29,119 bases of DNA, from the IMG/VR virus record IMGVR_UViG_3300037587_000130, positions 1 through 29,119 of that record, one strand, 5' to 3'. Origin of the DNA: a virus. A program made the translations under genes and the position numbers. The notes beneath the pieces were generated by a model. That model made no database searches. It had not been told where the DNA came from and saw nothing but the letters and a program-made list of their open reading frames with translations. Numbering within the stretch: the first letter of the stretch is position 1; every line of letters begins with the position of its first letter. This document shows, in pieces, positions 1-29,119 of this stretch.

Positions 1-43
1 GGCTGGGGGAGGGCTCCACAGTACCTTATCGTTATATATCAAG

Positions 44-72
44 CACTTATGGAGCGTTGACGAAGTCGTCAA
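44..72 (-). promoter_or_regulatory. Leftward TTGACG promoter over a palindrome
   Basis: On the minus strand a perfect TTGACG -35 box (67-72) is followed after 17 bases by a weak TAAGTG -10 box (44-49). The -35 lies in the palindrome TTGACGAAGTCGTCAA (57-72), with 7-base arms and a 2-base centre. It starts 11 bases beyond the stop of the gene at 83-820 and would drive a gene left of the window. A plus-strand reading also has TTGACG with 17-base spacing but only TAACTA as -10. It belongs to the promoter family seen at 1225, 2631, 5982, 10031, 13882, 13894 and 15957. The -10 box is the weakest part of the call. Confidence 0.5.
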
Positions 73-82
73 TTAGAAGTAA

Positions 83-820
83 CTATCCCTTGAAAATACC
101 CAACCTACGAAGCTGAAACCGTAGCGCATCGGCATAGAACGCTGGAAGCATTCGGCTCGCTTCGGCAACGGCTGGCGTCAGCCATGGATTGCGAGGGATA
201 ACGACGGACTGGCTGGTCATATCATGCAGCATCTTGAGACGGGCACCTTTCGGCCAACCTCGCTTAAATCTGCGAGACCCGCCGACGACGCGGAAAATAC
301 CTTGTCGCTTACCTAAATCCAAAAAGACAACGCGCGAACCAGAAGTAACAGCGTCTTGGACTTTGAACAGTGTTTGCTGCTTACGATTACTGGCTCTGCG
401 TCCTTTGAATTTCCGTAACCGAATATTCATTAGCTTGTTAGCCTTACGAGGTAAGCGCGTTCGTGGCTGCTGTCCCTCCTGTCCTGCAGCGTACGACGTC
501 GGGATCGCTACCCCGTTTTTTCCGCCTTTGGTCTTCGTCGCTCCGAATTCCTGGTCTTCCATGTAATCGGCAATCGAACCCACAATGGCCTGCTGCCGTC
601 GGATATTCAGTTCCCGGCGTTCCTGCTGTACCTGGATGCTTTGTTCCGTAAACCTGTTACGCAGCGTCAAATCGTTCCTAACGTCCGCTTTGGCGATACG
701 TTGGGTAGCGAACGCCGTATCGTTCAACGTCTTGCGTGTGGCAAATGGGAGCGCCCTAGCGGCAAATTCAGATAGGTCCCGCTCTAACTTCTTAATGTTC
801 TTATCGTTGATCTGAAACAT
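83..820 (-). CDS. Basic phage protein, possibly a virion morphogenesis or tail protein
   Basis: This encodes 245 residues. The frame is open further upstream, but the start at 820 (protein begins MFQINDKN) is preceded by a strong GAGGTGG ribosome site 7 bases away, so it is preferred. The N-terminal part includes LPFATRKTLNDTAFATQ, a pattern I associate with phage minor structural proteins near tail-completion or morphogenesis genes. The middle is rich in Arg and Lys (for example RLRKFKGRRASNRKQ). There is no signal peptide or membrane segment. It is transcribed leftward, away from the AT-rich spacer at 821-1288, and a TTGACG promoter lies just past its stop. The structural role is a guess from sequence flavour; the gene itself is well supported by length and start signal. 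Confidence 0.72.
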   Translation of the reverse strand: MFQINDKNIKKLERDLSEFAARALPFATRKTLNDTAFATQRIAKADVRNDLTLRNRFTEQSIQVQQERRELNIRRQQAIVGSIADYMEDQEFGATKTKGGKNGVAIPTSYAAGQEGQQPRTRLPRKANKLMNIRLRKFKGRRASNRKQQTLFKVQDAVTSGSRVVFLDLGKRQGIFRVVGGSRRFKRGWPKGARLKMLHDMTSQSVVIPRNPWLTPAVAEASRMLPAFYADALRFQLRRLGIFKG

Positions 821-1224
821 GATAACCACCTCGCAACAATTGCCCCAATAATACCACATTGGCCCGCTCGATCATGGCCCGGCTACGGGGTGCTACAGGG
901 TTTTTCTAGGGGTGGGTAACGTAAGTTGTTGTTCTATGTACCGTTGTTACCTTCTACACCCTCTATACCCTTAATTTACTATATAGAAGGTATATAGAAG
1001 GTAGTTTAATGTAGGTTTGTATACATAGTAATAACGTACATATAGTAATATACACAACAACAGTAAACGTATTGTATAAAAGGGATAGAGGGGCGTTCTG
1101 GGGGTGGTCGGGGCAACCGAACCGCAAACCCAGCGGTGGCGCGGCTTTCAGGGCTACCCTTGTATCGGGGTATAACGGGGTAAATCAGGGTAAAACATAA
1201 CAACTTTGTATATTTTCTTATATA
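821..1224. other. Divergent AT-rich intergenic region with short repeats
   Basis: No convincing gene was found in this roughly 400-base stretch between a leftward and a rightward gene. About 940-1080 is clearly richer in A and T than the rest of the window. It holds an 11-base tandem repeat, the inverted copy ACCTTCTA at 949-956, and the near-repeats TACATAGTAATAACG and TACATATAGTAATAT. At 1157-1195 there are spaced GGGGTA-type repeats. An 83-codon leftward frame here has low-complexity content and no ribosome site, so it was not called. The region could hold a replication origin or regulatory sites. That is inference from composition and position only. Confidence 0.5.
981..1002. repeat. 11-base tandem direct repeat
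   Basis: ATATAGAAGGT occurs twice back to back (981-991 and 992-1002). An inverted ACCTTCTA lies at 949-956, so either copy could form a hairpin with it. The repeat sits in the AT-rich divergent spacer. It could be an iteron-like or regulatory site, but two copies are too few to decide. Confidence 0.6.
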
Positions 1225-1253
1225 TTGACGTATTGTTACGGCTTTGCTATGGT
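1225..1253 (+). promoter_or_regulatory. Rightward TTGACG promoter
   Basis: TTGACG (1225-1230) and TATGGT (1248-1253) are separated by 17 bases, giving a predicted start of transcription near 1260. The spacer lacks the CGTCATTA core seen in the leftward early promoters, so this is a weaker family member. It places the transcript start downstream of the earliest possible start codons of the next gene, supporting the later start at 1289. Confidence 0.55.
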
Positions 1254-1288
1254 CCATGATGACAATTTTTAAATCAATGGTGGCGAAA

Positions 1289-2194
1289 ATGTACGAACCT
1301 GAAAAATTAAAAAACGGTCTTTATAGCGACGTTCCGACTAGTAAAGAGCGAGCGATAGCCAACAACTCTAAAGAATACGACATTAATAACGACGATCACT
1401 GCGGCGAATGTGTGGATTTCTTATCAGGTAGTCGGGACGGTTTTCGGTTTTATACCAAGTCCGGCCACTGCACCAACTGCGCAATGATGGACGCTGGAGA
1501 CTTCTATAATATTGTCCGTAAAGGTTCCTTGCGTATCGGTTTTGCAATTGGTGCACCTGTTGTTAATGTCGAACCCATATTCGAATTGGGAGTTATCGGA
1601 GTGTCTGCAACGGGTCGGGATGCCACCCGTTCGCGTCGCTTGAGTCGGAGCGGAACAGAGCAAGCGTTCCAAGCGTTGCAATTACTTTATGACGCTCAAA
1701 CGCTCGAAATTGTCCCCTGCGACCATTGGCCTGAAATTGCCAAAACTCCGTCCGCTGCGCGAGATAATGATGCTGAATTTTACGTCCGGGAAGAATGCTG
1801 TAGCCGTTGCGGTGCTATTGGTCTGCGTCGCGCTATCGACGGCAAGTGCCACTTTTGCGAAATGGAACGAACGAAATTGTCGCCCCGCCAGATTGCGCTA
1901 GCTGCTGGTAAGACTTGGTACACCCCCACGAATGCCTGTAAGCGATGCAACACGTTGGCAGATCGTAAGGTCGAGAACGGGCAGTGCAAACAATGTTTCC
2001 CGGTTGGTGAGGTCGACAAACGCCAAACCGTCGACAGCCAGCTAATGCGCGAAACGCCCGATCTGGTGCTTAGTCGCGATGACGCCCGAGCCATGGGGTT
2101 TAAGGTGTACCGGACGGGCAACGCATGCAGGAAAGGCCACACAGGTTACCGGTATGTTTCAACCGGTAACTGTATCGAGTGTTTGCGGGGTTAG
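1289..2194 (+). CDS. Cysteine-rich protein with four zinc-finger-like repeats
   Basis: This encodes 301 residues from the ATG at 1289, preceded by GGTGG at suitable spacing. Upstream in-frame starts (TTG 1244, ATG 1256, 1259, 1277) lie before or near the predicted transcript start or lack a ribosome site. Four units share the plan C-x2-C (or C-x3-H), then 10-20 residues, then G-x-C-x2-C. They begin CGEC/CTNC, CSRC/CHFC, CKRC/CKQC and CRKGH/CIEC, and the last closes the protein. Such pairs usually bind zinc and act in nucleic-acid or protein contacts. The region between the first and second unit has no cysteine pair. I do not recognise a family. Its stop overlaps the stop of the convergent gene at 2191-2595 in the bases TTAG. 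Confidence 0.78.
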   Translation: MYEPEKLKNGLYSDVPTSKERAIANNSKEYDINNDDHCGECVDFLSGSRDGFRFYTKSGHCTNCAMMDAGDFYNIVRKGSLRIGFAIGAPVVNVEPIFELGVIGVSATGRDATRSRRLSRSGTEQAFQALQLLYDAQTLEIVPCDHWPEIAKTPSAARDNDAEFYVREECCSRCGAIGLRRAIDGKCHFCEMERTKLSPRQIALAAGKTWYTPTNACKRCNTLADRKVENGQCKQCFPVGEVDKRQTVDSQLMRETPDLVLSRDDARAMGFKVYRTGNACRKGHTGYRYVSTGNCIECLRG

Positions 2195-2595
2195 TCGATG
2201 TCAAGCGTCACTCTATTAGAGCGCCCCACTAGCTGCGGTTGTATCTCTGGACGTAATTTTCCAGTCGGTAACATTTCGGCGAAATACTCCTTGGACGCTT
2301 GGCGACTCTTAAAACACAACCACAACCCCAGGCGCATAACGTAGTGGCGCTGGTCCGCTCGAACCCAACGGACGACCAGGACGTCGCCTTCCTTAACGAT
2401 TTGCCAGCCGCAGCCAGGCCCAGACCGTATCGCCGGCGTAGGTATCGGGAAGTGCCACCAATCACCTCCAGGAAAGCGTAGCGCCTCGACCCGACGCCGC
2501 TCTGGCAACGGTTGCCCATCTGCGAATTGGTGGGCCTGCATTGACATAAGCCGCCCGTTAACAAGATGTTTTTCGATTACTGTAACTTTAGCCAT
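2191..2595 (-). CDS. Hypothetical early protein, 134 aa
   Basis: I do not recognise this protein. The ATG at 2595 follows AAGGAAA about 10 bases upstream, and a well-formed promoter lies at 2631-2659. It is therefore the only gene of its transcription unit inside the window. The product is soluble-looking, with several tryptophans (GGDWWHFPIP and CGWQIV) and a beta-rich middle (GDVLVVRWVRA). No signal peptide or membrane segment is seen. It is convergent with the zinc-repeat gene, the two stop codons sharing the bases TTAG, and no terminator hairpin separates them. Confidence 0.72.
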   Translation of the reverse strand: MAKVTVIEKHLVNGRLMSMQAHQFADGQPLPERRRVEALRFPGGDWWHFPIPTPAIRSGPGCGWQIVKEGDVLVVRWVRADQRHYVMRLGLWLCFKSRQASKEYFAEMLPTGKLRPEIQPQLVGRSNRVTLDID

Positions 2596-2630
2596 GTCTG
2601 CGTTTCCTTATTCGTTGTTGGTATGGGTTA

Positions 2631-2659
2631 ACTATACGCCCTAATGACGGAGCCGTCAA
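2631..2659 (-). promoter_or_regulatory. Leftward early promoter with palindromic -35 region
   Basis: TTGACG (2654-2659), a 17-base spacer and TATAGT (2631-2636) on the minus strand form a near-consensus sigma70 promoter. The -35 box lies in TGACGGCTCCGTCA, an inverted repeat, and the spacer continues CATTAGGGCG, as in the promoter at 5982-6010. It lies just downstream of the terminator at 2679-2703, so it re-initiates transcription for the gene at 2191-2595. Confidence 0.8.
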
Positions 2660-2678
2660 CACCGCGTAACAATAAACA

Positions 2679-2703
2679 TTAAAAAGCCCGCACGGGGCGG
2701 GCT
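2679..2703 (-). terminator. Rho-independent terminator of the ten-gene small operon
   Basis: On the minus strand AGCCCGC and GCGGGCT form a 7-bp GC-rich stem around a CCCGT loop, followed at once by a run of T residues. It stands 13 bases past the stop of the last gene (2716-2871) of the leftward operon starting at 5953. It is the clearest intrinsic terminator in the window. Confidence 0.88.
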
Positions 2704-2715
2704 GTTACTACCGAA

Positions 2716-2871
2716 TCAAACGATCCGGAATTTACTCTCCCCGTACCAACATGACCGCCCCTTATCGGTCGCAATGCAGTACCCGTTAACGCCGATCGCC
2801 TCGACCTCGTACGTTTTGCCAGCGGTAAGGAAGTCTTCGAAACCGCTGTTATCCACACATAGAATTTTCAT
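2716..2871 (-). CDS. Small phage protein, 51 aa
   Basis: This gene is too short for a routine ORF list but is well supported. It starts at the ATG at 2871, which overlaps the stop of the previous gene as ATGA, and ends 13 bases before the terminator. The protein begins MKILCVDNSGFEDFLTAGK and continues with YEVEAIGVNGYCIATDKG, then CWYGESKFRIV. This is the pattern of small beta-rich, SH3-like proteins common in phage early regions, whose role is unknown. It is the last gene of the operon driven from 5982-6010. Confidence 0.8.
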   Translation of the reverse strand: MKILCVDNSGFEDFLTAGKTYEVEAIGVNGYCIATDKGRSCWYGESKFRIV

Positions 2872-3620
2872 CGTTTTAGATCCTCAGTAATAGACACGAG
2901 TACCGCTTCGATACTGTCGTCCAGAATGCGCCCCAGGTAGTCCAGGACCTCGAGTTTAAGTTCCTTATCGTCCACGCTGCGAGTTACCCGAACACTGAGC
3001 GCGGCCAGGGCGTTACGTACCGCTATCGGGTCCAAGCCGGCGGGCGCCTCGTCGTATGCGGAACAATCCCCGCCACACTGTCCGTTTACTAGCGCCTGAC
3101 CTTTGCAGCCATCGCACGGGTCGGCCTTCGCCGTGGGTTGCGGTTGATGCACTGTGCACAACTGGCCCGACTGGTCGACTACTACCCCACAGCCGGGGCC
3201 CTGGCAGGTCCATACCACCAACGGCGCCTCTGGGGCCAGTACCGGGTAGGCCTTCGGCCAGCCATCGGCGTCAATTCGATCCGCTGGCGCCGGTTTCGTA
3301 TCGGGCTTCGCGGCCTGTTCGGCGTCGATTGGCTTTTCGTCCAGCGCCGACACCTTAACCGCTCCGCCGGCGTTCCGCTCCGCGACTAACCGCTCGTTAT
3401 AGCCCGCGGGCGCCGTGGTCAATTCGTAACCACCGGCAAGCGCCTTAAACACCACATTTCGCTTTTTCAGAACGTGCAGCGCGTTATCTAAATGCGCGTT
3501 GCCCCACCCCGGCAGCATAGCCACCAAAGTGGCACGATCGACCAACCCCTTACCGTAATTTTCGCCCAGTATCTCGACGATACGGTCGCGGCGGACTTCT
3601 CCGTCTGATTTATCAGTCAT
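2868..3620 (-). CDS. Winged-helix plus zinc-finger early protein
   Basis: This encodes 250 residues, with an ATG at 3620 overlapping the upstream stop as ATGA. Residues about 8-70 resemble a winged helix-turn-helix: RRDRIVEILGENYG, then DRATLVAMLPGWGNAHLDNALHV with a basic segment KKRN and a beta-wing-like GGYELT. An acidic, proline- and alanine-rich linker follows. The middle has cysteine clusters (CQGPGC, then CDGCKG and CGGDC) that could bind zinc. The C-terminal 55 residues look helical. A DNA-binding regulator or replication accessory role is plausible. The assignment rests on pattern only, with no family recognised. Confidence 0.72.
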   Translation of the reverse strand: MTDKSDGEVRRDRIVEILGENYGKGLVDRATLVAMLPGWGNAHLDNALHVLKKRNVVFKALAGGYELTTAPAGYNERLVAERNAGGAVKVSALDEKPIDAEQAAKPDTKPAPADRIDADGWPKAYPVLAPEAPLVVWTCQGPGCGVVVDQSGQLCTVHQPQPTAKADPCDGCKGQALVNGQCGGDCSAYDEAPAGLDPIAVRNALAALSVRVTRSVDDKELKLEVLDYLGRILDDSIEAVLVSITEDLKR

Positions 3621-3853
3621 AGCTTAAACCCCTCAGTATCTTTAAGTACCAGACTAAACAGGTACTCGGTTGGATCATCAAAACCGCTGGCCAGTGCGCC
3701 GGCGGCGATCCGCTTACGTTCCCCGGACGAAAACTTCCCGCCCCAGGGCTGCATATCGAGCGTGGCGTCGCGTTCCCGCTGTCGGGCCTTGCGTTCCCGG
3801 GCTTTACGCCGAATACGGTCTTCGGGTAGCTCGCCGGGTTCCATTGTGGTCAT
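3617..3853 (-). CDS. Small basic protein, possible ribbon-helix-helix DNA binder
   Basis: This encodes 78 residues and starts at an ATG overlapping the previous stop (ATGA). The N-terminal third is strongly basic with repeated Arg/Lys (RIRRKARERKARQRERD). It is followed by WGGKFSSGERKRIAAGALASG and a hydrophobic helix near YLFSLVL. The basic arm followed by a short strand-helix-helix pattern is compatible with a ribbon-helix-helix DNA-binding fold. The match is loose, and it could equally be a small protein-protein adaptor. Confidence 0.65.
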   Translation of the reverse strand: MTTMEPGELPEDRIRRKARERKARQRERDATLDMQPWGGKFSSGERKRIAAGALASGFDDPTEYLFSLVLKDTEGFKL

Positions 3854-4083
3854 GCGAATCCCAAAGATTTAGCGCTAACCATTACTACCTTCTGGCAATT
3901 GTCCATATCGGGAGCGAGACCGTCTGTAAGTTTTTTATACGCCGCTGCAGCATCCTCCGGAGTTGATCCAACTATTGATACTTGACAGCCCTGGAATTGC
4001 ACGGTTAAGGTGTCACCCACTAGACCGACGACATCGGTGTCGGTATTAATCCGCACTTTTTTAAACTGCGTCGCTATTTTCAT
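3850..4083 (-). CDS. Hypothetical early protein, 77 aa
   Basis: I do not recognise this protein. The open frame extends upstream to 4218, but that part is the shadow of the neighbouring gene. The ATG at 4083 overlaps the upstream stop as ATGA, like the neighbouring junctions, so the protein begins MKIATQFKKVRIN. It alternates short beta-like segments (DTLTVQFQG and CQVSIVG) with a helix (PEDAAAAYKKLTDG). It is cytoplasmic by appearance and belongs to the ten-gene coupled operon. Confidence 0.7.
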   Translation of the reverse strand: MKIATQFKKVRINTDTDVVGLVGDTLTVQFQGCQVSIVGSTPEDAAAAYKKLTDGLAPDMDNCQKVVMVSAKSLGFA

Positions 4084-4442
4084 TTGCCATCCCCAAAGCC
4101 CGCGACATATTCGTCGTAAGCGTCTTCTGTAGCCCGCCCCAGATCGAAGCAGCCCTCCCGATCGCGTCCCGATTCCGCCCAAGCGATAGCCAGGTCGTCG
4201 TAGTGCCTGTCGTACCACTGTTCGAACTCCAGGGGTTGCCCGATCCGATAGTTACGCGGATCCATGAGCGATCGCCACATAGCCAGTTGATTCTCCGGCT
4301 TCATCATAAGTTTGAAAGCTGCCATCCGGAAAGTCATTGCCACGGTTAAAGGGTTGTATGCCTTCGGGTTGCTCCAGTCGATCGCCATTGCCTGTTCGAG
4401 CTGGTGTTCCACTTCTGCTTTAAGTTCGTCGATGGTGTTCAT
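4080..4442 (-). CDS. Hypothetical early protein, 120 aa
   Basis: I do not recognise this protein. It starts with an ATG overlapping the upstream stop (ATGA) and ends by overlapping the next gene in the same way. It is acidic and mostly helical by appearance, opening MNTIDELKAEVEHQLEQAM and later rich in aromatic and acidic residues (FEQWYDRHYDDLAIAWAESG). It has no cysteine cluster, membrane segment or catalytic motif that I can name. Confidence 0.72.
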   Translation of the reverse strand: MNTIDELKAEVEHQLEQAMAIDWSNPKAYNPLTVAMTFRMAAFKLMMKPENQLAMWRSLMDPRNYRIGQPLEFEQWYDRHYDDLAIAWAESGRDREGCFDLGRATEDAYDEYVAGFGDGK

Positions 4443-4690
4443 AAATCCCCCAGTTCCGACCGTAAACGGGCGGTAGTTGCGCGGCCGATCTGCCGCTTAG
4501 TTAAACATTCGGGCCGGTCCGGGTCGTTCATATCCCAAACCAGGTTACAACGTTTGCAAACTTTTTGGTCGCTACACTGGACCGCCTGGCAGTGTGGCCG
4601 GTATTCGACGCACCACGCCGCCCCAGGCGCCCCGATCGGGCAATCCGTACCGTTGCGGCTGCAATGACCACACAGGTTAACCGTCGTCAC
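4439..4690 (-). CDS. Cysteine-rich small protein, probable zinc binder
   Basis: This encodes 83 residues using the GTG at 4690, chosen because GGAAGGGG lies 7 bases upstream. Earlier in-frame starts at 4720 and 4714 have no such site. It overlaps the end of the membrane-protein gene by 14 bases. Nine cysteines are spread over the first 65 residues, with CGHC near the start, then CVEY...HCQ, CSDQKVCKRC and a late C, giving probably two metal sites. The C-terminus is basic. It may bind nucleic acid or a host protein, but the target cannot be read from sequence. Confidence 0.68.
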   Translation of the reverse strand: MTTVNLCGHCSRNGTDCPIGAPGAAWCVEYRPHCQAVQCSDQKVCKRCNLVWDMNDPDRPECLTKRQIGRATTARLRSELGDL

Positions 4691-4877
4691 GTTCTGACCC
4701 CTTCCACAACTCATGCGCAAGTTTGCCGAATACCAGGGCGGTAGGTATCGACGACGTCGACCAGCAGAGCAACACTAATGCCACACGGTCGGCAATGCTC
4801 CCCAGGCCCATAACGAACGCGATGCCGGATCCGATGGCGACTAGAACCGATAAAATAACAATGGCTCGGAGTATCAC
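4677..4877 (-). CDS. Small two-helix membrane protein
   Basis: This encodes 66 residues from a GTG at 4877 that overlaps the upstream stop as GTGA. Two hydrophobic helices are visible: residues about 3-27 (starting LRAIVILSVLVAIGSGIAFVM) and about 31-52 (VALVLLCWSTSSIPTALVFG). A short charged tail KGSERDDG follows. It is a predicted inner-membrane protein of unknown function. Its place among early genes suggests a host-takeover or superinfection role rather than lysis, but that is inference. Confidence 0.7.
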   Translation of the reverse strand: MILRAIVILSVLVAIGSGIAFVMGLGSIADRVALVLLCWSTSSIPTALVFGKLAHELWKGSERDDG

Positions 4878-5377
4878 AGTCCTGCCTCCCGTTCGATGGC
4901 GTCGGCATCTGCGCGAAGCAGAGCCACGTTTATACTGTCGATAGTTAACAACTCGTATTTATTCGCAGTCTGGCGCAGCGTAGCGGCCTGGACTCGTGCG
5001 ATCGACTGTTCGGGTCGTTCGGCCAGTGCTACCGCGGCGGCGTCGTAAATGCCCTGCAGTTCTTCCCCTTCCCCACTCAATCGGTCGACCGATACTGGGG
5101 TATAGAAGATTTTATCCAATGCCTTACGAAGTTGGTAAATATTGGATAATTCCGCGTCGCGTAGTTGCTGAATCTCCGCATAGTCAGTAGTTAGTTGGGT
5201 AATGCGCTCCGCCATCTGCGGAGCCTGGCAAAACAGCTCGCCGAGTTCGATATCCTCGCGGCGCATCATTGCCACAGTTTGGACGTCCGGGTCAATGACC
5301 GCTTTGATATCGCCGCGACCGTCAACGATTGCGACGCCGTGCATAGTGCCTTTTAATTCCAGTTTGCTAGGTATCAT
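4874..5377 (-). CDS. Coiled-coil early protein, 167 aa
   Basis: I do not recognise this protein. A TTG start at 5392 is possible, but the ATG at 5377 overlaps the previous stop as ATGA and follows GGGGGTG, so it is preferred. After a short beta-like N-terminus (KLELKGTMHGVAIVDGRGD), residues about 50-95 form a likely coiled coil (MAERITQLTTDYAEIQQLRD and continuing). The C-terminal 60 residues are alanine-rich helices. It has no catalytic motif and is part of the ten-gene coupled operon. Confidence 0.7.
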   Translation of the reverse strand: MIPSKLELKGTMHGVAIVDGRGDIKAVIDPDVQTVAMMRREDIELGELFCQAPQMAERITQLTTDYAEIQQLRDAELSNIYQLRKALDKIFYTPVSVDRLSGEGEELQGIYDAAAVALAERPEQSIARVQAATLRQTANKYELLTIDSINVALLRADADAIEREAGL

Positions 5378-5568
5378 TTCGCACCCCCACAACCGTTACA
5401 GTCGCCACAATCGCCGCCGCACTGCTTCGTGGTACGAGTCCACGGAGTCGAACCAATTACCACGGAACCCTTAACGCCTAAAAGGTCTCGTGCTTTTGTA
5501 GGGCTGTCCGCCACTACTCCAACAACGGTTCCGGAAGGCATTTTTATCGAATACACTTTACTAATCAT
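5374..5568 (-). CDS. Small protein with cysteine-glycine tail
   Basis: This encodes 64 residues, with the ATG at 5568 inside the last codons of the upstream gene (8-base overlap). The first 45 residues look like a small beta-alpha unit: VYSIKMPSGTVVGVVADSPT and then KARDLLGVKGSV. The tail CGGDCGDCNGCGGAK has four cysteines in 11 residues, a likely metal-binding knot. Function is unknown. Its stop overlaps the next start as ATGA. Confidence 0.68.
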   Translation of the reverse strand: MISKVYSIKMPSGTVVGVVADSPTKARDLLGVKGSVVIGSTPWTRTTKQCGGDCGDCNGCGGAK

Positions 5569-5953
5569 GGTCTAGCAACTCCCGCAGCGCGTCCCATCCG
5601 TCGCTATCGTCCCCGTTAACGAAGTCGTCCGATACATGGATAGCCGCCGCCCGCAACTTCTCGTAACGGATCGATAACCGCTGCATTGTTAATTGAGACC
5701 CGGCAAGCAGCTGCAGGAAATAGACGTCCTGCAGGACCGACCCAGCCACTTCGTCGTGCTTGACGGGTGCCGCGATAACGCCGGCTTCGATAGCCAGATC
5801 GCTGGCCGCTTTGCGGAACGATTCGCGCATTCCTTCCGACTGGTCAAACTCGTTAACCGCTTTGGCGATATCGTGAGTCCAAACAGTAAAACGGGCGTTA
5901 CCCGCGCCTGGGTCGTGTTGGTTGACTTTTAACAGTTGTTTGAGTTGTTGCAT
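5561..5953 (-). CDS. First gene of the ten-gene early operon, unknown function
   Basis: This encodes 130 residues, with an ATG at 5953 preceded by AGGAG at ideal spacing and a promoter 30-55 bases upstream. The protein is helical and acidic at the C-terminus (DDFVNGDDSDGWDALRELLDHD). I do not recognise a family. It leads a set of ten genes down to 2716 in which every junction overlaps by 4-14 bases, so its translation probably feeds all downstream genes. Confidence 0.74.
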   Translation of the reverse strand: MQQLKQLLKVNQHDPGAGNARFTVWTHDIAKAVNEFDQSEGMRESFRKAASDLAIEAGVIAAPVKHDEVAGSVLQDVYFLQLLAGSQLTMQRLSIRYEKLRAAAIHVSDDFVNGDDSDGWDALRELLDHD

Positions 5954-5981
5954 GGTTGGGACTCCTGTTGTTGATAGTCAG

Positions 5982-6010
5982 ACATTACGCCATAATGACG
6001 AAGCCGTCAA
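5982..6010 (-). promoter_or_regulatory. Leftward early promoter with palindromic -35 region
   Basis: On the minus strand TTGACG (6005-6010), a 17-base spacer and TAATGT (5982-5987). The -35 region reads TGACGGCTTCGTCA, an inverted repeat with 5-base perfect arms, followed by TTATGGCG in the spacer. It stands between the stop of the small zinc protein gene (6014) and the start at 5953 and would drive the ten-gene operon. The shared spacer core with 2631-2659 and 15957-15985 argues that a regulator, not only sigma factor, reads it. Confidence 0.8.
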
Positions 6011-6013
6011 TGT

Positions 6014-6205
6014 TTATTTTTTGTGCCGCTTCTGGCTGGTTAGATGCCATTGACCACACCACCGGCACTCGTAGACCCGCAACTTACGGCCGGACTTCGG
6101 CGATATGCCCAGCCGCTTGCTGCGCCATTTGCGGTTAATGTTGATTTGTTCAATGTCGACCAGTGCCACGGCCTTCGTTGGATATGACACTTTGTGACAG
6201 GTCAC
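6014..6205 (-). CDS. Small basic zinc-ribbon-like protein
   Basis: This encodes 63 residues from a GTG at 6205 that overlaps the primase stop as GTGA. The protein is basic, with a C-terminal YECRWCGQWHLTSQKRHKK. The C-x2-C plus a downstream WH pair is a pattern seen in many very small phage proteins of unknown role, and a further C and H lie near the N-terminus. It probably binds zinc and possibly nucleic acid. It ends just before the promoter at 5982-6010 and closes the primase operon. Confidence 0.75.
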   Translation of the reverse strand: MTCHKVSYPTKAVALVDIEQININRKWRSKRLGISPKSGRKLRVYECRWCGQWHLTSQKRHKK

Positions 6206-8652
6206 GCCCCGAACGCCTGCGCCGCCGATCCGACCGGCTGGCCTTGGGCTTCCTGGTACTGGCGGGCGACTTCTGCAGCGCTGGTTAGATTGGCATGGAT
6301 ATGCCCGCCTTTGATAAATAGTCGCGGCTTACCGCCATCCAGGGCGACGACGTTATTAACCCGTCCGTTAGTCTTCGCAAGCGCTGGGTGCCAGTCGTAA
6401 CCGAGCCCCTGCATTAACTCGCGTCGTTTGTTGTGTGGTATCGCCCGACCCATCCGGAGCGAGTCGAGCAAACGTTCGACCGCCATGGACGAAACCCAGC
6501 CACCCGCGAAACCTGGGCGCCCCTGTTCGATCGCTTCCATGATTTCCTGTTCCACCCCGCCCATAGACGCCGTAACGGCTTCTTCGGTGCTGCTGGTAGT
6601 TGGGGCCCGGTGGCAAGCGCCGGCCGGGTTAAGTGCGTCCGGTATCGCATAGGTTGCTAGGTAGTTAGCCACAAGGGCGTAACCGGGAACGTTTCCAGCA
6701 TATTTGTTTTCACCCTTGAGCCAGTCGTATAAATTGGGGAAATAATTACCGCCCATTCCGTCGCGCTTAACGTCTTCGGCGGATTGCTGGGCGGTGTAGA
6801 AGATACAGAAACGACGGTCGTTACTGGTTTTCCGGACCGCGTCCTTATGATTGCTGTTAAGGATGAAATTAGCGAAATTGTCGCCCATTACCTGCGACGC
6901 TTGCATCGCTCGCATAGCTATCCGATCGTTCGTAATCATCGGCTTGAGTATTTCCAGAATCTCTTTTTTATGGTCTGGGACATAGATATCTTCAACCCCG
7001 ATAAACAGCTTACGGAACAACCACTCATTAAATTTTTCGGCTATTTCGCCCGCCGGCGGCATGTGGGTATAACGCGACCCGATTGCTGCAGCGACGCACC
7101 GGGTAAACAGTGTTTTACCGTTACCTTCGGTACCCTGTATTAGCGGGGTCCATTGAAACTTGTGGCCTTTATACTGGATGCAAGCGGCCATAAACGCCAC
7201 AAGGATAGCCCGGTCCCCTTCGACGGGTAACACCCGCCGCAGATGGTCCAGGAACGGTCCGACGTCGCCCGGCTGGCTGTTAACTTCAACGGGGATATAG
7301 GTATTAACCAGGACCCGACCTTCCTCCTCGATCAATGCACCGGACGCAATCGCCGGGCGGAAGCAGGAGCTATTGGCTATCGGGTATTGAATACCCTGGG
7401 ACTCGGTAAATGCTTCCCAGGCGTTTTTAGTCGTCTTACCGCTGGCGTTATCTTCGAGCTGGAACACGTACCCGCCGTAGGTCGCTTTAAACTGGTCCGG
7501 CTTCAATAGCGCGCCGTCGGGGGTGAATACTTTATGGGCGTCCTGGACGTAGACGCAACCCTTAAACAGTTCGACTTGTCCGTCGACGCTTAGGAATTGC
7601 CACCCTTCGCGACGTTTCGGTCCGTCCAGCATTACCCCGACCCGGTTAATGGGCGCGACTGGCACGCGGTCCGGCGGTCCGGCACTATAAAAACTGGTTT
7701 GTAGCGAGGCGGCCCGGGTAACCGTCATACCGATATAGCGCTTATGGGCGGTCCACTTATCGCGAACGAGCCCAGATAGCCACATTAGGCGCTCGATTCG
7801 TTCGCAGTTGTTACCCGTCCAGAATGCTAAATGCTGGGCGAGTGCTGCGTCGACCCGCGACGTATCGTATGGATTAACGCCCTGGTCGTCCGGGTAGGCT
7901 TCGCCGAAGTGAGTATCGTCATTATTCCATAACTGTTCGAACGTAATAGCAGCGCCGAACGCGCCTGCAGTGCTTCGGGTGGCTAGCGCTTTGGCGATAA
8001 GTTCTTCGTCAGTTTCTGGGGGTGTCGATCCTTCTACGTGGGTCGTCGTCCAGCCTTGCGATTGGGTCGTCGCGGTGTCGCGGTTAAGCCAAAAATTAAC
8101 AATGTGATCTAGTTGCGCCTGGTCCGCTGCGGCGCCGACATTGCCGACAATGTTAGTACCTGTTAACGCTACGAACCGCTTTTCGGTATACAGATCGAAC
8201 AGTCCAACGCTGTCGCCTGTCTCGGGATGTTTGGCTTTCTTCCTGCGGTGGTCTTTGGGGGTGGTGGGACTACCGGTTCCGATGATATGTAACCCGCTAC
8301 CAGACTGCGATACTTCAACCGCTGCGCCGTTAAATCGCGCCATTAACTCCAATGCCATCGGCGACCATTCCGCACTTGACAAAAGACAATCATCAATATC
8401 GAAAAAATAGAACGGGTCGTTTTCGGTAAAAACGAAGCCCACACCGTAATCGGGACCGAACATTGTAGCGACGTTTATAGCGGTAACGTGGTCGATCCAG
8501 ATGCTCGAGTCGTGGGCGTCTTTTCTTGCCCCTGAAATATCGCACGGGTATTTATCCGTTTTACCTGGAACCCCTGGTCGGGGTGAAAGCTGATAAATAC
8601 AAAACTGGTTATACGCTGCCATAGGGGCCAGCGCGTCCGGTAACTGCTGCAT
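6202..8652 (-). CDS. Primase-polymerase / SF3-type helicase
   Basis: This encodes 816 residues. The frame continues upstream, but the ATG at 8652 follows GGAG and lies 2 bases after the previous stop. The N-terminal half looks like an archaeo-eukaryotic primase/bifunctional primase-polymerase domain: FFDIDDC (Asp 85, 87, 88), then SGSGLHIIGTG and the late YTEKRFVALTG. The C-terminal half is a superfamily-3 / D5-like helicase with Walker A GTEGNGKT (507-514), Walker B-like KLFIGVEDI, and a polar-sensor and arginine region NSNHKDAVRKTSNDRR. It should prime and unwind phage DNA for the polymerase encoded at 18135-20291. A tail of about 100 residues after the ATPase may bind DNA or partners. A frame in the same DNA starting at 8868 is only an extension without a ribosome site. 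Confidence 0.9.
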   Translation of the reverse strand: MQQLPDALAPMAAYNQFCIYQLSPRPGVPGKTDKYPCDISGARKDAHDSSIWIDHVTAINVATMFGPDYGVGFVFTENDPFYFFDIDDCLLSSAEWSPMALELMARFNGAAVEVSQSGSGLHIIGTGSPTTPKDHRRKKAKHPETGDSVGLFDLYTEKRFVALTGTNIVGNVGAAADQAQLDHIVNFWLNRDTATTQSQGWTTTHVEGSTPPETDEELIAKALATRSTAGAFGAAITFEQLWNNDDTHFGEAYPDDQGVNPYDTSRVDAALAQHLAFWTGNNCERIERLMWLSGLVRDKWTAHKRYIGMTVTRAASLQTSFYSAGPPDRVPVAPINRVGVMLDGPKRREGWQFLSVDGQVELFKGCVYVQDAHKVFTPDGALLKPDQFKATYGGYVFQLEDNASGKTTKNAWEAFTESQGIQYPIANSSCFRPAIASGALIEEEGRVLVNTYIPVEVNSQPGDVGPFLDHLRRVLPVEGDRAILVAFMAACIQYKGHKFQWTPLIQGTEGNGKTLFTRCVAAAIGSRYTHMPPAGEIAEKFNEWLFRKLFIGVEDIYVPDHKKEILEILKPMITNDRIAMRAMQASQVMGDNFANFILNSNHKDAVRKTSNDRRFCIFYTAQQSAEDVKRDGMGGNYFPNLYDWLKGENKYAGNVPGYALVANYLATYAIPDALNPAGACHRAPTTSSTEEAVTASMGGVEQEIMEAIEQGRPGFAGGWVSSMAVERLLDSLRMGRAIPHNKRRELMQGLGYDWHPALAKTNGRVNNVVALDGGKPRLFIKGGHIHANLTSAAEVARQYQEAQGQPVGSAAQAFGA

Positions 8653-8654
8653 AC

Positions 8655-9422
8655 TTACACTCCGTTCGTTTTGACTGCGACCCGTTGGTCGATATCTCTT
8701 TTCACGACGGTTTCTTTTACGGGAACGCGGCGGAGTAATGCTTTGTCCGTTGGAACAATACCATCTGGATAGTAACGGGGCGCACGAAGGACACGGTAAT
8801 ATGCGTTTCGAAGGTGTGTTGCAACCAATCGACCCCGGGCGCCATGCTTCGCCCGTCGGGCAGTACACTTCGGGATATTAAGACAACCTTTTTTAACGAA
8901 CGTCGGGCGGTTTTCTTTTTCTAGAGTAATAATCCCGCGGTCTAACGCGTCTAAAAATAAAGTGATTGTTCGCTGGTGATGCTGCGCGGCTTCGTCGGTG
9001 ACACCCTTTACAGGGTCTATCAGTAAACCGTTTTGAGTTTTTTTGATGGTTAGAAGTTTCCCAATTTCCCAACTGTCACTATTTGAAAACTCAAGACATA
9101 CGGTAATAGTGACATCGTCTGTAGGTGTTACGTAGTACCTAAATTTAGGGCTCCAACTGAAGCATAAAGGTAATGGTGGAGGTATCAAGTCTATGGTATG
9201 CGAATACCCAGCATCTAACCGGCGCAGTTCGGTTTCAGCGATTTTTATAAATAGCGGGTTTTTATGTAGCATGTCCGCTTGGTAAAAAATCCCCTCTTTA
9301 GTGTTACCCCCTAATGTTGTAGGGCGGTGTTCAGCGAGGGCGCACCCCAGTTCTACCAGTTCTTTAAGCGACTTAAACCCGCTTCCATATTGGTTTACTA
9401 TTTCAGTTATTGCTAGTTTCAT
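8655..9422 (-). CDS. Hypothetical protein, 255 aa
   Basis: I do not recognise this protein. The ATG at 9422 follows AAGGGG, 12 bases after the regulator gene's stop, and the gene ends 2 bases before the primase start, so it is firmly in that operon. The N-terminal 100 residues are mixed, ending in beta-like segments (CFSWSPKFRYYV and DVTITVCLEFS). The C-terminal 70 residues are strongly basic (CTARRAKHGARGRLVATHLR and RRVPVKETVVKRD), which suggests nucleic-acid contact. Its codons look richer in A and T than the flanking genes. It could be a late insertion into the operon, but the phage start and stop spacing is intact. Confidence 0.7.
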   Translation of the reverse strand: MKLAITEIVNQYGSGFKSLKELVELGCALAEHRPTTLGGNTKEGIFYQADMLHKNPLFIKIAETELRRLDAGYSHTIDLIPPPLPLCFSWSPKFRYYVTPTDDVTITVCLEFSNSDSWEIGKLLTIKKTQNGLLIDPVKGVTDEAAQHHQRTITLFLDALDRGIITLEKENRPTFVKKGCLNIPKCTARRAKHGARGRLVATHLRNAYYRVLRAPRYYPDGIVPTDKALLRRVPVKETVVKRDIDQRVAVKTNGV

Positions 9423-9434
9423 AAGTCGAACCCC

Positions 9435-9932
9435 TTACCAGTTGGCTAATGCTTCCTGCTTCAATGCTTCGGGGGCGTTCAGCGCTCGCTTATCGCCGCA
9501 CGCTATACCCTGTAAGACAATTTCGGGAATCTTCTGTTTAATGGCCTCGCCCATTACGGCCCGTTTTAAATTACTCATTGTGCCGAAATATTTAGTAACC
9601 AGACCGAATGACACGCCCGCAGCTTCGGCGATACCGTCCCGCGTTATTTTCGTGTAACCCGTGGTTTTAGCCTGATTGACGGCAACCGCGAGGATATGTT
9701 CCTTACGCAGTGCTGCCGGTACCCGGGACTTACTAACCGGTGCGATCGGCTGGACCAGGTTTTCCGCGCGGAGCTGTTCTTGCAGGTCCCCGAACGTGCA
9801 ACCCATAACATGCGGGAAGGACCCGTCCGCGATCCCGGCCCGGGCGCAAAGTTCGCTACGGGACAGGTTGATAAGCCCGGACTTCCGGACCATGTCGCGC
9901 GCTACTTTCATTACGTGCGTTTTATCTTGCAT
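9435..9932 (-). CDS. Tandem TetR-like helix-turn-helix regulator
   Basis: This encodes 165 residues from an ATG at 9932 with AGGTG upstream. The protein contains two copies of the same plan: residues about 5-52 (VARDMVRKSGLINLSRSELC, ARAGIADGSFPHVMG) and about 78-133 (HILAVAVNQAKTTGYTKIT, IAEAAGVSFGLVTKYFG). The second matches the TetR N-terminal HTH pattern well (small residues at the turn, YFG after the recognition helix); the first is a degenerate copy. There is no room for a TetR ligand domain, so this may bind DNA as a built-in dimer. It has its own promoter and a roughly 90-base structured leader. It is a candidate for the factor that reads the palindromic promoters. Confidence 0.78.
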   Translation of the reverse strand: MQDKTHVMKVARDMVRKSGLINLSRSELCARAGIADGSFPHVMGCTFGDLQEQLRAENLVQPIAPVSKSRVPAALRKEHILAVAVNQAKTTGYTKITRDGIAEAAGVSFGLVTKYFGTMSNLKRAVMGEAIKQKIPEIVLQGIACGDKRALNAPEALKQEALANW

Positions 9933-9961
9933 TGCGGTTACACCTGTTAATTAGTTATGGG

Positions 9962-10020
9962 GGTGGTGGTCGGCTCCGTCTGTTACGTTCCCCGACCCTT
10001 TCGTCGCTGGTCGCACCACC
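9962..10020 (-). promoter_or_regulatory. Nested hairpin in the leader of the regulator mRNA
   Basis: The promoter at 10031-10059 predicts a transcript start near 10024, leaving about 90 untranslated bases before the regulator ATG at 9932. Within it, GGTGGT (9962-9967) pairs with ACCACC (10015-10020), and directly inside, GGTCGG (9968-9973) pairs with CCGACC (9992-9997), written on the plus strand. No T run follows, so it does not look like a terminator. It could stabilise the leader, bind the regulator product, or gate translation. Pairing was found by eye, with no energy computed. Confidence 0.4.
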
Positions 10021-10030
10021 TTTAAAACGG

Positions 10031-10059
10031 ATACTACGGGTTAATGGCGGGGTCGTCAA
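10031..10059 (-). promoter_or_regulatory. Leftward promoter for the regulator-primase operon
   Basis: TTGACG (10054-10059), a 17-base spacer and TAGTAT (10031-10036) on the minus strand. The spacer CCGCCATTAACCCG partly keeps the CGTCATTA-n2-GCG core of the other leftward promoters. The -35 and most of the spacer lie inside the last codons of the gene at 10034-10270, so coding and promoter functions overlap here. Confidence 0.7.
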
Positions 10060-10270
10060 CAGTGCGTAGACCATGAGTCGACAAGGTAAAAACAAACGTG
10101 CTGTAAACGATCCGATCGGTCATATCCCCGTAGATAACCATTTGGCGGGTCGTCTTCAACGGCTCCCCCATCATCGCGACGACCTGGTCCAATGATTCGA
10201 ACCCGGAATCCGTCGACGGTCCGGTCGTTTTCTTCGTGCGGTTTTTAAACGGTGTTGCGTAGATGGTCAT
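10034..10270 (-). CDS. Hypothetical protein, 78 aa
   Basis: I do not recognise this protein. The ATG at 10270 overlaps the nuclease stop as ATGA. It has a Lys/Thr-rich N-terminus (KNRTKKTTGPST), a short helix (ESLDQVVAMMGEP) and a beta-rich C-terminal half (QMVIYGDMTDRIVYSTFVFT). The last codons contain the promoter of the next transcription unit. It is the end of the helicase-nuclease operon. Confidence 0.68.
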   Translation of the reverse strand: MTIYATPFKNRTKKTTGPSTDSGFESLDQVVAMMGEPLKTTRQMVIYGDMTDRIVYSTFVFTLSTHGLRTVDDPAINP

Positions 10271-10749
10271 AACGTCCCCTCCCCAATTACGAACGACGCG
10301 TCCCCGCCCAGGGCTGCGACCAGTTCTAAAAATTTAAGTTGTGCGAGTTCGTGTTCGTCGCCGCGATATTGCCAGCCGCCCGGCTTACACTCCCGCGCCA
10401 CGAATAGGCCCAACGTTTGCCCGATATGCCCCGGACCGATAACCACGGGGCGAATTCCGATCAGGTCCGCAGACTTGATTATCTTGTTTTGTTGGTGTGA
10501 ATCGTTGCAGAGCCCCCAACGCGTACCAGGCGTCGGCGGGTGCCGTTCGCTATACGCCCCGACGTTGTTACGCCATAGCCGCCCACCCTTCCGGCTCGCT
10601 TCCAGCCGTACGTTATTCTGGACCGCCGCTTCGCTAAGGGCGTCGATACTCTGCGCCGGTTCCGTGGATATGGTGCCGAACTCTCGCCGCAGTTCGTCCA
10701 GGGCTGCGTAGGGTATGCCGTGTTTGATTGCCCACTGGGTAAGGTTCAT
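10267..10749 (-). CDS. VRR-NUC family nuclease
   Basis: This encodes 160 residues. The frame opens further upstream, but the ATG at 10749 overlaps the stop of the small gene before it as ATGA, which is preferred over a TTG at 10818. The core fits the VRR-NUC group of PD-(D/E)XK nucleases: SEAAVQNNVRLEASRKGG with E40, SADLIGIRPVVI with D95, FVARECK with E120 and K122, and the closing helix QLKFLELVAALGGDASFV. In phages these enzymes usually sit beside a helicase and primase, as here, and may resolve or trim branched or recombining DNA. All expected catalytic residues are visible. Confidence 0.86.
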   Translation of the reverse strand: MNLTQWAIKHGIPYAALDELRREFGTISTEPAQSIDALSEAAVQNNVRLEASRKGGRLWRNNVGAYSERHPPTPGTRWGLCNDSHQQNKIIKSADLIGIRPVVIGPGHIGQTLGLFVARECKPGGWQYRGDEHELAQLKFLELVAALGGDASFVIGEGTL

Positions 10750-10898
10750 GGCTTCGGCGTCCTGGTTGTTACCGTTTCCGTCGTGCCATCCGAATAATGG
10801 AAGGTCCATTCCTTGCAAACATACCCATACGAAACCGCGCCGATATAGGTACCTTCGGCCTCGATATATTCTTCCCGAACGAGGTATCTATCCGGCAT
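10746..10898 (-). CDS. Small protein upstream of the nuclease, 50 aa
   Basis: This short gene sits in the apparent gap between 10749 and 10900. The ATG at 10898 is preceded by AAAGGGAG, one of the best ribosome sites in the operon. The product begins MPDRYLVREEYIEAEGTYIG and ends TVTTRTPKP. Its stop overlaps the nuclease ATG as ATGA, which defines the nuclease start. It is beta-rich by appearance, with one cysteine, and of unknown function. Its reality rests on the ribosome site and the coupled junction. Confidence 0.66.
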   Translation of the reverse strand: MPDRYLVREEYIEAEGTYIGAVSYGYVCKEWTFHYSDGTTETVTTRTPKP

Positions 10899-10899
10899 G

Positions 10900-11091
10900 T
10901 TACGAACTCCCTTTTAGTGCATTAAACAATGCCTGCGCGTGTACCGCCGCTGTGTATTCGCGTTCGATCTGAGTTGCAGCCGCTTCCAGCGCCATTTTAG
11001 CCGCCATCGGGTCCGAACTTTGTTTCCGGGCCATGCTGATAAGTACCTTAGCGGCTTCTAAAATCTGGTCGGTATCGTATTCTTTAGACAT
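10900..11091 (-). CDS. Small helical protein, 63 aa
   Basis: I do not recognise this protein. It starts at ATG 11091, within the last codons of the helicase gene (8-base overlap), with GGAG upstream. It is almost entirely helical and alanine-rich (ILEAAKVLISMARKQ and MALEAAATQIEREYTAAVHA), suggesting a small helical bundle or coiled-coil partner. Tight coupling to the helicase hints at a helicase accessory, but nothing in the sequence proves it. Confidence 0.7.
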   Translation of the reverse strand: MSKEYDTDQILEAAKVLISMARKQSSDPMAAKMALEAAATQIEREYTAAVHAQALFNALKGSS

Positions 11092-13852
11092 TTGCTAGTT
11101 CTCCCAATTTAAAATTAACCCGTTCCGCCAGCGCCAGGGCGTCGGCAGCTTTCAAAGTTTGAGCGGTCATAAAGTCCAGCCCGAACGCGAAGAAAAAACG
11201 GCGGTAAATTTCGCTATCGTCCTGACCGGCGGCCCGGTGATAACCGCCCCACCACGACATAGACGCCCGTAACGCTTCCTGGGCTTCCTGGCGTTCCCGG
11301 TGGCGCTTGAGTTCCGCCCGTTGGCCGATAATCGGCATGTATTTGCCTTGTACTTCGGCGAGCTTTTCCGCTTCGGTCATATCCACAGCGGCAATAGCGC
11401 CCCGAAGTATCGCCAGCGCTTCGTCGGACAGCTCGATTAAATCACCATCCACCTGTTCCGGCAGTGATCGGCCGCCCGGCGGCGTAACGTAGCCGCATTC
11501 TGGGCAAGCTTTATAAACGCGCTCGTAGACAAACTGACAAATCGGATCGGGGTTGAGGCACGTACGGACTGGGATAACGTCCGACGGCGCCGAACTGCTA
11601 CGACGCTCCCGACGGTCGAGCGACCATTCGCGGTACGCGTCTGGTAGCCCGTGGCGTTCCACGTTACCCACATGGTCGATAATGATAGCGGCCGGTTTCG
11701 AGCTGGCGGCAATATGCGCCCGGCGTTCTTCGTCGGTTATTGTGTCCCATATCGGGTATAGCGCCCCGTCGATCATAAGGCGAAGCGCCCGTCCGAACTG
11801 CTGGACGAACAACGCGAAGGACTGGGTAGGTCGGGCCATGCTAACGACTTCGATAGCGGGAAGGTCGAACCCTTCGCCGAATAGGTCCACGTTAACGAGC
11901 TGCAGCAATTCGCGACGTTTGAACCGGGCCAGGATAGCGATACGGTCCGCGTCGGGTGTTTTGGCGCTAACGACTTCGGCCGGTACTCCTGCGGCGTTAA
12001 ATTGCGCGGCGATATCGGTAGCGGTTTCGACGTCCGTAGCGAACGTTACGCCCAGCTTACCCGGTGCGATTCGTAAATAATGCCCGACAACGTCGCCGAT
12101 GATATGTGATTTTTTAGCGGCGGTTTTCAACTGCGCTCTGGACCAATCGCCCGACGCCCCGGCTTTTTGGTCGTCGATAATCAGGTCCGACGGTGGCGCG
12201 AATATCCGGTAATCGGTTAAGTAGCCCATATCGATAAGTTCGCGCATACCGGGACCCTGGACCATAACGTCGAACAATCCGTCCGCGTGGCGCCCCAGGC
12301 CTTTACCGTCCGCCCGGGTGGGGGTGGCAGTAACGCCCAGGCCTTTAGCGTTGGGGAACATCGCCGCAGCGGTACCCCATTTATTTTCTTTTAATACGTG
12401 GTGACAGTTATGAACGACCACGCCTTCCGCTACATAGGTGTGCAACCCTTCAACTTCGATATTGTAGACAAAACCGTCGAACTGATTTTTTCCGGATCGC
12501 TCAATATCTGCGCGTTTGAGAATCGAAACACTACCCACCCTTTGCCAGTCAAAAACGCGTCCTTCCTGGCGTCCTGGGCCTGGCGCTCTAAACTGCAATG
12601 ACTGGTCCCGTCGGCTTCGATTGCTATTTTTAACAACTCGTTCCCGCAGTCTATTTTGTAATGATTCGGCATTCCGTTCGCCCCGCGATATGCACCCGTC
12701 CGTACTATCGTCTGGAGACTGAAACCGTGAATTGTGAATATCTCCGATAACATCTTTTCCGCTTCTGTCGCCGGTCGACCGTTGCCCCCTCGAATCTTCG
12801 GCGAATGACCTATCCGCTTCAACGTCGCCGACATTTTCGCGCGAATGTCTGCTTGATGCATTGGGTTGTTTTTCGTCATTCGTTCCGACGCATATTTCCG
12901 GTTCGTTTCCACCATTGTTTCGGATGATCGTTTCGCTTTGTATGCCTTCGAACATTCCAGGCTGCAATAGGCGCGCCCCGTCTTCTGGTATTGCACTTTT
13001 CGATGCACTGACATATTCGCCAGATTCCCACACGTCGTACAACTCACAATCGGCAGGGGTTGTTTTTTCCTCGGTGGTCGATTCTGTTCCCGGTGTGCAT
13101 TGCCGCATGTTTTCGAACAAAATATCCTCCCTGTTTTCCGCCACCGATACCGCTGCGACTCCCCGGTTTTGAATATCGAAATTTTGCAAAACGTACACGC
13201 TATCGGATTCGGTAATATTTCCCGCATTAACCCACCCTCTATCTGTCCAAATTGGATGCCCTTTTGTACAGTTTAACACATGGTGTCCGGCTTGAATACT
13301 AACCAATTCGGTAGGTGTTGGATTTTTAAATAATCGTTCTACTCGCCGCTTTTCGAACCCTCCTGTTTTTTCATTAAATGCGGTTACATAGTCGCCTACA
13401 TTGATAGTCTCGATAGGGTGACCGTCTACTAACGTACCAGCGGGGAAACATTCGTCTTGAACCCACAGGGTTACCGACTGCAACCAACCGTTTAAGTCGT
13501 CCCCGCGACGGACCAGGGTATCGACGCCGGCAACGGCGCACGATGCCGACGGATCGTAATAGCTATTCCCCACTTCCACCATGTGAAGGTTAACGCACAA
13601 CTTAACGACGTTTTTAGGGCCTATAATTCTATGTCGGACACCTTCACGCGCTAAAGCTATTGAAATTTGAGAAACTAACTCTTGCCGATGGGCGATTACA
13701 CACACTGGACCGTTATGTCGGTGGACAATATTAGCCAGCAATATAGTTTTACCGGCGCCGGTGGGTAACACGGCCGCTATGTTGCTATTCGCGATATTCC
13801 ACTCGTTATATATGTCGGTTTCGGCTTGCTGCTGGTATGGGCGAAGTTTCAT
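11084..13852 (-). CDS. SF2 DEAD/DEAH-type helicase interrupted by an intein
   Basis: The precursor has 922 residues; after removal of a 348-residue intein (135-482) the mature helicase would have 574. Motif I PTGAGKT is at 30-36, motif Ia-like AHRQELVSQ follows, and motif II is DECHH, split by the intein between DE (133-134) and C483-HH. Motif III-like VTATPTR lies near 507, and the motif VI region QQFGRALR is in the second RecA domain. CPECG late in the protein may be a zinc site. The unspliced protein would have a broken ATPase site. It probably acts in replication or recombination with the primase and VRR-NUC nuclease downstream. The ATG at 13852 has only a weak ribosome site. It is transcribed from 13894-13922. 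Confidence 0.92.
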   Translation of the reverse strand: MKLRPYQQQAETDIYNEWNIANSNIAAVLPTGAGKTILLANIVHRHNGPVCVIAHRQELVSQISIALAREGVRHRIIGPKNVVKLCVNLHMVEVGNSYYDPSASCAVAGVDTLVRRGDDLNGWLQSVTLWVQDECFPAGTLVDGHPIETINVGDYVTAFNEKTGGFEKRRVERLFKNPTPTELVSIQAGHHVLNCTKGHPIWTDRGWVNAGNITESDSVYVLQNFDIQNRGVAAVSVAENREDILFENMRQCTPGTESTTEEKTTPADCELYDVWESGEYVSASKSAIPEDGARLLQPGMFEGIQSETIIRNNGGNEPEICVGTNDEKQPNASSRHSRENVGDVEADRSFAEDSRGQRSTGDRSGKDVIGDIHNSRFQSPDDSTDGCISRGERNAESLQNRLRERVVKNSNRSRRDQSLQFRAPGPGRQEGRVFDWQRVGSVSILKRADIERSGKNQFDGFVYNIEVEGLHTYVAEGVVVHNCHHVLKENKWGTAAAMFPNAKGLGVTATPTRADGKGLGRHADGLFDVMVQGPGMRELIDMGYLTDYRIFAPPSDLIIDDQKAGASGDWSRAQLKTAAKKSHIIGDVVGHYLRIAPGKLGVTFATDVETATDIAAQFNAAGVPAEVVSAKTPDADRIAILARFKRRELLQLVNVDLFGEGFDLPAIEVVSMARPTQSFALFVQQFGRALRLMIDGALYPIWDTITDEERRAHIAASSKPAAIIIDHVGNVERHGLPDAYREWSLDRRERRSSSAPSDVIPVRTCLNPDPICQFVYERVYKACPECGYVTPPGGRSLPEQVDGDLIELSDEALAILRGAIAAVDMTEAEKLAEVQGKYMPIIGQRAELKRHRERQEAQEALRASMSWWGGYHRAAGQDDSEIYRRFFFAFGLDFMTAQTLKAADALALAERVNFKLGELANV
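12407..13450 (-). mobile_element. Intein coding segment (Hint domain) inside helicase motif II
   Basis: The intein runs from Cys135 of the precursor (codon 13448-13450) to Asn482 (12407-12409), and Cys483 is the +1 nucleophile. Block A is CFPAGTLVDG, block B contains LNCTKGHPIW (Thr196, His199), block F is FVYNIEVEGLHTYVAEG and block G is VVVHN before C. All residues needed for standard class 1 splicing are present. Between residues about 222 and 455 the intein frame is polar and low in hydrophobics (SRENVGDVEADRSFAEDSRG is typical). It shows no LAGLIDADG or HNH motif. The same DNA encodes an endonuclease in another frame (12430-13227). The insertion point, in a conserved ATPase motif, is typical for inteins. 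Confidence 0.93.
12430..13227 (-). CDS. Homing-type endonuclease (Vsr-like/EDxHD) nested out of frame in the intein
   Basis: This encodes 265 residues on the same strand as the helicase, in the +1 frame, wholly inside the intein DNA. ATG 13227 follows AGAGGGTGGG, with GAGG 8 bases upstream. It has two zinc fingers (C11-x2-C14...C37-x3-C41 and C63-x2-C66...C88-x3-C92), then a NUMOD3-like NPMHQADIRAKMSATLKRIG (121-140). The nuclease core has E155/E157, D193 in YKIDCGNELLKIAIEADG, then H210, D219, D223 and GWVVFRF. This matches Vsr-like endonucleases of the EDxHD/DUF559 type, used by homing enzymes linked to split inteins and introns. It should cut intein-free helicase alleles and spread the intein. 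It starts just after block B and ends in block F. A frameshift fusion product cannot be excluded. Confidence 0.88.
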   Translation of the reverse strand: MREILPNPIACTFCKISIFKTGESQRYRWRKTGRIFCSKTCGNAHREQNRPPRKKQPLPIVSCTTCGNLANMSVHRKVQYQKTGRAYCSLECSKAYKAKRSSETMVETNRKYASERMTKNNPMHQADIRAKMSATLKRIGHSPKIRGGNGRPATEAEKMLSEIFTIHGFSLQTIVRTGAYRGANGMPNHYKIDCGNELLKIAIEADGTSHCSLERQAQDARKDAFLTGKGWVVFRFSNAQILSDPEKISSTVLSTISKLKGCTPM

Positions 13853-13881
13853 TATTTAAGCAACTCGTTTGTTATTTCCTG

Positions 13882-13910
13882 TTGACGGGTTGAACATTAC
13901 GCTATAATAT
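13882..13910 (+). promoter_or_regulatory. Rightward replication-operon promoter, overlapping the leftward one
   Basis: TTGACG (13882-13887) and TAATAT (13905-13910) lie 17 bases apart; a perfect TATAAT at 13903-13908 would give 15-base spacing. Predicted transcription starts near 13917 and enters the gene at 13945. It overlaps almost completely the leftward promoter at 13894-13922, so the two probably cannot be occupied at once. Confidence 0.75.
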
Positions 13911-13922
13911 CGACGTCGTCAA
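13894..13922 (-). promoter_or_regulatory. Leftward promoter of the helicase operon
   Basis: On the minus strand TTGACG (13917-13922), a 17-base spacer and TAATGT (13894-13899). The spacer ends ATTATAGCG, matching the ATTA-n2-GCG core of the promoters at 2631 and 5982, and the -10 is identical to that at 5982. Predicted transcription begins near 13887, 35 bases before the helicase ATG. Its -35 covers the predicted start site of the rightward promoter, and the reverse is also true. Confidence 0.75.
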
Positions 13923-13944
13923 TAACCAAACGGAACCCGAAACC

Positions 13945-14892
13945 ATGACAAACTCCATTAGCTTAACCATCCCGCTAAACGACTATAACGCCCTAACCCG
14001 CGCCGCCGATATGTTGCACGGTTTGGCTGTCGATATGAAAAAGCAGGGCAACGCCCCGATTTGTTCGACCACTGAGGGACCGGGTCAAACCGTCGACGTA
14101 ACCGGTGTAGACCAGAACGGCGAACGCGTTGTCGAGACTGTAACCTTATCCACGGAGCCGAAAGTCGTACAGCTCCCCGGGAAAGTGGCCGACGTGCAAA
14201 TTATCGCGACTGTATCCGGGGAACCAACCGCCGCCCCAGCTCTCGAAACAATCGACCTCGAACCCTTGCGACAAGAAACAACCGCCGCCGAAGCGTTCCC
14301 AAACGTGGACCCGTCGACAATTGTTACCGTGACGCCGACGGTTGCTACTGTTACGCCATTCCCTGCATCTGTTGGCGTCGAACTGGATAAAAACGGTCTG
14401 CCTTGGGACGAACGAATCCACGCGGGTACCAAGTCGAAAAAGGCGGACGGATCCTGGAAGGCTAAGCGCGGAGTCGATAAGGACTTCGTAGCCCAGGTCG
14501 AAGCGGAACTCCGCGCCGCCATGGCTGTACCGACCCCAAACGAACAACCTGCCCCCGTTGTGGCTTCCCCTACGACAACGCCCGCCATCGCTCCGATTGT
14601 TGACGCGGTCCCAAACGTTGCGGCGACTGCGGCGGCGACGGTTACGCCACAAGCTGGGAGCCCTACCCCGAACGTCACCACCCCGACGGTGGCGGTTACG
14701 CCTGCATTACATGCAACGGCACCGGGCATCACCACACTCCCGGCACTAATGGCCGCTGCAACCGGTGCGGGTAAAACCCAGGCCGATATGCAAGCCGCCG
14801 CCGTTGCCGCTGGTCTCGCATCCGTAGCGCTGCTGGGCGCCCGTCCCGACCTTATCCCTACCGTCGCCGCTTCGCTCGGTCTAGGGGGTTAA
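13945..14892 (+). CDS. Ala/Pro/Thr-rich early protein with a GLPWDERI motif
   Basis: This encodes 315 residues and is the first gene of the rightward replication operon. The N-terminal 35 residues look helical (DYNALTRAADMLHGLAVDMKK). The middle has ELDKNGLPWDERIHAGTKSK (146-165) followed by SWKAKRGVD, then VAQVEAELRAAM. The rest is low-complexity Ala, Pro, Thr and Val sequence, probably disordered. The C-terminal 50 residues are helical and alanine-rich (GKTQADMQAAAVAAGLA). The GLPWDERI core recurs in the DNA polymerase C-terminus of this phage, and I recall similar motifs in other phage early proteins, function unknown to me. A scaffold or partner for the replication complex is plausible. 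An antisense frame of 216 codons in this gene is a shadow. Confidence 0.78.
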   Translation: MTNSISLTIPLNDYNALTRAADMLHGLAVDMKKQGNAPICSTTEGPGQTVDVTGVDQNGERVVETVTLSTEPKVVQLPGKVADVQIIATVSGEPTAAPALETIDLEPLRQETTAAEAFPNVDPSTIVTVTPTVATVTPFPASVGVELDKNGLPWDERIHAGTKSKKADGSWKAKRGVDKDFVAQVEAELRAAMAVPTPNEQPAPVVASPTTTPAIAPIVDAVPNVAATAAATVTPQAGSPTPNVTTPTVAVTPALHATAPGITTLPALMAAATGAGKTQADMQAAAVAAGLASVALLGARPDLIPTVAASLGLGG

Positions 14893-14893
14893 T

Positions 14894-16057
14894 ATGTCCC
14901 TTCATTCCATTATCGCGCCGTCGTCGGCTGGTATATGGGGTAAGCCGGACGGCTGTACCGGTTATGTCTTAATGGCGCAACTGTACCCCGAAACAGAAGA
15001 AACGCCCGAAGCGGCTGAAGGATCCGCTTCCCATTGGGTCGGCGCCGATACGTTGCTATCGTATGGGCCCGACGAGGATTTTAAACTCTGCGCCGATTAC
15101 GTCGGCAAGGTATGTCCGGAAAACGGCGTCGTAATTACCGAAGAAATGACCGACGGTGCGTCGCTATATGTGGGTAACGTCCTCAAGCTCTGCCAGGAGC
15201 GCGGACTACTGGGCGCCCTGCAGATCGAACAGCGGCTCGAAATGCCCGCGATTCACGAGTTAGCGTTCGGTACGTCGGACTGCTGGATATATGACTCCAA
15301 AGCCCACGAGCTATTCGCTTGGGATTATAAGTTCGGATTCGAAGCAGTCGAAGCGTTCGAGAATTGGCAAACGCTTATGTACCTGGACGGTATCGTCGAT
15401 AAGCTCGGTTTTAAAGGTACCCACGACCAGGACCTTAAAATTACGTTACGGATAGTCCAGCCCCGGGCGTTCCATCGCGACGGACCTATCCGGGAGTGGA
15501 AAACCACCGGCGGGGCGCTGCGGGGGTATACGAATATCCTACACGCTAACGCCCACACGGCATTGGGTCCGGACGCGGTCTGTAACACGGGCTCGCACTG
15601 TAAGAACTGCTCTGCGCGTACCAACTGCGAAGCGGCCATTACAGCCGGTGCCCGACTGTTCGAAGCGGCCAGCGCTCCGGCACCCGTGGACATATCGACG
15701 GCAGCCTTAGCGACCCAGGCGACGCTAGTAACCCGGGCGTATAAGCATCTTAAGGCGCTTAAAATCGGCTACGACTCCCAGATCGAAGGGAAGGTCCGCG
15801 CCGGTGAAATAGTGCCAGGCTGGACCACGGAAGCAACGTTCGGCCGCGAGAAATGGGACAAGCCTATCGCGGAAGTTATCGCTATGGGCGATATGATGGG
15901 TAAGGACCTGCGGAAGCTGGAAGCAATCACCCCCAAAGCGGCTGTTAAATCAGGTATTGACGAAGCCGTCATTAAGGCATATTCTACACAACCACGAACC
16001 GGGGTAAAAGTTACCCAGGACAACGGAACCAAAGCCAAACAGGTATTTACGATATGA
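14894..16057 (+). CDS. DUF2800-type RecB/Cas4-like nuclease
   Basis: This encodes 387 residues from ATG 14894 after AGGGGG. The opening SLHSIIAPSSAGIWGKPDGC and EGSASHWVGAD match the DUF2800 phage family. Residues 143-146 WDYK, with the preceding acidic residues and the helix ENWQTLMYLDG, form a PD-(D/E)XK-type core. C230, C236, C239 and C245 form a cluster that in Cas4/AddB-like nucleases holds iron-sulphur. The C-terminal part is a helical domain with GWTTEATFGREKW. It probably acts as an exonuclease in recombination or DNA processing, paired with the adjacent ssDNA-binding protein. Its stop overlaps the next start as ATGA, and its 3' end contains a promoter-like sequence at 15957-15985. 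Confidence 0.86.
   Translation: MSLHSIIAPSSAGIWGKPDGCTGYVLMAQLYPETEETPEAAEGSASHWVGADTLLSYGPDEDFKLCADYVGKVCPENGVVITEEMTDGASLYVGNVLKLCQERGLLGALQIEQRLEMPAIHELAFGTSDCWIYDSKAHELFAWDYKFGFEAVEAFENWQTLMYLDGIVDKLGFKGTHDQDLKITLRIVQPRAFHRDGPIREWKTTGGALRGYTNILHANAHTALGPDAVCNTGSHCKNCSARTNCEAAITAGARLFEAASAPAPVDISTAALATQATLVTRAYKHLKALKIGYDSQIEGKVRAGEIVPGWTTEATFGREKWDKPIAEVIAMGDMMGKDLRKLEAITPKAAVKSGIDEAVIKAYSTQPRTGVKVTQDNGTKAKQVFTI
15957..15985 (+). promoter_or_regulatory. Internal promoter of the early family, within the DUF2800 gene
   Basis: TTGACG (15957-15962), a 17-base spacer and TATTCT (15980-15985). The spacer AAGCCGTCATTAAGGCA repeats the core CCGTCATTA-n-GGC seen in the leftward promoters, so the match goes beyond -35/-10 boxes. 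It lies inside codons for IDEAVIKAYS and would give a transcript starting near 15992, about 60 bases before the ssDNA-binding protein gene. Extra transcription of that gene would fit its need for high amounts. Confidence 0.6.
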
Positions 16058-16902
16058 GTAATACACCCTACGTTGAAGTAATGATCACCGGTCGCGTTGT
16101 TAACGGCCACCCTATGGCACGGCGACCCGTGACATTCAAACACCCCGAAACGCGGCTCGATGTACCGCTGATGGATAAAGTAACGGGGTTGCAGGTTACC
16201 GATAGCTACTTCGCGGTAGCCGTACCCAAGGCCGGGGAAACCCATTGGAATCAAACCCCATGGGGTAAGCAAATCCACGATAAAGCCGTCCAGGACTGGC
16301 CAGCCGGGGAGTATGGTGCTGCAGATTTTTCCTGGAAAATTATCGACGGGGATAGCCAGGTCCCGAACAAGAAAGGTAAGAAACCAGCGGATCGGGAAGG
16401 TTGGGCGGGTCATTGGGTTGTGCAGTGTAATACCCGCTTCGCGGTCAAGTGCTACCACGTTGGGAAATATGAACCTATCCAGCAAATTGCCGACGAAAAG
16501 GAAATTAAAACGGGCGATTATTGCCGGGCATTACTGGGAGTTCGGGGTAACGGTCCGACCGAATCGCCAGGCGTTTACATTAACCCCGATAAGTTCGAAT
16601 TGGCCCGTGCTGGCGTCCCGATCGTTTCCGATAGTGGTACCAGCGCTGCGGACGCATTCGGCGGCGGTGCAGCCACAACGGCCGCAGTGGTACAGCAACC
16701 GGCCGCAGTGGTACAGCAACCGGCCGCAGTGGTACAGCCGGCGCCAGACCTGTTAATCCCGCAACCTGGGAACGCTCCGGCCGCGCCAGTGGTACCGGTC
16801 GAAGTTAAGTACCTGGACGGCAACGGTAACCCGTTTACCGAAGCGCAACTCCTGGCCGCCGGTATCACTGCGGAACAAATCGCAGCAATGCCCCGCGCTT
16901 AA
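16054..16902 (+). CDS. Single-stranded DNA-binding protein (DUF2815-like)
   Basis: This encodes 282 residues from an ATG overlapping the upstream stop as ATGA. The first 185 residues form the conserved part, with VTFKHPETRLDVPLMD near the start and a closing GDYCRALLGVRGNG...PGVYINPDKFELAR, as in DUF2815-type phage ssDNA-binding proteins (OB fold). A linker of Ala, Val, Gln and Pro follows with three copies of AAVVQQP. The C-terminal 30 residues (GNPFTEAQLLAAGITAEQI) form a short helical tip, perhaps for partner binding, as SSB tails do. It should coat single-stranded DNA made by the helicases and the DUF2800 nuclease. A promoter within the preceding gene may boost it. Confidence 0.85.
   Translation: MSNTPYVEVMITGRVVNGHPMARRPVTFKHPETRLDVPLMDKVTGLQVTDSYFAVAVPKAGETHWNQTPWGKQIHDKAVQDWPAGEYGAADFSWKIIDGDSQVPNKKGKKPADREGWAGHWVVQCNTRFAVKCYHVGKYEPIQQIADEKEIKTGDYCRALLGVRGNGPTESPGVYINPDKFELARAGVPIVSDSGTSAADAFGGGAATTAAVVQQPAAVVQQPAAVVQPAPDLLIPQPGNAPAAPVVPVEVKYLDGNGNPFTEAQLLAAGITAEQIAAMPRA
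16681..16740. repeat. 21-base tandem repeat, 2.9 copies, in the ssDNA-binding protein linker
   Basis: The unit begins GCCGCAGTGGTACAGCAACC and is repeated from 16681, 16702 and 16723, the last copy being truncated. It encodes AAVVQQP repeats in frame, so copy-number change alters linker length by 7 residues without a frameshift. The copies are nearly identical, suggesting recent slippage. Confidence 0.85.
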
Positions 16903-16904
16903 CC

Positions 16905-16932
16905 AACCCACCCGACGGGGGCTTCGGCTCCC
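16905..16932 (+). terminator. UUCG hairpin after the ssDNA-binding protein gene
   Basis: The stem GGGGGC (16917-16922) pairs with GCTCCC (16927-16932), with one G-U pair, around a TTCG loop. It begins shortly after the stop at 16902. There is no T run downstream (TCATAT follows), so it may be a weak terminator or an RNA end-protector rather than a full stop. Sequence and hairpin are copied almost exactly at 17271-17298. Confidence 0.5.
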
Positions 16933-16953
16933 TCATATAACGAAGGTATCATC

Positions 16954-17271
16954 ATGTATCCTGTAATCGATGAAAAATATCTAATAACCACCGACAATTG
17001 GTTCGTCGCTCCAGACGGTGAACAATACAAGGCCATTTTTGGGACAGTATCCGCCGTGCTTAACGATGAAGAAACACTGGGTGTAAAGACTAATCGCGGC
17101 AGTTCAAATTGGTTCGTGACTATCGGTAATATGATTGTTGCTGGTTGCCAGATCCACTATTGCATCCAGACCGACGAAGTTAATCATGCGGCGGTGGATC
17201 AGGAGTTTCAACACGAGGGGGAGTTGATAGTCCAGCGAGAAAACAAGAGTCGCATTTATATTGCTGACTAA
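16954..17271 (+). CDS. Small conserved-looking phage protein, 105 aa
   Basis: ATG 16954 follows AAGG at good spacing. The protein opens MYPVIDEKYLITTDNWFVAP, then DGEQYKAIFGTVSAV, a pattern I associate with a small phage protein family of unknown function. It is beta-rich, with late SNWFVTIGNMIVAGCQIHY. It is flanked on both sides by nearly identical UUCG hairpins, so it may be expressed at a level separate from its neighbours. Codons are somewhat A/T-richer than those of the DUF2800 gene. Confidence 0.75.
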   Translation: MYPVIDEKYLITTDNWFVAPDGEQYKAIFGTVSAVLNDEETLGVKTNRGSSNWFVTIGNMIVAGCQIHYCIQTDEVNHAAVDQEFQHEGELIVQRENKSRIYIAD

Positions 17272-17307
17272 ACCCACCCGACGAGGGCTTCGGCCCCCGT
17301 TTCTTCC
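17271..17307 (+). terminator. Second UUCG hairpin, terminator-like
   Basis: ACG-A-GGGC (17281-17288) pairs with GCCC-C-CGT (17293-17300) around TTCG, with one mismatch, and TTTCTTCC follows. The U-rich tail makes this a better terminator candidate than the copy at 16905. The repeat starts at the last base of the stop codon of the 105-residue gene (AACCCACCCGACG). The operon must be read through at least in part, since the genes downstream are coupled and have no obvious promoter. Confidence 0.58.
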
Positions 17308-17320
17308 TGCAGGTTCCGAT

Positions 17321-17536
17321 ATGCACTTCTCGAAAGTCAAAGGGAAACAAATTTTAGACCTTCGCGGCGATTTCATTCTTAGCAGACGCGACGAACTCGT
17401 TACAGCCGTGGCGCCCAGTGCCGCCCCTAAACGCGTCCTGTTCGCTCGTTATATCCCGGCTATCCACAGGCTCGGGTTCATGGGCAAACTGCGCGCCACC
17501 GGCCAGGCTATCGCGTTTATCTGGGGGCGGGTATGA
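17321..17536 (+). CDS. Hypothetical protein, 71 aa
   Basis: I do not recognise this protein. The frame is open from 17261, but that part runs through the hairpin. The ATG at 17321 has AGG nearby and gives MHFSKVKGKQILDLRGDF. The product is basic, with a hydrophobic C-terminal part (VLFARYIPAIHRLGFMG and ATGQAIAFIWGRV). Its stop overlaps the next ATG as ATGA. Confidence 0.6.
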   Translation: MHFSKVKGKQILDLRGDFILSRRDELVTAVAPSAAPKRVLFARYIPAIHRLGFMGKLRATGQAIAFIWGRV

Positions 17537-18138
17537 AGCTGTCAACGAACTATAAGCCCAAAAAATCGGAAGCGTATAACACCCTATACAACGCCAGAAA
17601 AGAGGGTCGCCAATTAGAACAGATTGAATTGGACATGCTTTTAAATTATTTTGCACCCGCCAGAACGAAGAACCCGAAGACACCCGAAGAATGGGTCGCT
17701 AAGGCATGTGGTATTAAAGATGTACGGTATTATCTGAATTATCTTTACGTAGTTGATGGTATTTGTTATGGGACGGATGGGCACAGGCTTCATTGGTGCG
17801 AAACTGAATTCGACGACGGATATTACGACCCTGTGATGTTATTGCCCACGGAATGCGATAGACGATACCCCGACGTAAAAAGAGTTATTCCCGACAAGCT
17901 TAGTGGTTTCGATCATGTTGTAGGCGGGGAAATAGCCGGAGTAAACCCCGAAAGTAAAACCAAAGTCGTTCATTTTGTAGTGCTTGAACATGGCGGTAAT
18001 TTCGACCGTAAATACTGGGAACAAGCGGTCGCAAATGACGATTCCGCTACATATTCGGTTGAGTGTGGTGGCCCATGGTCGAGAGTTCGTGGACGTAATA
18101 AATTCGGTCAGTTCGTAATCTCGGGGATCAGAGTATGA
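17533..18138 (+). CDS. Beta-clamp-like protein with DnaN signature motifs
   Basis: This encodes 201 residues from an ATG overlapping the previous stop (ATGA); its own stop overlaps the polymerase start the same way. Three motifs match the second and third domains of bacterial DnaN in order: DVRYYLN (63-69; identical in E. coli DnaN as I recall it), TDGHRL (81-86; from VATDGHRLA), and YPDVKRVIP (112-120; compare FPDYRRVLP). The rest is unlike DnaN, and the length fits about one clamp domain plus an N-terminal helical extension. It may be a minimal sliding-clamp-like processivity factor working as an oligomer, or a mimic that binds the host clamp loader or polymerase. Direct coupling to the polymerase gene supports a replication role. 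Confidence 0.68.
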   Translation: MKLSTNYKPKKSEAYNTLYNARKEGRQLEQIELDMLLNYFAPARTKNPKTPEEWVAKACGIKDVRYYLNYLYVVDGICYGTDGHRLHWCETEFDDGYYDPVMLLPTECDRRYPDVKRVIPDKLSGFDHVVGGEIAGVNPESKTKVVHFVVLEHGGNFDRKYWEQAVANDDSATYSVECGGPWSRVRGRNKFGQFVISGIRV

Positions 18139-20291
18139 TTCGCGGGCGTCGTAAGTGCGACCCGATTAACGGGTGCGGTAAATTCTATAAACAGGAGCTT
18201 ACCGCATGTTCCCATTGCGGCGCCCCGGACTGGGCTAGCGAGCTGGTACCATTTAACCCGCTCGACTGGATATACGACGAAGAAAACTACCCGAATATTT
18301 TTACCTGCTCATTCAAACACCCGAACAGCGGTACACGCTTATTTTTCGAAGTGAGCCCCCGCCGCAACGATCTGCGCGACTTTGTGGTTTTCCTGCACTC
18401 ATTGAAGGGCGCCGGGTCGCGGCTGGTCGGATTTAACAACGTTGGGTATGATTACCCGGTCCTACATTTTATAATTGACAATTATCACCACGGGCTAACT
18501 ATCGACGATATACACGGTAAGTCCGCGGCGATAATCGCGACCCCCTGGGAACGCCGGTTCGATAACGTCGTCTGGGATAGCGACGTCCACATCCAACAAA
18601 TCGACCTGTTTAAAATCCACCACTTCGACAACGAAGCCCGCCGCACTTCTTTAAAAATGCTCGAATTTAACATGCGGTCCCAGAATATCCAGGACTTACC
18701 GTTCGAACCAGGCGTCCCGCTTACGCTTGAGCAAATGCCGGGGCTCTGCAAATACAACGACCACGACGTCGACGAAACCGAAAAATTTTATATTGAATCT
18801 ATCGAAATGATAGAGTTTCGCGAGGACCTGGGCGCGAAATACGGTAAGAACTTTTTAAACCATAGCGATAAAAAAATCGGGACCGAGCTTTTCGTTATGG
18901 AACTGGAAAAAGCTAACCCGGGCTGCTGCTATCGAAAAGGTCCCGAAGGTCGCATTACGCAACAAACGCCCCGCGCGGTTATTAATATCGGCGAAGTTAT
19001 TTTCCCGTATATCAGTTTTGAACGGTCCGAATTTAACCGCGTTAAAAACTGGCTCGCTGCCCAGGTTATTACCGAAACGAAAGGGGTGTTTACTGGGTTA
19101 CACGCGGACATTGACGGCTTTAAATTCGACTTCGGTACGGGCGGGATACACGGGTCGATTGATTCGACGATAGTTTATACCGACGACGAACACGTTATCT
19201 ACGACTGGGACGTCGCCGGATTCTATCCCAGCCTGGGCGCTGCTAATAACCTGTTCCCGGAACATTTAAGTAGCCAGTTCGGCGTAGTGGATGCAATGCT
19301 TAAAGAAGAACGGGCGAATTATGAAAAAGGGACCCCGTTAAATACGGCGATTAAGTTAGCCAGAAACGGTGCGTACGGGGACAGCAACAATAAATATAGC
19401 CCGTTTTACGACCCTCAATATACTATGTCGATTACGATTAACGGTCAGCTTTTATTATGTATGTTAGCGGAGCAACTGTTAAAAATTCCCGGCTTATCGA
19501 TGATCCAGGCGAACACGGACGGTATTACCGTTAAATGCCCCCGTGGCTATATCGACCACATGAAAGCCGTTTGTAAGTGGTGGGAGTCGTTTACGTGTTT
19601 GGAACTCGAAAGCGTTATCTATTCGCGAATGTTTATTCGGGACGTTAATAACTATATCGGCGAATACGACGGTGGGGGCGTTAAACGTAAAGGCGCCTAC
19701 GAATATAAAATGGGTTGGCATCAAAACCACGGGCAGCTAGTTGTAGCCATGGCGGCCGAAGCGGCGCTCGTGCGAGGTGAAGATATCGCGGACTTCATCC
19801 GGAACCACGACAACATTTTCGACTTTATGCTCCGTACGAAAGTCGGACGGGCGGACCAGCTCGTTATATCCGACGCGTCCGGTAACGAACGCCAGCTCCA
19901 AAAAATCAGCCGGTACTATATCGGCATCGACGGCGGCGCGTTGACCAAAATCAGCCCACCCGCTAAGGGTAACGTCGTCGGGTCCTGGAAGCGCGCCACG
20001 AAGTTAACCGACCAGTTTTATAAAGATACTATCGGCGATTTAACCATGGCAGCGTTATCCGGCGACTTCGCAGCAATACCACCGCACGAGCTGGACGCCA
20101 ACGGCTTACCGTGGGACGAACGGATTAACACGAAGAACCGATCGAAGTACGAAATACGGCGTACTGGGCTTAACGTGGGGCGCCTGGTTGCACCCTGTAA
20201 CGATATCCGCGACGCGGACCGGGATAACATCGACTTCGACTACTATATCGCCGAAGCCCGTAAACTGGTCGATCCATTGAGAGGTGTTTAA
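18135..20291 (+). CDS. Family B-like DNA polymerase with proofreading exonuclease
   Basis: This encodes 718 residues from an ATG overlapping the clamp-like gene's stop as ATGA. An N-terminal zinc ribbon has C8, C14, C25 and C28. The 3'-5' exonuclease shows YDEENYPNIF (D48, E50), GFNNVGYDYP (N102, D106) and YNDHD (Y207, D211). Polymerase motif A is WDVAGFYPSLG (D359), motif B is KLARNGAYGD (K407, Y414) and motif C is QANTDGITV. In motif C the usual first Asp of DTD is Asn460, keeping D462. The C-terminus carries ELDANGLPWDERINTKNRSK (652-671), shared with the protein encoded at 13945-14892. It is the phage replicative polymerase, working with the primase-helicase and ssDNA-binding protein. At 718 residues it is compact for family B. 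Confidence 0.93.
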   Translation: MIRGRRKCDPINGCGKFYKQELTACSHCGAPDWASELVPFNPLDWIYDEENYPNIFTCSFKHPNSGTRLFFEVSPRRNDLRDFVVFLHSLKGAGSRLVGFNNVGYDYPVLHFIIDNYHHGLTIDDIHGKSAAIIATPWERRFDNVVWDSDVHIQQIDLFKIHHFDNEARRTSLKMLEFNMRSQNIQDLPFEPGVPLTLEQMPGLCKYNDHDVDETEKFYIESIEMIEFREDLGAKYGKNFLNHSDKKIGTELFVMELEKANPGCCYRKGPEGRITQQTPRAVINIGEVIFPYISFERSEFNRVKNWLAAQVITETKGVFTGLHADIDGFKFDFGTGGIHGSIDSTIVYTDDEHVIYDWDVAGFYPSLGAANNLFPEHLSSQFGVVDAMLKEERANYEKGTPLNTAIKLARNGAYGDSNNKYSPFYDPQYTMSITINGQLLLCMLAEQLLKIPGLSMIQANTDGITVKCPRGYIDHMKAVCKWWESFTCLELESVIYSRMFIRDVNNYIGEYDGGGVKRKGAYEYKMGWHQNHGQLVVAMAAEAALVRGEDIADFIRNHDNIFDFMLRTKVGRADQLVISDASGNERQLQKISRYYIGIDGGALTKISPPAKGNVVGSWKRATKLTDQFYKDTIGDLTMAALSGDFAAIPPHELDANGLPWDERINTKNRSKYEIRRTGLNVGRLVAPCNDIRDADRDNIDFDYYIAEARKLVDPLRGV

Positions 20292-20293
20292 TC

Positions 20294-20578
20294 GTGGTTA
20301 CCCAGACCATACCGGAACGAATCCGCCAGCGGCGTTCCCAGATGCTCGTGCATTCGTATATTTACTACAGTCTTGGGGATTCGATCGTTACGGACGATAC
20401 CTGGCAGGCCTGGGCTAACGAGCTGCGAGACCTGCAGGCGGTCCACGGGTGGCGTATCGATTGGTACGATACCGCGTTCCAGGACTGGGACGGCGCCACG
20501 GGCTGCCATTTGCCCCGAGACAGCTGGGTTATTAACAAGGTGCGGCAACTGCTGCGACATAGGGGTGAATACCGTTAA
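20294..20578 (+). CDS. DNA ligase (LigA)-related small protein
   Basis: This encodes 94 residues from a GTG at 20294, preceded by GAGAGGTG and 2 bases after the polymerase stop. Residues about 9-40, RRSQMLVHSYIYYSLGDSIV and TDDTWQAWANEL, follow the Ia-domain pattern of NAD-dependent ligases, where HxxLYY binds the nicotinamide end of NAD. No adenylation lysine domain follows, so it cannot be a complete ligase. Such stand-alone fragments recur beside phage polymerases, and their function is unknown to me. Confidence 0.78.
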   Translation: MVTQTIPERIRQRRSQMLVHSYIYYSLGDSIVTDDTWQAWANELRDLQAVHGWRIDWYDTAFQDWDGATGCHLPRDSWVINKVRQLLRHRGEYR

Positions 20579-20915
20579 CTGGTCCTGGGAAACACGAGCG
20601 GCGGAATACTGCCAGCGCCTCAACGGTAATGCCCGGATCCGGAAACATTACCGGTGCGGCCAGTGTCGGGCGCGTCGATCGCTTAAGCGCGAATTGTGGG
20701 ATTATATCCGACCGCCGAAGTGTCGGGAGTGCTATGCCGTCGACTGGCGCCTCGATATGAGCCGCACGAAGGAATGGTTAACGCGTTCCGGGGTTTTCGA
20801 TACGTGCCATTGTGGCGGGTACTTGTTCCCCCATCGTCGCGGGGGTGGCGTGTGGTGTTATAACCACAAGGGCGGCCCAACGGACCAGGATTATATCGAT
20901 CGGTACGGGCATTAG
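20565..20915 (+). CDS. Cysteine-rich zinc-binding phage protein, 116 aa
   Basis: The long frame starts at 20373 in the shadow of the ligase-like gene; the GTG at 20565 overlaps that gene's end by 14 bases and is preferred, though its ribosome site is weak. Cysteine groups CGQC, CREC and CHCGGYLFPHR, plus WCYNHKGG near the end, suggest two zinc sites with Cys/His ligands. This layout with PHR near a C-terminal Cys is one I associate with small phage proteins downstream of replication genes. Its stop overlaps the stop of the convergent lysis-region gene in the bases TTAG. Confidence 0.72.
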   Translation: MNTVNWSWETRAAEYCQRLNGNARIRKHYRCGQCRARRSLKRELWDYIRPPKCRECYAVDWRLDMSRTKEWLTRSGVFDTCHCGGYLFPHRRGGGVWCYNHKGGPTDQDYIDRYGH

Positions 20916-21223
20916 TGTTCATCGCTGCGGCGTATCGGTAGCCCGCGTTTCTTACGGTCCGCGGCCAGTGCGGCGCGTTCGACTTCTTTGGCTTCGAGCT
21001 GTGCGACTTCTATTTGCAATTTCCGGTTTTCCAGGTCGAGTTTTCTACCGTTGCGAAGATGGTTGCGAATCAGGATCCCGGTAAGGACAATTGCGACAAG
21101 CGACGCGAGTTTCCCTATATCGTTCGGGATGAGGGCAAGAAACATCGACAGGCCCGTCCCTAACCCCGTCAAAATGACCGTAATAGCTACTTTGACATCG
21201 TCGATCAAGCTGCTGGCGTTCAT
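20912..21223 (-). CDS. Holin-like protein with two membrane helices
   Basis: This encodes 103 residues from the ATG at 21223 (MNASSLIDDVKVAITVILTG); in-frame ATGs upstream fall in neighbouring genes. Two hydrophobic helices (about 10-32 and 37-57, SLVAIVLTGILIRNHL) are followed by a charged helical tail, starting RKLDLENRKLQIEVAQLEAK and basic near the end. Two helices and a charged tail are typical of class II holins; it could also be an inner-membrane spanin-like partner with a coiled coil. It is last in the late operon and ends in a TTAG overlap with the convergent zinc-protein gene. Confidence 0.68.
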   Translation of the reverse strand: MNASSLIDDVKVAITVILTGLGTGLSMFLALIPNDIGKLASLVAIVLTGILIRNHLRNGRKLDLENRKLQIEVAQLEAKEVERAALAADRKKRGLPIRRSDEH

Positions 21224-21323
21224 GCTTAAGAACCATTCCGCGGTAGTAGTTGTAACCGTTGATAAGCATAGCGGCGAAAACCAGCGCGCCATAGATCCAT
21301 TGTAAGACGTCCTCCGGAATCAT
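21045..21323 (-). CDS. Possible overlapping membrane protein in the lysis region
   Basis: This encodes 92 residues from ATG 21323, with AGGG upstream. The N-terminus has one good membrane helix (IYGALVFAAMLINGYNYY) and a positive stretch (KHERQQLDRR). From residue 34 on it overlaps the holin-like gene at 20912-21223 in another frame. Its N-terminal part overlaps the end of the gene at 21226-21696. The C-terminal half, with cysteines (SCPHPERYRETRVACRNC), may be only loosely constrained. Overlapping genes are common in lysis cassettes (spanin and antiholin pairs). The membrane helix and start site favour a real gene. Confidence 0.48.
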   Translation of the reverse strand: MIPEDVLQWIYGALVFAAMLINGYNYYRGMVLKHERQQLDRRCQSSYYGHFDGVRDGPVDVSCPHPERYRETRVACRNCPYRDPDSQPSSQR

Positions 21324-21696
21324 CCTGTTTATCCCTGGAAAGTAAGGTTATTAACGCCCAAACAAATACGCAAAATGTCGCGACGTTATACGGCGCGGGC
21401 TCCGAATACGTCACCCACAACACCCACCCGATGAAATTTAACACGATTGAAACCAAACAGATACGGACCAGGGTTAAAGCTATCCGCGGCGGGTGGTCCA
21501 GTAGTTTAAGCGCTACGATAATCGCCAAAGCTCCAGCACCTGCGCTGGCGTAATACGGGAGCCCTGTAAGGTGCACGAATGCTAGCTCGTGCGCCCAGGC
21601 TATAGATACAAAAACGACCGCGGCGAATAATCGCGTAGCGGTCGGCTGGAATATTGCGGCGGCAACGAGGCCGCCCAGGAGCGCGGAAAGTAACAT
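21226..21696 (-). CDS. Multi-helix membrane protein of the late operon
   Basis: This encodes 156 residues from ATG 21696, two bases after the stop of the 32-residue gene, with AGGCGAG upstream. Four hydrophobic helices are visible in the first 120 residues (LLSALLGGLVAAAIF, LFAAVVFVSIAWAHE, AGAGALAIIVALKLL, and LVSIVLNFIGWVLWV with ATFCVFVWALITLL). The last 35 residues, after KQDD, overlap the next gene and may be a read-through tail. It lies between the 3TM holin-like gene and the two-helix holin-like gene, so a lysis or membrane role is likely. No family is recognised. Confidence 0.66.
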   Translation of the reverse strand: MLLSALLGGLVAAAIFQPTATRLFAAVVFVSIAWAHELAFVHLTGLPYYASAGAGALAIIVALKLLDHPPRIALTLVRICLVSIVLNFIGWVLWVTYSEPAPYNVATFCVFVWALITLLSRDKQDDSGGRLTMDLWRAGFRRYAYQRLQLLPRNGS

Positions 21697-21698
21697 TT

Positions 21699-21797
21699 TT
21701 ACTCGCCTTTCTTTTTCTCTCGTTTCTTACCGCGTCCGCCAATGGTACCGGGAGCGGGGCGGGGCGCTACGATTGGGCCTTTCGGTTTGGCTGCCAT
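21699..21797 (-). CDS. Tiny basic protein, 32 aa
   Basis: This gene is too short for a routine ORF list. ATG 21797 follows AAGGA, and the stop is 2 bases before the next ATG. The product starts MAAKPKGPIVAPRPAPG and ends GKKREKKKGE, with a proline-rich first half and a very basic second half. It could bind membrane phospholipid or nucleic acid. Support is the ribosome site and the tight fit between two membrane-protein genes. Confidence 0.62.
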   Translation of the reverse strand: MAAKPKGPIVAPRPAPGTIGGRGKKREKKKGE

Positions 21798-21801
21798 GTG
21801 G

Positions 21802-22374
21802 TTATTTCCTTCCAATTATTGCAGATATCATACCGCCCAGGCCGGACGGGGTCGACTGTTCAGCGCCGCCGTTAAGCCGCTGGCGGTGTTCGTGCTTCAA
21901 AATACCAAAGTATGACCGCAAGAGTAACACAAACGGAGCGATAACAGCCGCTACGAACGGCCAGCCACCGGTAACAGCGTCGACTAAGTCGGCCTGCTTC
22001 GTGGTTACGCCATAGCCCCAGATACCGATAGCCACAATGGCGACCAGGGCGACAACGTGGAACGCATGTTTAGCGATATACGGCCGGGTCGTGTGGGTGC
22101 TGGACGCGTCCGCTTGCAGCATTACCCGCAACGTTTCGTTACTCTGTTTAATCTGGGTAATTTCGACGTCGAAGTCCTTGTTAATAAGTTCCGCTTGGTA
22201 TTCGGCCGGCATAGACTCGACCGCACTACGGACCTGCTCGCCCGTTGCGTCGGCCGGGAGCTTCTTATCGTCCGGTAGGAACTCGTTAACCGCCTGCAGA
22301 ATCAGACCGCCCCCGGGTACCATGGTCCGCACTGCGGCGGCGCCCACGGTCTTAACGATATCTAACAGTTTCAT
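21802..22374 (-). CDS. 3TM holin-like protein (gene-transfer-release holin type)
   Basis: This encodes 190 residues from ATG 22374, one base after the endolysin stop; a longer frame upstream lies in the endolysin gene. The N-terminal soluble part (MKLLDIVKTVG, then FLPDDKKLPADATGEQ) and the central TRPYIAKHAF match the pattern of the 3TM holin family described from gene-transfer agents. Two or three membrane helices follow (HVVALVAIVAIGIWGYGV and WPFVAAVIAPFVLLLRSYFG). Located next to the endolysin, it probably forms the inner-membrane lesion that releases it. Confidence 0.8.
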   Translation of the reverse strand: MKLLDIVKTVGAAAVRTMVPGGGLILQAVNEFLPDDKKLPADATGEQVRSAVESMPAEYQAELINKDFDVEITQIKQSNETLRVMLQADASSTHTTRPYIAKHAFHVVALVAIVAIGIWGYGVTTKQADLVDAVTGGWPFVAAVIAPFVLLLRSYFGILKHEHRQRLNGGAEQSTPSGLGGMISAIIGRK

Positions 22375-22375
22375 A

Positions 22376-22771
22376 TCAGTAGCCCCAGGTAGGTACGTCG
22401 GTCCGTTCGGTCTCGGTCCACGCCATATGGACAAACCCACAGTAAGCGCCGCCAGCTACCCGGGTCGCCCCGTGGCGTCCGGCCAGGACCTTTAGCTTAG
22501 TTTCGAGCGCTTCGTCGTTACAGGCGACGTCTACTGCGGTCTGCTTTTGATGGTCCCCGAGCTTACTTTTCGTAACTTCGTTCGGGTGATTCGGGCAACG
22601 GCCGCCGGACGTAATCGCCATAGGCCGACCCAGGTCTTCGCGTATCAACTGGACTCGGTCTAGTGTTTTCTGGTCTACGCTCCGCTGGTCGCAGTCCGGA
22701 CGCCCGCACGTACAGCGGAGTTTTACGTCGGTTGTCGGATTGAAGTTTCTGGTAGCTGTTACTGTCGCCAT
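22376..22771 (-). CDS. Peptidase M15-type endolysin
   Basis: This encodes 131 residues. ATG 22771 overlaps the tail-spike stop as TAATG, with AAGGTGA upstream, and is preferred over an earlier frame start. It fits the compact M15 zinc peptidases: SGGRCPNHPNEV, LGDHQKQTAVDVA with H74 and D81 as zinc ligands, and FVHMAW with H115. An N-terminal CTCGRPDC cluster may form an added zinc or disulphide site. It has no signal peptide and therefore needs a holin, encoded immediately downstream. It should cut peptide bonds in cell-wall crosslinks or stems. Confidence 0.87.
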   Translation of the reverse strand: MATVTATRNFNPTTDVKLRCTCGRPDCDQRSVDQKTLDRVQLIREDLGRPMAITSGGRCPNHPNEVTKSKLGDHQKQTAVDVACNDEALETKLKVLAGRHGATRVAGGAYCGFVHMAWTETERTDVPTWGY

Positions 22772-24579
22772 TATTTCACCTTCACCGATGGACCTTGACA
22801 TAAGATTTCGAAAGAAAATGTCCCGGTGGTTGACGCTATCGGGGTCGCTTCTAAGAAGTTACCGTTTAGGGTCCATGTGAAAGATGGATGATTAGCAGCA
22901 GCGCCTGTTATGACACCCAGTGCCGCGATTTCTGTTACGCTACCACCAAGAACACCTTTATCAACTAATAGATGATAAGTAGCAGTGTTTTTCGCCCCTG
23001 CAGATGCGGGATCACCATTGACCGCCCGGACTGTAATCGTTCCACCAAAATCAGTTTGATTACCTTGGGGACTTGATAACTCGATAACATCTGTAGCGGC
23101 GGTTACTGACAAATCGTGAATAACAACGGCCCGATTTACGTGGTGGATATATCCCTGGCTGGCTGACTTAATACCGCTGGGAAAGTCGTTATCTTCATCG
23201 ACAACATAAGCACCCTTACCGGTAACGATTACATCTTCAATGGCAAACGCTGGAGCTTGAGACTTACAAGCCTTCAGGATAATCCTGTTTATCTTATCGT
23301 TAGCAGCTGCAACCCGTGCGAAGTTTGCCCAGCCGCCGTTGCTGCCGTTGTTATTAAATGCAAAGCAACCATTAAGAGTTACGGCTATGTTTTCCCCTTC
23401 GGCGGTGCTAGAAGAAAAGTTAAAGCCTGAGCGCTGACCGCTCTCATTACCGCAGCCATTTAATACAGTGGTATGACTCTCTGTGATATCGTACCCGTGT
23501 AGTCCGCTGCCGTCCGAAGCACAAGAATTCATGACTGTATAGGTCATTTTATTCAGGCGATAACCATGCCCAGTATTCCCTTCTGCGTAACAGTTGCTAA
23601 ACAGCCACGATGTATGCAGATCGATCAGATCAAAACCATTACCCGTGTTTCCGCTACAAAACACCTGGTTAACATGGGTCATAAACCCTTCACCAGCTTC
23701 CAAACCGTGCGAACCATTGGTAGAGAATCTTGTTCTCTCGATAGCAACATGGCTGAAAACATCAAGTAGCACGTCGTGCGTTTTAGACTTCAACCGGACA
23801 CCTGAAAGGGTCGCGTTTCGGATTGCCATATCTGCCATGCGGTTGAAAATCGGGTTGATCATGTCAACACCGATCTTGCTAGCCCCGGCAGTAACGAAGT
23901 CTAACGTAGAACCCTGTTTGCCTGCTCCCATCATTGTCAGACCGGCAAGTCGTGAAACCCCCACGTTATCCAAGGTAACAGTATCGTCCATATCATGACG
24001 ACCCGTTCCGAACCGCATCTGACCGCCGGTGAAAATGTCATTGCCGGTATCCAGTAAATCCACAGCGCCGTTAATATTGGTAGCCGTCGGACCCCCGAAC
24101 GCGTTAACGTCTATTACATCGCTAAACGCCTGGATAATGGCAAACTCGTTGCCCGCCGAGTCGAATAGCACACCCGTAACAGGGTCGAGAGTGCTCGCCG
24201 TCCCAGTGTTCCCGGTAGAGATAAGTAGCGATTGGCGCCCATCTGTCTCAGTTGTAAACCCGGACGTCCGGATTACTTTAACCCCTGTGAAATCGGCAGC
24301 CAAAACCGCGACGGACGTAGCTACCTGCAGGCCTGAAACTACCTTCAATGCGTCCAAATACTGCGACGCGCCCACCTTATCGGGAGTGCCACTAGGTACA
24401 GCGCCCACAGCTGATAGCAATGCTTGTTGCAAACCGAATATATCGTTAAGGAGCGACGCAACCCAGGGCGTACCCGTGCCGTCCCCCGGCACCGTGATAT
24501 TTTGGGCGCCGCCGAATGGGTAGTCGGCATCGGCGGGGGTCGTCTTACCGGGAAATAGTGTTCCTGGATTAATGGCCAT
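22771..24579 (-). CDS. Tail spike / fibre with right-handed beta-helix
   Basis: This encodes 602 residues from ATG 24579 after AAGGAA. The first 80 residues (FPGKTTPADADYPFGGAQ; then PGDGTGTPWVASLLNDI and PDKVGASQYLDALK) are the tail-attachment module shared by many phage fibres. Residues about 190-420 are repeats of short turns with Asn, Gly and Ser (for example GNTGNGFDLIDLHTSW, GNTGHGYRLNKMTYTV and GSGLHGYDITESH), typical of a parallel beta-helix. About 110 C-terminal residues form a separate beta-rich cap. It probably binds or degrades a surface polysaccharide. No catalytic pair was identified. The helix part looks less GC-rich than its neighbours, suggesting exchange. Confidence 0.88.
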   Translation of the reverse strand: MAINPGTLFPGKTTPADADYPFGGAQNITVPGDGTGTPWVASLLNDIFGLQQALLSAVGAVPSGTPDKVGASQYLDALKVVSGLQVATSVAVLAADFTGVKVIRTSGFTTETDGRQSLLISTGNTGTASTLDPVTGVLFDSAGNEFAIIQAFSDVIDVNAFGGPTATNINGAVDLLDTGNDIFTGGQMRFGTGRHDMDDTVTLDNVGVSRLAGLTMMGAGKQGSTLDFVTAGASKIGVDMINPIFNRMADMAIRNATLSGVRLKSKTHDVLLDVFSHVAIERTRFSTNGSHGLEAGEGFMTHVNQVFCSGNTGNGFDLIDLHTSWLFSNCYAEGNTGHGYRLNKMTYTVMNSCASDGSGLHGYDITESHTTVLNGCGNESGQRSGFNFSSSTAEGENIAVTLNGCFAFNNNGSNGGWANFARVAAANDKINRIILKACKSQAPAFAIEDVIVTGKGAYVVDEDNDFPSGIKSASQGYIHHVNRAVVIHDLSVTAATDVIELSSPQGNQTDFGGTITVRAVNGDPASAGAKNTATYHLLVDKGVLGGSVTEIAALGVITGAAANHPSFTWTLNGNFLEATPIASTTGTFSFEILCQGPSVKVK

Positions 24580-24591
24580 TGTATTAATTCC

Positions 24592-25407
24592 TTATACGTA
24601 TTCGACAAGTATACCGAGCCATTGCTGGGCGGGGCAAATTTTCAAACAAAGCGCTTCGAATTCGTCGCGCCGTTTCGGGTCGACCTGGGCGATATCTCCG
24701 AAAGTCGGACCACCAATATATAGAAAATATGGCCATTTAGCCGGGTCGTTGGGGACTATGTAATTTTTTATAGATTGGACAAAGTCCACATATTCGCCAC
24801 ACTCGACACCAGATTCCCCCGCTTCGACACCAGATTCCCCGCATGCGGCGGTAAAACCTTTAACCGTCTGAAAAATTTTGTTAACGAGCGGGTAGCCTAC
24901 CGGTTCGACACCGTTACCAGCTTCTGCGAATGCCTCCCCGCAGGCGGCAAGGGCTTCCCCACAATCGACTTTTAAATCCGCGCCGGTAAACTCGCGACGT
25001 AAAACTAATAACGGATTGCGTGGCGTTACGCACAGTTTAACCCCTGGCGCGGGCTCAGTTCCCGGGACCCACCATTCGTGGATGAATACGTCGAACCCGT
25101 TGCCCCGTAAGGTGCTTTGTAAATACTCGGGGTCCTGCCCACCTAATGCTTTCCATGTAGCGTCTAGCCGGTCCCGGCGTTGTTGTTCCGATAATCCCGT
25201 ATCTGGTAACCCGAACTGCACCTCCCACCGGGTTAACTCCCGGGTGGACTGCGGGTCTATGTCCAACCACACCAGATCCAGAAACGTTTTAACGTCCGCC
25301 CCGAGTCCCGAAAGCCCCTCGAAAAACTGTCGTAGCTTTTTATTTACGAGTACCGTCCACGCGCGCGCGTTCGGTAGGAGGTGTTGGAATATCCGAAAAA
25401 AAGTCAT
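24592..25407 (-). CDS. Mu gp48-like baseplate/tail protein
   Basis: This encodes 271 residues from an ATG overlapping the gp47-like stop as ATGA. The opening (FRIFQHLLPNARAWTVLVNK), then LDLVWLDIDPQSTRELTRWE and FGLPDTGLSEQQRRDRLDA, fits the YmfQ/DUF2313 family that links the baseplate wedge to fibres. Cys-Gly-Glu repeats occur at about 148-200 (CGEALAACGEAFAEAG; CGESGVEAGESGVECGE), including a 21-base tandem duplication. The C-terminal FEALCLKICPAQQWLGILVEY is typical of the family. Order after gp46 and gp47 and before the spike agrees. Confidence 0.86.
   Translation of the reverse strand: MTFFRIFQHLLPNARAWTVLVNKKLRQFFEGLSGLGADVKTFLDLVWLDIDPQSTRELTRWEVQFGLPDTGLSEQQRRDRLDATWKALGGQDPEYLQSTLRGNGFDVFIHEWWVPGTEPAPGVKLCVTPRNPLLVLRREFTGADLKVDCGEALAACGEAFAEAGNGVEPVGYPLVNKIFQTVKGFTAACGESGVEAGESGVECGEYVDFVQSIKNYIVPNDPAKWPYFLYIGGPTFGDIAQVDPKRRDEFEALCLKICPAQQWLGILVEYV
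24803..24844. repeat. 21-base tandem duplication in the gp48-like gene
   Basis: TCGACACCAGATTCCCC plus four bases occurs at 24803-24823 and again at 24824-24844 with small differences in the last bases. On the coding strand it encodes ESGVE(A/C)G twice. The in-frame repeat lengthens a Cys/Gly-Glu loop region. Confidence 0.75.
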
Positions 25408-26600
25408 ACAAACGTTACCGTACTAGCTTTCGCTTTTTCGCCGATCCCCAGCGCAAACAGGGTTATAACAACGGCGGACTGTTTTACGACAACTCCGGTA
25501 AAAATCCCGCCGGCGGCGCTAACTATGTCGTCGACAACACCACCTACGGCGCTACTGGTTATACGATCGTTACGAGGGGGTACGGTTAAGCCCACAATGA
25601 AGGGCGCGCGTTCTAAAAAATATTCCTCTACCCCGGTGGTAATATCCGCCTGTACTTGCGCCAGATTGTCAACGACCAGCCCCGACACGTTCACATCGAA
25701 CCCCGTTCGAGTAATTGGGAACGTATTAACGAGAGCGTTAGCGGGTCGCCGTGTGGCCAGGCCGTTTTGATCCAACTCTATAGAATCCAACACCGCCTGC
25801 AATTGTGCAGCGGTAGGTATGCCGTCGGGGGATCCGGAAGATTCGACAGTAGCTTCGGCGAATACGTCAACCTGTCCGGGACAATCACTGGTATACGGGA
25901 ATATATTAACAATACCGGCGACTTCCTCGCCCCATTGTTCGTAATCCGCCAAAGCCCCGCCCTGCGGTTGTTTTTGGAATCGATCGATAATTCGCTGCCG
26001 GTACGCTTCGGTACTTTCGCCGTTCGCCCCGGTAACGACCTGGGAGACTACGACGGCGGTACGGTCGACATTAGCGAGCGGATTAGCGAAGGTAACGTTA
26101 TCCGACGGGTTTAGGTTACCGATCGCCCCGGCGCCACCCCCGCCCGCCTGGTCCGATACCGCCCGTATAGTCGCCGTCACTGTTGCTGAGTTCAGCAATA
26201 CAGCCCCTATCGTAATATACGTAACTCCGTTGTTAGCATTTACTAACTGAGTGCTCGAGGGTAGGGTACCGGTTTGGTTAGTGACTGTAATACTAATCGA
26301 CAATTCCGCATTAGTTGCGGCGACCGGATCGCCGATGCCGATCAACCGACCCCAGAATTTAAGCGGGTTGATAGTCTCGCCATTAATTACCGTATCCTGG
26401 TCGGACGCGGTCTGTACGAAAATTTGTAGGAAAATAAACCCGGCGTATTTGTAAAGCAGGATAAATACGCCCGCCAGCGCTTTAGCGAGGACCCGTAAAA
26501 ACGACTTCGGCAATAAAGGAATGGTCTGGTTAAGCGACGCTTCAAGCTGCGCGATAATATTAGCGTTAACTTCCGCCGTGGTAGGGGTAACTAAACTCAT
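25404..26600 (-). CDS. Mu gp47 / gpJ-like baseplate wedge protein
   Basis: This encodes 398 residues from an ATG overlapping the upstream stop as ATGA. The N-terminal helices (ANIIAQLEASLNQTIPLLPK; then FLRVLAKALAGVFILLYKY) and GRLIGIGDPVAATNAELSIS lead into the baseplate-J domain. Its hallmarks include STQLVNANNGVTYITIG, then ANPLANVDRTAVVVSQVVTG and ESTEAYRQRIIDRFQKQPQG, and the C-terminal DVNVSGLVVDN. Contractile-tail phages use this protein to form the wedge ring around the hub. Flanking gp46- and gp48-like genes are in the expected order. Confidence 0.92.
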   Translation of the reverse strand: MSLVTPTTAEVNANIIAQLEASLNQTIPLLPKSFLRVLAKALAGVFILLYKYAGFIFLQIFVQTASDQDTVINGETINPLKFWGRLIGIGDPVAATNAELSISITVTNQTGTLPSSTQLVNANNGVTYITIGAVLLNSATVTATIRAVSDQAGGGGAGAIGNLNPSDNVTFANPLANVDRTAVVVSQVVTGANGESTEAYRQRIIDRFQKQPQGGALADYEQWGEEVAGIVNIFPYTSDCPGQVDVFAEATVESSGSPDGIPTAAQLQAVLDSIELDQNGLATRRPANALVNTFPITRTGFDVNVSGLVVDNLAQVQADITTGVEEYFLERAPFIVGLTVPPRNDRITSSAVGGVVDDIVSAAGGIFTGVVVKQSAVVITLFALGIGEKAKASTVTFV

Positions 26601-27040
26601 GCGGACGCCTTCCAGTTTTCTGTGAATTCGAAGCTGGACTCTTCGCCCCGGGCTTCGATATTCACGATAAATTTAATCCGGTTAATCCCCGGAATGCTGG
26701 CCGCTACGGTTACCGACGACGCGACGCGTTGATCCACGAACCAAGCAAGGTCTCGTCCGGCGGCGTCTTCGATTCGACGTAAGTTACCGGTCGTCGCGGG
26801 TAACGCTTGTAATAGGTTCTGAGTTTCGCTGCGGTACTGGCGGACCGGGTCGACTTCGTCTAGGTTACCCCACCACGTAAGGGGGCTAGCCCCGCGCCCG
26901 TCGTCGTCTTCATTACCACCGAACAGGGACAGGTACGCGGCTGTTTCCAGCCCTCCGGACATTTCTACGAGACCGTTTTCGACGGTAATTTCGCCGTCGT
27001 CGTCGGTCTGGAATAGTAAAACGTCGCCCTGTTGTGCCAT
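26597..27040 (-). CDS. Mu gp46-like baseplate protein
   Basis: This encodes 147 residues, ATG 27040 overlapping the spike gene's stop by one base (TAATG). The beta-rich N-terminus (DVLLFQTDDDGEITVENGLV) is followed by GGLETAAYLSLFGGNEDDD, and then by WWGNLDEVDPVRQYRSETQN in the mid-part. This is the Mu gp46/gp25-like pattern of baseplate wedge assembly proteins. It sits between spike and gp47-like genes as in Mu. Its stop overlaps the gp47-like start as ATGA. Confidence 0.86.
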   Translation of the reverse strand: MAQQGDVLLFQTDDDGEITVENGLVEMSGGLETAAYLSLFGGNEDDDGRGASPLTWWGNLDEVDPVRQYRSETQNLLQALPATTGNLRRIEDAAGRDLAWFVDQRVASSVTVAASIPGINRIKFIVNIEARGEESSFEFTENWKASA

Positions 27041-27690
27041 TAGTTGTTAGGTCCTGTAGGTCCTGGAGCGCTCGAACCGCCGGTAATCGGGTGGTCGTGT
27101 CCTGCTAGCTCTTTACCGATCGCAGTCATTGACGTAGACGCGGCTACCGTTGCAGCGGACAATGTCGTCGGCGTGGTTATGTTGCCGGCAGGGTCGATAG
27201 TAACCCCGTTAACTTCAAAAGTCCCGCCAGCCTGTAGCTCGAAATTCCCGTTACCATTCGTACCGGTGATAGAGCCGTCCGCGTCCGCGTCGAAAGTCGA
27301 TAGCGGGGTCGTGGTTACAGTTCCCCCGTCGGGTCGCAGCGTTACGGATCCGTTATCGTTCGATAGGGTCGCGGTCCCGTCGCTCTTAAGCCACAGTTCG
27401 ACGATCTGGGCCCCGTTAGCGTCGCGGGCGTAGATTCGTTTATCGCCGGCGGTTGCTTTCTGCAGGTTCTTCGGGTCGACGTATCCGACCGCCGAGTCGC
27501 GCCCGGTACCGGCTTGACCGATGATAGCCACGAAGTCGCCGGGTAGCGGGAACGCGTCGTCGCCTGGGGCGCTGAAATGTTGGAGGGTTCGGTTATCGCC
27601 CCCGCCGCGGTCGACCTTAACGTCGCTAACCTTCGTTTCCCCGACCAGCGCACGGACAAAGGATATTAACTTCCCGATACGACCAGCCAT
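27040..27690 (-). CDS. Baseplate central spike, Mu gp45 / gpV-like
   Basis: This encodes 216 residues, ATG 27690 overlapping the hub gene's stop as TAATG. The N-terminal OB-like part (KVDRGGGDNRTLQHFSAPGD, DAFPLPGDFVAIIGQAG) precedes a beta-stranded repeat region with Thr, Asp and Gly (NGSVTLRPDGGTVTTTPLST). The tip has GHDHPITG, an H-x-H pair of the type that holds iron in spike tips of contractile tails. The trimer would puncture the outer membrane. The tail SSAPGPTGPNN is flexible. Confidence 0.9.
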   Translation of the reverse strand: MAGRIGKLISFVRALVGETKVSDVKVDRGGGDNRTLQHFSAPGDDAFPLPGDFVAIIGQAGTGRDSAVGYVDPKNLQKATAGDKRIYARDANGAQIVELWLKSDGTATLSNDNGSVTLRPDGGTVTTTPLSTFDADADGSITGTNGNGNFELQAGGTFEVNGVTIDPAGNITTPTTLSAATVAASTSMTAIGKELAGHDHPITGGSSAPGPTGPNN

Positions 27691-28973
27691 TAGAAAAAGT
27701 CCCCCAGTATCCCGGAGATAAGCGACACGGCGCCCGGTTCGTCGTCCCAGGGTAGCGCGGTAGGTATCTGGCCGCTAAACGCCCCGGGGATAACTAGGTC
27801 CAGGACGGCGGTGTCCGATCTGCTATCGCGTTGGAATTGGATAGACCGGATAACAAACTCGAACTCGTTGTAGATCATTGCGCCTGGCGCTAGTAGTTTA
27901 ATCGTCGTATTCGGTTCCCATAGGTTCCCGTCGGAATCGCGCCAGGTAGCGACCCGAACCGAGTAGGCGGCCATATTACCGAACATACGTCCCACCTTAG
28001 CCCGTACCGCCGCGTTAAGGTCCGCGTCTAGCGTATCGGGTGTATTGAACGTTAACGGGCGGACAGCGCCTTCTAAGCGCGGGTTCTTAACCGTAAACTG
28101 CGCGCCGGGTAGTCCGACGATAGCCGGTTCGATTCCGGTTATGTGGCTGTAATAATTCTGAGGGTTGAAAAACGGGGATACGGATAATACCGGGGCGCTG
28201 CCTTCCTGTAGTCGGGCGATAGGGCTACCGGCGTCGGCGGACTGCTGAAACAGGAGCGCCCCGCGCGGAGTGTTCCCGATTACTAGGTTACGTTGCTTCG
28301 CCAGTTCGGCCAGGAACGCGAGGACTTTTTTACCGGGCTCGGAAGCCACACGGTCGAATATGGCGCCCTGGTCCGCGTCGAACTGTACTGAGATACCGAA
28401 TGGGCCAGCCAGGGTCGCGGCGATTTCCTGTAACCCCTGGCCGTTAAATTCCAGGGGGTACGAGCTGGCCGGGGCGGTACAATCCTGCAGAACGCCCGGG
28501 AGCGAATACCCACTTACCGCTACGGTCCGCAGCTTGTTTTCGATTATCGGATTTACCGCGACCAGGGTGCCGGTAAACAGCGGATCGCCGCCGACGGTAA
28601 CTTCTAAGGATTTGAACGAGAACGGTCGGAAGGTTTCGCGAAAGCCGGGGGTATCTGGTTCGAACGGGGCGCCGAATTCGACGGTATCCATAGTATCCAG
28701 ACTGCGGGTAATCGTAACCGAATCCCAGAACCGGAACCGCTGCCCGTCGACCAGGATAGCGACCTCGTCGTCCGTCGTGGCGCTGGCGTTAGGCAACAGG
28801 TTCTTAGGGGCCGACGGTAGTATCGGGACGACGATAACGATACTGGCCGTTAAGGGCTCTATAACGCCGGGGTTAGCCCGGGCGATTAAATCTGCCTGCT
28901 GCTCGGTACCGTATTGTTTCCGGGCGATACTCTCGAACGTATCGCCGGCTATGACGCTATACGTAGTAGACAA
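27690..28973 (-). CDS. Baseplate hub (Mu gp44 / gpD-like) with N-terminal LysM
   Basis: This encodes 427 residues from TTG 28973 (AAGGGG 8 bases upstream, 17-base overlap with the previous gene). Residues 1-50 form a LysM-like module (YSVIAGDTFESIARKQYG, DLIARANPGVIEP), as in gpX-type tail proteins; here it is joined to the hub. Residues about 65-400 follow the late-control gpD/gp44 pattern: VDGQRFRFWDSVTITRSLDT, then DTPGFRETFRPFSFKSLEVT, QGLQEIAATLAGPFGISVQF and the late RVATWRDSDGNLWEPNTTI. It is the hub that carries the spike encoded next. Mu and P2 relatives often keep the LysM part as a separate gene or lack it, so this may be a fusion. Confidence 0.88.
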   Translation of the reverse strand: MSTTYSVIAGDTFESIARKQYGTEQQADLIARANPGVIEPLTASIVIVVPILPSAPKNLLPNASATTDDEVAILVDGQRFRFWDSVTITRSLDTMDTVEFGAPFEPDTPGFRETFRPFSFKSLEVTVGGDPLFTGTLVAVNPIIENKLRTVAVSGYSLPGVLQDCTAPASSYPLEFNGQGLQEIAATLAGPFGISVQFDADQGAIFDRVASEPGKKVLAFLAELAKQRNLVIGNTPRGALLFQQSADAGSPIARLQEGSAPVLSVSPFFNPQNYYSHITGIEPAIVGLPGAQFTVKNPRLEGAVRPLTFNTPDTLDADLNAAVRAKVGRMFGNMAAYSVRVATWRDSDGNLWEPNTTIKLLAPGAMIYNEFEFVIRSIQFQRDSRSDTAVLDLVIPGAFSGQIPTALPWDDEPGAVSLISGILGDFF

Positions 28974-29119
28974 TTTCGCGCCCCTTCGGTAGCTCCAGGA
29001 TTTCCGAGCCGCTTAGATTGTTCGTCTTAATTAAAAAGTCGAGCTGGTCGTCGACGGACCCATATAGCTCTGCGACCAGATCGATAATAGTACGGCTGCG
29101 GTCCAGGACGATACTACGC
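28957..29119 (-). CDS. Tail/DNA-circularisation protein, Mu gp43 (gpN)-like, 3' end only
   Basis: The coding sequence enters at the right edge, so only about 53 C-terminal residues are present: SIVLDRSRTIIDLVAELYGS followed by VDDQLDFLIKTNNLSGSEIL, ending RGEIVYYV-like in KGREIVYYV and TAG at 28957. This is the pattern at the end of Mu gp43-type proteins just upstream of the hub gene. It overlaps the hub start by 17 bases. Confidence 0.8.
   Translation of the reverse strand, partial: RSIVLDRSRTIIDLVAELYGSVDDQLDFLIKTNNLSGSEILELPKGREIVYYV

Follow-up and report, generated by a model that had tools for sequence, protein, structure and literature searches.

A putative homing endonuclease gene overprinted in the +1 frame of an intein in a phage SF2 helicase

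At motif II of a phage SF2 helicase gene there is very probably a mobile intein whose homing endonuclease is not fused to it, being encoded instead by the same DNA in its +1 frame. To our knowledge, inteins have been thought to hold their endonuclease as an in-frame domain or, if split, as a gene between the two halves. The locus lies in a stretch of 29,119 nucleotides (IMG/VR record IMGVR_UViG_3300037587_000130, positions 1 to 29,119), the whole of which we call the window. The window is a piece of phage genome, in which the neighboring genes encode a primase, a DNA polymerase, an exonuclease, an ssDNA-binding protein and baseplate proteins. The coordinates of the features are collected in Table 1.

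The helicase reading frame matches ResIII (2.4e-14) and Helicase_C (8.6e-11) in Pfam, and DNA helicase in PHROG (5.8e-80). The intein is inserted at DE/CHH, within the motif II box, with junctions VQDE/CFPAGT on the N side and VVVHN/CHH on the C side. Shewanella phage SppYZU01 has a helicase without intein that is 70% identical on either side and reads DEAHH at the insertion point, and uninterrupted homologs lacking the insertion are also found in 141O35-1 and 1.024.O. Pfam recognizes Intein_splicing (5e-8) and PT-HINT (4.5e-7) in the insertion. Among the relatives C1, H65 and N348 are invariant, T62 and H347 are present in at least 90%, and the +1 Cys is found in nearly all. AlphaFold (AF2) folds residues 1–90 and 300–348 as a HINT domain, and the folded part is matched by Foldseek to the bacterial intein-like domain 2lwy (5.7e-7) and the Mtu RecA intein (4e-5). 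Residues 94–299 are predicted to be mostly disordered, with pLDDT around 47. By blocks A, B, F and G, by predicted fold and by insertion pattern this is a class 1-like HINT intein, which would be expected to excise itself and ligate its exteins.

In the +1 frame the same strand contains 265 codons running from an ATG to a TAG. In intein numbering this reading frame starts at residue 75, right behind block B (T62 to H65), and runs to residue 339, where block F ends. The original prediction had claimed a complete 265-residue protein in this position, with its own ATG and GAGG, two zinc fingers and a Vsr-like/EDxHD core, and all of these elements were recovered. The window nuclease matches DUF559 in Pfam (E = 3e-11), as do all 58 relatives scanned. 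Across 62 sequences the catalytic residues D193, D206, H210 and D219 are invariant and E204 is present in at least 90%. With 58 sequences AlphaFold predicts the whole nuclease to be folded (pLDDT 92.5); the AlphaFold alignments were built without phage-record rows. Residues 152–261 match the folds of 3hrl (Z 13.1), the I-Bth0305I endonuclease (3r3p, Z 11.2) and Vsr (1cw0, Z 9.8). The prediction had expected similarity to NUMOD sequences as well as to DUF559 or Vsr-like proteins. The latter stood, but the NUMOD3 profile of Pfam found no match in the window nuclease (E ≤ 1) or in the 58 relatives (E ≤ 0.01), so that 'NUMOD3-like' describes a resemblance by eye only. Judged by its sequence and modeled fold the +1-frame protein is an EDxHD/Vsr-like nuclease, and it would probably cleave DNA.

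Table 1. Positions of the helicase, intein and overprinted nuclease features in the window.
Feature	Position	Strand	Remarks
SF2 (ResIII/Helicase_C) helicase gene with intein	11084..13852	(-)	single uninterrupted 922-codon ORF
N-extein, C-terminal end ...WVQDE at helicase motif II	13451..13852	(-)	aligned to intein-free SppYZU01 helicase
Intein, 348 aa, C1 to N348	12407..13450	(-)	junctions, Pfam, HINT fold
C-extein, starts CHHVLKENKW, stop codon included	11084..12406	(-)	junction and SppYZU01 alignment
Intein block A (CFPAGTLVDGHPI)	13412..13450	(-)	C1 invariant, n = 58 sequences
Intein block B (..CTKGHPIWTDRG), T62 and H65	13235..13276	(-)	H65 invariant; T62 in ≥90% of relatives
Intein blocks F (GFVYNIEVEGLHTYVA) and G (EGVVVHN)	12407..12472	(-)	
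Putative EDxHD/Vsr-like homing endonuclease gene, 265 aa, +1 frame of helicase/intein	12430..13227	(-)	
GAGG, Shine-Dalgarno-like, 8 nt 5' of nuclease ATG	13236..13239	(-)	
First Cys4 zinc finger of nuclease (C11, C14, C37, C41)	13105..13197	(-)	zf-FCS 1.7e-4
Second Cys4 zinc finger of nuclease (C63, C66, C88, C92)	12952..13041	(-)	cysteines nearly invariant
Conserved helical motif of nuclease, consensus SSETM..TNRKYASxRMKKNNPM	12859..12924	(-)	
EDxHD/Vsr-like catalytic core of nuclease, residues 152–261 (D193, E204, D206, H210, D219)	12445..12774	(-)	
Dual-coded segment, predicted folded in both frames: nuclease 226–265 (strand GWVVFRF and C-terminal helix), intein 300–339 (HINT strand and block F)	12430..12553	(-)	

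The same arrangement is found by tblastn in the genomes of Vibrio, Pseudomonas and Corynebacterium phages, with nucleases 42–58% identical to that of the window and always at an equal offset, and alignment-based scans added many more loci. One phage with the arrangement is Corynebacterium phage phi673, a laboratory phage of C. glutamicum ATCC13032. A single-sequence scan of IMG/VR with the nuclease gave no match where the alignment scan succeeded, and a plasmid search returned distant DUF559 proteins only. We counted 120 distinct loci; in 107 the host frame is open across the entire nuclease, and the C-junction is visible in 104 of these and out of view in 3. The other 13 comprise six split forms, three in-frame fusions and four free-standing genes. 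The register of the nuclease relative to the host frame is constant across loci, and the remaining frame averages 17 stops. The overprinted layout is therefore no single oddity but the commonest of this nuclease family. The survey was seeded with the window nuclease and its scans scored nuclease-frame residues only, so the proportion holds for this nuclease clade and not for EDxHD enzymes at large. Six relatives had at first seemed to have broken nucleases; these are intact, the tblastn match having extended beyond the end of the reading frame.

Such openness is not expected by chance. On synonymous permutation of the window nuclease 10.3 host-frame stops are predicted and none is observed, and none of 400 permutations was free of stops. 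For 60 non-redundant nucleases there are 0 host-frame stops against 578 expected, which rules out a chance open frame, while the third frame has 1071 stops against 989 expected. All 60 were drawn from the class with an open host frame, and the fairer statement is therefore that 107 of 120 loci are open, the probability of an open frame by chance being below 0.04 at every locus tested and below 0.0025 at most of them.

Substitution ratios calculated for each frame, as the original prediction had proposed, are 0.05–0.21 for the nuclease frame and 0.16–1.9 for the host frame in close pairs. They come from a simple four-class count (nonsynonymous or synonymous effect in each frame) over about 14 independent comparisons. 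Purifying selection on the nuclease frame is strong in 30 of 30 close pairs, some of which are not independent of each other, and the host-frame ratios are noisy over their range. Selection is chiefly on the nuclease frame, and the host frame is mostly not under strong purifying selection. Stop depletion in the one frame and purifying selection in the other mark a same-strand overlapping gene pair. Given that AlphaFold predicts a disordered middle for the intein and a folded nuclease, the overprinted middle would serve the intein as a spacer while encoding an enzyme in the +1 frame.

The end of the overlap behaves differently. Compared with a synonymous-shuffle null the conservation of the host frame is modest in the mid-region but reaches z > 20 over nuclease residues 226–265, although z values are inflated everywhere by shared descent. 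Block F and the intein strand RVxSVEI are located here. The sequence GGG TGG AAA GTG TTG AGA TTC encodes the nuclease strand GW.VLRF and reads in the host frame as VESVEI, a HINT strand. Codon choice in the GWxVLRF strand is skewed; the Leu codon is TTG in 41/47 sequences (background 241/856, 28%) and the Arg codon is AGR in 44/58 (background 369/906). The free-standing relatives L117 and L072, whose nuclease lies immediately upstream of an intein-free helicase, use other codons in the strand, do not encode VESVEI and have stops in the host frame. On the predicted structures, the final ~40 codons specify folded structure in both proteins.

In the six split relatives the host gene is divided between two reading frames with the nuclease gene between them. 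In five of these (L084, L086, L089, L127 and L133) a stop ends the N-intein, followed by the nuclease and then the C-intein back in the old frame; among these five, an ATG is available for the C-intein in the three whose starts were listed. In the sixth, the clamp loader L169, one TAA separates the split from the overprinted form. The split intein of L184 (2400–4200) has a nuclease decayed by a stop and a deletion, which fits the prediction of a homing cycle. In L186 (2558–4675), L193 and L194 a zinc finger and EDxHD-like nuclease lie in frame within an intein, in a gene that by eye resembles that of a MuF-like capsid protein. In a quick tree of the nucleases the split forms require at least two changes and are placed among the overprinted ones. 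Many forks of this tree are weak, so the direction from overprinted to split is no more than likely.

Vibrio phage helicases with N-exteins 93–96% identical have one and the same site in three states: empty (141O35-1, 1.024.O), occupied by a mini-intein (K389, K459) or occupied by the overprinted intein (K391, 1.027). Between K391 and 1.088 the intein is 94.4% identical in DNA sequence, against 79–82% for the exteins. Empty sites, and an intein more alike than its exteins, indicate that the intein is mobile and that lateral transfer was recent. The insertion point suggests the intein-free helicase site as the recognition site of the nuclease. The mini-intein of K459 and K389 (L034 and L189) has 150 aa, lies at DE/CHH, contains no nuclease and is dissimilar in sequence to the overprinted intein. 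Vibrio phage PS65A.1 (L191, 1850–4981) also has a mini-intein at DE/CHH, together with a second helicase intein at Walker A (GGGK/CHRKG...THN/TVVAA) that by eye is of the LAGLIDADG type.

Among the host genes of the overprinted intein are those of SF2 helicases, SNF2-type ATPases and clamp loaders, and insertion is at or just past the DE of the DExx motif. A phage clamp loader (L111, 1083–4067) has an apparent second intein at Walker A (STGC/VDKDTEF...TGN/CGKTT). Some loci are from phages, others from contigs classified as Pseudomonadota, Bacillota, Verrucomicrobiota and Thermodesulfobacteriota; a number of the contigs classified as bacterial may represent prophages, or phage sequence that was binned into a MAG. 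In Azospirillum canadense (L124) the overprinted intein lies within an open frame of 3268 codons with a helicase C domain. In L028, L036 and other public phage records the locus is annotated just as helicase or coil-containing protein, and the nuclease is unannotated.

How would the nuclease be translated? Shine-Dalgarno-like sites of at least 4 nt precede 39 of 56 nuclease starts, compared with 18 of 101 in control frames. For sites of at least 5 nt the numbers are 27/56 and 2/101 (p = 1e-12); the sites are weak or absent in 17/56 relatives. Programmed +1 ribosomal frameshifting from the helicase/intein frame would instead produce the nuclease as a fusion, and the 15 open codons that precede its ATG in the window would allow this. 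Yet in 23 of 52 relatives an ATG lies 0–3 codons past an in-frame stop (TAG-ATG in L037, TAA-TTT-ATG in CP-T1, for example), and Shine-Dalgarno sites are enriched (here p = 1e-10). We consider frameshifting very unlikely. Since so many relatives have an ATG within a few codons after a stop, translation from an internal start is more likely than frameshifting.

It is just as improbable that the nuclease frame is a relic of a fractured or free-standing endonuclease gene that is read through by chance and no longer produced. Split and free-standing forms do exist. But the strength of purifying selection in all the close pairs, the invariant catalytic residues and the recent transfer of the intein all speak against a relic, and the case that would have counted against the original prediction, a broken nuclease within an intact intein, is absent among the overprinted members; the one decayed copy seen is that in the split intein of L184. 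Still less credible is that the long host frame is an artefact, the intein being split or inactive and the openness due to chance or composition. The disordered middle and its slight constraint would agree with this, but the host frame lacks all of its expected stops where the third frame has its expected number, the intein halves and both junctions are intact in complete overprinted loci, and a helicase that was not spliced would presumably be inactive. The least probable explanation, which we give almost no weight, is that the insertion is a group I or group II intron carrying an endonuclease gene. EDxHD endonucleases occur in group I introns as well (PMC3943268), but the window has no match in Rfam, the host frame is open, and the catalytic residues and predicted HINT fold of an intein are present.

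Returning to an intein overprinted by its endonuclease, we computed double coding, conservation, predicted folds, selection, Shine-Dalgarno enrichment, site polymorphism and lateral transfer, from which we infer a scheme in which the nuclease is translated and cuts DNA, the protein is spliced, and split forms descend from overprinted ones. One mRNA would give two products. Initiation at the helicase ATG would generate a precursor containing both HINT halves, linked by a disordered loop of ~200 residues that corresponds to the nuclease gene read out of frame, and these halves would splice the precursor to active helicase. Initiation at the internal Shine-Dalgarno and ATG right behind block B would give the separate 265-aa EDxHD nuclease. 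This would cut intein-free helicase genes at the sequence coding for DE(A/C)HH, whereupon repair would insert a copy of the intein. Selection would act chiefly on the nuclease, while the host frame would have to remain open and retain its folded ends. A stop codon in the host frame would then create a split intein with the nuclease between its halves, i.e. the fractured-gene layout. The original interpretation is largely right, with cleavage and splicing expected from sequence and models.

Canonical full-length inteins have an in-frame homing endonuclease (LAGLIDADG or HNH) between blocks B and F. The window nuclease also lies between these blocks, but in the other frame, as a separate protein that has ~40 codons in common with the splicing domain. 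Fractured genes, reportedly recognized by Dassa and colleagues in 2009, are said to be split inteins that occur in phage genes for DNA metabolism and have the gene of a Vsr-like/EDxHD endonuclease placed between their two parts. Our six split loci share that layout. The host frame of the window locus, like that of 106 others, is by contrast uninterrupted, with the intein in one chain and the endonuclease overlapping it out of frame. The distant nuclease relatives of L186, L193 and L194 (29%) share a zinc finger and the RMKKNNPM motif, but there nuclease and intein are in one frame without overlap. I-Bth0305I shares the catalytic fold, but is encoded in a group I intron and has 21% identity over the aligned core.

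The original prediction's third, overprinted arrangement was upheld by the survey, although the idea had already been published for an insertion that does not splice. In the ShiLan domain and the Pacc40 insertion an out-of-frame endonuclease leaves a phage host gene open (Arsenault, Gosselin, Gogarten 2025, PMC11855218). ShiLan has an HNH enzyme, no splicing domain and no detectable ribosome binding site, and the insertion is thought to remain in the protein (PMC11855218). The window resembles them in having an endonuclease out of frame within an insertion and an open host gene, but has an EDxHD enzyme, an intein (HINT) domain with all splicing blocks, and Shine-Dalgarno sites. An out-of-frame endonuclease in a splicing-competent intein was not found in our literature search, the coverage of which excludes Gorbalenya 1998 ('Non-canonical inteins') and the preprint 10.1101/2025.01.02.630785. 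There may be an earlier description; the latter is a 2025 preprint of the ShiLan group on non-canonical phage inteins.

On balance we lean, by a modest margin, towards regarding these loci as a widespread, previously unrecognized class of intein with a +1-overprinted homing endonuclease, present in phages and in bacterial contigs from several phyla and inserted at the DExx motif of ATPases of the SF2, SNF2 and clamp-loader kinds, in which single host-frame stops would give rise to split inteins and hence be a source of fractured genes. Overprinting would be a third layout, with the nuclease a separate protein, the host gene whole, and ~40 codons common to two folded domains. Whole and split inteins would be connected by a concrete route, that of one stop codon, as in L169. 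It would also mean that nuclease genes are hidden in public phage records under such plain annotations. With this system one can directly test how split inteins arose and what double coding costs.

Follow-up and report, generated by a model that had tools for sequence, protein, structure and literature searches.

A short phage protein encoded beside a DNA polymerase appears to keep the client-peptide pocket of DnaN without its ring

What is left for a sliding clamp to do when most of the parts that close around DNA appear to be gone? The question is raised by a 29,119-nucleotide stretch of viral DNA (IMG/VR record IMGVR_UViG_3300037587_000130, hereafter the window), in which a 201-residue protein resembling the beta clamp DnaN is encoded among replication genes and directly ahead of a DNA polymerase (Table 1). 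The first-pass annotation had described a beta-clamp-like protein coupled to the phage polymerase, and had offered an oligomeric processivity factor or a decoy for the host clamp as its possible roles. The protein, here called the mini-clamp, is very probably derived from DnaN, with the pocket retained and without a DnaN-type ring; its use by the phage can be argued more tentatively. To describe it we divide DnaN into six half-domains, 1a-1b-2a-2b-3a-3b, labels that are our own.

Table 1. Features of the mini-clamp locus in window coordinates
Feature	Position	Strand	Remarks
Exonuclease	14894-16057	+	shared operon
Gp2.5-like ssDNA-binding protein	16054-16902	+	shared operon
105-aa ORF	16954-17271	+	shared operon
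91-aa ORF	17261-17536	+	shared operon
Mini-clamp ORF	17533-18138 (incl. stop)	+	ATG start, 201 aa
ATGA overlap, mini-clamp start / upstream 91-aa ORF stop	17533-17536	+	
N-terminal arm, residues 1-49	17533-17679	+	two predicted helices (11-24, 30-40); outside DnaN 136-366 match
Half-domain like DnaN 2a (~residues 136-185)	17680-17826	+	DVRYYLN 17719-17739, TDGHRL 17773-17790
YPDVKRVIP, residues 112-120	17866-17892	+	matches DnaN domain II/III linker; subsite I P113, R117, V118
Half-domain like DnaN 3b (~residues 316-366)	17995-18135	+	FDRKYW (D158, Y161), C-terminal VISGIRV
ATGA overlap, mini-clamp stop / polymerase ORF start	18135-18138	+	polymerase ATG at 18135
Family B DNA polymerase, 718 aa	18135-20291	+	phrog_1252 E 1e-192

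The operon runs in the order exonuclease, Gp2.5-like SSB, 105-aa ORF, 91-aa ORF, mini-clamp and polymerase B, its upstream part spanning 14894..17536 on the plus strand. The mini-clamp gene is overlapped by ATGA at both ends; the overlap with the polymerase start (18135) was correctly recorded before, and the one on the upstream side is new. The motif ELDxNGLPWDERI occurs twice in the window, in a 315-aa ORF (13945-14892) and near the C-terminus of the polymerase (18135-20291).

Searched as a single sequence, the window protein matches DnaN weakly (best E 0.033) but neither a Pfam family up to E 1 nor the NCBIfam dnan model, which four of seven family members match below cut-off. Among PHROG families it matches phrog_3007 (E 9.6e-8, the best stretch covering residues 61-93 only), also phrog_6615, and phrog_947, a 'processivity factor', at 0.12. 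A relation to anti-phage defence was checked with PADLOC, which gave no match for seven members. A profile of eight window-type proteins, searched against the PDB at E up to 1, returns beta clamps in 33 of its 34 matches (best E 1.5e-10), the remaining one being LolA at E 0.81. Its best match places residues 53-96 on DnaN 145-192 and residues 106-200 on DnaN 241-373, and this second block has to gap most of 3a. The alignment thus consists of two collinear stretches, 2a and linker-3b, and the three proposed DnaN landmarks, DVRYYLN (residues 63-69), TDGHRL (81-86) and YPDVKRVIP (112-120), all fall in the expected order within one DnaN chain. A fourth landmark, which the earlier reading did not include, is the DnaN C-terminus, ...FVISGIRV in the window protein, FVIMPMRK or AVMSMRV in relatives and VVMPMRL in E. 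coli. The profile of a sister group, typified by a protein of phage EP23, matches beta clamps in 39 of 39 PDB matches (best 5.8e-20).

The predicted fold agrees with the profiles. An AlphaFold2 monomer of the window protein, built on 16 sequences (pLDDT 87.1, pTM 0.83), matched beta clamps rather than an unrelated fold: these account for 50/50 of the matches listed by Foldseek (best E 5.9e-5) and likewise 50/50 of those listed by VIA-align, the best of the latter being E. coli 3q4j_E (Z 13.9, rmsd 2.7 Å, 146 residues aligned, model 49..200 on chain 136..365). The model of the EP23 protein (L142; pLDDT 92.8) superposes on E. coli 7azk_B with Z 13.1 and rmsd 3.0 over 158/169 residues (130..366). 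Given that both models superpose across these ranges, a single body of about 150 residues would cover the junction of DnaN domains II and III in both types. Neither gp45 nor PCNA appears among the 50 matches listed for the window model, and what is retained corresponds to halves of DnaN II and III. A library of viral structures yields 17 matches at E 0.001 or better, among them several of 178-250 aa and some named beta or processivity factor; the third-ranked Foldseek match is a 217-aa protein of Sam46, identified as gp53 from its matching name.

The family nevertheless carries a conflicting label in phrog_3007, 'RusA-like Holliday junction resolvase', at odds with the DnaN matches of the EP23-type profile (39/39 in the PDB). 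This label is unlikely to be right for the family; RusA is absent among the matches listed for the profile and structure searches, an absence that does not by itself exclude it. Within an L176 protein the matches to phrog_12598 and phrog_3007 share one stretch.

Judged from sequence and model, the window protein combines the leading half of domain II with the trailing half of domain III, an FPDxxRVIP linker connecting the two. The earlier description of about one clamp domain plus an extension must accordingly be replaced by halves of domains II and III, one from each, set around a pocket and preceded by a new N-terminal helical arm. Window-type members keep 2a, the II/III linker motif and 3b, and the sister group keeps 2a, 2b and 3b. 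Domain I is missing, only about 49 residues standing ahead of the 2a match, and the whole protein of 201 aa is, as had been noted, too short for a subunit of three domains (about 370 aa). The window type also lacks the second half of domain II, and the spacing between motifs differs from that of DnaN: T172 to P242 in E. coli is 70 residues and T81 to P113 in the window protein 32, while V247 to N320 is 73 residues and its window equivalent 40. The dimer-interface half-domain 3a (I272/L273) is missing as well, its region being mostly uncovered in the window-type alignment; columns 272 and 273 are identical in 2/9 window-type relatives, which we judge to be spurious placement, and 0/21 EP23-type members have a residue there. 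The arm carries a motif, L..YF.P..PKK, conserved in free-standing relatives and absent from the forms found in Vibrio phage CKB-S1 and in VP16C. Compared with DnaN (PF00712, PF02767, PF02768; TIGR00663), the window protein is therefore homologous over 2a, linker and 3b, shares the fold (Z 13.9) and keeps pocket residues, but differs in its length (201 aa against 366), in lacking domain I, 3a and any Pfam match, and in its extra N-terminal helical arm.

On this assignment the lost domain I and 3a are the parts that supply most of the ring and both sides of the dimer interface, and the kept halves of domains II and III are those that together build the groove in which the QLxLF-type peptides of clients dock. 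This bears directly on the proposal of a ring assembled from several subunits, each the size of a single domain, as processivity factor of the polymerase. Mini-clamps do adjoin or fuse with polymerases, and Sam46 gp53 (217 aa, matched by name) is called a sliding clamp or processivity factor in passages of its published description (PMC8190038). Yet with both DnaN dimer-interface sides gone, and with a retained piece that straddles a domain boundary instead of forming a whole domain, an oligomeric clamp is improbable. The residues Q149, Y153 and Y154, which we take to be candidate DNA contacts of DnaN, point the same way, being kept in 0/9, 3/9 and 5/9 window-type relatives, respectively. The mini-clamp would fold as a compact monomer that does not encircle DNA.

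The pocket itself appears to be under constraint. The pocket residues listed in passages of a review (PMC11139829) lie in 2a, the linker and 3b, and their numbering was checked on the E. coli DnaN sequence. Identity of the window protein to E. coli DnaN is 13/18 in the pocket and 22/135 at other positions (p 2.4e-6), that of nine window-type relatives 75 per cent in the pocket and 15 per cent elsewhere, and that of 21 EP23-type members 82 and 24 per cent (permutation 0/100,000 in both groups); the motifs serve as partial anchors of the alignment, and since the sequences are related these p-values are guides only. The nine derive from the 11 window-type rows of alignment A5, less the near-duplicate P0012 and the similar P0010, and the 21 from the 22 rows of alignment A6, less L166 (a partial match). 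By subsite, the window protein keeps 11/12 positions of subsite I, including R65, L68, T81, G83, H84, R85 and L86 in the 2a-like half, and only 3/8 of subsite II; the relative L090 keeps 11/12 and 7/8. The C-terminal VISGIRV of the 3b-like half contributes V195, S197, G198, I199 and R200. Two full-length control clamps keep the pocket too (14/18 and 9/17), so that its retention shows constraint and not a new role. It is probable that the mini-clamp binds clamp-binding peptides.

Among other rows pocket identity is 11/18 in Psymv2, 6/18 in VP16C and 4/18 in CKB-S1, the last two being fused forms of one small clade in which the pocket is largely lost. These forms keep the family match, although both stand in the profile's alignment, and might be read as showing that the whole family is a vestigial clamp domain that only stabilises or positions the polymerase, its pocket a relic. 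In free-standing members, however, the pocket is the best conserved part, as a relic would hardly be, and such a structural add-on is the least probable of the readings considered here. Loss of the pocket in the fused forms fits replacement of pocket docking by a covalent link, and fits loss of function equally well.

A pocket kept without its ring is also what a decoy would need, and the second of the proposed roles has to be weighed against this anatomy. A soluble copy of the clamp pocket would sequester host clients such as clamp-loader delta, Pol III alpha, Hda and MutL, and host replication would be shut down or reshaped while the phage used its own polymerase. Subsite I is the best-kept half in the window protein (11/12), and passages of the same review (PMC11139829) describe a preference of delta, about 50-fold, for a monomeric beta mutant over the dimer, with subsite I as the main site of binding; such a preference would suit a decoy. 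The gene is optional among close relatives, as genes for host takeover often are. Twort Gp168 and other phage clamp inhibitors would be comparable in acting on the host clamp system; Gp168, however, binds the DNA channel of the clamp (in passages of PMC11139829), whereas the mini-clamp resembles the clamp itself. Against a decoy stand the position of the gene inside a replication operon, its fusion to a polymerase in one clade where the pocket has decayed, and the many relatives in phages in which no polymerase gene was found, for which blocked clamp loading would be harmful if host Pol III is used. We consider the decoy unlikely overall, though optional presence, phages without a polymerase gene found and a strong subsite I do together favour some capture of host clients.

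The distribution of the gene speaks to its tie with the polymerase. A tblastn search with the window protein reached six phage records, with a full-length match in one, Shewanella phage SppYZU01 (34.6 per cent), where the mini-clamp gene immediately precedes a family A polymerase. In SppYZU01, L087 and L088, whose flanking genes are shared with the window, the mini-clamp gene has the same place in the operon next to a family A polymerase, and in CKB-S1 the mini-clamp match forms the N-terminus of a single 950-aa family A polymerase. Exchange of the polymerase family beside the same mini-clamp, together with the CKB-S1 fusion, favours a role on the polymerase side. CKB-S1 and VP16C match the family profile at E 4e-36 and 1e-35, values obtained with a profile in whose building alignment both stand. 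CKB-S1 is the only clear fusion. In VP16C (L003) and VP_EVC_2013 (L006) the frame of the mini-clamp extends into the start of the polymerase, the rest of which lies in another frame; in VP16T (L205) the mini-clamp match, beside the start of the polymerase, is divided between two frames. These breaks may reflect either error or biology. Fusion as a general rule was rejected, as 8/8 related family A polymerase loci had no mini-clamp match better than E 3. At the position of the CKB-S1 mini-clamp, the family A polymerases of Vibrio phage 367.14 (L200) and Pseudoalteromonas phage PY6 (L201) carry another N-terminus (MKTIIAGSRG... and MKLIIAGGRT...), which we take to be SLOG-like.

The window polymerase (family B, phrog_1252), used as a query, gave 80 loci that were retained and whose ORFs were searched for mini-clamps. 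These were found in L008, L011, L012 and L014, directly downstream of polymerase B in the first three, the ones examined for gene order; L014 has the same score as L012 and is probably its duplicate. Only 5/80 polymerase-B loci have any mini-clamp within the flank examined, and none occurs in L027, L034 and L041, near relatives that share the operon and whose polymerase B is 73-81 per cent identical. A full-length clamp beside polymerase B was considered as an ancestor and set aside, since a DnaN profile found none in the 80 loci. Single-sequence scans of viral contigs yielded nothing from the window protein or from the N-termini of CKB-S1 and VP16C; alignment-based scans added L090, L091, L094, L095 and a Micavibrio MAG contig (L099). 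A composite query uncovered the sister group, whose named phages include EP23, Eta and Klebsiella 6991; it is present in 244 of 50,697 phage records (E 1e-5), and viral contigs supplied 306 relatives, 80 of which were retained. Among 33 mini-clamp records, which were chosen, some for carrying a polymerase, and several of which are fragments, phrog_1252 occurs in 5, PF00476 in 12, neither in 16 and a Pol III alpha match in 0. The Eta copy sits between a ParB-like gene and a helicase, and L094 and L095 have primase genes in the flank examined. Translational coupling to the polymerase thus stands for the window, where the genes overlap, and does not extend to relatives that occur without an adjacent polymerase gene; attachment as a rule is doubtful because the gene is missing from near relatives, is found in 5/80 loci and in 16/33 records has no polymerase for company. 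Sister-group members L160, L163, L164, L168 and L169 extend past the MPMR motif in C-terminal tails, with AAA or WALA as the last residues in several, and these may be docking tails.

A search of the polymerase C-terminus for a clamp-binding peptide had been proposed as a check. None was found at the C-terminus of the window polymerase, and its sole canonical match is an internal QIDLF (residues 155-159; 18597-18611). The form Q[ILV]DL[FYL] stands at this position in 87/87 aligned clade members, including loci in which no mini-clamp was found, so its presence irrespective of a neighbouring mini-clamp makes QIDLF no specific evidence; it fits the canonical motif in most clade members and may be a motif of the exonuclease domain or fold. 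The SppYZU01 polymerase has no canonical clamp-binding motif that we could find, and of nine other family A polymerases of mini-clamp phages a match is absent from seven, the remaining two having QARMI and QLRIL in one case and QIVMHL in the other. An N-terminal Cys-rich, zinc-ribbon-like stretch of the window polymerase (18135-18245) resembles residues ~440-480 of the SppYZU01 (L001) family A polymerase P0007; the match between the two ORFs as wholes has E 3e-6, and the Cys-rich stretch was read by eye as its cause.

Short phage proteins of this kind are already known as beta subunits. The phrog_3007 type (EP23 p08, 170 aa; Eta_0010, 179 aa; Klebsiella 6991, 178 aa) is, like the window protein, DnaN-derived, with the same motifs and without domain I and 3a, but has a whole domain II and no N-terminal arm; the usual annotation of its members is DNA polymerase III beta subunit or the questionable RusA-like. 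Full-length phage clamps, also found in replication modules, are long enough for three domains, unlike the mini-clamp: Alteromonas XX1924 (337 aa) is a three-domain DnaN relative by Pfam, and Burkholderia KL1 gp28 (386 aa) and phiAxp-1 gp63 (346 aa), the 2/3 that adjoin a polymerase, are beta subunits by annotation. Inspection of its translation shows KL1 gp28 to be the reverse of the mini-clamp, with the pocket motifs absent, and direct descent from a full-length clamp is for that reason not claimed. The KL1 clamp (L195:2680-3840) ends in DMDDDIPF, which in our view resembles the SSB tail motif. A survey of viral replicases may discuss short clamps. In print, AH2 gp20 (209 aa; PMC3483164) and the short beta-like ZCKp20p (PMC9901506) are each presented as a beta subunit, and the passages on these two and on Sam46 gp53 (PMC8190038) do not discuss missing domains or a pocket. 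Full-text searches, with most subscription journals outside their scope, found no description of a ring-less phage clamp, and within that literature the predicted anatomy of a pocket without a ring appears to be new.

There is reason to think, then, that ring parts were dropped and the docking pocket kept, so that the mini-clamp may capture clamp partners without being a clamp. The reading that we place first, ahead of the decoy and, third, the oligomeric ring, is that of a clamp-derived docking module that would serve the phage replisome and, in the window, is probably attached to the polymerase; we give this reading close to an even chance, and the polymerase-attached role a slightly smaller one. 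In this lineage the mini-clamp would be made together with the polymerase through the overlapping genes, would probably be held on it, and would receive in its pocket clamp-binding peptides, either from a host replication protein or from that same polymerase. The poor subsite II of the window protein (3/8) counts against this docking module.

Short phage 'beta subunits' in hundreds of genomes have been taken as sliding clamps or labelled RusA-like. If they have retained the peptide pocket and lost the ring, a different biochemistry is predicted, in which clients are bound without DNA being held. The clamp pocket is an antibiotic target, and the mini-clamp would, if this is true, be a natural ring-less clamp-pocket reagent. 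More speculatively, phages may have split the jobs of the clamp, keeping the pocket free or attached to a polymerase and discarding the ring; widespread detached pockets might then redirect host clients (clamp loader, polymerases, Hda, MutL) to phage replication or off the host fork, and in one Vibrio lineage the module would have joined the polymerase and its pocket decayed.
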